From Branchiostoma floridae (lineage: Eukaryota; Chordata; Leptocardii; Amphioxiformes; Branchiostomatidae), in assembly GCF_000003815.2 (NCBI RefSeq), contig NC_049989.1:7652195-7716194 (forward strand): 64,000 nt of DNA, in the 5' to 3' direction. The stretch's first letter is position 1, and each line of letters begins with the position of its first letter. The notes under the pieces are model-generated. The model worked only from the letters and a program-made list of their open reading frames with translations, was not told where the DNA came from and searched no databases. Of this stretch, positions 1 to 64,000 are shown one piece after another. Made by a program: the position numbers and the translations under genes.

Positions 1-743
1 TAAATCTTTCTTTCGGGCAACCCTGGAGTAAAGGACAAATCTATGCTAAAACTTTCATCAGTGTTTGAAGTATAGGATTTTGTGCTTCAAAGGATGTCTT
101 TTTCACCTGTGGAACGTTTAGTAGCGATTTAGTTGAAGATCGTGTACGCCAATGAAGTATAAGAAGACCAGAGAAGTGGTGAAATGGAAATACACATTAC
201 GGATACTGAACAAAGCCTAATATTTGTAGTAGACAACCGGTTTATATGGATATGCCTGGATTTACGTTGGTATCGATCCTATAGACTTTTTTTACTTCAA
301 TTCAAGGGATCAAAACTACAAAGGAGATGGGCTATATCCCACTAGTATTGTTACGCAAATGTAATCAGTAAAATATCTTAAGTCACTGCAAAGTCTAATC
401 CATATCAATCAATGCTTAAACCGTGCAAAGGCTAGCTCTTTCTTTCTTCTTTCTTTTCTACTGCTTAGCCCCCTTACGGGGATTAATAGCAGTGCGCATG
501 TTTGTTAGTAACAGGTGCTAGTGCCATACAAACATAGGGAAAACAAAGGCACAAAAAAAGCACACAACGGAACATAAACAACTGATCTGTGGGTGCAAAA
601 GACAAGACAAGTCTAGTAGAGGCAATAGTCTTTCAACAGCGGCTGGCACAAACCAAACAGGACAGATTGTCTGCTGAAACAATACAAGCTGCTATATACC
701 TCCAAGACATACAATCTCTTTATCATAACCAGCAGTAGGAGCC
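1..743. other. 5' flank of the NHL membrane gene
   Basis: No convincing coding exon is visible here. The stretch is the upstream flank and probable 5' UTR/promoter of the gene that starts at 744. I see no clear TATA box or CpG-rich block. Confidence 0.5.
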
Positions 744-3700
744 ATGGATGACAGACTCCAACCCGACTCCGCATCTAACCCTGCCACGAATGAGTACCTG
801 AAAACCGGTGTTACTCAACCAAGTTCGGGTGCTGAAACTATGGAAACTATCATCGGACAAGTTGACAATGATGGCGATTCCAGCGTCGCTAAACGATACA
901 TCTGTACGGAACATGACGATGGTGGCATGGATATTGCTGCTGGCGAAGAACAACAGCGACAGACATTTCTTAAACAGACCACTGTTGTCGACGTTCAGCT
1001 AGAATCATACGCAGACAATTGTCGAGATGACATGGCGGTTTCTATGACAGGTCAGGAAGAGGAAATCACAGAATGTGACGTGTCAGACAGAGAAGATGGT
1101 TATCCAGCCCCTGTTAGGGATAACAATGACATGGGTGACATTCAATGTACTTCAAGTCCACTCGAGCGACATTCAAAGTGCAAAGAGGATGCTCCAAACT
1201 CTTATCACATGTCCTTTGCGCCCCTCAATAAGAATTGTACAAAAATCGCGGACCCTAATCCGGCGATGTACGCCCGAAACGTCCAATACGCCAATTCGAA
1301 ATACCAGAAAAACGTCTGCGACCCGAATGAAATGTACGGGTCAGACATCCCTCCTGAACCTTACCGTGATGGCAAATGTCAGGAAAATGTCGAGGTTTCC
1401 AATGATTTGCCAACAACAAGTGATACTGTAGGCACGAACATCGAAACAGCGGATATAGCTGCCAGTTTTTCCGATGTGCTGAACGAGTCAAAAGTTGACC
1501 CTGAACCTGCCCACAGATCAGCCCACGTTTATTGCAATGATTCAACCACAACAAGTACCGTTTCAGCTGCGGACAGACAGATACATCATAGAGATGCCGG
1601 GGATGCCAATGTTGAAGCACCTGCTGTTTCCTCTGTCACCCAAAATCCACCGCACAAGCCAAACGTCCGCACTACATCCTACATCAAGCCGTACGCTGTA
1701 AGATATCAGGAAGACGGTGCAAATAACATGCCGTCAGCCGAACGCAATGATGCAGCTGAGAGGAATAAAACAGAAAGTACGACCCCAGAAGATAACATTC
1801 AACCATATGCTGTTGCATACATGTCTCATTATGACGCAGCGTATATTATAAGGGCAGGTTCAGGAGAGGCTGGAACTTTGAGTACCTCTATGAAAACAAA
1901 CAATAATGCCAACAGCAACAATGATACCGCGGCCGACTTGTCAGCTTGTAACTCACCCGAGAATGATGTCGGAAATGACAGCAACGCACGATATCTCCCG
2001 ACTAATCTTCAATCCAATCCGACAGTCATAGCTGACCCGACTTCCATGCGGAACGCCCTGGGCGCGAACCCGATGTACGCGCCTAACGTTCACCTAAACG
2101 AAGCTTACGGTAAGGTCAATACTTCTGTACATTGAAGAGAGAAGAATGCAATCCATAATCGCTATTTCTTGTCAATTTTGAGTTAATTATAAAGAAGATA
2201 ATGTGAAATATATACAATGCAACATATACAATTTAAAATCAATATTGATATGATTAATTTCTTTCTGAATAAGGCACTCAATAGACATGATTTCCTTCCT
2301 TTTGGGTATCTCCATTAAAAATGAAGATGTTGTTGCATGATGAAGTGCAAAAATGTTGATGATTGGATTGTCAACATTGTGACTGGTGTAAGTTAGTTAA
2401 AAGTGTATAAAACCAAGGGTAGATTATAAAATGTGAAATTCATTTGCATAATCAGAATATTTGATGGAGATATGAGGTCTCTTAACTCTTGTTTCCCGTG
2501 CTTTGTTTTCTTCTCCGCATCTTTGGTTGACGGGAGGTGTGCCATTTGTGTGCGATTTATCTAAAAGATGTGGAAAACTAATGCAATTTTTTGTGCTTCT
2601 GTAGGACATAGGAAAACTTTTTATTTAGATCGCGTGGCGATAAAAAAGGGTCTGTAGCACACAATCCTCCACCCATTAAGTAATTGTGGTGTTTGTGGTG
2701 TGGCTAAGGGGACCAGAGGCAAATCTAGACGAATCCATGTCAAGGATATTGATTTATAGCTGCAAAGGCACAGCCCCAGAAAAAACCCAAAAGTGTCATT
2801 TTAGCAAATAAGGCTATTGTGGCATTTGGTCATAAATTATGTAAATGAGTCCCTAATTTGCATTATTTGTGTGTGCGTGTGTGTTGTCTCAGCGGCTTGT
2901 GACAAATTGATGAAACAGGAGCTAGTTTTGATAAGTAATGAGGAAATAAATAGGACTATTGATCAATATCAATTTCGCAAAGGAAGATCTGATTTGCATA
3001 TTTGATAAGAAACTACCATCCGAAGGATCTGCTCGGAGATTACATACGGCATGTCAAAGTCCATACGAATGCAGCAAAGGGATCGTGAGATACAGCAGCG
3101 AACAACATCTAGGTTCCCGTTCAAGATCCAGGGTGGACTTTTATTTGATTCCAATGTAATGTACCCTTCACAATATTACTTTTTTCTCCATTGTTTTCAT
3201 GATCTGTTTGTTATTATGTATCATTTTAGGCTGGTGTAACGTAAACTGTCGGCGGCTGACGACCACTGCAGCCTGTGTGGTTATGTTTGTTATCTGTGGT
3301 ATATTTGCCGGGTTATATTTTACCGACTATCCGGAAGTTCAAAAGGCAAGCCGGCAACTTTTTTCCTAACGTGTCATATTCCTCTTCAGCACAAGTACCT
3401 AAAATGCACCCCATTATAACATTGTGACGATTGCGTAGAGCTTTATTTGCATTACCAAATGTAGAAATATCTAATGGCATATTTTCTAGGTACAGTTGAC
3501 AACAGTTGCATCTATGTTGTATCATTGGTCGTTGTCCTGAGTACATATTATTTTGTAAACAGCCGACATCAGCGTTTACCCCGGGTGACCCAGCCGATGA
3601 CATGTCAGGGTCGACTAAAGTGGCAGATCTTGTGTCAACATCCATGGTGAGCTCTCGTGTGACGTCAGTGATACTTATAAGAATAGATACATGTAATGTT

Positions 3701-6266
3701 ACAGATGTATTTGAAGACATACAATTGAAATCAGTTTTTATTAAAAACGGAAGGGACTACGTTACAAGACTGATAAATGAATAAATAAAAACATGAAAAA
3801 CAGTTAGGGAAGTGAACTACTTAAACAGATGCTTACTGAACACATTTCTGTTAAATTCCTTTCGAAATTACTTTGTAGTATATCAAAATCATCAGACAAA
3901 AAGCCAATTGGAATAATGCCGATTTCTATTATATTTCCATTGCACAAAAATAAGTATAAATGTCCAGTTTTACGTAAGTTTCGTTTTATTATGAAACCCC
4001 ACGGTATGACAAGCATAAAGTAAGCTTAGGATTCAGAAGTACACTTTCTAAGATCATTCTATTACAGGTAGAGACTCTGCACAGCTCAGTCCGGAGTTCC
4101 ACACTGCCATCAACGGTCTACAGCGAAAAAGGTAATTCACTTAATGCCAAAATAGGTAGGGTAAGATGCAGGGGTTCTACCTCCCTGACCACCACCAATG
4201 TTGTGATGATTCCAACTATCAAGTGACAAATTGGTGTAAGTTGTGCCTTCCCAGAAAAAAATATACACTGCAAGTTGAAAGGTTAACAACATTGCCTTCT
4301 GTGTACAACTTAAAAAGAACTCACTCAAACTTACACTGAGGACACCAAGCGCTTTTAGATTGACGGTGACATTTCTATCATCAATCAAATATGGAAGTCG
4401 TCCTTTTTCTACATAATCTATAATCATAATTATGTCTTGGGGTGGTGGGACTTTCGTGCATTGGTATCTATTAGTTGGGCTTGTTATGTGGCGCTGTTAG
4501 AATAAGAGTGCAGCGCCGCATTGTCCTTGTTATGTTATTTGTTCATGAACAAAAAAAGTGCCGACGACCCCATGCACATTTTCAACAAGGACGTTTCTAT
4601 ATGACTTCTTTGTTGTCACAAGGAGCTTTTATCTGATAAAAGCTCCTTGGTTGTCACCAACCCCATGTTATAACTTATACAGCACCACAAACAACAATGC
4701 CGATGACACCCTCCCACCAAACGGCGATGTCCCTCTACACAAGTGCACCAGTAACGAGAGTGAGCACCAATGGTGTTGTTACAACGGCATCATCAATCCA
4801 CACAGGTACGGGCTCGTCAAGAAAATGAAGGTCCTGTAAAACCCAAGCAGATTGAATCTAATACTAGTAACTGTGTGTGGGTGTAATATACGAGTATTGA
4901 AAAATCCATATACAATATGTTGATTTGTTTCTTTTTTACAAAAAAATAGACATATAATGAATTGACTGATTGAAGTTTTTCATTATCCACAGCTGAAAGT
5001 GATAAATTCCTTTTTAATGTCTTGTTTCTTTTACTTGACATATTTCACTGTGACAGGATTATCTTTAGTGTTTGGTGAATATGCATGTTATAATCTGTGT
5101 ATCGTTAGATACCATGGCCAATCATTCAAACTCAAGATGCGTGATATAACGTTAATAACCATTTAGTTTGGCAACCCAGATTGCAAAGTTGAAAGGATGA
5201 TGAACTCTCTCAGATAGATTTAAGTGTACGGGTTTGCGGATGGCCTCCTTCTAGGAAAGACGAATTTCCTTAGAGATGTGTCCTTTGGAGATCCGTGTGT
5301 TGCATTTTGCATCCCCGCTTCATTCCGCAGTTGACATTCGAAATTATAAAAATACTTAATGCTTTGTATTTTTGCAAGGCATTGCTCACAAAATATTCAT
5401 AGAAATAACAAATCCAAACTGTCTTGTATCTTTATCTCCTGACAGCAGAAAGTGTTGGTGACAACGTTAAGTCGGAGATCACCATCCGAAAGGAGGGATT
5501 CAACCCGGCAAAAGTTGCCGTGTCTGCTGACAATGAGATATTTGTCACTGATTCCTGCAGCTTTACATGCATGGGCGTGTCCAATGAGGGACGTGTCCAA
5601 GTCTTTAACATGAACGGCGTTTTTCTTCGCCTCTTTAAAACTGCAGTACCGGGTATCAATGACGTCATGGCGGCTAACGATCTTGCCTTTGACGGAAAAG
5701 GCTTTCTGTGGGTAGTAGGAATGATAGACTATGTACAGGTAGTGCAGTACAGTAGAGAAGGCTTGCCAATGGCCAAAATCGGGGTCAAGGTAGCTGCATT
5801 TAATCCAGCCATTGCGGTGGACACACGAAACAACGACATCGTTCTGAATTTGGATGACGACATATTCAAAATTCGACCAAAATTCGGCTCTGTGTACAAA
5901 ACTTTCAAATTGAATAATGAACACGGGCTTGGATACTTCACAGTTAGTAACACAGGGAATATCGTCGTTCCACTACAGACCACTGTAAGGGTGTACAGCA
6001 GTGATGGCCGTCCGCTTTTCAAATTCAAAGCCTCTGATATACGCAAGAACCAAATGTCTTCACTCGCAGGAATCTGTACAGACAGCTTAGGAAACATCCT
6101 AGTGGTAAACTGGGGAGATGAAAGGGTAGACATGTTCACAAGCAGTGGAGAATTTGTCCGAACAGTAGCAAATGTTAAGAGCCCTTCTAGCATCGCTTTA
6201 GGGCCGAACGGACAGTTGGTAGTAACCAGTTATTATCATAAATCGGTAACAATCTTTCCGCGCTAG
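744..6266 (+). CDS. Type II single-pass membrane protein with cytoplasmic Tyr motifs and extracellular NHL propeller
   Basis: Six exons join in frame: 744-2109, 3230-3345, 3563-3646, 4068-4131, 4683-4805, 5446-6266 (857 aa). The ATG follows a good Kozak context (gccATGG). Residues 1-456 are a disordered acidic cytoplasmic region with repeated Tyr motifs: NPAMYARNV, NPMYAPNVH, IKPYAVRY and IQPYAVAYMSHYDAAYI. Exon 2 gives basic residues (NCRRL), then a helix of about 20 residues (roughly 466-486), so a type II topology with no signal peptide. Exons 3-5 encode a Ser/Thr/Pro-rich stalk. The last exon (about residues 586-857) is an NHL-type beta-propeller, with repeats such as GRVQVFNMNGVFLRLF and ERVDMFTSSGEFVRTV. 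Intron 2 uses a GC donor (AAG|gcaagc). Failure to splice exon 1 would add eight residues and stop before the membrane helix. Function is unknown; a surface receptor or adhesion role is inference only. Confidence 0.85.
4620..4649. mobile_element. 30-bp palindromic insertion with 8-bp target duplication
   Basis: A near-perfect palindrome (AAGGAGCTTTTATC, then its complement) lies in intron 4 of the NHL gene, 33 bp before exon 5. It is flanked on both sides by GTTGTCAC. An 8-bp target duplication around a foldback is typical of hAT-like miniature elements; the family assignment is inference. Confidence 0.55.
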
Positions 6267-6427
6267 GTAATATTTCCATAATCATACTCCAAGAATGTTG
6301 GAGTTTGTTTGTCCCACTGCGTAGCATCAAATGGCCCCGGTACCTATCAGAAAAATGCTCGTAGGTGGAAATAACCTATGAATTACGATATCCGCATGTA
6401 CTGTGTGTGAAAAAAACTATGTATTAC

Positions 6428-8185
6428 TTACGGTCTGAGACAGTAGTACTCCCAGTCCTGGTACCCACACACCAGCGGCTTGCAGCAGGTGGGGCTGATG
6501 ACTTCACCATGGTGGAAGTACAGACCGCACTGCTTACCTTCCTTCAGACACTCCTGTTTGGGATACAAGAACAGCCGTTATATAGCCTGCCCTTTCTTTA
6601 ATACTAAATTCTTTGCTTAAGATTTGTAGGGCAAGAAATTTTGATAACCGTAGCAAAAAGTAGCGACAGAAACTAGGTCTTATTGTCTATGTAACTTTTT
6701 CCCTATCTTTCGTTTCATCTGGTAGTGTCCACTTTTGAGTTAACCGTCATGGCGTAACACATTACTTCTGTACCTTGTAGGCGGCAAAGACGGGATTATA
6801 CAACATACAATCTCCAGACTTGTAAAATATGTCTGTGGAGACACACGATTTGTGACTTTGATGTTCATACTACTACTACAGAATAGTTACATGAAAGATA
6901 CGTGGATTGCATGTGCACATATGAGATAAGTACCTTTCAGCACCGAAGGCAAGTCTTAGTTTACAAGTCTTTTATTCCGAGAAGTCATTTACTTGAAAGA
7001 GTTCCACACGACTTTGCTATCAGCAAAGTGCAGGAGAGGGAGTTGCGGATTTCGTTTTAAAACCGAGTCAAGCCAAGTCAAAGTTTACTTCGCAACAATT
7101 GCAACGGGTACAATGCATAGTAAGACAAAGTGGAATATATTGTATAATACGACTAGCTATATAGTAGGGTTGATCTAATACTGTAACAGTAGATGTAGAT
7201 TTAAGGCTTTACATATTGAAACCATGTAATGCTTGTTACCGTCCATGTAAGGGAAACGTGACATGTGCACAGCAGGTTGGATCTGATATTGAAGTCGGAA
7301 AGGATAGTGACACTGAAGTACATTCATACAGACATATTCATCTGTACCTTTGCGTGGGGGCTATTCTATGGTGTAAAACTCATGAGATTGACAGATGGCC
7401 ACATGATCTAAATAGGGGTGTAAGATGCCTGATAAGCTTGATTGGGCACTAATGGGGGCAGCTAATAGAGGGCAAGGACCCCACGTAGTCAACGTCATAA
7501 TGATGTTTCCGCCACCTTTGACTGCTGAGTGTGTTTCTGTCGACTGCTGCGATAACGACACCACGGGGTTGAACATTCGTATTGCACCGAAAATGACAAA
7601 TGTATGAAATTATCCGGTTGTTCAAGCTGTAGAATGTCTTAAAGTCACAAGAGTTTCGGACGGAGCTAAATAGTGACAAACTTTCTGTAACTCAGCCACG
7701 ATTCATTTGATAAGGCATATAAACGTATAGACGGTTTGCCGTGCCAAATAACCGTGATACGTTTTTTGGCAACTCACCCCCGAAGCAGCTGATTCCGCAC
7801 TTGCAAATGACAGATGGATACGACGTAGTTTCATATAACCATTTAATTCGTGGAGGGGCACTCCGTTACGCAGTGTTGAACATACCGATAGCATTGTACT
7901 TGTAGTTTGTCTCTCAAGCTATACTTTAGTTACACCTGCTATTGGTTTCTAATTCAGTATCTGTTCCTCTCAACCATCCGATACTGCTACTGTTGTACGT
8001 ACATCCACGAAAATCTTAAAGACAATCTTTAAGAAAACGTATTTTCTTACCTGCGGGCCTGGACTCTTCTGGTCCACCTCCGACATTGCCGAAACAACGC
8101 AGACAACGTTCAACACAACGAGACCACCGAGTAGCATCATGACAGCTGACATAGAGGACATCGCTGAACGTTTCCTCTCCAGCAA
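6428..8185 (-). CDS. Small secreted cysteine-rich peptide with knottin-like spacing
   Basis: Two exons on the minus strand: 8051-8185 (start and signal peptide; donor CAG|gtaag) and 6428-6553 (acceptor aaacag; stop at 6428-6430). Both junctions are phase 0. The first Met gives 45 residues in exon 1; an internal Met nine codons in (MSSMSAVMMLLGG) may be the real start because the TATA box is very close. The hydrophobic core ends in CVVSA, a good signal-peptidase site. The mature exon has 41 residues and six cysteines spaced C-x6-C-x13-CC-x4-C-x8-C, the order of an inhibitor cystine knot. That fold occurs in hormones, antimicrobial peptides, protease inhibitors and toxins, so no function is assigned. 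The gene is tail to tail with the NHL gene (about 160 bp apart). The 1.5-kb intron holds no further exon I could place. Confidence 0.7.
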
Positions 8186-8222
8186 GACGCTCGTGTTAAG
8201 GTTTCAAATAGTCGGCAGCAGT

Positions 8223-8230
8223 ACTTATAC
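8223..8230 (-). promoter_or_regulatory. TATA box of the cysteine-rich peptide gene
   Basis: The minus strand reads GTATAAGT about 38 bp upstream of the first ATG at 8185. With the usual 30-bp spacing the leader before that ATG would be only about 10-15 nt, which favours the second in-frame ATG. Confidence 0.5.
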
Positions 8231-10078
8231 CCGTCCGGCTGGATGAAAACATTCAGACTTCCTGCTTTTAGAGCTTTACGACGTCATACAGGGAGCTGAG
8301 ATTGGGCCCAGTGGAACTCGTTTTAACAGAACGCGACGTGTTCAAAAGGCGTTATAATGGGCGCAGGTGGTATTTGCGCTGAAACATTTGTCGAACTACA
8401 ATTAGAATATCTGGTTTGTGGTCTTGTAAACTGACGAAAAAAGGTTCGCACACATGCACCTCTTTGGAAAGTCAAAGTACACGTAATGTTGTGGACGAAC
8501 ATTTAGGGTTATTTTCTATTCTAAAACACCAGACAATGTCACATTTTGAGAAAGAAAAAGTTAATGAAAGCAATGAGGAAACAACATTTTCAAAAGCAGG
8601 ATACCTTAACTTTTAGCTAAGCCTCAGATGATGTATGTATGTTACACCTACCATTCATCTCATGCTGGCATACTTATTAAAACATTAATAATTCTAAGTG
8701 GTAAAATCTAATTGTGTTGCTTGATTATTTAATAACAGAAGACTGGGGTTCATAAATGTTGATCTACATTGCATCATAAATCGTATCATGCTGCATAGAG
8801 AACATGATGATCATTATTTGCATTCATTCTTTTCAAACTCCACATGAAAGCAGAGTGTTCCATTTTAGTGAGGAAGGCTTAAAATTTGTTTAGTGTCTTT
8901 TCTTAAACCAGCTGAATCTGTGACCAGAAACGATAACATGCATTGCTGACATTTGGCCATGAAATATCTGCAACATTTTTCAAAACAGATGAACTCAGAA
9001 TGATGCATAAGTGAGAGTAATCATCATAAACTAGGGAGTAATGGAAGGAACAAGTTGGCATTTATTCCTGTGGCTTAAATTATGTATATGTCAGAGTAGA
9101 GTGGTGAATGTGGCAATTCCATTACATTTGAGCATCAAAACATTTAAGAAACATGCCAAATGTAGGAAAAGTATGAGGCCTTTAACTCAAATTTTGATGT
9201 CATAAGTTTATAGGCAATACTGGCATGTATATGTCAGAGTAGAGTGGTGAATGTGGCAATTCCATCACGTTAGAGCATCAAAATATTTAAGGACCATGCC
9301 AAATGGGGGAAACTTATGAGGCCTTTAAAACAAATTTTGATGTCATAAGTTTATGGGCAATATTGGCATGTATATGTCTGGGTAGAGTGGTGAATGTGGC
9401 AGTTCCATTACTTTTGAGCACCAAAACATTTAATGCACATGCCAAATGTAGAAAAATTAGTAGGCTTTTAAGACATGTTGATGTCTCAAGTTTATAGGCA
9501 ACACTGCCTGACAATAATAGCAGAAAACAATGTCTACAAATACCAAAGGGTAGGTACAGATTTTTTATTTTCAGTCTTTCTAGATTTCTGCACAATCACA
9601 ACTTCCATATAAGAAGGGCAAATATCTTAAGTAGCTACATATACCCTTAAGCTGTTATAACTGTTCCTATGCTGTACAGTTACGCATTCTCGAATAACAC
9701 AAGGGCACACATTTTCAGTATAGTCATGAGCTGTTATAACTGCTGTGTGTATGAAGTTCCTATGTTGGCAGGATATAATCTCCAAGCGGGCCAATTATTT
9801 TCTCTGCCGGCTAAACTCCTTCCCCAGCTTATGATACTATCTTATGCCATGCAAGATCTGCTTGGAAATAAGGCAGGATATACATTCTTCCATATCAGAA
9901 AGCTACATATTTTGAGTACCTCTATATCAACTCATGAACTTTTATACTTGTTGTATGCTGAATGTATGAATTCCCTTTCTTCACAAGTTATATGTTCTTC
10001 CCTATCAGAAGGCTATATATTTTGAGTCTCCTCTCTATCAACCCATGAACTGTTCTAACTGTTGTGTGTATGAAGTTC
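8231..10078. other. Intergenic, repeat-bearing
   Basis: No coding exon is supported here. The interval separates the cysteine-rich peptide promoter from the 3' end of RFC2 and includes the RFC2 3' UTR. It contains two tandem repeat blocks, listed separately. Confidence 0.5.
9083..9505. repeat. Three tandem copies of a 143-bp unit
   Basis: Near-identical units begin at 9083, 9226 and 9369, each with tatatgtc followed by gtagagtggtgaatgtggca. Copies differ by scattered substitutions. No ORF is conserved across them. Confidence 0.8.
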
Positions 10079-10088
10079 CTATGTTGGT
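9726..10088. repeat. Duplicated segment reaching into the RFC2 stop codon
   Basis: The stretch tgtgtatgaagttcctatgt occurs near 9744 and again near 10065. A second related pair (tatcagaa, then gctacatatt or gctatatatt, then tttgag) lies near 9894 and 10006. The right copy contains the RFC2 stop codon, so part of the RFC2 3' end was duplicated downstream. Confidence 0.6.
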
Positions 10089-13000
10089 ATGTCTTCGGGA
10101 GGCACACTCTTCAGACACAGTCGAGCCAGGAGTCCCGAGAGCTGCAGGAGGGAGTCCACTCCTTGGACTATCCTCATGTGGGTGTAACCAATCTCCTGTG
10201 TGGGGAGGTAAGGCATGCATTGGAAATCTGGTAGTATTTCTGAGTTTCCAGTGGGACAACTCACTGTAAACTTAGGCCTAGGAAAAAATGTAGTTTTTCC
10301 TGTTTCCATCCTGAAAAAATAGGGCAGGTAGGTAGGTTTTTTTTTAATTCTTTGTTTTTTTAGACTCTGACCAAAACTCTAGTGATAAAATACAGGTTAT
10401 CAAAACTGGAATGCATGAGGATCCTTATACTTTCAATGTCAAACTTAAATTTTGTGCATGATGATTACAAATCTATGGATACATTTATCCTTCACTTTTT
10501 TACTTGAATAGGAGGCAGGCTGAGTAAAAATTCTAACTGGGAACTATGTGACTTTACTGCCAACCCCCAAAATAGAGTAGGGTCAACAGGTTTTTCTAGG
10601 GTAGGCTGGGAAACAGGAAAAAACATTTTTTCCCTTTGCCTCACCACATTTAAACAGCAAACTTAAAAATATCCCATACCTTTGACTTTCACTTTTCATG
10701 AAATTTGCTGCAAACAAAAATGAATCCACAGTATGGAAAGCCTTATTAGCTGGCTCAAGGTTCCAACTGATCATTAGTTTCAAAGTTGGCAATTAAAGGT
10801 CTAGACTTTCATGAACCCATTACACTTCAAACCTGGATGTACATTAATACTACCTACCTTAATAAACTCCAACTTAAGGTACTCGTGCATCTGGTAAGTC
10901 TTGCACACTCGGAAGATGTTGCCGATGATGTCTTCAGGTGAGTAGCCCATCTTCCACAGGTGTTTGAGGATCTTGTAGGCTTCGTCAATGTTGGCGTCCA
11001 CACAGTGGCCCAGCATCTCTTTCACCAGGAGTGGGTGGGGCTCGTCACAAACCTGCGGGTATTTCAACATTTCATTATCTCTTCAAAAGATGCCAAGACT
11101 GTAATTCATTCAGTAGAGTTGAGACGTATTGTTTGTTTGTTTGTGGTTTAACACACTCAGAAGCTAGATATGGATTATTATGATGGTATGTGGACAAAAT
11201 GTCAACATAACAAAGAGTATGTTACGGCCTCCCAGCAGACTTCTCTGGTACTGCAGGGGAATTTCTGGTTTTGGTATCTTATGTTCTGAACATGCTACGA
11301 TAGTGATATTAGACTAGCAGACAGCTTTTAATGCCAGGAGGACATGGCTCCTAGCAGCTTTTCTTGGTTCCAAATAACATGTTGCAAAAGTAGCTTTAGG
11401 AAATCAAACTACAAAATTGTAATGAGATTTAGACTTTTTTCATATTTGGAACTTTTGGTAGTCAAGAGGCTGAGTTGCAAGATTCATAATACAAACATAG
11501 TCTCAACATGAGAAAATACCACAGTCAAATATACATGTATCCCCAAATGCCAATACATAAAAGATACATAAAAGATATGATGATAGAACCCTGTAAATGT
11601 GGTTTCAGCATAAAAACTGTCTGGAGCCAATGAATGAGAAGTAGGACAGAAGATTCTAACCTTAAACACATTCTCACTGTTGACATATCCAAAGCCTGAC
11701 CATGTAGACTGTAAGTTGTTCAGTGCCTGGATGGAGTAACAGATACAATATTCAGGTGAAACTGTTAACATACTGAAGGAAAAACCTTAAAAACAGAAAT
11801 AACACATCAATAATAAGACATGATGTCTACAGTGTTCTGAACTACTTTGTCTGTTGTATATCATCACCACTTGCAAAAGCAACACTACAAACATCTCCAC
11901 ATTAAAATCAAAAGTACCAGGAATAAAAAAAAATCAATCATACTTTTAAAAAAAGAAGAGACTTTATATACTTCAATGTCATGCATAGACAAAGCTGATG
12001 TGTTATGTTGAAGGGCAATCATTTCATCATGATCAGCTAGCTTAACAATATAAATACTTCAGTAATGTATGTGTGAGGATCAGATCCCACCGCTACCACC
12101 ATCTGTAGTGTGTGGGCGAGTTAAGGTGGCGTTCAGACCTCCTCCTACATAATTATGTACCTGTCTCATGTCCCCCTGAGCTGTGAATATGACAGCCTCC
12201 AGCCCATCGTCTGTGTGTTCTACGTTCTCCTTCTCACACACGTACAACAGTCTCTCCAGGATCTGGTTATCAGTCAGCTTACTGTACCTCAGCACTGCAC
12301 AGCGCGACTGGATGGCCTCTGGGGTACAACATGGAGGGAAAAGACATGAATATGGCATTTACTGAGCTACAACCAGTCTGTTCGTTTACAACAGGTTCTT
12401 GTATTCTTACCACTAATTCATCTTGACCACAGCTGTCTTCAGGTACACTGTAACTGTAAATATACCTGCAAGGCTATGTAGATTCGATGATATGGATGAC
12501 ATCTTCTGGGAACCGGTACCCTAAAAATGATGTCATCCACAAACTCGATTCAACATGCCCTAATATTGTTTAGATACAGGTCCAGATCTAAAAGTAGTGT
12601 ACATATCTGTAACTGTGCCAGTACTAAAACTAAAACAATAGTGGGATAGTGGTTACCAATTTCAGGTGCACAGCCCTAAGGAAGAGTGCCAGAGGTTCTC
12701 ACCTATGATCTTATCTGAAGCGTTACAGGCCAGGGCAAAGCGGGTGGTTTTGGAATAGATCTCCATGGTTCTTCTCAGGGCCTGCTGGGCTCCATCTGTC
12801 ATACTGTGGGAGTAAGTTTGATTTGAAACAAGAGTCAGTCAATATAAGAAATCAACATATTACTCATAATTAGGTGCATTGTATGTGCAGCAGACTGATG
12901 ACAGTATCCATACTGCACATACCCAAACCTTCATGATCAAATAACAGGCCAAAGTCTGTTTCTGTAAAACCATTATCATACCAAAGGTGTCTCAGTGCAC

Positions 13001-14826
13001 ATTAATACTGGAACACTGTGTTGGAAGTTGAAACTCTTTACAGACAAAAATTTTCACCCTCTTATACACATTTTTTTTATACATGTTTTTCTGATACTCT
13101 GTATGTAGTTATACAACATAGCCTGTAACATTACATTTTGTCTGACCCATACTTCCCTTCTTATAATCTTTTAGCAGACCTAATCATCAGCAGACCGATT
13201 TCAGCTTGTTATGAATAAAGAAAAGTCCAAACAAACTCAGATAAATTGTGTTTAACTTACCTGTCTGCCTCATCTAGGATAATGATTTTGTGCCTCCCCT
13301 TGGGAAGAGTGACCTTCTGCTGGGCAAACATCTTGATTTTGTTCCTCACTACGTCAATTCCTCTGGAGAAAAACATAAAACAATGTGTAGGTGACGGAAA
13401 ACAGAAACTTAATATCAGGTTTTAGCAACATGTGATGTAATTCATAATACGAAGTTCACAAGAATTCCTGATAAAATAAAACCTGTATTCTACCCAATTG
13501 CCAAGTATATATGTATTGGCATGCTACCCTGGTACCTTTCATGGCATCTTCATGACTACAACTGTAAGACTATAATCTTACATTGAGATCTCAATAAATC
13601 TAAGCCAAATCTCCAAGCAGATTCTATGGTAGCATAAGATTTTTGGCAACCTTCCCAGTTATTGATGATTCCCTTTGGCCAGCTGTACTCCTAAGCCAGC
13701 TTTGATGCTATCTAATGCCACTGGTAAATCTGCCTGGAGATTATCAAGTCTGTTGGTTTTTGCTTTAACATGTTGTTACCTGTCATTCGAGGCATTCAGT
13801 TCCAGTACGGCATCTTTATAAGCAGGTCCAAGCAGGGTCCTGGCCAAACACAGGATACTGGTGGTCTTTCCTATACCAGGAGAGCCCTGGAGAAAGCATT
13901 AACAAATCACACACTGTAGCATTACTCTAGGGTGAATGCATTTTATGCTAATAGTAATACATTGTAGTTGGGCCGAGGCCAAGGAGCTTTCCTTGATGAA
14001 CCTGGAATCATAAGAAAGTCCTCACTTTAGCTTAGTTTGAGCATAATATCTGTGACTTGGGGAGACATTTACATGAATTATATATTCAAATTATGACATT
14101 ATGATACTTACCGCTATGATAATGTTGGGCATGTTGCCCTGTTGAGAGAAGACTTCTAGTCTGCTGACGGTGTCCTCATTCCCCACCACGTCACACAGCT
14201 TCACGGGACGGTACTTTTCTACCCTGGAGAAGACAACATCAAAAATTTTGTTTTAAATTATCCAAGACATTCCAAGTTTAACTTTACGTCTTAGTTCACG
14301 TAATGTTACTGTTGCACTCCTCTTAACATGATGCACAAATCAGAACCTCCTTGATAGGACCAAGGAGGCTAAAAAACAATCGGACAAATGTGCCTCATTG
14401 AAAAAGGACTGTAGTGATGTTCAAACTGCAAAATGTGCCCGTGTAAAAATTTCCTTGCAGATAACTGTTCTTTTATCTAAGCAGACATGAAAATGGTATC
14501 AGTTACATCTTATATAACTTCCTTGGTAAAACTTACATGCATAGTAGCAAATCACCTCCTTAATCAAAAGATTTCGCCTACTTTACCTAGACATCTTGAA
14601 GGTATCAAGGTAGGACTTCATCACAAAAATATGGGGGAGGGGGGCATACACAACAGACGATTCAAGACACAGGTTACGAGAATAAGCCTTACCAAGGTAG
14701 CTCATATCCAGAGGATGTACCAGAGGTGCCAGGTTTTGCCTTGTCAACTTTGCTACTGTCTTTCTTCGGCGCCTCTTTGTTAGTTTGAGGAGTGTCCACC
14801 TCCATGTCGCCTTCTCCGTCAGCCAT
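10079..14826 (-). CDS. RFC2: Replication factor C subunit 2 (clamp loader, 40 kDa)
   Basis: Nine exons on the minus strand: 14693-14826, 14112-14223, 13780-13886, 13261-13362, 12703-12803, 12161-12318, 11661-11726, 10858-11052, 10079-10195. All phases match and give 363 aa (human RFC2 is 354). The start [11 protein letters not shown] follows AAAGATGG, a good Kozak context. AAA+ landmarks are ELPWVEKYRP, Walker [10 protein letters not shown] (residues 83-91), Walker B LDEAD (147-151), the clamp-loader motif IQSRC, and the conserved C-terminal collar ([24 protein letters not shown]). RFC2 is one of the small subunits of the RFC1-5 complex that opens and loads PCNA at primer ends; it also serves in the RAD17, CTF18 and ATAD5 variants. 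It shares a short promoter interval with the divergent CENP-Q-like gene. No inactivating change was seen. Confidence 0.96.
13607..13745. mobile_element. Possible small inverted-repeat element in an RFC2 intron
   Basis: The terminal sequences AATCTCCAAGCAGATT and AATCTGCCTGGAGATT are inverted repeats with one mismatch, about 130 bp apart. The start motif CTCCAAGCAGA recurs at 33351 and 44285, which suggests a dispersed family. I could not define a target duplication. Confidence 0.35.
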
Positions 14827-15309
14827 CTTTGCGACTTCGCGCCAAATTTTCAGTCGGGCTGTACCACTTGGTAAAGGGGCTTGCAATAGGTCCTGTTTGA
14901 TACCAGCTTGTGCATAAGATATCTAGTTAACTATCTTATCTTCTAACTATAATAAGCTTTTATAATACAACAACGTAGAATACTATGTGATATAGTATAT
15001 GATACTGAAAAGAATTCTTCAATTCTATTTTAGACACCCCTTGAAATCCCTAGTGGTATATCCAACTTTGGATGGCATTCTGGGTAACATCCCGGAAGTT
15101 GGCGGTCGATTTGAAGACAGAACCAGAGGTCAGAAATTTATCTCTTCGACTGTCGACAGTTCAAGAAATCACGTACGTTTGCGCTTCGACTTTCCTGCTT
15201 AATTTATACCTTTTTACTCACGTGATTGCTGTTTCTACCTTTCACTTGTCACAGATGTATCGTATTTTGCCTAACTTTCAGGTCGATTTTAGCTCGTCAG
15301 TAGACAAAG
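14827..15309. promoter_or_regulatory. Shared divergent promoter interval, RFC2 / CENP-Q-like
   Basis: Only 483 bp separate the start codons of two divergently transcribed cell-cycle genes. The interval must hold both core promoters and both leaders. No TATA box is obvious on either strand. Confidence 0.6.
14836..14846. promoter_or_regulatory. E2F-like site next to the RFC2 start
   Basis: TTCGCGCCAAA matches the E2F consensus (TTTSGCGC) and lies 10 bp upstream of the RFC2 ATG. E2F control of replication and mitotic genes is well established. Its use here is inferred. Confidence 0.5.
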
Positions 15310-18300
15310 ATGGCCAGAACCAAAATTACAAGGAAGCGAGAGACCACAAGCACCAAAACAGTCACAAGCGGTCGAGTTGATGGACATAGAATTACTAGAG
15401 CAAAATCCACGTCTTCCTCGTCTGGCCCAGACTCAGAGCCCAATAAAAAGGGAGGGAACAGAAAACGTCATATGGCGTCATCAGGGTCAGGATCGTCACA
15501 TTCAACATCAGCAACAACAGCAGGTATAATATTTACAACGTTTATTGCATTTCACTGAAAATCCATTTTGCACTAGGGTGATTTTGGAGTGGTTAGTTTT
15601 TGGGTGGAACTAGACCCCATTCACACTCAGAAAAACGATTCGAATAAAACATGTTATCCGAATAAAACCACCCGATCCGAATAAAACTTAGCAACTTATG
15701 AACGCTCCCAAATCACTTGGATTTCATTTTCATTGATTCGAATCCCTCGCGATCCACCTCGGGGAGGTAGATAGAACTCCTGGAAGTGGATAAAACTGCG
15801 TCGCGGGGAGTCTCGATTCGTACGATTCGGCAGTGTGAACGCGCAAGTGGATAGGATTCACTTTAAGTGGATAGGATGCAACTTATCAATGGTGAGTTTG
15901 CTCAATTAGAAGTTTTTCTGCCAGTCCGAGTCTGAAAATTTTCAAAGCACAATGTTGTTCCACCAATCATGGCTTCGCTCCCGCTCCCAGATCGTTCTGT
16001 CTGCCGCTCTGGTGGCGTACATCTGAGCTGTACTACAGCTAGCCCAATATACAGAAGACCTTGTCGGTGAAACCTTCTCGCGATCAAAGACCGTAGATTG
16101 CGTTCCCTTCTACGACTACAGAACATTCTCCAGAGGAACAACAGCATCAAAAGTTGGTGGATTCCCGCCATTTTGAGCTGTAAGAAATGACGCTACCCTT
16201 TGACCTCAACCTAATGTTTCATTCGGATAAGACTGAGGGCGCACTAATCGGATTGCCAAAGACGGGTGTGAACGCAATTTTGGATCGGATAGAATTTTTT
16301 TAATTCGGATAAATGATTTATCCGAATCGTTTTTCTGAGTGTGAATGGGGTCCTAATCTTAAATTTGCCCTCCATGGGGCAGCGACTGCAGTGAAATATT
16401 CTGCAGTTGATTTCGAAGAAATTTGATATGTCATGATAATGCACTGATGATATACATTTGTAACCCTGGATATTAAAGAGTAGTACACTTAAGCTGGTAC
16501 TTCTTGTATGCAGCATCTTAATTGAGATCTTATCTGTTTTGAGCCTGTTTACCAGATCAGTAAGACATGTGCTTCGCTATTCTTCTGTCTTGAGCAGATA
16601 TAATTCTTTATAGTTCAACTTCATTGAAACTGTATTCTTTTTCTAGCCAAGAGAAGCCGGCCCAAACATCCTGTCCCAGCAGTTGAATACAGAAAGAGGA
16701 GGATATCAGCAGTGGCCATGAAGAAATGGAAATCCATCAGTTCTGAGACTAAGTTGATGACATGGAATATCATGGATGCCGCAGTCACGTATGTTGAAAC
16801 GGGGAGTTTTGAACCTCTGTGGGCCTTTTATAGATCCGTAAGCCATAGACAAGCTATTCATTGTATTCATATTTGGGTAAGCTATTCAATTTCTTGTGTA
16901 AGTATAGCTGTGCCTTACTGAAACTCCTTGCCATTGAACCTTTTCCACCCACACTTCCCAGGTCTGTGCTGAGTAGCATTAAGCCTGGACGACGGGGCTT
17001 CAATGAAGTGCAAGATCAACTCAACAACTTACGCGACGGGTACGTGTGTCAAACATAGCATAGCGTTCCACCTGAATAAAGGTTACAAAAATGCATCCTT
17101 CATTTACCTCATTCATAGGACTGTAGTATGAGTTGAGATAGTCATTGAATTGTTGCTTTTTCTTAAGCATATTCTTAATCTTACTTAATTAACAGTGTTG
17201 TATTGCTGTATTGATCATTTGTAGGATTTCTGAGCGCCTTAGCACAGTCAAAGCTCCTGCTAAGAAAGTGGACCACACTGCCATCCATGCTAAACGGGTA
17301 AACCCTTCATGCATCATTTTATTGTGCTGAATAAAATTTATTTGAAATGTATTATTATGAAATTATATATAATTTTTCCGTAGATACACATTCAGTCCTG
17401 TACCATTATGTCATAGCCATCTTGAAATTAACGTGTATGGTGATGAGTCCTGCCTAGTATTTGTTTTTCTTCGGTTGTTCAGCATTCTTGAAATAACTTT
17501 CAGCAGCATTTTCTTCACAAATTCTTTCCGTATTGCTATCCAATGAATCATTTGTTTTCTTGTGTCCACAGAAAATGATTCGGGAAGACTTAAAAATGCA
17601 GGAAGAACAACTGGCTGTCCTAGAGGCAGAGATCAAGCGACTGGAAAAGTAGTTATACTGACATGACTTTCCTATCTCAATATTTGTTCTGAAATAGTTG
17701 GTTAGCAGTGAGTACTGGTCCAGCTCATACAGGTCCAGTGCATTAGGTCATGATTTTTTAGTAGTCTTGTAGACAAGAACAATTGTATATATACTTGAAG
17801 AGTACATACAAAATGTTCACATTTGATTCTCTTTATTACAGAGCTGTATCAAAGAAGGAGAAAAAAGTAGATAGACTGAAATCTGCAGCAGAGACGGCTA
17901 CAGAAATTGAGGTATTTAGCACAATGGATTAAAATAAATTGCATATCAAAATATTTGATAGTCTAATACCAAGCAATACATTACGACAACAAATGTGTCT
18001 ATTGGCTTTTTTTCATTGAAGTTTTATCACTAACAATGATGTTTTCTTCTGTTTTAGCTCCACCCTATCCTCGAAAATCTTCCTGCACCCTGCCTAAACC
18101 TGCCTCCACTGACTACTGGTGACCAGTATAGAAGCCAGGTAGGATAAAGTATTGGTAGTTAAAAAGTTAAAAGTCCTTCCAATGTCCATCTCCATTTCAA
18201 TAGCCCTAGGTCACACAAATTTGTGTTATCACTACAGCAGGGGGTAGTTCACTGGTAGCGGTGTGTGTGAGTTCAACTTCCATACCCTTTTCCAAATGCT

Positions 18301-18642
18301 GAGTGCTGAGCAGAGTAACAGCATGTACCATTTTTAAAGTCTTTTGTATGTCTTGGCCGGGAATCGAACTCTCGATCTACTGTATGTAAGACAAACACTC
18401 TATCCACTCAGCTATTGCACCATAAAGAATTGCCGAAGTGTTCTATTTGACAAAGGCTATTTTGAAGTAATCAACATTGTTAACCATCTACCATATCCTA
18501 AGACGTATTGTTGTAGTTGTGCAAGAATGAGTTGTCAACTTTTGATGTAAGGTATAGTAATATCTTGACATGATTGATGTTTGTTTCATAGGCTCCAACA
18601 GGAACTACTCCAGCTCACCTGCTCCAAAGTATCATCAATTGA
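15310..18642 (+). CDS. CENPQ: Probable centromere protein Q (CENP-Q)
   Basis: Eight exons: 15310-15523, 16647-16788, 16962-17039, 17225-17297, 17572-17648, 17842-17911, 18058-18138, 18592-18642. The phases agree and give 261 aa (human CENP-Q is 268). The N-terminus is a basic, Ser-rich disordered tail (MARTKITRKRETTSTKT). It is followed by KRSRPKHPVPAVEYRKRR, then a helical region with a Trp-containing segment (WKSISSETKLMTWNIMDAAV) and a coiled coil (about residues 155-215: EDLKMQEEQLAVLEAEIKRL). A Leu/Pro-rich C-terminus (ILENLPAPCLNLPPL) resembles the vertebrate protein. CENP-Q pairs with CENP-U in the constitutive centromere-associated network that binds CENP-A chromatin and microtubules. 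The assignment rests on length, architecture and short motifs, so another coiled-coil nuclear protein cannot be excluded. Intron 1 carries a 740-bp transposon. Confidence 0.62.
15613..16352. mobile_element. 740-bp inverted-repeat transposon with CTA target duplication (PIF/Harbinger-like)
   Basis: The two ends are perfect 30-bp inverted repeats beginning GACCCCATTCACACTCAG. They are flanked on each side by the trinucleotide CTA (15610-15612 and 16353-16355). Subterminal copies of ATCCGAATAAAAC and AAGTGGATA look like transposase-binding repeats. A 3-bp target duplication is characteristic of PIF/Harbinger elements. A minus-strand frame at 15902-16171 (89 codons, basic, starting MAGIHQLLML) may be a leftover transposase fragment. 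It sits in intron 1 of the CENP-Q-like gene. Confidence 0.8.
15902..16171 (-). other. Short ORF inside the 740-bp transposon
   Basis: An 89-codon frame runs opposite to the host gene, with an Arg-rich stretch (CSRRRERNLRSLIARR). It may be a decayed N-terminal transposase fragment captured by the element. I recognise no domain. Confidence 0.25.
18351..18423 (-). repeat. tRNA-like SINE head
   Basis: The minus strand reads as a degenerate tRNA: an A-box-like TAGCTGAGTGGATAGAG and a B-box GAGTTCGATTCCCGG. It lies in the last intron of the CENP-Q-like gene. The acceptor stem does not pair well, so it is more likely a tRNA-derived repeat than a functional tRNA gene. Confidence 0.45.
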
Positions 18643-19648
18643 GACTGAACATGGATTATTTCTATCAAAGATATATACAAGGATGTCAGGACCTTTTTAC
18701 TAAACTGGCCAAACATCTAGTATTGTTAAAACAGTAACATCTGTGTTGTAGGATTTTTGCACCACAACATCCATCTTTGTAAATACATGTACATAACAAA
18801 GTCAAAGAAATAAGTGAGCCATGAACTTTGTTTCAGAATTGTTTAGTTTCAACAGCAACAACAACAACAACAACTGGTTCAGGTTTGTTAAACCTTCAAC
18901 AGCACCATTCATGCTAATTATGTGTACATATATCTGATTCTAATAGTGATACTTGAACACATACAGTGTACCTGGATACTGTGTTTTATCATGGCATGCA
19001 TCTGCAGTGTATTTCTATTCATGATACCTGAGCTGAAATCTTAGACAAACATGCCTAACAGTCTTGAGAAGTTTGATGGAATGACTTTTGTGCATACAAA
19101 GCAAGGAAGTAATCATGTGATATTACCAAGTTTTTAAAAGGTATTGTTATAGTAACATAATGATATTGAAGTACATAAGTACATGCATATACTTAAAATA
19201 CAATGTTGTTAAAACATTTCAATGATAAAAAAGTCAGATTTATAAACAATGTACTGGCGATAACATTGTTTTCTAGCTTATTACTTCATTGTATATTGAC
19301 ATATTTTAGTACTACATTTGTACACAAACTAGTAGTTATATAACATGAACGTATTACTTCAGAGTGCTTCTTTTTGTCAACTGATACACGTACCTTTGTG
19401 TATTTGGACCATAGTATAAACATTGCAAAAAGCTTCTTTGGAAAGTTTGTTACTATGACTATCAGTGAGTTTCTCCTAGCTAGTTTTAATCTCTTAACTC
19501 CATATTCCTATTTAGAGGTCATACTTTCCTAACTCCAACACCGACACCAAGTTAATTTTACATAAAATCTAGTTTTAGACTCAAAAGTGATCCCTTGAGC
19601 TCAGCACCTTTTGTGAGGCAACAAGAATTTACGGTTGACTACTTGACC
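18643..19648. other. Convergent 3' flanks of CENP-Q-like and CHFR
   Basis: AT-rich sequence with no supported exon. It should contain the two 3' UTRs. A short (CAA)n run is present near 18857. Confidence 0.5.
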
Positions 19649-22600
19649 TCATGTGAATCTGGTCTGCTCACAAATATGGCTGAAGTTTCTGTAAAAAAGA
19701 GGACCAATAGATACGATCGTTATCACAGAACATACAAGTTTAGGTAAGGTATAACACTCTGGTAATAGTTACCTATGGTTCTAGATGTGAAATGAAGAAA
19801 TAACTTACTTGGCATGATGAGGTTTACTGTGTTGAGTCCTACAGTTCCTGCCCCAGTAACAGTCTGGTCTAGATGTTGCTTCAGCTGCACAGAGGGAAAA
19901 TAACATATGTCCTTATTTGAAAACACAATCATACTGTAGGTCATTAGTACTCTTTTCTGCTATAGGTAGTCCTACTGTAGCCTGGGTACCATCCTATTTC
20001 TACCGGGGCTCCTTACGAGTGTAAGGAGCCCCGGTAGAATACGGATGGTACTCAGGCTAGTCCTACTGCAGCTTTCATCAAAAGGTCAGAAAGTGTAAAG
20101 ATAAACTGAAGTTTGGACGCTGTGATCTTATAAAGTAAAATGCAGTATGGTTTTATGGGGGATGTCCCTGTAGCTCAACTGGTAGCAAGCTCACAGTTGA
20201 GTTCCTGGTTCCAATAAGTTGGTAACTGGGAGACCCCGCCTCAATCCTTAGAAAAACATCCGGGTTGGGACTGCACCTGTCTTTCCTTATAGATGTAAAA
20301 TGGGGGCCACGTGTTCAAGGGGCTACCACCTTCCCCCCTGTAAAATATACCCTGCTACTGAAAGAGCAATATTTGGCACAACAAGGGTTCAAACAAATGG
20401 TGGTTTCATTGGCATGACTGACCTGGTAATTGGTCCCGTGGGATGTGGCTCCTGTACTGATAGGCCAGTTGTCTGAAGTTCCTCAGTCCACAGGTGTAAC
20501 ATATCACTGTGTCTGGGGTCAGTGGGGAGGTGGGGCGAGCATTGGGATCTGGTGGGAGCAAAATAATCAAACATTAGTTGTCTCCTGATTGTAAAGCTCT
20601 CATTTCAACTTTATATCATAAATCATTTAGAAATGCTCTATTGCATTATAATACTACTGCAACATTAGTATATTGTATTAATTGCTAAATAGCAATAGAA
20701 CACCAACTGGCAACACAAAACCAATGCTTGATCTAGAATGGGAAGGCCTAAAATTTACAGGAAAACGTTCCTATAACACAGACATAATCTCATGGATCTT
20801 AAGTTATTAGATTTCTAGTAAAACATACTCATACTAAGGTAATAATGAATTCATACCTGAGACTGTATACTCTCCAGCTTCTAGTTTCTCCATACATTTC
20901 TGAAGAACGTCCCTCAAGGTCAGGTTCTTATCATCCAGGTAGTTCTGAGGGCACAATTTTATGCTTTACTTCCTACAGTATTACTGCATTAAGACATTAT
21001 GCACAGAACTGAAGAAGACGTTCAGCTAATTTGAACTCAAACCTTACTGTTTGACAGACAAGTAATTTTATTTCATTAAATGCAAAAATTTTCCCCATAT
21101 AAAATGCCAAAGACCCAAGGAAATACCGGTAGATTGGTGCTGCTAAAACAAAGGCAATGCAACATACAACTCACCATAAATATACTGGACTCATAGTAAT
21201 TGTTGTTGATGAGATCATTGAGACACCTTCCATCGAAGTACAGATCTGCACAGGAACAACACAAAGAATGAGAAAATAACCTGTCAATCTGTTCATAATG
21301 TTCATGTCTGCACAAATATATACTTAGCATACTGACAACCATTTGCTAAATTAGTGCTGATCTTCTTCCTTGACACACCAAACATGAGTTTGTCCAAGAC
21401 TTACATGTAATGCTTTTGTTAACAGTTAACAGACTTAAAAGGATGCGTTATTTCTTACCTTTGAAGCTGTTGAGACATCCTAAACACCGGGGGTTGTTAC
21501 AGCCCCAGTACATGTGGCAAAACACTCGGTGGCAGAGGGTACCTGAAATATAATGATTATGTGTGTGAGTGCTCAATAGGAATAAAGATTTTGTCTAGCC
21601 TTCGACCTCTTTTGTTCTTTTCCTGTCAACTTCTTAAATCAGTGCCGGAAAACCTGTTCAGTCAAAAGTAACGCATGGTAACTTACATTTCTGTGGTGGG
21701 GAGGGGGGCGTCTCCCTGGTCCTGTCAGGCATGGGTTTCCAGCAGCACTGGCACATGACGTGATTCTGGTTCACCTGGCACACAAACTGGCACGGCTCCG
21801 GAGGGGCAGGGCACGGTCCCGCCAACCTTCGCGCTGGGAACAACCCAAATCACCATTGAGACACAAGTCTTTTTCATTCGAAAACACTACAAAGCTTCAG
21901 TGATCCATAGATTTCTTGGTCGAAATGCTTCAAGTCTACAGTCATCATCATCATCCAAAAAGAAGTTTACAGTATTACAGGTTAAAACTACATGTATCTT
22001 ATCTTAACTGTGATAATGCTTCTTGACACCATTGTACATAGAAATACTTCAGTCCTTTGGCTGTTTAGATCATCAAGGCATATACATATATCAAACATCT
22101 TATCATTGTTACCTCTGTCTTCTGGACTTCTATCTTGAGAAGCCTGTGATGATGTGGACACAGTTGAATCTGTTCTAGTTGTTGGTACAGCAGCACCTGC
22201 AGCTGGTGTGGTAGACGACACAACAACACCTGACGTTTGTGATCCCGCTGGATCAGAGGCAGGGGGGACCGGTGCAGATCCAAGAACACGTGGATCGTAC
22301 ATAGAGATCCCCTGTCCCATGGATACAGGAGCTGGGACACTAGCTCCACTTGTGGGTGGGGGTTGCACTACATGTGTTACTGTAGACACTACTGTGGGTC
22401 CTACAACACGTGGATCATACAGGGTGATCTCCTCCCCCATCCTCACAGGGCTCGAGGCTATACCTGTAGATACAGGCGGGGTGACCAGTGTTCCTATGTT
22501 GGAAAAACATACCAAACTGTATTAACATTCCGTAGATGAGAACTATCTAAGTACTGAACTCAAGAATCCAAAAGTTTAAGTCAGCCAGGGCTTGTAACAT

Positions 22601-25600
22601 TGTTTTGTGGAATTGTATGGAGTACAGTAAGAATGATTCACATGTCTGACCTGTGACCTGACCTGCAGTGGTAGCAGTTGTTGGAGCGTAGTCAGGACAC
22701 TGTCTACAGATGGTTCTGGGGGGAGGACGCTGCAATAAACACACATTCTGTGAAATATTACGCTGAAACAAATGCTGCTACAATATCTGAAGACTCGCCA
22801 TCATTTGCGAAGCTGAGTCTTGGTAAAACCATGTAGTCTTTTGGGATAAAAGCACCAAAAAAACACCCAAGAAATCTTACACTTACATGGTGCATTGAGT
22901 ATGGATTATAATATGCCCTCCATCCTCTAGGGGTACTTCCTCCACTGAGGCTGGCATCTTCGTGACCAGAGTCAGAGTCGCTATACTCATCGCTGTAGGA
23001 CTCGTACTCCCTTCTGTGGTGGCCGTGTTTCGGGTACAACATGTCATCGGTGATCTTGTTCTTTTTGTTCAACTCTGCCAGGTCTTCCTCACTTCTCTTC
23101 TTCTCAGGGTGATCCTGAAGTTCAACAGTTATCAAAGTTTGTTTTCATATTACATTCAAGCTGCATCATACAATGAAAAGAGGCTAAAACATGTAACATT
23201 ACTGTATTAGTCTATTAATGCTGCCATGAAACTCTCAAAGATGCAAAAGTGCTGAAAGCAAACAAATGTTGGTATACAATTCTTAGGGCCAAATTGTGGG
23301 TGTAGCTACATGTATTTTACAGTCAAACCTGAGACCACCTCAGCTAGAAGACCACCTAGTCACTGTGGCAACTTTTCTAGGGTACCTTAGATTATTTATC
23401 CCCACGACATACTAAGAATCATGTCTATACTGTCCATACCTGTCTGCTGTAATAATTTTCTTCAGATTCATTGAGTTGTCACCATAGACAAGTTTAACTG
23501 TGCAAATCTTTTATCATCTAAAGAGGAATATGCTACCATAGAAAATACAGTTTTTTTATACATTTGTATATATTTAGAGGTCACTTGTATCAAGACCAAC
23601 AGAAAGACAACTTGTATTATTACAGCAAGTGTAAGAGTATCAGAGTAAGAGTAAGAGTAAGAGTGATTTGGCTCTACCTTGAGGTACACCTGTACCAGGT
23701 TGTTGACGATGTGGTTCTTACTGATGCGGTCCACCTTGTTACGGCAGGATGGACACAGGTTAGACATGTCCATCCACTGGGAGTAGCAGCCGGCGCAGAA
23801 CGAGTGCATGCATGGCTGCAGACTGGACAGAACAGGGCACATGTCAGACAAATCCTTCATATGAGTCATATCTCACTGAAGGCTAGACATTCAGGGAATA
23901 AGATAAGCCAAACGGCAATTACCAAAGCAGCTGGGCAATATACATGTTTCCAAAATCTTACCCATTTGCTTGAGTAATATATATTTGGTGCATTTGTCAT
24001 ATCTATTTTAGAAAGTCAAGAAAGAGAAATGTGTCCTTTAAGATTTAATTTCAAAGACATTTTGATGTGCTTAAGTGACCATACCTGATACAGTCATGCA
24101 AGATATCCTGACACACCCCACAGAGAAGGGTCTCTTCCATTTCATCCCGTGGGGGTGGCTTTGGTTTGACATCTTTAGAACCTGCAGCATCTGTTTCTGT
24201 GGAAGGCCCGGCTACCTGAGAATCCCCCCTTTGGACAGTGGTATCTTCTTTTTCTGCATCTGGTGGTGTGGAAAAGACTTCTGGTTATACATGTCATACT
24301 TCTTTTGTATACAGAAAGATAGATATATAATGATTGTTTACAATAACATCTGAAATACAACTTGCCTTTGGTGTCTTGCTCAGCAGCTGATGTACTAGCA
24401 GCGCCTCCTGTGGCACTAGCTGCAACTGCAGCAGCCGGTTCCCTGCTGGTCTTCTGCATGGAGCTGCCCTGTTTTGCATCCCCCGTACTGGTGTTTGTTT
24501 CTTCCCTGGGCTTCTTGGGAACTGGTTCACTGTCAGAAAACTGGGGTATATAAAAAAGAACATTTAGGCAAGTATTTCAGTCTCCCTGACAAGAAAGTCA
24601 ACCTGAATTATTTCGTACTACACATCTGTTTGTGCTTGTTGTTTTGCATTCAATCAGAACTTTGTATTATTATTTTCTCACCTCCTCCAGTTGTCTCTTA
24701 GCTCCACCACTGGCTCCACTGGCATTACTGGCTTCTGAACCTGTACATGCAGAGACAAAATGCTTTAGTATAGCAAAGTGCCTAATATTACAGGTCTGTT
24801 AATCCCTGGTCCCATCTTACAATATACGTCAAAACAGTTAAGTACATTGAAATCTATTTTGAAATGAAATGTGAAATGTTTTATTCAGTAAGGATCTCGT
24901 GGGTGATACACCCGAATTTTGTCCTTATTACAAATGTACAAGATTTGACAACATATAACGGCATATTGAAAACACTCAAGTATTGCAAAACTCTCTACCA
25001 TACTCCTGTGTCTGTGCCCCAGACTAACCCATCACTGTGTAAGGTAGTGTGTAGTCTATTGTAGACCCCTCAGTGTCACTACCATACTCCTGTGTCTGTG
25101 CCCCCCTCCCCACAACTCACCCATCTCTGTGTTAGGCAGTGTGTAGTCAATTGTAGACCTCTCAGTGTCACTACCATACTCCTATGTCTGTGCCTTCCTC
25201 CCCACAACTTACCCATCTCTGTGTTAGGCAGTGTGTAGTCAATTGTAGACCTCTCAGTGTCACTACCATACTCCTATGTCTGTGCCTTCCTCCCCACAAC
25301 TCACCCATCTCTGTGTTAGGTAGTGTGTAGTCTATTGTAGACCCCTCAGTGTCACTACCATACTCCTGTGTAATGTCAAGCAGAGATTCATCCTCTTCCT
25401 CCTTCAGTCTTGATAAATCTTGGAAAAGGTATGCTATGTCTGGGAAAACAACAACAGAATAGCAACATTAGCAACATTGTGTGTGTAAGATGTTTACATA
25501 ATTAGTAAAACTCGAAAACTGAAGTAAAAAATTGACTCGAGTCAAAGATACATGTATTGTCAGAATTGTACTGAAATATCCACAGAATTGTTCCTTACTT

Positions 25601-28600
25601 TGCTCTGTGTTGTTCTTCTTGAACACAATGTGGATCTCATCTCCATGGTTTAGTTCCCACTTCTGTCCCTTCCCGACCTTGGTGTTGTTGATCATTGTTC
25701 CATTAGTACTGCAGACAGAAAAATATATGTCAGTGCTTGTTGTTTTATTTTTAGTCAATACAAAAGCCTGTAGTTTTCACGTTTGCTTACAATAAAACTT
25801 ACGGCAAAGAAATTGAAGAAAATACTAGTAGTGATCAGCAGGAAGAAGAAAGAAAATGTAGATGTCTAAAATACCTCTTTCTCCATAATTAAGTCTTTGC
25901 TGTGACTTGAACAGATATAAAACAAAATCAAAAGTACATGTACAATGTGAAACACAACCCCACCTTGTATCCTGTAGAAACACTTTTCCTGTAGCAGGTT
26001 CCCTGAGCAGTGAACAGTGAGAACTGGACACAAGCTTGTTCTCTGGGAATGTCATATCACCAGCTGAAACAGAAAGGGACAACAATAACATATCAAATAT
26101 TATTCCTGACGTACACAGGAACAGTCATGATTAACGAGCACAAGCATCTGAGCTCATTGTCATCAAATACAGTAGGGATATTCTAACTTCTACATTTATT
26201 TTGTTTCTTTGAACCTTTATTTATTCAGAGAAGCTCAAATTGGCCAGCAGGTCGCTTTTCATTGAGGTAATGAGGGAGGTAAGGGTCAGATAAAATATAA
26301 TAGGGATATAGATTACATTGAGTACTAATAAAAATACATGCAAAGATTAGCCGATACATGCCTGTGAGGCTGGTGTCTTACTCTGAAGGTTGGTTTACTG
26401 GATATTCAAATACAAATTACTAGATGTCAACCAATTCCTGATATCTACAACTTTTTCTAAATTACCAATAGGTGAGCACCAGGCAAAGAGTGGGAAGAAG
26501 CACATTAGAAAGATATAGGAGCCAACAACAGTACAGTCACTAAGTTACACAAGTTAATTTCATGTAATAATCACCAAACTGCCACACTATGTATTCATAC
26601 ACTGAGGGCAGAGCAGCCTAGACTGGGTTGTAAAAATGGAAATGTAAAGGCTTGTAAGAAAAGCTCATTTCCATTCAGAAGGACTAATAAAACATTGTCT
26701 TAAAAAAACATCACCTATGATTATTTAATGTATGTAAACTACATGTATCTATCTTTTTTAAAATGTTCTCCCTCTACTAGTAAAAGAGAGGTAAAATCAC
26801 AGCATACATATAGAACATGGAGGTTCTGATATGTTACAACAAGCAATTGGCAAGGCAAAAGGTCGCCATAAAATCCTTCCATCATCATGATATATTGAAA
26901 TCTAATAAAATTCAGGTGAAATGAAATTACACTATTTACAGAGATAAAAAAGCTCTCTCAATATATCATCTCTGACATTTTTGGGTTACCTCCAGTTCAA
27001 AGGTGAAAAGGGATGACTATCAATATTATTTACATGACAGAATGAAAGATAGAAAATACATCATCTCTTCAATCTAAGAATGCACATTCCATTTACACTG
27101 AAAATGTGCAACGCCCATTCCTCATTAACTGGGAAAATTGGAGGTAGAAAATTGTAAAAAATAAAGTTGTCCAAAACGCTTACCTGCTGGTATGAACTTG
27201 TTACCACTTATATCGACTATCTTTTGCTATTTTTGTCTGTTGCTAACACGCTTAATTTTGGAGATATTTGATTTTTAGTAGGCCATGTCATCTTTCCTAC
27301 AATTTCGTAATAAAGAGCATATTACTACACAGAGAAATGATCCAGCAAGTAATAGTGGATTAACAACAGCCAAATTAGCGAATTTTCCAACCCAAAACCT
27401 TCAAATTACACGCCAATGAGAAATATTTAACCGCCGTGTCATTTGTTTCGGAATAATCATCAAAATTACTAGCTATTAAGTTTGCTACATTTGTATAAAG
27501 GTAAATGAATGATATATTTTTTTTCTGATATGAAGACAAACCGTTTAATACTCCTTAATTTTCACCCTGTAGGATGGGATAAGAGCGATAGAATATATTT
27601 ATGAAAATGGTTGGAAGCAGGCGATATCTATTCTACATTTAAATGCCAATGAACTGTGGTAACGTAAATTACAGAATCTCTAACATTTGGAGGAAAGCCG
27701 AATAGTCCTGTACTCACCCAGACTCTGCGGAAAGACACCCAAGATATGCAAGGTCTCTATCTTGGCGGGGTCTATTTAAATACATGCTAAGTAACAAAGG
27801 ATTCACGCAATCACACGCTCTAGGTCAGAACCGCTTCGTCCTCGTGTCCTTTAATCAAGTCTTTGGGAATAGCAGGACATGATGCGATGGCAACATGCAC
27901 CAGATGGACTGGGCCTTTCTAGCACAAGCTTTCGATATTGGAAAGACAACAAACTAAACACCAGTTATCGCACTTCTTATAAAACATTTTTTAATGTCAG
28001 GACAATCTTTGTTCGTGGAACAAACACAATGTCACATCAATACAGAATGAATGTGCTACCTAACAAAATGTCCATCCATACACCTTATATCGTGTAGTTT
28101 AATAATACCGGCAGAAAGAACTGTGTAATATGTGTATAACAAGGCTTTTGTTGATGAGCAAGGCTATAAACAACAGTGAATTTTCCAAAAGAGAGCTGCA
28201 TGTGTAAAGGCAGTCTGTTCTACAGTTATCCTGGCAGCCTGTCCCTTTATACTAATGCCACATGATTACATGACAAGCCTGACGTTATATAGATCTTGAC
28301 TTTATAGAGTGGGATTGGTTTCACAAATAGCTTTCTGCCTTGAACCATGTGTCTGTCCACGTAAAACAATTCTGTGCATCAATTCTGTGCAGTCACGACT
28401 GGTTGAAAGAGTAGTTTGCTTCTGAATTAACAAGATTTCCAACCTAAACAAGCAAAGGTGAAAACTTCGGAACATCTAATGATAGTGAAGTCTTAACTTA
28501 AGTTAGCTATTAACTTCTGCAGCCCATATGCTTTTGATCATGGAGCTTATAACTCAATGACAAGTCCTCAATGTAGATAACGTGGCGCTAGCGTAAATAG

Positions 28601-31600
28601 TGTCGCTGATTTACTGCCGTCTGTACGTTTATATAAAGGGGTCCACTGTGTAAAACGAAAAATATTTCTGTGACACGAATCTTGACTAGATTGACCTTCA
28701 TAATTAGCTGATCATAATCTCTGTTGCTATTTAAGACAAACATGCTTGAAACGTACCTTACTTCATCAGTCAGTGTTGAGCATGAATTTCTGTCATTCCA
28801 GTCGTGTGATCTTCAAAAAGCGCGCGAAAATGACGACAAACTTGCACGAGTCTAGTTTGACAACAGGGGTTTATTTTGGTTCAGTCCAACCCAATATACA
28901 TTTATTCAACTTGGTACTATACATTCCGTGTAATGTTGATTATTGAAGCATCAGATATCAATATAAACACCCGCATCTTTCCAAGTTGGTGCATGTCAGG
29001 TTTATCATTTGAACATCGTTCCTGTAACAGTGGGGTTCTAGCGCTGCCAAACTGACCACGGCAACAGCTCTTGAGCTTTTGGTGTTGTGGTTAGCACGTT
29101 GGATTTGTGATCCGGCTGCCCGAGTTCGGCGCAGGTTCGAATCCCGAGAGTCGGGATGTTGTTTATTTCTGTTCTTACTCGCCCCTCTGAATTTCTACAA
29201 TGGTTCCCACGCCGGCCCTGTGAGTAACAGGCTAGTATGTGCCACACAGGGATGTCGATCTCGGAGATTCGAGGACGAATCTTGAAAAGAAAAGGGGGAA
29301 TAGTGTAACAGTGGTGTTCAAGGACTGCTAAACCGAAGACGCCTAATGGCTTAAGCCTTTTGGCCGAACGGTTTGCACGTTCGACTTGTGATCCGGCTGC
29401 CCGGGTTCGGCGCGGGTTCGAATCCCGGGAGTCGGGGTGTTGTTTCTTTCTGTTCTTACTCGCCCCTCGTATTTCTACATTCCTATAAGAAATGAAAAGT
29501 CCCGGAATCGTAAAATTCACTGAAACAGGAACATATAAACAGACTGCATTGTGACTCTATGGCAAGCCAAGCCCACCTACAGTAACATTACAGCAGATAA
29601 TACGTCTTTGGTTGATGTGCTCTTGCTGAACATCCGGTGACATGTTGAAGAAAAAAAATGGTAACGTAAATTATATGGTAACGTAAATTATATTTATGCT
29701 TTTCATGATAAATAAAATTTTAACAAACAGCTCTGGAAAGATTAACTCTGCAGGCAATTACTTATCTGGGAGCATTCTTTCCTATGAGTACAAAAGTAAT
29801 GATCTTTCTATAATTCTAAGGGACTTATTATGGTAACGTAAATTATATCAAAAAAGTGACAAACGGCCTGAGATTGGCGGTTATAGTCATGTTTCCAACA
29901 TTCGTGTTTTATGTGTTCTGTCATTTGTTTGTTACGCAACACCACTGTTTAGCAGATAAAACAGTGAAAAAATTATCGGAAAATGTCTTTTCGTAAGCGA
30001 ATTACACCCAACAGAAGTTTGGTAACGTAAATTATACAAAAGTTGGCGACAAGAATAAAACGGCATCTGACGTAAAAAGGTCGTCTGCTGGACAAGTTCA
30101 TCAACACGTGACAAGCCGGCCTAAGTGGTTGATGTAAATTATGACTGAAAATTTAAAGAACTAACGTCTTTTCATTATCAGAATGCCACGATATTCACCT
30201 TTATAGCATTTCCGACACGTGTTTTAGCGTGTTTCTAAGCAAAACCTTACCCGGGACGACCAAAAGGCAACTAACAATGGTGGGAAAACATTGCTTAGCA
30301 TATTACTATCATGTACTTGTAACGGAAAAGGGCAAAATACGTAGTCATTGTGTCTTTAAAGAAAACTGTGGCCCGCTGCTTATGTGCGACAGCAATTTGC
30401 CCCTTTAACGAGGAATGGGCGGCAAGTACAACACAAAAAAGGATTTACAACAATCAATTGATTGAATGTCTAATTTTCCAGGATGCATTTGCTGTGCCAT
30501 GTGTCATTTTTGTAGAGTAAATTGATAACATCATGTAAGTACTTTGTACCAGAGGTAAACAACATTTTGGTACATGTTAATCATTTCATTATGCACATGT
30601 TTTCTTAATCTATTAGTAAGCAGAAACACTGTAAACTTTAGAATTGATACAGTAATTGCTTCTCCTCTCTAAATAATCACTATGCAAATGACTTATAATG
30701 TTACCTTTATTTTAATTTAATTACGCTCACATAAATAGGTGTAATTATTTTTTTTAACATGTTGAAATTGCAACATGTTATTTCCTGCTGTTATCACCTG
30801 TGTGAATCGGGTAGGAACACAAAACATTTTGCAAACATGAGCAGAATTTTCTTTTTTTCTTCCGAGCACTTCACTGTGCTATGTTATAGTATGTAATCAA
30901 CAACAGATACTGGATCCGTTCGAATTCAGTAAGATGCTATCATTTCCTGTGCTGTGGTCATGGTCGTTTATATGAAGAAGCCCTTTCACAGAGATTGGGG
31001 CGCATGTGTGGCAACAGGAATTCCAGGTAATATGTCAAAGGTAAAAGGCCCACAAAAGGAAACAAAACCCGTCTGGACGTCATAATTTTTTTTCGAGGCC
31101 TTTACCTTTTAGCCTGGGTACCATCCGATTTCTACCAGGGCTCCTTACACTCGCGTTTCTTTTAGAGTAGCGAGTGTAAGGAGCCCCGGTAGAAATCAGA
31201 TGGTACCCAGGCTATTTACCTTTGCCATATTATCTAGAATTCGTGTCGTCTTGCATTCTGATCTGATATGAATGACCTGAAATTACCTGAAATGTAGAGA
31301 CCTTGGTCTGTGCAACCAGGGGCCAATGGGTAAATGGGCCCCTTAGTTTCGCACGCGTTATGTTAGTACATCTAAAAAGATAAACAGATGTTTAACTTGA
31401 TTTGGCCTTCCCGTCTCCCTGAAAATCCCCAGGTCGGAAATGATTGATGAACCGAAACAAACCATGAATGTTAATGCCCCACACCCATTTTAGAGCGTTT
31501 ATTCTCAAACGCCTGGTTTTAACTGATAAAGCGACGCCCCAAATTATTGAAGTTGAAGTTTTTACTCTCTAAAACCTGAAAACACTTCCGTATGAAGAAT

Positions 31601-31775
31601 CTAAACAAAGAGAGGTGGTAAGAAAATTTTGAGACCCCAAAAAATGCGGAAGAAATCGGATACCTCTTCTGCCGATGGTAAATTTGTCCTTGTTGATGGA
31701 AACTGGCGGTGAGTCCACATCAGTCGTGCTCACTAGCTGTGCCCACGGCTCTCTCGCATCCGCAGCAGCCGACAT
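19649..31775 (-). CDS. CHFR: E3 ubiquitin ligase CHFR (FHA-RING-PBZ checkpoint protein)
   Basis: Eighteen exons on the minus strand: 31664-31775, 25964-26063, 25599-25708, 25305-25439, 24682-24740, 24366-24540, 24085-24259, 23678-23822, 22887-23114, 22663-22729, 22113-22493, 21687-21833, 21459-21542, 21175-21245, 20857-20944, 20423-20548, 19809-19884, 19649-19688. All phases join, giving 772 aa (human 664). The FHA domain (about residues 25-115) shows FTIGRR, FPENKLVSSSHC and TNGTMINNTKV. The C3HC4 RING has C277, C280, C293, H295, C298, C301, C312 and C315. A Cys-rich region contains MYWGCNNPRCLGCL. The C-terminal PAR-binding zinc finger is intact (CYWGRNC, then HHAKNFSHICEQTRF). CHFR ubiquitinates mitotic kinases and delays prophase entry under stress; the PBZ binds poly(ADP-ribose). 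The 381-nt exon 22113-22493 is extra compared with human. The intron after 24366-24540 uses a GC donor. Intron 1 is about 5.6 kb. Confidence 0.96.
19978..20059. mobile_element. Palindromic miniature element, copy 1 (9-bp target duplication)
   Basis: An 82-bp foldback begins TAGCCTGGGTACCATCC and ends with its near complement GGATGGTACTCAGGCTA, with a 4-nt loop. GTCCTACTG flanks it exactly on both sides (19969-19977 and 20060-20068). It lies in a CHFR intron. The same element recurs at 31110-31214. Confidence 0.8.
20161..20366 (+). repeat. tRNA-derived SINE-like repeat
   Basis: It starts with a tRNA-like block: TAGCTCAACTGGTAGCAAGC is an A-box match, followed by a decayed T-arm. A unique-looking body follows. 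It lies in a CHFR intron. The extent of the body is uncertain. Confidence 0.4.
22113..22493 (-). other. CHFR extra exon with an internal duplication
   Basis: This 127-codon exon lies between the RING half and the Cys-rich half of CHFR. It is Ser/Thr/Pro/Val-rich and contains two related units, GEEITLYDPRVVGP and GQGISMYDPRVLGS, about 45 residues apart. Human CHFR has no such block that I recall. It is open throughout and in phase with its neighbours, so it is a real coding exon, probably disordered. Confidence 0.7.
24996..25370. repeat. Tandem duplication of a CHFR exon-intron boundary
   Basis: Four 84-93 bp units, each beginning taccatactcc, run from 24996 into the 3' part of CHFR exon 4. 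Each unit copies the last 61 bases of that exon plus about 31 bases of intron, including the 5' splice site. Three donors remain intact (GAGATGG|gtgag or gtaag); the most distal one is mutated. Unit length is not a multiple of three. Confidence 0.85.
27658..30034. repeat. Dispersed motif GGTAACGTAAATTA, five copies
   Basis: The motif occurs at 27658, 29660, 29677, 29832 and 30021, all on the plus strand; four of the five continue to GGTAACGTAAATTATA. A partial copy (gatgtaaattatg) follows at 30131. All are in CHFR intron 1. Two copies at 29660 and 29677 are directly adjacent. Confidence 0.7.
29023..29470 (+). repeat. Two tandem tRNA-derived SINE units
   Basis: Two units about 282 bp apart each begin with tgtaacagtgg. 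Each carries a tRNA-like block with GTGATCCGGCTGCCC and a B-box GGTTCGAATCCC, then the same tail (ctgttcttactcgcccct). They lie in CHFR intron 1. A long minus-strand frame across both copies is a by-product of the repeat. Confidence 0.65.
31110..31214. mobile_element. Palindromic miniature element, copy 2 (9-bp target duplication)
   Basis: A 105-bp foldback begins TAGCCTGGGTACCATCC and ends GATGGTACCCAGGCTA, with a 15-nt loop. It is flanked by TTTACCTTT on both sides (31101-31109 and 31215-31223). It is the longer relative of the copy at 19978. It lies in CHFR intron 1. Confidence 0.8.
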
Positions 31776-33023
31776 TTTGCGAAAACGTTAGGAAAACCGA
31801 GAAGAAACGTAGGAAAATGAAGCTTATGTTGTTCTCTCCCTTCTTTTTGTCAGCTGGGGAGGTCAGGGGTTAATGCTGAACGCATGCAAGCATAATACAC
31901 TAAGTAGTCATTTTTTCCATTTTCTCATTACCAATTACATTCCCATAAGTGAATCACCTAACAGTTTGACAGAAATTTAAAGAATATGTAGTATTTTTTT
32001 TAAATTTTGTGTCTACAGGTCAAAATCACTTTGATACAATGCGTTTTGTTGCGTTACGATGCGTTGAAGCGGGGGCAAGCCTTGGCAAGTCAGCTGACCT
32101 CGAGTAACCTTGAAGCAATGCAGTACAACTGCGTCCCCTTGTGACCAACGATAAAATTGCAGTAAAGTCAGCTAAAAGTGAATGGATTACTAGTATAGAG
32201 AAACATTGATTGAAATGAATAATCCTAATAATGCCCTAATTTGCATGATCAATGAGAAAATATCTAAATTCGTAAGTGGTAAATGATGAGATATTCATAG
32301 TGACGTTAACACATTAGTGTCACATGTTGGGTATGACCTACTTGTTGGGTATGTAAAAGTCAATACATGTACCAACAAGCATAGATCATGTTAATTTCAT
32401 CGTCATTTGCATAATTAATGAGGAAATACTATACAGTACCTTCCTGGATATTTAGAACATGTGATCCTTCGAAAAAATGATTGGTTATGTTACTCAGACA
32501 GACGTGGTCGAGTCATGGGAACCACATGAGCTGTTGTCCGATTATGGGCAATACCCTTTATTCCATGTTAGCATGTCTCTTGACTTGAAGTTGTGTAGGT
32601 CATAGCCTTAAACATTCAAACATTGTTCAGTTATCCCTTGCACTGTCTGGGCTACACAGCTTACACCAAAGGTCGTTTGCGTTCAAACAGAAATACCAGA
32701 TCATTAAGGTAACATACGACATAGTTTAGCACAATCTGAGAACGATTTAGTTTTTCTCTCGTATACATAAATGGTACGGGTATGCATGAATACAAACACG
32801 GCATGTTACACGTCTGAAAACACGACCTCCTTGTCAGAGTTGACAACATAGCAAAATAGAGTAAACGCGAGATAACTGTTGTAGTATTTCTGTGCACTGC
32901 AGTATGGTGACTACGCCGCAGTGTAGCGCTGGTGAAATGCTATGGGCTCACCGCTTTGGAAGTTTTGGAGAGATGATTGACATGAATGAATTTTACGAAA
33001 GCTTCTTTATGAAGTGACCGTTA
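31776..33023. other. Upstream flank of CHFR
   Basis: This holds the CHFR promoter and AT-rich intergenic DNA. No coding exon is supported. A 37-codon plus-strand frame at about 32904-33017 (starting MVTTPQCSAG) lies in the same frame as the ORF at 33024 and ends just before it. Confidence 0.4.
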
Positions 33024-33305
33024 ATGGCCTCGTTTGGTATTCTTGTGATTGGAATGTGTACAGATCCTCTTGAGGCCCAGACGGTCTCAGTATCCACCGT
33101 ACCAGTCAGTCGGAGGGACCCACTGCGACACTGGCACCCCTCCAACGCTCCCGACGTCAAGGGGGACCGATATCATAGACATGGTGCACCTTCAAACACA
33201 GAGAAAAACTTTGATAAATTTATCAAGAAGTTTGGTTTCAACGAGCAAAATAAAGTTAACAAGCAGGTGAATCAAACAACCCAAAACAATTATGGAGAAC
33301 AGTAG
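33024..33305 (+). CDS. Uncertain ORF, possible exon of an unknown gene
   Basis: A 93-codon plus-strand frame starts MASFGILVIGMCTDP and ends in a polar Asn/Lys-rich stretch (EKNFDKFIKKFGFNEQNK). An acceptor-like gtgtacag| at 33063 and a donor-like AACAAGCAG|gtgaat at 33268 would make this an internal exon; in that case another frame is equally open (PRRSQYPPYQSVGGT). I recognise no family. It could be non-coding. Confidence 0.22.
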   Translation: MASFGILVIGMCTDPLEAQTVSVSTVPVSRRDPLRHWHPSNAPDVKGDRYHRHGAPSNTEKNFDKFIKKFGFNEQNKVNKQVNQTTQNNYGEQ

Positions 33306-33358
33306 GGGTACTCCAGTGTACTTGGCTAAAAAGATGTAGCATGATGTATTCTCCAAGC

Positions 33359-33422
33359 AGAGGTTGGGTCGCGGGGGTAGTAGCGTTCGGGATTTTTACT
33401 GGCTGAATCCGACCCAACCTCT
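33359..33422. repeat. Inverted repeat with 13-bp arms
   Basis: AGAGGTTGGGTCG at 33359 and its exact complement ending at 33422 flank a 38-bp spacer. The left arm overlaps the motif CTCCAAGCAGA seen in two other inverted-repeat regions. Confidence 0.45.
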
Positions 33423-33598
33423 ATTGGCTAATAAGCATGCACCTCTTTGGATACTTAAAATTGCTTTATTTTGCATTTACCTTGATCTGACCTAACTGTC
33501 GTTCTACTCTCTGTCAAAGCAAGATGACACTATCTGACACTATCTGTTTTCAATTCTTAAGGCAGCTATATGTTCATATCTACAAAACATGTGCAGAC

Positions 33599-34577
33599 CT
33601 TGCAGGCTCCACACCAAGCTCTCCAACGAGGAAGTTGTGGATCTCCCTGTAGTATCTTTCCTTGTCTTTCTCGTTACTCAGCAGAACATCTGCCAAACGT
33701 ACGTCACTGTACACACACTTATCAGCCGAGCCCCCCAAGGAGCATGCGTTTGTTGACGCGAACTTGGGAAAGGATGTACTAGGTAAGAGAGACAAGAAAT
33801 GACAATGTTATTTTCAGTCTAACTTATGTCAACGACAAATCTTTGATATATGTACAACAAACTTGTAATTTGTGTCATGCCCTTGAACGCATGATTGTTT
33901 TATCTAACAGTCAAAATTTATCATATTTTAGTCTACTAACTCCTGTTACCTTGACGCTTTTTAAAGAATATGTTTCCTGTCTTTTGAAATATGACTTTTA
34001 TCTATTCATCATCCTTGTCGTCTATTGTTGTGAACCACAATTGAGGCTTGCACTGCCAGCGACCTTGTTACCAATATTGGCAACAAACCATTTTCCCCTT
34101 TCTAACAAACAGGTAATTCAGTTTAGTTCAGCTCTGAGGGGTGACACCACGATTGCCACAACAATCACCCCAAACGAGACAACTTGAATTTCACGTTTGT
34201 CTACGCACTGGTCTTGAATGAAGACATTGTCACCGTTTTGTGGGTATCCACTAAAGCTTGTGAAAGGGGTAACGGTCAATGATGATTCTCCTGACATAAA
34301 AGGGTGGGCTATAAGAGGATTCAACATTGACTAAAAAGATAGCGACTGATAGAAAATGGGAGATGGACGACAAAGTTTGAAACCAAATTAATAGCAGTGG
34401 ACGCCATATTATTGAATATCACTTCTTTATTTGTTTACAAGAGAGTGGAAACCTCAGATGACCTCGCCGTGTACTTACCCCCTCGTGCATTTTCGTCAGT
34501 TCCGACATGAGCTTGGAAAGCTTGGCGTCGAATTCTTGTGCAACGTCGAAGTTGGATCGAACAAGAATATAAGGCAT
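33599..34577 (-). pseudogene. MIF/D-DT-like tautomerase, frameshifted, third exon not found
   Basis: Exon 1 (34479-34577) encodes 33 residues starting MPYILVRSNF; MIF-family proteins carry a catalytic Pro directly after the initiator Met. The donor is GGG|gtaagt, phase 0, as in vertebrate MIF. Exon 2 (33599-33778) opens in phase 0 as YILSQVRVNKRMLLGG, then shifts frame in a run of six G (plus-strand C6 at 33731-33736). It continues as SADKCVYSDVRL and YREIHNFLVGELGVEPAR, matching the middle of MIF. Exon 2 is 180 bases where the two conserved splice phases require 3n+2, so there is exactly one extra base. I could not find the short third exon in the next 600 bp. It is either a pseudogene or an allele/assembly error. 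Confidence 0.6.
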
Positions 34578-37500
34578 TTTGTCCAATTCTTAATTTCAAA
34601 CACAACAGTTAAGGAACAACCGAATGGACTTTGAGCCGGTGAAGGACAAATTAGAGTTCAAAAGTTGAATGGAATTTGGCCTCACGTCAGAAAGATAGAT
34701 TGGCATAAGTTACACATAAAGTTTTTGGTCAGTCGCTTACTTCTGTCTCCTTGACTGAAAATGTTTGCTCCAGGCTATGAACACTTACAATAGCCAATTA
34801 ACGACAACCAATGAGTATACTGAAATATGACAAATAACGTTATGTGTAAGAAGGCCTAAGTTGTCAGGAAACATATAAGTTGAGTGGCAACAGCCCGAAT
34901 AGCGTCCATGGAGGCTTAGTGAACATTTACTAACTTATCAAGTGCTGTTTTCTGATTGTAGATCATTGGGTTTCTGACAGCAGCAACCATAAAATGATAA
35001 ACTGATACATTTTGTACATTTGTACAATCACGCCAAATAACAGTTACTCTTGACACTGGATATGATTTAGGACAAACGCCACCGATTTGTATTTACAAAA
35101 TCATATGCGTATGTGAAAGACTCAGACAACGTAATTTATTTCATTTTTTGTCAAAACACCACGTATCCAGTTGTTTGAGTAACTGCTATTCGGCGTATCT
35201 TATTACCTTACTGTCTAACCTTCATTGACGTATTGTACAATCAGAAAACAGCACATGATAAACTAGCAAAACATTAAGTCGTAAACTGATCAAGCCTGCT
35301 GTAGAGGCTACAATCTAGTAGCGGCTGCTAGACTGCTCAATTAGGCGTGTAATCCACATGTCACGCCTCGTTGTGTGGGGCGGATCAACCTACCCCCTCT
35401 CAGGTTCCCCGTGCATCGAACCTGTCAATCAAAACCAAAGTCACTACAGCAAGGACGTTGTATAACGTCCTTGATACATGTAATTTGGACTAACGTTGCC
35501 GATTTGCATTTACAAAATTATATACATGTGTGAAAGATTGACTCTACAAAGTGTTTGAAATTTTGTGAAATTGAATCTGTCGGATTTATGGCTAGCGGTC
35601 ATCCCCAAACATGCTGGTCCATCTTGTGTTCTTGCTGGCAGATGCCACATGATGACGTCATAATCAGACGATCTCTTGTTGCTCTGAGTCAAGTATGTCA
35701 GGAAGAGGAACTACAGGGGTTCACTTCATAATTGAAGCTATCCATTCTAATTGTTGATTTGCTCACCTGGGTTCACAGACCGCCCATCGAGAATTTAACC
35801 AAAGCGTCTTTGTGCTACCAAGGAGTACCTTGGAGCTACTGCGTAACTTTGGCCTTCTTGTAGCGGGGTAGGAGATCCTGTGGGCCCGGGGTGAGGCGGG
35901 GTCGGCGCCGTTGAACCTGCTCTAGGGCCCTAATATTGTTAACGTTAATAGTTGTTCTACGGTAGCGCCATCGGCATTGTATACAAACAAACCTTGAGAA
36001 TTCTTTGAATATAAACAGTTATCTTTAGAAACGGTGTATAATACCGTGTCCACTAGACTAGCATGGTCAAAATCTGAGCATGCAAAAGTTAAACGTTAGT
36101 TTGGACCCCTTTTTTGTGTTGGAACGTTCTGCTAGGACGCAAGCCGAAAACCTGCCGTAAGTTTCGTGCGCTGTCAAAGTACAGTGCGGAACGCTACCGT
36201 TAAATGAAATATATATCTGTACAGCTTCAATAACAGTTATATGGATGCATACAAGATCTTAACTTGTTTTTTATGAGTTCACTGTAAAATGTACATTGAC
36301 AAAAGCCATGCGCATCCACTTAGAACGGGTGTCGAAGTATGGCCCCCTCCCGTTACATGTTTCCTAGATTCTTTTCGACACTTCCGTTTCTAGTCCAAGG
36401 GCAAAGTCATAGTATTGGAATGAACATCGTGTTTATTTGCCTACAACTTGTGTCAACCTATCTTTCCGCTAACTTAGTCATCATTTAAACGTTTTCCCGA
36501 CCAAGAATTGTCCGTGCGTAGGGAACGTTGTATATAATCAGCTTTCATTCCGAACACCTGCTATTTTTCTTATACACTCACACCATCCCTGATCTGCAGT
36601 GCAGAAATCGTTCGACAGTGTGATGTTTTTGGTCTGCACGAGTTGTCATCGGGCGAACATCTGCTAGAACAGTGGGCCAACATCCGATATCCGTGAAACA
36701 GTAAACACCAGCCGTCAGCCTGCCCAGGGCGTGTGCCAGCCAGCCCTTACACAGGTGCAGCGACATGATCGACACTTCCTGTGTACGACAAACCTGCATC
36801 GCTCACGCCCTCCTCCCGCGTGTTTTCAACTTTCTGTTCTCATGTTATCATGTTATGATGGCTAGCGGATGTTTGGTGTTTAGACTTTAGAGTATTGCAA
36901 AAGGTGAGATAGAACCAGAAGGGATAGAAGAAAAAGAAAACATTGCCAACTATTAGCAAAGACCAATTGGGAACTTCCCATTGGTTCGAAATTTGCGCTA
37001 AATAATAACCCCACACCACTCTATACACAGATTACACTGTGTAAGGCTAACGCCACATTTACAAACCAGGGCCCGTCCTGGCTGTTTGTGGAAATGAAAA
37101 TAGAAACATATACGTAAAATATACGACTATTCTCTTTACGTCTTGTGTGGTTTGGTGTCTTTAATATCATACGGTTCTATTGTTCCCGAAAGCTGTCCGG
37201 CCAGGCCACGGTTCGGAAATGTGACGTAGGCCTGAAGGGGACAGTTCTGGTTCGGCGTTCAGGTCTGTCGAGCTCCATGAAACCGACCCATCTTGTGCAT
37301 TAACGAATCTCCCCCCAAGAATAAGACACGCACTCATAGGGCCAACCGTCGAACAATCAGCTGCCCGATCCCCAGCTGAGCGGGTGTGTTGGTGACTAGA
37401 GATCCGGGGCGCACCCCTTATTCAGAAACATCCAACCCAGGAAGTCCTCGGACCGCGTCGCCAGGCCAGCCGGCGCCGACCATGACCGCCTGATACCGCA

Positions 37501-37875
37501 GGATTCCGTGGGTGACTCTGTCATCTCTGAATCACGGGTTTCCCCGAGGACAACGTCCCAGCAATTAAAAAGGACCAACGAAGTTGGACAAGTACCAAAC
37601 GGGCTGAGGTTGCAGTTTCACTTAGGACGGAAAATCTAGTTTGCACTTTTTTGGACTGAGGACTGCGTTATTTTGTGCTTTCCGACTGGATTTCACCCAA
37701 CATATAGCTTACTTCCTTAAATCAAAAGCTACAGGTGACAGGAAAGATACAGTCATCGTCGTTACGACTTCCTATAGTAAGCTGTCGTAGGCTTCAGAGA
37801 GTCGGTGTTGCTTGGTCAGGCCCCTGAGCGCCTTTTTGAACAGATCTGAAACCAGTGAAAAACTTCTCTGCAACA
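34578..37875. other. Intergenic interval upstream of SBSPON
   Basis: No supported coding exon in 3.3 kb. The last few hundred bases should hold the SBSPON promoter and leader. A foldback element at 34923-35276 is listed separately, and a short palindrome (AAGGACGTT/AACGTCCTT) lies near 35453. Confidence 0.45.
34923..35276. mobile_element. Foldback element, about 350 bp
   Basis: The left end (TCAAGTGCTGTTTTCTGATT) and the right end (its complement with one mismatch, near 35240) are inverted. A second inner pair (CAGTTACTC, then CTGGATA) near 35040 and 35175 shows that most of the element folds back on itself. No target duplication was established. Confidence 0.45.
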
Positions 37876-39757
37876 ATGTCTACTGCCGTATCTCTTCTCC
37901 TGGTGGCGTTTACGGTGCTCCAGTGCCTGGTATGGGACGTGGCGGCGACGTGTTTCAGCTACCCACAGAACCTGTGCTGTAAAGGGAAGAACAACGAGTG
38001 CAAGACAAGCGGCCGTCGGTTGGACGGCACCGTTGGCGCGTGCTTCTGCGACGAGAACTGTTACGTGATGCGGGACTGCTGCTCCGACTACGAGAACGCC
38101 TGCCAAGGTGAGAAAAACTTGAACTTGACACTACAAATTTAGCACAAAGTCACAATGTTATAGGTTGCATAGCATGTAACATTTCTTATATACGTGTAGT
38201 ATTTTTACGGGCGACCTTTCACAAGTTTCACATCTGGGCGAAAGTACGTGTGGACTCATGGCTAGGCAGCTAGTGTGGCCTTGGGTAAGTTGGATTAGGT
38301 TTGACATGTAGTTGTGACCTAAAGCTTCAGTGATTTCAGAACCTGGCTATGTACGCCCCCCAGTTATCTTGGTGTAAGTGTATCGCCGCGTTTGTGGTAA
38401 GCCTGTACTTATCTTTTCTTGCTAGCTATATCTTGGCAAAACAAAGAGGTTCGTTTTAAGTGTTATTTTGGACAGGCAGCTGTGTGTCACACGAGGACGG
38501 GTGGCTTTATTTCCGAGGGAAAAACGTCAACACGTCCGACCTACTGAGCGTGTTGTCCGTCGGATCATCTTCCCTGGCCCGATGTCGTTTGACTCCCCTG
38601 TCAATCAACACAATTTCTTCATCGCCCCTGCTTCTCTAATGAAAATGACGTGCAGGCGTTTTATTCTTGATAAATTGGCCGCTCCACTATACAAAATCAA
38701 CACATTTTTTTCTTGGCGTGGGAATGGGCTCCTGCAAAAACAAGTTATTAAGTCTCGCCGCAACCAAGCTCCTTGCCGCAACACAGCGTTAATTGTTGCT
38801 GCAGGTTCGGACAAACAATTTAACAAAGTATCAGTATTTGTACGGCCTGGCCATTGAAACCAGAGCTGGGATGCAAAGAAACGAGTCCTTTTCAACGTGT
38901 TGGAGTTCTTTGGCGACCGTGTTTGCTTAGAAGAGTCCAGAAGAAAAGAGGTTCAAGGGGAGGGCTGCCATCTCTGAAAAGCTTGACGCGCTTTTGTTTA
39001 TTTAGTCTGAGCTTCACAACACTTCAATAGGACAATGTCAGAACGTAAGAAAGACATGAGCTATGCTGGCAATCAGGTCGTCCCTGGATTCTATTTTGTA
39101 CTTGACTTCTAGACGTTCCCCTTAAGTGGAGGTCAAAACGGCTGCCCCAGGACAGTCACAGTCACTTAGACCTCTGCGTTACATCTACTTGACAACTGGT
39201 AACTGCTTATGTAACTTCTATCTTTCCTCTTACGTCTTGGGCTATTCTATCTTTCGTTTGTTTGTTCGTTCATTCCGTATCTGTCATATTTCTTCCCGTT
39301 TCTCTCCTTTAAATGCATGTCCATTTCTGTCTCCTTTGCTATCCTCCATCATTCTGCCTCTCCTACGTGTTCTTCCTCCGTATTTTGTTTCCTTCTCCGC
39401 TACACCATACACCGTACATGGTCGGGTGCGTGAAGTTATCCAAATGATGTCATCTCCCACTGCTGACGATACTAGAACTGTTCCAAGCCTTTAAACCCAC
39501 AAGCACATATTTGGGTACAAGTAAATGATGGGAAGACTCTTGTGTATCCGGGTACTAGTCTCTTCTAGTCCTCACAGATATCTCCACCCCTTGCTGGTAT
39601 GTCATGCTTAAGCTTATTATTGTAGAGTTGCGAATGCGTCATCATTTAGTCATCAAAATAGAAATAGGTGTGTCTGTACTGAGAAAGAAAGAGAGAGAGA
39701 GCGACAGACAGAAAGACAGACGGACAAACAGGCACGCCCCCTCCCCACACACACACT

Positions 39758-39791
<34 letters not shown>

Positions 39792-42700
39792 CACACACAT
39801 ACACACATACACACACACACACAAACAACACACACACACACGCATACACAGGGAGAGGGAGCTTGTATTGCAGTGTACTATGATTTGAAAAAGGTAAAGC
39901 AGTACTCTGATACTTGCTATTTCAGGTTCTACAGCATGACATCAGGATGGTTACATGCATCACTAATGACAGTTTCACTGTGTCAGCCACACACCTCTAA
40001 CCCAGTCCCCCTAATTTCATTTCTTGGCTCGGCGAATGTCTGATTACTTCCGTCCTGTGATCCTCAGTTGCTGTGCCCAAAGGTCCACACACCCACACAC
40101 CAGTCCGCAACGCTTTCATGTGGACGTCAAGTCAGTTTGATTAGTAGTGTGTTGTGTGTTCTCCGGAGGACATGCCTTGCCAATGTGCCTGCGATGCACT
40201 TAATAAATCTGACCAGCAAAACGCGTAATTTGGACCGACTTCACTTGGGGCCGCTCCAAACTCAAGACTTAATTTCAACAGGACCCAAATTGTCCTGTTC
40301 GATAAATTACTGTTCAATCACAGAGTTCTACATTTCTCTGTTCGACAGGTTGGTGAAAGAATAGCCTCTATACTATTTAAAGTGAATTGAAAGCAGAAAG
40401 AGTTGTACAGAATTAATTTAGAAGCCAAAAAAGTCACTCCCAGGGAAATACACGAAAAAATACACCACCTCAAGAGAAACTTTGGCCATGAAACGATGTG
40501 GATACCACGATCACCAGTCAAGTTCAGTTTCGTCCACTCAGCCCACTGTCACTGACAGCTGGCGCGGCGCCTAAGAACGTCCAGTATTCGCATGAAATGT
40601 GGAACCAGTGCATCAAGTGCCAATAGGTCTCGTCAATAGAGCAAGGGCGAACTCAGACCGTCGTGTTCATGCGTGCGGCTGTGGCATTTTCGAACCTCTT
40701 GTTGCAATATACACTGCAGGCATTCTTTGTGTGACATTTTGTAAACTGTTGCGGTCGCCCGACACTTGTGCCGACCAGGGTCCTATAATTATTTAGACTA
40801 GCGGTGACAAAGGAAAGACTTGAAACGTGTCAAACTGAAAATTGCTGTAATTCTTTCGGACACTGCCACTCAAGTGTCGTTTTGTAACATATGGCCATAC
40901 TTTTAGGAAAGAGCACGTTTATTCTAAAACACGTGTTTGAGAAACATTCAAGAACCAAAACAGCTCTGTTTTTCCCACATAGCGAAATCACAACAGCTGT
41001 GCCAATCGTATCTACGACGTAGATACGTTGAGCGTTTGATAACTCTAGATGCCTTCCTAATGAAAAGAAAACCAAGGGGCACGAGTCGCATGTAACAAGT
41101 TGGTGTTAATTGAAAGAGTCACGCCCCTGTATTCGCCATTCCTTGTGGATACCGCTGTGTGAAATATCACCTTTGGTTGTGGTACATGTGGGTAAATTCG
41201 TCTTCCACTGCCTAAAGAGAAGAAGTCTAACCCAACAAAACCAGTATAATGTACACTAGCATAGCATATAGTCATAGAATGTAGTTCCTAGCACCTTTGT
41301 ATTTTCCTTATTTTACATGTTGTTTGTACCTGCAATTAGCCCTTGGGCAAGAACTTGCAATAAATATATCATCATTATATCAACATTGTGAATTATCTAC
41401 TGTAGATTTGAATTGAAAAAAAATGTATATCTGAAACTTACGAGGTCCAATCTGTGTAAGAGAAATAGAAATAATGATAAGCAAATTAGACATCAGTTGA
41501 TTTTTGACAGTGAAACGACAATTGTGTGCGACAAACAAAACTACCGGAAGAAAACGTGCCCAACTCGTTGATAACGTCCACATGCGGGAGGGGAAAGTCA
41601 AGTTGATTTTGACAGCTTGTCTGTAAACACAGATGACAAATTGGACCTTAATCACCAACAATTATCAAAACAATTCCTGTTTACTCAAAGAGACAGAAGA
41701 ATTTTAATTCCAAGCCAACGGGTTGTCCACTTGACACCCTCCCCTGACCACATTCAAATTTTGAAGTGTATGTTAATAGCTTTAAAGACCATGCATTAGC
41801 ACTCGACCGGGCGATCACGCAAAAACAATGAATATGTGACAAGTGTTTTATACGGATATTATGAGAAAGACAATGCTTGGTATTCATGTCTAGATAACAA
41901 GCTGTCCGGGGTGGTCCGTGTGACATTGACTGTGGCTTGTTTTGTTTCAGACAGATGGCAATGTCTAGAGTTTCAGACGGCCTCGGGGGGTTCGACTTTC
42001 ATTTTTCGCCGTGGCCTTACTTCTGACCTCATCTAGTATTAACTATGTTACCCGTCTTATCTGAGTATCTCACGAAGACGTGTCTCACGAAACACGGAAT
42101 ATTGAGAGCTACTTGCACAGTCACTTTCACCAAGGAGGTCTGTTTTTCAAACTCATTGCTTTCACAGCTAGGATGCCAAGTAGGTAATAGCTTCATTGGC
42201 AAACCCTGCAGCAAGCGGTGTTTTGGCGTACTTGCCTTGTACTGTTTTCTGATTGCTACGGGTTTTATGGTGACTGCGAAGGAGATTAAAAATCCTCCTT
42301 GCACAATTGTGACTGCCTAGCCCACAAAAGCAGATTTCGTGGCTTCACTTTTTTTAGGTATATGGTATTTTGGTCCTGGGTCTCTTACATCTGTCATGTC
42401 TACCAGAATGAAAAAGACAATTAGAAAACAGCATGTAATAAGAAAAAAGTCTGCCAAGTTGGCGACATAAAACTACAATGTTACATCACAACATCTATAA
42501 AGGAAAGCAAAGGAAAGCCGATTTATAAAAAAAGTTATCTCTAATTTCATTAAATGTAACTCTGTTTTCAGTTTTGCGAATGCCGTACAAAAATCATTCA
42601 GATACATGTATCAGCTAAAATCTACATGATGCAATCGCGATGTTTTTTTACGAAAAAAATGTAAGTTGACAGCTGGATATCCAAGGTTGTCTGGACATCT

Positions 42701-45700
42701 TGTGATAAAGACGAGTTGCGAGGAATGACAACATGTTTTCTTATGTCTATTTAAACAGTGCGTATCGCTAAAATGTGTTCTAGATACGGACAGAACACCA
42801 AAGGACAGGCACTAGGATAAAATCAACTAATAAGCTTCTTAGATAAAGTTTCCGTCTATAACATAATATGGTTATCTAATTTTGAAAATATCGTGAGATA
42901 TCTTCAATCAGGCCTTCCATGCGGTTTAAGGATGTGGAAGGTTTACAATAGTTCATGCCAAAGACATATGAATCACATTCATCTACTTCTAGGTAGCTTG
43001 CATGTCTACGAGCTGGCTGGTGGGACCCACATGGATAAGATTTTTTCCAAAGAAGGATATTTTATCTTATCAAAGTTCTGGTTATGAAATCAGCACGATC
43101 CAGCAGTTGTGTAAATATTGTAGCACGCAGAGAATGTAGTTGGCTACAGCACAGATACGTTTATGAGTTCATATGGTTGTTTCAGATTTAAATTATTCAT
43201 TGTTGTTCATCTCTAACTCTTATACATACTAGATTTAACAATAAAGGTTCTGATTAAATGTTGACTTGGATTGAGTATACGTAACACAGTTAGGTTGTAC
43301 ATATTCGCGTGTTATACATCTCATTAGGGACAGTGTTCTCTGAACGCTTGGCATGAAACTCTCTGCTCTACTAGCCTAGGAATTTTGGCAGCACGCCCTG
43401 GCCACAAGACCGGCCTAAAGGCCACCAAACCTGGGAAAATATTTAGGAAGGTTTTCCTATATCGTCTGTCTCAGACCGAGAAAGACAGAGCTCTCACAGA
43501 AGAAATCCGAAGATCAAATGAAGGAGCGAGAATGGTTAGAAAAATCACAATGTCATTATTCGTTTTTGTCTTCAAGAGTCCACTATTGGTGACATATGTA
43601 TCTGTATCTTAAGTTCTAATAACACGTTATACATCCTGTATCTTCATGCAGAAACCTTATTGATCACAATGTTGACAGAAAAACAGACATTTGACTTTGA
43701 CTTTAGAAGTTTGTGTAAAATAAGCCGTTAAGAAAAACATTCACTATTCTTCGCCGCGATGTAATCTTTACGTGACATTTTGCCTAAACATGTCCAAGTT
43801 CAATGTTGGAACTGTTGCTGTTGTTGAATGTCAGCTTACGTTGTAAGAAAAACACATCTGGCTTTGGGGAGTTCAATCGCGGATGCCGGTAGACCTGCAA
43901 GAGGGTGAACAGAGAAGAAACTGCAATCTGGTGTGTCATCTATTTTCAGTTCTGGTTGTGTGTGTGTGATTGTGTGTGAACCTCCCAGCTGCTACCAACC
44001 CCCCCTCCCCCTAACACACACAGATTCTTTCCACAGTTTAGTCTCTGAAAATAGCATGTCGCAAATCTTGGGATCAGTGCAACGAGGCGAAGGAAAGCCT
44101 TACTGCTTAAATATAATCTCTATGGCATCCCCTGCTTAGATGTAAAATAAACATTCTATTTTATGAAGCCACAGACATGTAAATTTGAGATGAATTAGGA
44201 TTTAGATGGCCTGGGAAAATGGAAGAAAAGCAACAATCTTCATTCAGTATAAAGATGCCGCGAAAAGGCGTGTAACATGGGAATCTCCAAGCAGATGTTG
44301 GTCCCTTTAGGGTTGCCGTTATGTTATACGGAATATAAGAAGAAACTGCAATCTGGTGTGAACACCTCATACAGTCATAGTAAACTTTTTCGTCTATAGA
44401 TATGTATATACGTCTACTTTAAATGTATGTTCTAGAGGGGACATGCCCCTAGTACTAGCCAAAGTGTACGTCCATTAAAGACGAGGATAGGCCAGGTCAA
44501 AGCAGATGTTCGGCTGTTTTTGTCTGGCTTTCTATCTTTTACTGTTTCTTCATGTCCGCCGGCCGGACAAAAACGCTTAAAATACACCAAATATAGCCGT
44601 AACCGAACCTCTGCTTGAAGAGTAGCTGTATGTGTGAGTAAATGAGTCAGACATACCACCTTGACCTGACTCGGCCTAACAGCAGGTTTCTATCACGGCA
44701 CACCTGCACTGATATGATGAGTGCAATCTCTAACTCCGTGCAGCTTCTGAGGAATCTCAGAATGCCCCCGACATTTTTATACCAAATATTAACTGGTGTG
44801 CCCTTAGCTCCCTCTGGAAAATTTGGAAGACATCATCAACACTTCATCGCGCGTCGTCAATCCTTGCGTGACTTAAAGCGCCCTTTTCCATTACATAGAC
44901 AGTACTTACGGCCCGTATTTTAAAGCCTTCAAGATGGTGGGGGCACGTCAGAAGTCGACATGTTTTTTTCTTAACGTAATCTTCTGCCATTAGAGATGTG
45001 ATGAATGTCGTCTGAGACGGAGGCTTTCAAACGCTCAGGTCAAAAGTCCCCGTGTTCTCACAAACCTTGTCGGTGCAGGGTACATAGATCACAGTTAAAA
45101 CAACAATGACAATACAACTTTGAAAATTCCTGTGTATGTGAAGAAAATACCCAGGAGTTCAATTAAGGTACACGAAGGGGCTACAAAAGAAGTTAGACCG
45201 CTATTCCTTTGCTGGTAGCTAGTTATAAGACTAGCCCCGCCCTGCTGCTGTACAAGTGCACTTGCACACGTGCACCTGTGTGGCCCATGGGTTATAGAAA
45301 CGGAGATGGACACCACCCTATACACCGAAAGGTGTGGCAAGAATTTTAACTAACAATAGAATGTTAGCTTTACATTACATATATATTATATTCAGTATGT
45401 TTTAAACTGTCATTCCTATTGTTTTAGCCGTGGCGTGCCAAGTCAGCGAGTGGGGGAGTTGGAGCGGCTGTTCCGTGAGCTGTGGGGAGGGGGTGAGCGA
45501 GAGGAGGCGGTATGTTCTGACGTCCCCCAGGGGTGGGGGCCCAGCCTGCCCGCCCCTGGTGCAGAAGAGAGCCTGTTACAACTACGGCTATTGGTGCTCG
45601 TCAGCCACAAAAGGTAAACACCCGAACGCTGTAAAAAACACACCAATTAATATAAAGATTGTCCATTTTAAAACGGTTACGTGAATAAGCCATCTACAAA

Positions 45701-46680
45701 TTAGGCAAACATTGAAAGTAATTCGAGGTAAAGCTACTAGTATCACTGCATGATAGAAAAGGACATGGTACTTAGATGTCTGTACATGTATATTTATCGT
45801 CACTAGTGTCGTGGTATTTGTCATACATGGGTAGCACCATAAAGAATATGTAATACAGGTGCGCCTGCTTGAGTCCTCCTACAGACTGCAACCATCTCAA
45901 CTGCACAGCTAAATATTACAACATTTATAATAAATTTTATCGCATTTCTTGCCTCCGTCTTGTTGTACAGAGGTCGCGCACATCCTGCCAGCGTCCTTCG
46001 GCCATCTTCGGCTGAGCGACGAACCGAAGGGAGCCATGGGCCTCATCATGGACAGCAGGAAATCACACATGTAAGTCAGTCATACCACTGTGTGGTAAGA
46101 ATCTCACTTCTACTAAGATAAGTGATAGTTCTTTGGTTATCTGCATATATCTGAGAACCCAAATGCTCAGAAAAAGTCACTTTCCGGTAGCTTGAGATAG
46201 CCACGGTCAAAGGTGTTTGGCAGTTGGTAGCGGCCCCCGTCCTGCTTCAATGAGACTGATAATGAAGAGATTAATTTCGAAAGATAATAAAGAAGTTTGA
46301 ATAGTTGTTATCTTATGTCTTTTTGTAAAATTATGAAAGATAGTGAAAAGAGAGAAAATCTATTTTCTTTACGTCTTTATTCTGAAAGGTATTGTGTGAA
46401 CTTCCGAGTCACCTCCACCTCTGCCGCCTGCCGTCTCCGGTCGAACTACCTGGCGGGCTGGACGCGGACTCTCCGGCCCGGCGCGAACGTGTGCGTGGAG
46501 TGTCAGCCCCACGCCATGGACAGGAAGATGCACTGCCGCGGAGACGGGGCCAGCGGGCCCAACACCGGCAGGTGGACGGCGGTGGACGCCACCGGGTGCC
46601 GAGGGACCTGGAAGAAGCACTCCCGCCAAGAAAACTGCTATTGTAGTGGTTACCGTGGATATGGATTCATCTTCGTCTGA
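37876..46680 (+). CDS. SBSPON: Somatomedin B and thrombospondin type 1 domain-containing protein
   Basis: Four exons: 37876-38107, 45428-45613, 45971-46070, 46389-46680, with matching phases (269 aa; human SBSPON is 264). Exon 1 encodes a signal peptide (STAVSLLLVAFTVLQCLVW) and a somatomedin B domain with ten cysteines (CFCDENC, CCSDYENAC). Exon 2 is one thrombospondin type 1 repeat (EWGSWSGCSVSCGEG, CPPLVQKRAC). Exons 3-4 match the conserved C-terminal region, including ANVCVECQPHAM, CRGTWKK and the terminal YGFIFV. The protein should be secreted to extracellular matrix. Vertebrate SBSPON is poorly characterised. Intron 1 is 7.3 kb and holds repeats but no other exon I could support. Confidence 0.93.
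39746..39848. repeat. (CA)n microsatellite
   Basis: An almost pure CA/CACA run of about 100 bp in SBSPON intron 1, preceded by a GA-rich run. Long Cys/Val-rich frames on the opposite strand are artefacts of the repeat. Confidence 0.9.
43385..43612 (+). other. ORF of doubtful meaning in SBSPON intron 1
   Basis: A 75-codon frame with charged, helix-like composition (FLYRLSQTEKDRALTEEIRR). An acceptor-like tttggcag| precedes it, and AGAATG|gttaga is a weak donor. No family is recognised; it may be chance. Confidence 0.15.
43913..44360. repeat. 23-bp direct repeats bracketing about 400 bp
   Basis: An identical 23-bp sequence beginning AGAAGAAACTGCAATCTGG occurs at 43913-43935 and 44338-44360. 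This could be a long target duplication or a recombination scar in SBSPON intron 1. Confidence 0.5.
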
Positions 46681-47772
46681 TAGGCCGTGTGACGTCATAG
46701 ATGTTTGAAAATTAGTTCGTTATAAAACCAGAAATCGATGATTAAATGGCGTAACGTGAATCGATTTGTATGAAAATGACGTTATATACGCTGTACTTCA
46801 GTTCATTGTAGATAAGCTGACGACATAATTGAAGGTACTTCATGCAATTCCTTTTGATTTAGACGAAAACTATATACAGAAGAATATTCTGTAAGTGTAC
46901 TTTTGACTTGACAATACATATTATCCTTGGAACTAATCAGTAAAGACACATAAATGTTACAAAGTTTAGTTTACATAAGTCCTTCTCTACATGGTATGCT
47001 TAACCAAGGCTTAACACACAATGTAAACCGGAAAATGTTTTTCAAAAAAATATTTCAAAGATCATCATTATTAGCATTAGCTTTAGTTATCACCTCCCAC
47101 TATAGTTCCAGTGTAAAATATTTGTTCTTAATGAAAATGAAAAACACAATTTCACTGTAATGATACTAGTAGTACCACTGACAGCATGAAGAAACAGTCA
47201 TCAAAAACAGTAGACAATAATGTTTTCTTTGAAAACTTATTTTATTACAGTTCAACACATCTAAGTATCATACACATACTTCTTCAGAAATAATCTGACT
47301 TGGTGCATACAAATGTAAGACAAAAACCGTTATATACACACTGGTGGAACATACTTCATTTGTATGCCATAGAATTCCTTCTGTCATTTGTAAAATAAAC
47401 TCTTGTTGGTAAAATCTATCTCTTTTCTGGGTCCATAAGGTCCAAACAATGGAATGATACAAGCTAGGACCACTGTAGAATTCTGTAGAATTTTTTTTGG
47501 CAACACCTCAGGGGCAGAGGCATTTTTTATACTTTTCAAGGCAGGTGCTCCTGTTTCAGTTGAAGGGTGACTTGAAAACTTACTGTTTACAAATCATGAA
47601 ATCTGAGTGACACGACACAGAATTCACATCTGTTCCCAATGGTTTTAAAAAAAAGAAAAACTTCTGAACATTCATAACCATGCGGACATTGCATCTGCCT
47701 AAATTCAGATTTGTGAAAAGCAACATACACCCCTTTCCCACTTCTCTGTTACATCAGCCATGTTAGATGCAG
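46681..47772. other. Convergent 3' flanks of SBSPON and CCDC65
   Basis: AT-rich, no supported exon. It should contain the 3' UTRs of the two converging genes. Confidence 0.5.
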
Positions 47773-50700
47773 CTAAACCATATCACGTTTCAGCAGACCC
47801 CCCATGGTGTTGTGTTTAACGACGTGTGCGGCCTCGACAACAGTCTGTCCAGGCCGTCTCACCCGCGGGTCCACGACTGGTACAGATAATCTGCAAAGAA
47901 GTAAAATTGTTAACAAACGATCCTAAACTAGTCTGGTATTCTGGACCAAAACAAAGCCCATTTGTCCCAAGTTTTCAACACATTTGAATGGCCAAATAAT
48001 GTTGCATTTGTATTCTGTAAACATTGCATCCCAATGTGATAAGCTACATTCAAGTCATGATCAGAGGAAAAGACCAACTTTTTGATGATGAGACTACCCC
48101 AAGATCAGCCAATAAAACTTTAAGCATTAGTAACAAAGTTTAGAAAAAAGATAAGCAAAGAATACTCACTTGACATTGGTCCTGTGGTTGACCACAAATA
48201 GCGGGTTGACCTGTGACAAGATCTCATCATTGACGGAGATTCCGTCCAGGTATTGTTTCAGCAGCGTACGGAGCTGGTTGTTCTCTGTCATCAGCCCTGC
48301 CCTCTCCTTCTCTAGTGCCAGCTTGTCCAGAAGAACCTTGTTGTATCTCTTCCAGAAGTTCTCTAGCGACACATACTCATGCATCACCTGTAGAGTAAAA
48401 TGCCATTTGTAACATGTAATTTTCTGCCTTGATCATATTTCAACAAATTTGTAGCTTTCCAAATACAGCTGTAGCACCTAAAGTATTAATTAAAGCACTA
48501 ATGATTTAGATGAATTCATGCTCAATGTGTCTTAAGTCCTCAAGTTCTGCGTCCCATCCAGAATTGTAACACAAAAGTGACAAACTGATGCTTGGTACTA
48601 ATTTTTTTAGCCATGTGAAGAAATTGGTTTCAAGTGCCTTTCCCAAGGGCATAATATGGGACCTGCTGGAATTTGAATTCAGCAACTTTTGAAAGAAACA
48701 AACATAAAAAGTAAAACGAAAAGATTCTGAGTCAATAACCACAAAAGCCATCTTGGCATCATGAAAAACACATGTTCACCTCAGCCAGGGGTTCGGACGG
48801 TGGTTCACCCACTGCAGCCTCCACATCCTGCTGTTCTTCCTCCGTGAGCGAGGAGGCGTAGAACGGCAGGACCTTCTCTTCCTCTGTCTCCAGCTTCCGA
48901 CACATCTCCGATAGCTTCAGGATACGTTCACCCTGGGGTGGGAGGGGGGCAAAGAAAGATGGAATTTTAAAACACTCACATTCAATAGACCAAAAACAGC
49001 AATTGTCACCAATAATTCAAAAGAACAAAAGTTAAACAACTAAACTTGCAAATGCATCAATCATTGAATGTTTTGTAGATTTTCACTGAACCTACCATGA
49101 CCAAAAGAATTTTTAGGTCTCCAAAAACATTGGGTATCAAAGACACATAAAAAAATACACAGAATACCAATTTCTCCCACATTGATGCAAAATCGTAATT
49201 AATAGACATCTTTTGTAATGAAACCTAGAGCTCACCTTGTCGTGAACCCTCTGTAGTTCCTTGATGGCTGAGTTACTCTGCAGGGTGAGCTTGGTCAGTC
49301 TCGCCCTCTCCCGATCACGCATGGAGTTCATACGGTCCTTCAGCGCGTGGAAGTGCTGCAGGATGACTTCCCGCTCGTTCTTTATCTGATGATTCCGTTC
49401 ATCACACTCGCGAGAGTTCTGCGCCATCTTGGCCTTCAGTTGGGCTATTTGGTCCTGAAGGTCACACAAAGGTTACGACAACATTAATACAGATAACCCA
49501 TTCCCAAGCCTTATAGAGCAAGTGATGATAGAATACTGTCTTAAACAGATAAAAAAAGGACAGTGTGCCAGAAAATGCTTTTGTACAAGACCTAGTAGTA
49601 TAAAAAATAACATTAGAAATAAATTGTGATTTTTAAACAGTATTTACAGGTTATGGACAAAGGCATTTTCAATTTTCAAATCTGAATTCATCCTAGCTTT
49701 ATTGTTAGCTTTGTTTGTAGCATACCATGCAATAAAAAAAAAACTATTATGACACAAGAAAGCAATAGAGAGTTTATCAAAATATCTACAGTAGTAACAA
49801 TAAGTTATTCAACATACCGATATCCTCTGAAGTTTTCTCATTTGCATCTCGATCTCCTTCGCACTTTTCTCATCCTTGGCCTTCAGGTTTTCAAAGGCCA
49901 CCTTCCTCTCCTCTGTGGACTCATTGTAGGACTTCAGGGCCTGCTGGAACTGTCTCCACAAGTCCTCAACAGCGCCCTCTAGCTGGATCCGCAGGGCATG
50001 CTTCTCCTCAAGATTCTACAAGCAAAGATCCAAACAATGTCATCTCATGTGTATTGACGAAAGCTTTTGTGTGAAACAAGATACATGTTGTTCTGAAAAC
50101 CATTGCTTCAATAAATCTTTGTAGTGTTGTTTCTATAAGTACAACCCATTAGCAGGCTTCAAATATAATAACCATGTACTGTAACACTTCTGTAATTGCT
50201 GTAATTCTTGTTAAGCGTACATCATTTCTTGCCCTGCCCTACCTTGTTCTTGATTTCATCTCTCATGCTCTGGAACTCCTGTCGTGCTTCAGCCTCACGG
50301 TCCTGGAAGTTCTGTTCCATGGCAAACATCACGTCCTGAAGGTCCGTCATCTCCTTCTTGTGTTGAGCTACAATCAAGTCCCTACAAAAAATACAAAAAC
50401 ACAAACATTTAATCAAAGACAGAAACTGAAAGTCCTCTCCTCACATTCAAAGGTTGCAATGTAACGCTACATACTTAATTGATCACGTAGTCATATATAC
50501 ATTTTCCTTACCTTTCTGTATCAAACTCTTTCTTGAGAATCTCCAGCTCTGTATCATATTCAGACTGGAGTGTGGAGAGTCTCTGTCTCTGTAAGTCTGA
50601 AACAAAGAATAAATATTTGCAGTGTTGAAACATTTTCAATTTAAGTTTCCCAGAAACTTTTCACTGAACACAGTGAACAATTAGTACATCCAACAGCTAT

Positions 50701-53700
50701 AAGCTAGTACAGAATCTGATGTAAAAAATGTCTGACTGCAAATGCTAGCACTTCTAACAAAACATTTGTTAATGTATATTTTTCCAAGTTTGCATCACAC
50801 CACAATATGTGTTGTCTTCCACTGTGTGACTATTCTCCGTTTAGCTTTTTTTGTTGTGCCGTAATATTAGTCATTATTCACAGTATCAAACCAAACAAAC
50901 AAACAAACACAAACCTATGAGTGCATCCACATTTTCTAGATGGCTCCTCAGTGCCATGGCAAACTGTTCCTCTGCCTCTGCGATATCCTTGGCCAACGAT
51001 TGGATAACGCTGTCCTTACGGTCAACGACACGTTCAAAAGTCTGACTGAGAATTTCAATGTCCCTTCGCAGCTCCTTAGACTTGGACTCCCTCATGATGG
51101 CCCGCCACTGGTTGTTGATCTTGTTCAGGTTGAACCTTGTGAACTTTTCTTCTTTTGTGAGTTTATCCTGCAGGAAACAAGAAAGTATCATCAGTCCCTG
51201 ATATCTTTTTTAAAAATTCTTTTTCAATTACCTAGCTCATGATAAAAATTAAGATTTTGCATCATTTATTTTCATTATCTTGGTATTTAAGACAGTTGAA
51301 TTCCAACAGTTCAGCATTTTGACCTATTTTCTCCTTTTCTGGTCGCACCAATCTGATTCCTTGGTTCTCGGATTTTAATAGGGCAGCAAAGTAAAGCTGC
51401 GAACCCAAGGGATAACTTGGTGTAGCTGAAATAAATAAATGATCTCATAAAGCTGGCGTCTACAAACATTACATAATTTTCAGCACTATTGTGTTTGAGC
51501 GAGGCTATTGACACACCCAGTGTGTCAATAGCCTAAACAGGCTATTGACACACTCAGTGCACTATTTTTTTTTTATTTTGACACTAGAAACCACTAAAAT
51601 GAGAAAATCTTACGATTTTATTTGACAGTCAACACTCTGAAAATACAAATGGCATTCTGTGTCCATCATCAACCCAAAATGCGATCTTTTTTACGTGTTT
51701 ACGGAAAGGCCGCATGTAGCCAGTCACAAGTATGCAAATGAGCTAACTATATTTAGTACCATGCAAACACCACATGTGATCATGTTGGCTCAGTTTTGCG
51801 CCACTATGTGATGACGTCACTATTGAGTGACGTCAGTGTTAAGGGTCACGTGGTCGCTCTCTTCCATCATGGCGCCTTGTACTTCACATGTGTGTGAATA
51901 AAGCTCCCTTTGAATCGAGTTGCATCGTGCCTCTGAGTCTCTCATCAGCACCTTCCTGCATCAATGTTGGCGTGGTGGCAGCGGCTGGGAAACGATACCC
52001 ATGTCGAAACCCGAACTTTGTGCCTGGAGGAGTCGCAATAGAGGGAACGGGCCAATCGTAACCAAAAGGATGTAGCTACAACAATGGCGGACGTTCTCAC
52101 TTGTGTTGGAGGGGTTCTGGCGTTTCACCTCCTTCGCGGAGACCCCGGTCGGAATTTACGCCGTGCCGTCTGCACCTAATCCCTGCATCAGCTTCGCTGT
52201 AGACCCACAGAGGTTTCAATAGAAGTTGCAGCTTCGCTGTAGACCCACAGAGGTTTCAATAGAAGTTGCAAAGAGCTTCGCTGTAGACCCACAGAGGTTT
52301 CAATAGAAGTTGCAGGGAGCTTCGCTGAACAACCCCAGAGGACTCATAGAAGTTGTAGGGAGTAGCCTCGGCTTATTTATCCGGCAACCCTTATTTTTCC
52401 GTTCCCCCGACCGAGTGTTTGCGGTGTCCATCAACAACAACATCCGCCATGTTTTCCTGGTTCACCCGACTTCGACCGAGACCGCCCACGGACTTTGCTA
52501 CCGGAACTTTGCCCGTAACTGTAACCTGTGATCTACTAAGAGGAGCATCAACCCACGGAACTGTAGCTGCCTGTAGGAACATCTCAACCAGCGAACACTG
52601 ACTTTTCGTCTGCCAAGAAGAGCGCTAAACACCAAGATCGCGTCGCCCTACACTGAACTGGGACAACTCACAAGCCAAACAGAACTCTGATCCATATCTT
52701 ATCAGTAACCTTTTTGATTATTGCTATATTTGTATATCATTCCTTACGTTAATCTAGACGCGGTAATTCTATGGTAACATTGACATTTTATGCCATTCAA
52801 CTGTCTCAATATTCAGACGTAATGTATTCACAATCTGATGTTAAATGTTATTTGTTACATTATGTTCTACAAACCTTACCTCATCAGTCAACAATTTCCT
52901 TCACATACATCGTCATGTTACTTTCTCTTCACCGGTTCTAAATTTTCTATTTCTGTAACAGGGGGAGGGGTATTTTATGGATAATACTATTATAGTTCAT
53001 GTCCGCTCTGCAGATTTATCACTAAAAATAGACAATATTATCAGATTTTATTCTGTTTCAATCAGAATCTTAAGGCAGAAAGAAGAAGAAATGGAAAAGA
53101 AGATAAATCACGCCACTATGTGATGACGTCACTATTGAGTGACGTCAGTGTTAAGGGTCACGTGGTCGCTCTCTTCCATCATGGCGCCTTGTACTTCACA
53201 TGTGTGTGAATAAAGCTCCCTTTGAATCGAGTTGCATCGTGCCTCTGAGTCTCTCATCAGCACCTTCCTGCATCAATGTTGGCGTTGGAACACGTTTTCA
53301 GCTGTGTTTACTGACGAATTCCTGCCGTTTGGGAGAATTTGCGGCCTCAAAACTTATATTACAAGTGAAGCGAAGTTATAGTTGTTGTTTACTTCTATCA
53401 TTTTTAATGTGAAAGAACTTTGTAGCGTCATAGCGAGATCGACCGATATGTTACGAGTACCGCGATGTTTGGATGACATAGCGGCGGGAAAATCCGCGCC
53501 GCTTCGACCGAAAAAAACGTGAATTTTGGGTAAAAATACCGCAGAAATATGGTTAGAAAAACCCACATTTTATTATTTCAGGGGTCCCTGGTCCAATTTA
53601 AAAACAAATAATAAGTGTACCGTCCAAAATAAGAACGTAGCGGGTGGATTCTACCGATCTGCGTCCGGAAAAAAATAAATGTACCTTAACATGCACTCTT

Positions 53701-54439
53701 AATCTTGAAAATGCAGACCAAAAAGTCCCAAAGGTGGGTTTTAAAATATTCTTATATCAAATGGATTTTTTTAAAAAGGTAAAAGGACAATTGAAAAAAA
53801 AAATCCAGCGCGGACTCGAACTGGGGTCGGAACTGGCAACGTGGTTTCACGAGCCAACGCTCTCACCACTACGCTACGGCCAACAATGACAACAAAGGAC
53901 GGTATTAACGGGAATCCAAATGTAGGGCATAACTTGAATACGTCTAATCTTCCGAACAATGTCTAATCAACTGTTGCTTGTGTAAAATGATGTCGGGAAA
54001 GTCATGTTACAAGCTCTGATTGACTGGTTGGCATCTCGGTGTGTCAATAGCCTGTTAGGCTATTGCCACACTCAGTGTGTCAATAGCCACAGCGATTGTG
54101 TTTTGTTTAGATGATTATGATGATGTTGTTTTCTGGTACATGTGCAACTTCTCAACATTTTATGACATGATATGAATGTGCATCTTTCCCACATCTACTA
54201 TATTCTGATCAAGTTCTGTATATACTTTTAACATGGCAGATACTGATTTAAACTTTACACAGATTGGGTAAGCATACCTTGAGATACTGGGTCAACATGT
54301 CCTCCTTCTTCTTCCTCATCTCTTCCTCTGCCAGCGCCTGTTGTTCCAGGTACACGATCCTCTCCTCCTCCGTCATCTTAGCCAACTTCCCCTTCTTCCC
54401 CTTCTTCCCAGACCCGGACTTCTTCTTCTTCTTCGGCAT
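47773..54439 (-). CDS. CCDC65: Dynein regulatory complex subunit 2 (CCDC65)
   Basis: Nine exons on the minus strand: 54278-54439, 50915-51167, 50512-50596, 50243-50381, 49818-50015, 49236-49454, 48780-48932, 48170-48387, 47773-47890. Phases agree throughout (514 aa; human 484). The N-terminus [18 protein letters not shown] is Lys-rich as in orthologues. The rest is almost entirely coiled coil, with diagnostic blocks [58 protein letters not shown] and the terminal [13 protein letters not shown]2 is part of the nexin-dynein regulatory complex linking outer doublets in motile cilia and flagella, partnered with DRC1 and DRC4. Intron 1 (about 3.1 kb) is swollen by an LTR element. The gene is divergent from ASPDH. 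Confidence 0.95.
51799..53285 (+). mobile_element. Short non-autonomous LTR retrotransposon with identical LTRs
   Basis: Two 175-bp direct repeats, 51799-51973 and 53111-53285, look identical base for base. Each has two TGACGTCA palindromes and an AATAAA signal. The left copy is followed at once by TGGTGGCAGCGGC, a plausible tRNA primer-binding site. The right copy is preceded by a purine-rich tract (about 53080-53105). The 1.1-kb interior has no gag or pol frame. This fits a TRIM-type element. It lies in CCDC65 intron 1. Confidence 0.75.
52189..52362. repeat. Four tandem copies of a 40-45 bp unit inside the LTR element
   Basis: Units begin gcttcgctgtagacccacag at about 52191, 52231 and 52275, with a degenerate fourth at about 52319. 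They are just downstream of the primer-binding site. Confidence 0.75.
53804..53883 (-). repeat. tRNA-like repeat
   Basis: The minus strand reads GGCCGTAGCGTAGTGGTGAG (A-box-like) and ends with a B-box-like CAGTTCGAGTCC, with a long variable-arm region. The stems are imperfect, so a SINE head or tRNA pseudogene is more likely than a working tRNA. Confidence 0.4.
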
Positions 54440-55126
54440 CTTGACTAAGAAAAATTGGAATAAAACTGTTGAGATTATTCTTGGTCGTAGCACTAACCTT
54501 GCACTAACGGTGAATGAGTAAGTTGATGTAAACAGGGTCACCAAATCGTCGATCACAAACCAACAAACTTGGACATAAAAATGGCTACATTTCCTTACAT
54601 GAAAAAGAAGATCACTCCTAAACACTCACCTTAACTTCTCTGATACCTTATCTAGAACAAAAGTAGCCCTAAACTTGAGCGATTGCACTGTTTATGGATA
54701 TTTTTGCAGACGAAGTCTCCAAAGGCGGAATGACCACTGTTGTTATGATGATGTACCTTGGCAACGCAGGGCGCATGTGCAACAAAGGGTTACCCGAAGG
54801 ACAGAGAAAATACGAACGTTGATTGGTCAAATGTAAAACAATCGACCTTACTATTGGTCCATTTACCTATGTACGGGATAAATTAGAATAGTCTATTCTT
54901 TAAAAAGGGGTAATCAAATTTTAGTTCTTTTACTCTTCAACGCCACGAAAAAGATGTTTGTCCCTAGAATTTTTAAACAATATGACTAAAAGTGATAATT
55001 ATATATCATTATGCATAGATTTTGTATCCTTAATAGGTTGAAATCACTTTAAATATCTTGTTGACATACCCCTAAAAACTCAAGGATCATTCTGTTTACT
55101 TGGCGCGAAGGTCAAAGGTTGTAAGC
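54440..55126. promoter_or_regulatory. Shared divergent promoter interval, CCDC65 / ASPDH
   Basis: 687 bp separate the two divergent start codons. An E2F-like TTGGCGCGAA lies at about 55100-55109, near the ASPDH start; the X-box-like site is listed separately. Confidence 0.55.
54752..54765. promoter_or_regulatory. Imperfect RFX X-box
   Basis: TGTACCTTGGCAAC matches 12 of 14 positions of the X-box consensus GTNRCCNNRGYAAC, with a perfect right half. It is about 310 bp upstream of the CCDC65 ATG. RFX/FOXJ1 control of motile-cilium genes is established in animals. Its use here is inferred. Confidence 0.4.
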
Positions 55127-58021
<2,895 letters not shown>

Positions 58022-58911
58022 TATCAAGTCATTAAGTCATACACATGTTGCACTCGGGATCTAGATGTGAATCAACATGTACTGGTGTTGAATGTAGCGA
58101 TGACAAAATGATTTAAAGTGGAAATAATGGGTTTTTGCAAAATCTTCGGCTCTGTAAAATCTTAGAGTTAGATATACTTATTCAAGAGTTTTAACGTTTT
58201 GTCTTCTTACAATTATGTAATAGAAAAAAATTCAGGTTAGAAATAAAAAATAGGTAAGTAATCTAATTAAAAGTCTTATAATCATTTTCGTCTCTTTAAT
58301 AGTTGTATTATGTGTTCTTGCAATAAAGTATAGAATCACACAGCATTGATGAAGAGTACAGTTGACAGGTCAAGAGGATGGTTTCCAGCTGTATGCATGC
58401 TGTTACATTGGGGTCATGCAGCCATTTTCCCCATGTTGTTATGATGTGGTTGTTATTGTTGTGGTAAGTTTGAACTCTGCCCTTTAACCCTTGGGAAGAA
58501 GACTTGTTTTGCTTGGTTCTGTTTACCCCTGGGGGTAAAAAACCAGCCAATTATTCACAGACAGTTTAGTGATGATTCATGCTGACGCCACAACCTGGAT
58601 GTGTCAGCACCTCTCCATCCTGTTCAACAGGTGTCTGGGCTGTGTAAGGGGGGACACCACAAATTTGGCTGGGGTTTTCAAATACATCTCACCAACATAA
58701 TTATATTTTGACATGCATATTTTATTGGCTCAGATGATACCTTACAGCTAATATAAAATTATATATCTTCAGACAATTCTATCTTACTGCCTATTTATGC
58801 ACAATTCCCCATGCTACCCTCCCATTTGCTACAATGGTAAAGCCTCATGCATATTCATGACAAGACAACAAATCTGTGAATATACTTCATCTGTCACAAA
58901 TTCGTTCAACA
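58022..58911. other. ASPDH 3' flank and upstream flank of the microprotein array
   Basis: No supported exon. It probably includes the ASPDH 3' UTR and the promoter of the transcript(s) that begin the array. An AATAAA is present near 58320. Confidence 0.4.
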
Positions 58912-58989
58912 ATGACTAAGTTTGGTATTGGCATACTCATTGCTCTTGCTGGTGGAGCTATCGGCCTTATTGTGTGGCTCGTAGCTTAG
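58912..58989 (+). CDS. Transmembrane microprotein 1 (25 aa)
   Basis: The ATG sits in a good context (caacaATGA). The frame opens MTKFGIGILIALAG and ends GLIVWLVA, then stops with TAG. Everything after residue 3 is hydrophobic, enough for one membrane helix. The stop is followed 11 bases later by a strong donor (TTTG|gtaagtat at 59001). MTKF is shared with the next frame, which supports a common origin. No family is recognised. Confidence 0.5.
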   Translation: MTKFGIGILIALAGGAIGLIVWLVA

Positions 58990-59475
58990 TCAAACATTTG
59001 GTAAGTATTGTATTGCCTTTTTGACATCCTTGGTAACCACACCCAAAACTGACTGGTACGGGTAGGTCAATTTTGACAAGCTCCAGTAGCTATAGACTGT
59101 GACTTCAGTAATGTGGATATAACGCAAGGTCGTTAGAGAATCAATTCAGTTGTCAAAGTTCCATGGTGATGAATGTGTCGATGTGACCTTTCAGGGTCGT
59201 GAGAATAGAAAGCTGTAGAAAGCTTTGCGAGAAGTATACACTGTTTCACATGTTTCTTCACAAGTTAATGTATGTTAACAGCAACATGAAGCTAGGATGT
59301 AACGGTGGGTTGTTGATGAATCCGGTAAAAGAATCCTGAAAAGTTGAGAGGTCGTACGGCATTGACCCTGGGGTACATTTCACCTAAGGGTGTGTACGGA
59401 CGGGACTAGACAATAGGTTACTAACATTACGTTTAACAAATGTGTAAGAAGAAAAAAAAGTAGAAGACGGCAGCC

Positions 59476-59556
59476 ATGACGAAGTTTTGTTGTGTCATCC
59501 CGACGGTTGCTTTTCTCTTAATATTTGGCTGTGTCATCTACATCATGTATCTGTAG
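59476..59556 (+). CDS. Transmembrane microprotein 2 (26 aa)
   Basis: The ATG follows cagcc, an optimal context. The frame opens MTKFCCVIPTVAF and ends GCVIYIMYL. One predicted helix spans residues 6-26. The stop is 33 bases before a donor (CTG|gtgagtg at 59590). It is the closest relative of microprotein 1 at the N-terminus. Confidence 0.5.
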   Translation: MTKFCCVIPTVAFLLIFGCVIYIMYL

Positions 59557-60213
59557 AGGTCCAGGGCCGAAGCCAAACTTCCCTATCTGGTGAGTGTGGA
59601 CTGTTCTGTTTTGTCGCAAAGTTTAAGTACAAAAAGAATCTGGAGTGTGTCAAATCTGGGGCCATTTTGAAAAACTAAAAATTCTAAGAGGAAGATGAAT
59701 TTTGGTACTCTTTGTGATTGATTCACTTGGTTCAAATCGTTCTTGTGGTCACGCTGAAAATAGGAACGATTTGACAAAGTTACCTGTGCTCTTCGGTGAT
59801 TATAGGAATATTAATAATCAGTCCAAAGAGTGTTTATTTAGAATTCTACATATTCATAAGTCAAGTAGTGAGTATAGGATTTACAAGGGTTAAGTACTGG
59901 TACTTTGATGTTCCAGTATTTCGGACCTAAACCTAAATGATCTTCCCTGTACTGTGTACCGGTACTCACCATCCTTAGTCCAGCACCAAAGTCATGGCTG
60001 GCTATGATCCAGACAAAATACTGTCGTCGACATATGTCAACAGTCAATTAGACATGGAATTCACCGAACAGTAATTTATATGTTAGCATTGATAGACCAA
60101 ATTCATTCTTTTGTTATAACGTAATGTCCCGTAGGTTACCTTACATAACCTGAGCGCTGTGCTCTTGACGGCCCCCTTATGTACGTAGCTACATGTAGCT
60201 ATAGGTTCCAACA

Positions 60214-60321
60214 ATGGTCAAGTGTTTTACTGAACAAGAACGCGGACAGTTTGTCACGGGTGCCGTGATGTTGGCCACCTTTATGTTCGGCTTATGTGTC
60301 CTCTATGTCTTTTTTGGCTAA
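60214..60321 (+). CDS. Transmembrane microprotein 3 (35 aa)
   Basis: The context is aacaATGG. A polar N-terminus (MVKCFTEQERGQ) leads into a helix ending GLCVLYVFFG. The stop TAA is followed by one base and the donor (TAAG|gtgagt at 60323). A weak acceptor (gctatag|) lies at 60204. The C-terminal pattern G-x-x-x-Tyr-x-Phe-Phe-Gly resembles neighbours 4 and 5. Confidence 0.55.
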   Translation: MVKCFTEQERGQFVTGAVMLATFMFGLCVLYVFFG

Positions 60322-60814
60322 GGTGAGTTAGTTATCCTCTCGAATTTGTTCATACAACTGTGAATCAGTGCATTTATCTAATCACTTCTTCAATCATGCA
60401 ATAAGCGTTGATATCTATTTTTGATGTGAAATATGATTTCTTGTATACTCTTGTATGCTCAGAACAATACTTAAGCCTCGGTAATATATTACAGTTTTAC
60501 TACAGCTGTTTTGTAGGCAGAAAGGTTTACCCCGATCATATTTTGCATTGTAGACACGTACCAACAGACAACATGGTTTCTCGGGTCTTTTGTTGCCGTC
60601 TGTTTGTCTCTAATTCCTGGTACTGTCTGTAAGTTGACTGCGCCCAACGAAGATCGTGATAAAATTCAGACCTCATGATTAGATGATAATTACGTTTCTT
60701 AATCAAATGAAGCCATTATGACGATACGTTACAGACAACAACCAAATGAATAAAACAACGGATCCAATTTTCTTTTACTTGTAGAGAGCTTTGATATTTT
60801 TAGATTCAATCGCC

Positions 60815-60901
60815 ATGTCACAGAGCAGTAGGGACTGTATATTCCGCATTATACTTTTTGGTTCCGTGGTTGGAGGACTACTTTACCTGCTTCTCGCATA
60901 G
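60815..60901 (+). CDS. Transmembrane microprotein 4 (28 aa)
   Basis: The context is tcgccATGT. The frame opens MSQSSRDCIFRI and ends GGLLYLLLA. A good acceptor (cttttacttgtag|) ends at 60784 and a donor (CACAAG|gtgaga) begins at 60908, six bases after the stop. This block therefore looks like a complete internal exon holding a complete ORF. Confidence 0.6.
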   Translation: MSQSSRDCIFRIILFGSVVGGLLYLLLA

Positions 60902-61471
60902 CACAAGGTGAGAAAATGAATTGACTTTTTTATATTTGAGATGAGAATCACTCCAATACTCTTTTATCATGACAAGGCAGATTCATGACCACATTTTTTC
61001 TAAAAAATCAAATCCAAAATATCATATGATCGTTTTAAACACTATTGGACAACTCGTTAGAAAATGGCAACGATCATTTGATTTTGTTATCACCGTGTTT
61101 AATTCTTCTCATCGGATGTGCATGCCTGATCTGTCTTCTCTCGCTATAGAGGTCGTAGTAAAACTATGGACAATCTTTTGATGATTTGTAACGTGAAAAA
61201 AAAAAGAATTATAAGCTATCTTGTTTTTCCAGAACTTTCGTTCCTTTCTTTCAGCTTGCTCATTCACAAAGCCTTCATCTACAATCTACCCAAGTTCTGA
61301 AGTTGTTGTGGCGCCCCCTTGCACTCAAACCTTAAAAGGTCACATAGATTTGTGACGTAGCAAGTTGTTCCCGTATCGCTGTCATGCTTTTTTAACTGTC
61401 AAATGTGAAGAGCGTCGAAGCGTAAGGCATCTGTTGAAGTTCGCTGTTACTACAGCACTGTTCCTCTAACC

Positions 61472-61570
61472 ATGAAAATGCACTGCAACGCAGAACGCCG
61501 AGAGGCCATCATCAAAATCCTCTTCACGTGTATAATCATCGGGGGCTTCTGCTATTTGTTTCTAGGCTGA
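61472..61570 (+). CDS. Transmembrane microprotein 5 (32 aa)
   Basis: The context is taaccATGA. A charged N-terminus (MKMHCNAERREA) precedes a helix ending GGFCYLFLG. The stop TGA is followed by one base and the donor (TGAG|gtaagc at 61572). Acceptor candidates are gttactacag| at 61455 and earlier pyrimidine-rich sites near 61231 and 61255. Confidence 0.6.
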   Translation: MKMHCNAERREAIIKILFTCIIIGGFCYLFLG

Positions 61571-61981
61571 GGTAAGCTGGAAATCCAATTGAAACCGTAA
61601 AATGTAAAACTTAACTACGCCCAATCAGTCAACCTTGGTAAAACACAACGATCGTTCCGATGGCTTCCGCTTGTTTCATCGTGACTAGTCAATGCACTAG
61701 CAGCAAATCTAGCGCCAGCTTTTCAATTGTGAATGTCTTTAGTTTGATCTTTTGATCCATTCGCAAACGTTCTTTTTTTGGTCGTGGAACTTGAGCACGT
61801 CTTCGACAGTCTTGGCGGTATTTGTTCCTAAGCTTCAGTGCTTTCATGTTTGACATGTACAAATGCATCGTTCAAGAGATATTGCATAAACCATAGAATG
61901 ACTTGCCGGAGAAGATAACCGTGGCATACTAGTATACTTAATTCGGAATAGGAGTAAAGCATCTTTTGATTCGAATTCTAT

Positions 61982-62059
61982 ATGTTCATCGCCATTTTAG
62001 GTGCGTCCATTGTTTTCATCTTATGGGTAGAGTTTGGAGGCTGTTGCGTAATTGATTAA
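61982..62059 (+). CDS. Possible microprotein without a clear donor (25 aa)
   Basis: The frame opens MFIAILGASIVFILW and ends EFGGCCVID. It is hydrophobic and of the same size as its neighbours. No 5' splice site follows the stop, and an acceptor-like ttttag lies inside the frame, so it may be chance or a decayed member. Confidence 0.25.
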   Translation: MFIAILGASIVFILWVEFGGCCVID

Positions 62060-62330
62060 TTCATGCATGATTCGAAAACTAATTTAAACCAAAGGACGTG
62101 GGTGGAAAGACACCTAAAATATCAGAGACTGAATAAAAGACAAATTGTTTAAGTATGTTATATGGGAAAATAAATATATTAAGTCGTTTCAGCTTCTAAG
62201 AAAAAAATCGGCTTTTACGGTTACTACTTACTAATTACAAATTTCATGCAATGTGATCAAGACAAAGATTTTGAAGGCAAACAAAATCAGTGTTTCACGA
62301 AAACTGAATTTTACTAAACGCTAAAAGCAG

Positions 62331-62573
62331 ATGGCAAAAGATCTGGTACAAAATGATTCACTTTCTGAACTGTTGGATATTCGACCCTTCCCTCAAACCA
62401 ACCCGGAAAACCGGACCAGCAACTTGGATGTTTTAAGGGGTCACTTCATCCCTGATATGCCGCACTCTGACAGACAACGCGCAGAAATGGTCATGGGAAG
62501 GAAAGAGTGTGTCATGCGAGTGGTTCTTGTCAGCGCTGTTATCGGGACATTCATTTTTGCCGTGCTCACATAG
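62331..62573 (+). CDS. Tail-anchored member of the array (80 aa)
   Basis: This is the longest member. About 58 soluble residues (MAKDLVQNDSLSELL at the start, then HSDRQRAEMVMGRKE) precede a C-terminal helix, RVVLVSAVIGTFIFAVLT, that ends at the stop. An acceptor-like aaaagcag| ends one base before the ATG, with a branch-like actaaac. The donor TAGAG|gtactg follows the stop by two bases. The topology would be tail-anchored with the N-terminus in the cytosol. Confidence 0.6.
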   Translation: MAKDLVQNDSLSELLDIRPFPQTNPENRTSNLDVLRGHFIPDMPHSDRQRAEMVMGRKECVMRVVLVSAVIGTFIFAVLT

Positions 62574-63455
62574 AGGTACTGTATTGGAACAGTCATAGTT
62601 TCAGTTAGTTATAAGGCCAACATTGGAACTCGTAATACCCATAGGATTTGAAACGACACTGCTAAATACCGACTTTAGTCCTTGGTGCCAGATGTTGTAG
62701 ATTTGTGTTCTTCGCTAGTCTAGCCGTGTCCTTATGAATAATTCCATCCACCTATCTTGTCGTTACATATTTGATAAATTTCATCTACCTATAAAATGCG
62801 CGCTAATGTTAATTTGGGCCTCTGATTGAAACCCCTTACTGTACCCACTGAAGCCGCGATTGGTTGCCTTGGGGGCCTTAGTCTTAGTTGTCTGCCGGGC
62901 CGTAGTTCTACTATGTACGGTGTTCCATGGTATGCCCTTTGACTATCAGAACAGGTTTTGTCTCGATTTATACAATGATTTGTACGGTGTTTGAGCATTT
63001 AAGCTTACACACACTTGCCTTGTACTTCACAGCTTGGCTTTGGAATAACGTGAAAAGTGGAGCTATGTATATAGCACGTTAAAAACGTGCAATAGAATAG
63101 ATGGGCATTACTTCTACCGTACCTTTGTTCTCACTGACAAATAATTTAGACATTTCCACTTTCCGTTAAACTTGATAGAATATTGATATGAAATTATAGT
63201 TGACATAGCAAGTTCAAATTATGTTGCATGTCTTTATTTGCATTTGTTTTATTGTCATGTTTGGGATTGCAACACATCAAAAGTGGCTTTTATGCACATC
63301 ATTTTTGAAATTTCAGAAAGACTCGCAAAACCTAGCTTCTGCATGGCTTATAGATATAATTGTGCTTTGCTTCTGCTTGCAACTTAAGTCTATGCTTTTG
63401 CTCTTTTTTGCTTTACAGAATTCGCTTTTAGCACAGATAAGCCGCTGCAGCAAGT

Positions 63456-63545
63456 ATGAGCATTGGCAACCAGGTTGTGAGCTTTTTCGCTGTTTGTGCT
63501 GGGCTTATGTTCGGCCTCTTCCTGGTCACGGTGGGCATGGTATAG
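63456..63545 (+). CDS. Transmembrane microprotein 6 (29 aa)
   Basis: The frame opens MSIGNQVVSFFAV and ends GLFLVTVGMV. A strong acceptor (cttttttgctttacag|) ends at 63418 and a strong donor (ACAG|gtaggt) begins at 63550, four bases after the stop. This is the best-defined internal exon of the array. Confidence 0.6.
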   Translation: MSIGNQVVSFFAVCAGLMFGLFLVTVGMV

Positions 63546-63595
63546 ACAGGTAGGTGGCTTTCTTTCGCACGTTCCTAACGCTTACTGTGCACTTG

Positions 63596-63660
63596 CATAT
63601 TTACAAACACACAAGCACGCACGCACACGCATACACACACAGACATGCACACGCAAACAT
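63596..63660. repeat. CA-rich simple repeat
   Basis: An imperfect (CA/GCAC)n run in the intron after microprotein 6. Confidence 0.6.
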
Positions 63661-63894
63661 CAGCAACAACGAACTAGCCAACCGACTAGACAATATGTCA
63701 GTAGAACATATAATCTCAAGGATACATGTAATTAATTTTACTGACTGTGCAGTCTGCATTTCACGTTGTACCTCGTTTTCCTTTCAGAGTATGCTGAGGG
63801 GATAGCTTCAAAGATTCAGTACAGGATAAGTTTTGACAAGCTTTAATTTGTAAAGATATTTTTGTTTTCTCTACCACACATTAGGGCAGCTGCA

Positions 63895-64000
63895 TGCCAC
63901 GGTAGGAGCTTGCAGGAAGGATGGACGGTAGCTACAGACAGCAGGCCTGGGCTATGGACACCAAACACCAAGTCATCACATCCTCGGCGTCTTCACAGCG
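63895..64000 (+). CDS. First coding exon of an unidentified gene, cut by the window edge
   Basis: An acceptor (ctaccacacattag|) ends at 63894. After a three-codon upstream frame, an ATG at 63921 in good context (gaaggATGG) opens a frame that runs to the window end (26 codons, starting MDGSYRQQAWAMDTKH). It is polar and soluble in appearance, unlike the array. A further candidate acceptor lies at 63787. The array exons could be leaders of this gene. No family is recognised from so short a piece. Confidence 0.45.

Follow-up and report, generated by a model that had tools for sequence, protein, structure and literature searches.

A cluster of short plus-strand frames in a 64-kb window of Branchiostoma floridae DNA (the window being the whole stretch analyzed) raises the question of whether it encodes proteins, and if so, of what kind. 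The earlier note read positions 58912 to 63549 as a tandem array of seven, possibly eight, related frames, each encoding a complete single-helix membrane microprotein. We found that seven frames (58912, 59476, 60214, 60815, 61472, 62331 and 63456) run from ATG to stop over 25-80 codons as described, each with a single hydrophobic stretch, at the C-terminus, and that the idea of exon-like blocks, each with a complete single-helix microprotein, is supported. The array is, however, larger than first noted. In DNA fetched downstream, it runs past 63549 and past the window to about window-equivalent position 89809, spanning ~31 kb (C11:7711106-7742003), and it holds about twice as many members as claimed: ~15 microORFs of ~25 to 80 amino acids each, every one predicted to consist largely of a single membrane-crossing helix. 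The window members, with splice sites written exon/intron, are:

58912..58989, + strand: microORF MTKFGIGILIALAGGAIGLIVWLVA; donor TTG/GTAAGT at 59001 (score 8.3), 11 nt past the stop
59476..59556, + strand: microORF MTKFCCVIPTVAFLLIFGCVIYIMYL; donor CTG/GTGAGT at 59590 (10.7), 33 nt past the stop
60214..60321, + strand: microORF MVKCFTEQERGQFVTGAVMLATFMFGLCVLYVFFG; donor AAG/GTGAGT at 60323 (12.2), 1 nt past the stop
60815..60901, + strand: R-type microORF MSQSSRDCIFRIILFGSVVGGLLYLLLA; donor AAG/GTGAGA at 60908, possible acceptor at 60785 (7.8)
61472..61570, + strand: R-type microORF MKMHCNAERREAIIKILFTCIIIGGFCYLFLG; donor GAG/GTAAGC at 61572, acceptor possibly at 61255 (13.7)
62331..62573, + strand: R-type microORF of 80 amino acids, with a longer polar N-terminus and a tail like that of the other R-type members; weak donor GAG/GTACTG at 62576 (4.1)
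63456..63545, + strand: MS-type microORF MSIGNQVVSFFAVCAGLMFGLFLVTVGMV, the first of eight MS-type members; the other seven lie downstream of the window

Hydrophobic tails, splice donors and start codons

Among 317 plus-strand ORFs of 20-100 amino acids in the window, eight end in a hydrophobic 18-mer, and all eight lie within 58.9-63.5 kb. In six of the eight, the 40 nt after the stop contain a donor scoring at least 8; the actual spacings of 1-33 nt are partly set by construction, since the donor search reached only that far. In 400 simulated 6-kb sequences per Markov order, the mean number of such ORFs with a donor was 0.0075 (order 2) or 0.015 (order 3), with a maximum of 1. Extending the count to 163 kb, we detected 14 hydrophobic-tail ORFs with a donor in the ~31-kb array versus none in the other 132 kb of the plus strand and none on the minus strand; with the donor threshold at 6 or above, this corresponds to 14/20 such ORFs in the array versus 0/6 elsewhere on the plus strand and 0/14 on the minus strand. 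Strong donors (8.3-12.2) follow 58912, 59476, 60214, 60815, 61472 and 63456, and 62331 was counted as a member by paralogy despite its weak donor. A purine precedes the ATG at position -3 in 14 of 15 members, compared with a fraction of 0.51 among 658 ATGs (p = 6e-4).

The possible eighth frame, 61982, is unsupported: its only donor scores 5.0 and lies 38 nt away, a T occupies position -3, and neither subfamily profile matches it. This ORF and four further hydrophobic ORFs in the array (71470, 79940, 82112 and 87538) lack a donor of at least 6 and were excluded as members. A looser scan also returned 161248 (donor 10.5), which ends in eight polar residues, fails the rule of a C-terminal helix and was likewise left out; allowing proline in the helix adds a single plus-strand ORF in the window, 43532, with a donor of 0.7.

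The sequence strongly supports an arrangement in which the whole coding sequence of each member would lie in one exon-like block, its stop closely preceding a 5' splice site. Nonsense-mediated decay follows a 50-55 nt rule, and a stop-donor distance of 1-35 nt would spare these mRNAs from it despite an intron in the 3'UTR.

Subfamilies, selection and a transposon copy

The frames had been proposed to be paralogues forming a single family. When window pairs were anchored at the stop codon and tested against shuffles, three of the 21 had scores that none of 500 shuffles reached, all among 60815, 61472 and 62331; paralogy is upheld for this trio and not for the other 18 pairs (p at least 0.064). 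Summed over all 21 pairs, the score is 310 versus 147±33 in shuffles, and the MTKF common to 58912 and 59476 is a suggestive sign of paralogy only. In place of a single family we find at least two subfamilies, R-type and MS-type, and 63456, which had been grouped with its upstream neighbors, belongs with the downstream MS-type members. Searches of the B. floridae genome with single peptides miss clear paralogues and therefore cannot show any member to be unique: 84044 found 85110 and 89723 and missed the remaining MS-type members, 67015 found only 70773 and 73378 within the array, and 61472 hit one weak place (E 0.6) besides itself, missing 60815 and 62331. The same limit applies to 60214, which matched only itself, and to 62331, which hit two weak places (E 1.2 and 3.1) besides itself, missing 60815 and 61472.

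Selection was read between paralogues inside one genome, which the presence of ~15 related, diverged members makes feasible: both selection and functional residues become readable without a second genome. The set comprised all three R-type and seven of the eight MS-type members (87191 was left out); 58912, 59476, 60214 and 78248 fall outside it for want of an alignable paralogue. We found pN below pS in all 12 paralogue pairs, which come from two subfamilies and are not independent of one another. Eight pairs reached Fisher p<0.05 (best 1.2e-6, 4.9e-6 and 3.1e-5) and the remaining four gave p 0.073-0.24; against 400 codon shuffles, pN in all 12 was no higher than the bottom 0.5% of values. For 60815 against 61472 and 62331, pN is 0.42 and 0.40 and pS is 1.05 (above 1 through the counting method) and 0.79. 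These comparisons strongly support the view that the two subfamilies evolve as proteins. Synonymous codon use in the seven window ORFs lies 3.6 SD above a non-coding null and falls 2.7 SD short of the level expected of ordinary exons.

The sequence of one array member also occurs in a dispersed DNA transposon elsewhere in the genome, and searches of 5.8 billion proteins had a transposon copy as their sole match. A 90-aa JGI protein (P0004, on a 2741-bp contig) was considered as an orthologue from another amphioxus and rejected: it agrees exactly with transposon copy L023 over its final 29 residues, and its N-terminal part resembles the frame in copy L022. P0004 was therefore not taken as evidence of conservation. 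Viral contigs contained no relative of it.

Separate genes, cassette exons or upstream frames

Two further features bear on how the microORFs may be expressed:

63419..63549, + strand: putative complete internal exon around the 63456 ORF; acceptor 12.3, donor 10.5
63885..64000, continuing to about window-equivalent 64270, + strand: start of a putative 3'UTR exon with copies near 68.0 and 73.8 kb, in which the 63885 acceptor is retained (a stronger acceptor at 63788, scoring 11.5, is not kept in the copies)

A repeated module of palindrome, TATA-like element and 5' exon precedes three of the eight MS-type members (67015, 70773 and 73378; it is absent from 63456), and 3'-exon copies follow three (63456, 67015 and 73378), with none after 70773 or after the members at 84-90 kb. 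With both a module ahead and a copy behind, 67015 and 73378 resemble complete three-exon genes. Acceptors just ahead of four MS-type coding sequences score 7.0-13.8; close to 87191 and 89723 there is only a poor one (-2.2 and 3.9, respectively). The first six blocks share no common upstream module and have no 3'-exon copy among them. For some MS-type members, the evidence favors separate short genes, each of which would comprise a promoter with a 5'UTR exon, a coding exon and a 3'UTR exon.

Alternatively, the blocks may belong to a single transcription unit as cassette exons or alternative first exons. One of several coding exons would then be spliced to a common 3' exon, giving one locus a choice of microproteins, and some transcripts may encode two of them. 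Such an arrangement would fit the strong donors combined with weak or absent acceptors within 90 nt upstream in most of the first blocks (58912, -3.0; 59476, -0.9; 60214, 4.1; 61472, 3.4; 62331, -2.1; compared with 7.8 for 60815), the well-formed internal exon around 63456, and the start, only at 63885, of the earliest 3' exon that is copied elsewhere. AATAAA and ATTAAA are also absent from the plus strand between 58322 and 60749 and occur only three times from there to 64000. The promoter/5'-exon modules at three downstream MS-type members argue against it and favor separate genes there; we consider a shared unit possible but on balance unlikely, and it is compatible with the coding claim.

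The promoter/5'-exon modules and 3'-exon copies likewise favor small genes over the idea that the microORFs are uORFs of a longer downstream protein, on bicistronic mRNAs like those of SLC35A4 or MIEF1. A membrane microprotein encoded ahead of another frame is described for human bicistronic mRNAs, including STREMI/SLC35A4 (PMC13303939), and the open "MDGSY" frame at 63921, behind an acceptor and inside the putative 3'UTR exon, could be taken for the second cistron. Unlike in the human case, this frame shows no selection: it has only 72 codons in a duplicated exon, changes neutrally between two copies (pN 0.068, pS 0.073, a control for the selection on the microORFs), is interrupted by a stop in the 68-kb copy (one of three), and matches nothing in Pfam or PDB. 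Its neutrality and the broken copy indicate that it is probably 3'UTR; we rejected it as a second cistron or main downstream protein, and the chance that the microORFs are uORFs seems very slight. Scarcely more probable is that they are chance hydrophobic frames within exons or repeats and yield no protein, as the intermediate codon use and the transposon copy of one member might suggest; enrichment, start context and the excess of pS over pN all speak against this. The locus very probably holds a tandem multigene family of single-helix membrane microproteins, as far as can be read from its DNA.

Possible roles and known microproteins

On an energy-like scale, the best 19-mers of the seven window helices score 0.00 or below (-2.23 to 0.00, with 60815 at -0.04 and 62331 at 0.00 borderline), and all seven score as less hydrophobic than four compared regulins (-6.19 to -3.38). 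A small-xxx-small motif (A-x3-G/S) is kept in all eight MS-type members, partly through common descent, against frequencies of 0.21-0.76 in shuffled MS-type helices (0.08-0.99 over the 14 helices tested); it is not present in 59476 or 61472. We propose that the peptides would insert as single C-terminal helices in an internal membrane with the N-terminus cytosolic, and would pack through the small-xxx-small face on a larger membrane protein, tuning it as regulins tune SERCA. These are the least certain steps, and a helix-docking role through this face on a candidate partner is a tentative proposal, at somewhat below even odds. The best explanation overall, a tandem microprotein gene family combined with a helix-docking regulator, has a probability of roughly 0.6.

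Could the peptides be SERCA regulators proper, members of the regulin family (phospholamban, sarcolipin, DWORF, sarcolamban)? The build is alike in size, short polar N-terminus and single predicted C-terminal helix (borderline for 60815 and 62331). By an uncontrolled count made by eye, all three R-type members have a conserved R/K, and 59476 a P, 17 residues before the end, near the place of PLN Asn34, MLN Lys27 and DWORF Pro15 (positions from PMC8396278), where a polar or helix-breaking residue would be expected of a regulin. By the same count, 58912, 60214 and 63456 have no such residue there. Against a family relationship, the eight window peptides showed no significant similarity to four regulins (two of the regulin sequences unconfirmed) in 32 local alignments. 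The lowest uncorrected p, 0.03, was reached on two occasions, each time with fly sarcolamban A; the earlier note's caution on this likeness holds. Neither the eight window peptides nor the eight MS-type members matched anything in Pfam, and PDB profile searches (A2, A4) gave no regulin; for members downstream of the window, the comparison covered Pfam and PDB. The amphioxus peptides, which also differ in their lower helix hydrophobicity scores and in forming a tandem array of many members, are unlikely to be regulins.

Neither Pfam nor PDB yielded a credible relative of the peptides tested; PDB profile matches to a pilin, a cytochrome oxidase polypeptide, "Membrane protein" chains, photosystem II protein T and an ABC-transporter protein (E 0.15-9.6) were judged chance. 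No Rfam family reached its gathering score across 40-64 kb of the window. Protein database searches found no array member, with no candidate for 62331, though several members bear apparent marks of real, selected genes.

Known microproteins have mostly been found singly, gene by gene; regulins mostly occupy single-gene loci, the fly sarcolamban transcript carries two smORFs, and Hemotin is kin to Stannin. Literature searches, including those on amphioxus or Branchiostoma microproteins, smORFs and SERCA peptides, listed no such array among their matches, and at the level of titles and opening abstract lines the earlier statement that no chordate locus like it has been described stands. Drosophila Sloth1 and Sloth2 are likewise small peptides encoded side by side, but as two peptides on one bicistronic transcript (PMC9681215), compared with ~15 exon-like blocks over 31 kb and apparently several genes in amphioxus. 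Hemotin is also an animal membrane microprotein, but has 88 amino acids and is described as having metazoan-wide conservation (PMC4807881).

One further idea, which we put forward as rather improbable, is a microprotein menu: ~15 complete single-helix peptides from exons or micro-genes that can stand in for one another and share promoter and 3'UTR modules, their subfamilies tuning either distinct membrane proteins or one pump in different tissues, and one carried with a promoter module to other chromosomes by a transposon. Gene prediction easily misses microproteins this small. The locus exemplifies carriage of a putative microprotein exon by a DNA transposon, and the array makes testable, with amphioxus as the system, whether single-helix regulators may expand by tandem duplication as receptor and venom families do.

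An array of microORFs and its extent

On re-reading the sequence, we found the seven plus-strand ORFs first noted in the window to be present as described. We defined TM-ORFs as ORFs starting at the first ATG, encoding 20-100 amino acids, and containing an 18-residue hydrophobic stretch that ends no more than 4 residues from the C-terminus. On the plus strand of the window, 8 of 317 ORFs fit this rule, all eight within 58.9-63.5 kb, and six of these have a predicted splice donor scoring at least 8 inside 40 nt 3' of the stop. Simulated 6-kb sequences contained a mean of 0.0075 (order 2) or 0.015 (order 3) donor-bearing TM-ORFs, with a maximum of 1 (400 runs each), and on the window's minus strand 3 of 302 ORFs fit the rule, none with a donor of at least 8 within 40 nt. 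A microORF array is present in the window beyond chance. The earlier note's possible eighth frame, 61982, was not borne out, as it lacks a good donor, a good start context, and any paralogue.

The window maps to C11:7652195-7716194 of a 513-Mb assembly. A scan of downstream DNA, in window coordinates extended up to 163,000, revealed more members at 67015, 70773, 73378, 78248, 84044, 85110, 87191, and 89723 (members are named by ATG position). For this 163-kb scan we permitted proline in the helix and a donor of at least 6; the 30.9-kb array then holds 20 TM-ORFs, 14 with a donor, the remaining 132.1 kb of plus strand holds six, none with a donor, and the entire minus strand holds 14 among 814 ORFs, none with a donor. 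Applied to the 73 kb past the array and to the upstream part of the window, this rule yields no member. Our member count of 15 comprises the 14 donor-bearing TM-ORFs plus 62331. A donor-bearing ORF from a still looser scan, 161248, has a polar end and was not counted.

The recognised gene nearest the array encodes an NYD-SP28 sperm-tail domain (50889-51209, minus strand) and is, by eye, probably DRC2/CCDC65. Other features of the window are:

744-2129: ORF with 100% identity to a B. floridae UniRef protein across 99% of its length
5409-6263, plus strand: exons of an NHL/SMP-30 protein (domain match)
10804-12358, minus strand: exons of a replication factor C subunit (domain match)
23471-23872, minus strand: exons of a RING protein, CHFR-like by eye (domain match)
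25023-25371: 92-bp tandem repeat (3.8 copies, 94% matches), overlapping a minus-strand open frame at 25174-25467
37840-38139, plus strand: somatomedin-B-like domain, scoring slightly below cutoff

Subfamilies and coding signal

Eight members form an MS-type subfamily (63456, 67015, 70773, 73378, 84044, 85110, 87191, and 89723), mostly starting M-S-[IL]-[GN]-x-Q, with one Q and one A column invariant in their alignment (A4). Three more are R-type (60815, 61472, and 62331), and 0 of 500 shuffles equalled the alignment score of any R-type pair. The proposal that shared features reflect paralogy is supported for the R-type; the MTKF of 58912 and 59476 is suggestive only, as is its likeness to the MVKCF start of 60214. 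Member 78248 groups with no other. Profiles recover their own eight and three members, which they contain by construction, from six frames of the 163 kb, where the next-best matches have E-values of 0.028 (MS-type) and 0.093 (R-type). Searches of the 513-Mb assembly with 62331, 84044, 60214, and 61472 gave no strong match beyond the locus; because they also missed clear paralogues within it, they do not show the members to be unique.

We compared substitutions in gap-free alignments of the last 23 R-type codons and of two MS-type groups (63456, 67015, 70773, and 73378; 84044, 85110, and 89723), leaving out 87191. pN was below pS in all 12 pairs, with Fisher p<0.05 in eight, and in every pair the observed pN was reached or undercut in no more than 0.5% of the 400 codon shuffles; the pairs are related and so are not 12 independent tests. 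The strongest are 84044/85110 (13.0/62.7 nonsynonymous and 17.0/21.3 synonymous sites changed), 60815/61472 (18.3 synonymous changes counted, exceeding the 17.5 sites), and 63456/70773. The recent pair 67015/70773, with two changes of each kind, is little informative. A purine occupies position -3 of the start in 14 of 15 members, the exception being 62331 with C; among 658 regional ATGs the share is 51% (p = 6e-4). Across the seven window ORFs (255 codons), synonymous codon use totalled 3.3 bits, intermediate between a non-coding null (-26.7±8.4) and exons (27.9±9.1), with training exons picked by eye (1532 codons).

Neither the eight peptides of the window nor the eight of the MS-type matched a Pfam family, and searching the PDB by sequence with 60214 alone and with alignment profiles A2 and A4 gave no credible relative. 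In a 5.8-billion-protein database that holds B. floridae and B. lanceolatum entries, a search requiring three shared 5-residue words, with 62331 (80 aa) and a 15-row alignment as queries, returned only P0004, a 90-aa JGI protein from a 2741-bp contig; we rejected it as an independent relative, since it is a transposon copy. Across 32 comparisons of window peptides with regulins, the lowest p was 0.03, and seven window helices score less hydrophobic than those of the four regulins compared.

Gene structure and a transposon-borne segment

A module that recurs upstream of 67015, 70773, and 73378 consists of a palindrome (CTGGTNTAACCAGTT, 0-2 mismatches) that is presumably Grainyhead-like, a box (CATAAAG or CGTAACA), and an exon-end sequence, CTGCTCGCGGAATT(T/G)ACAG followed by GTAAA. 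It reads as a putative promoter plus 5' exon. Of four palindrome copies (66218, 67701, 70206, and 71708), three are followed by CATAAAG and three precede MS-type genes; the extra module copy, at 67.7 kb, lies directly before the 68-kb 3' exon and has no exon end. Acceptors 17-37 nt 5' of the ATG score 12.3 (63456), 11.2 (67015), 7.0 (70773), and 13.8 (73378); 84044 and 85110 score 7.2 and 6.7, and no noteworthy acceptor precedes 87191 or 89723.

An exon-like stretch starts at 63885, downstream of 63456, with copies near 68.0 kb (72% identical) and 73.8 kb (83%) that both retain its acceptor; an acceptor at 63788 is stronger, yet absent from the copies. Its 72-codon MDGSY frame (63921) changes neutrally between the 63.9- and 73.8-kb copies (pN 0.068, pS 0.073) and contains a stop in the 68-kb copy, and we therefore read the exon as a putative 3'UTR. 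A candidate polyadenylation signal, ATTAAA at 64267, is not retained in the copies. Between 63456 and 73378, the 3' exons are much closer (93% over the 72-codon stretch) than the CDS exons (62%), suggestive of exon exchange or conversion.

Given the module, acceptors, and 3'-exon copies around them, 67015 and 73378 each resemble a three-exon gene whose entire CDS occupies the middle exon; the other members, as far as can be judged, lack parts at one end or at both. No upstream module is common to the first six blocks, and most of them have no close acceptor; 60815 has one scoring 7.8, and the 61472 exon may start at 61255 (acceptor 13.7). These blocks may be genes of two exons each, or else alternative exons that splicing joins to 63885.

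Querying the genome with 67015 identified seven places on other contigs (C8, C9, C12, C2, C152, C18, and C7), six at E 6e-9 to 1e-7 and one at 5.3. All are copies (L021-L027) of a dispersed element carrying, entirely or for the most part, array segment 70561-72155, which includes one microprotein exon and the next gene's promoter module. Main stretches are 74-84% identical to the array, and the copies are mostly 81-98% alike. The element is DNA-transposon-like: inverted ends like AGAGGGTCTGCATG occur in all five copies checked, 4-bp target duplications in two of the five by script and a third by eye, and the one copy examined has no long ORF. Since its end regions have no match in the array, we read the segment as captured from the array. 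The microORF is intact in four copies, interrupted by a stop in one, and without its ATG in another; in the seventh only the last 20 residues matched.

Proposed mode of action

In the members, donors lie 1-35 nt 3' of the stop, a spacing partly set by the 40-nt limit of our search. Nonsense-mediated decay has a junction limit of 50-55 nt after the stop; junctions at these donors fall inside it, so the mRNAs would escape decay, consistent with the microORF as main product. Each peptide is predicted to be one helix that runs to the C-terminus or stops close to it, several have basic residues before the helix, and four of the eight MS-type peptides have no charged side chain. All eight MS-type peptides keep A-x3-[GS], which gives a small-xxx-small face, a type known to pack helices; such faces occur in 0.21-0.76 of shuffled helices of the same composition, and their sharing is due in part to descent. 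As the most likely mode of action, at a probability of about 0.4, the peptides would dock on a larger membrane protein.
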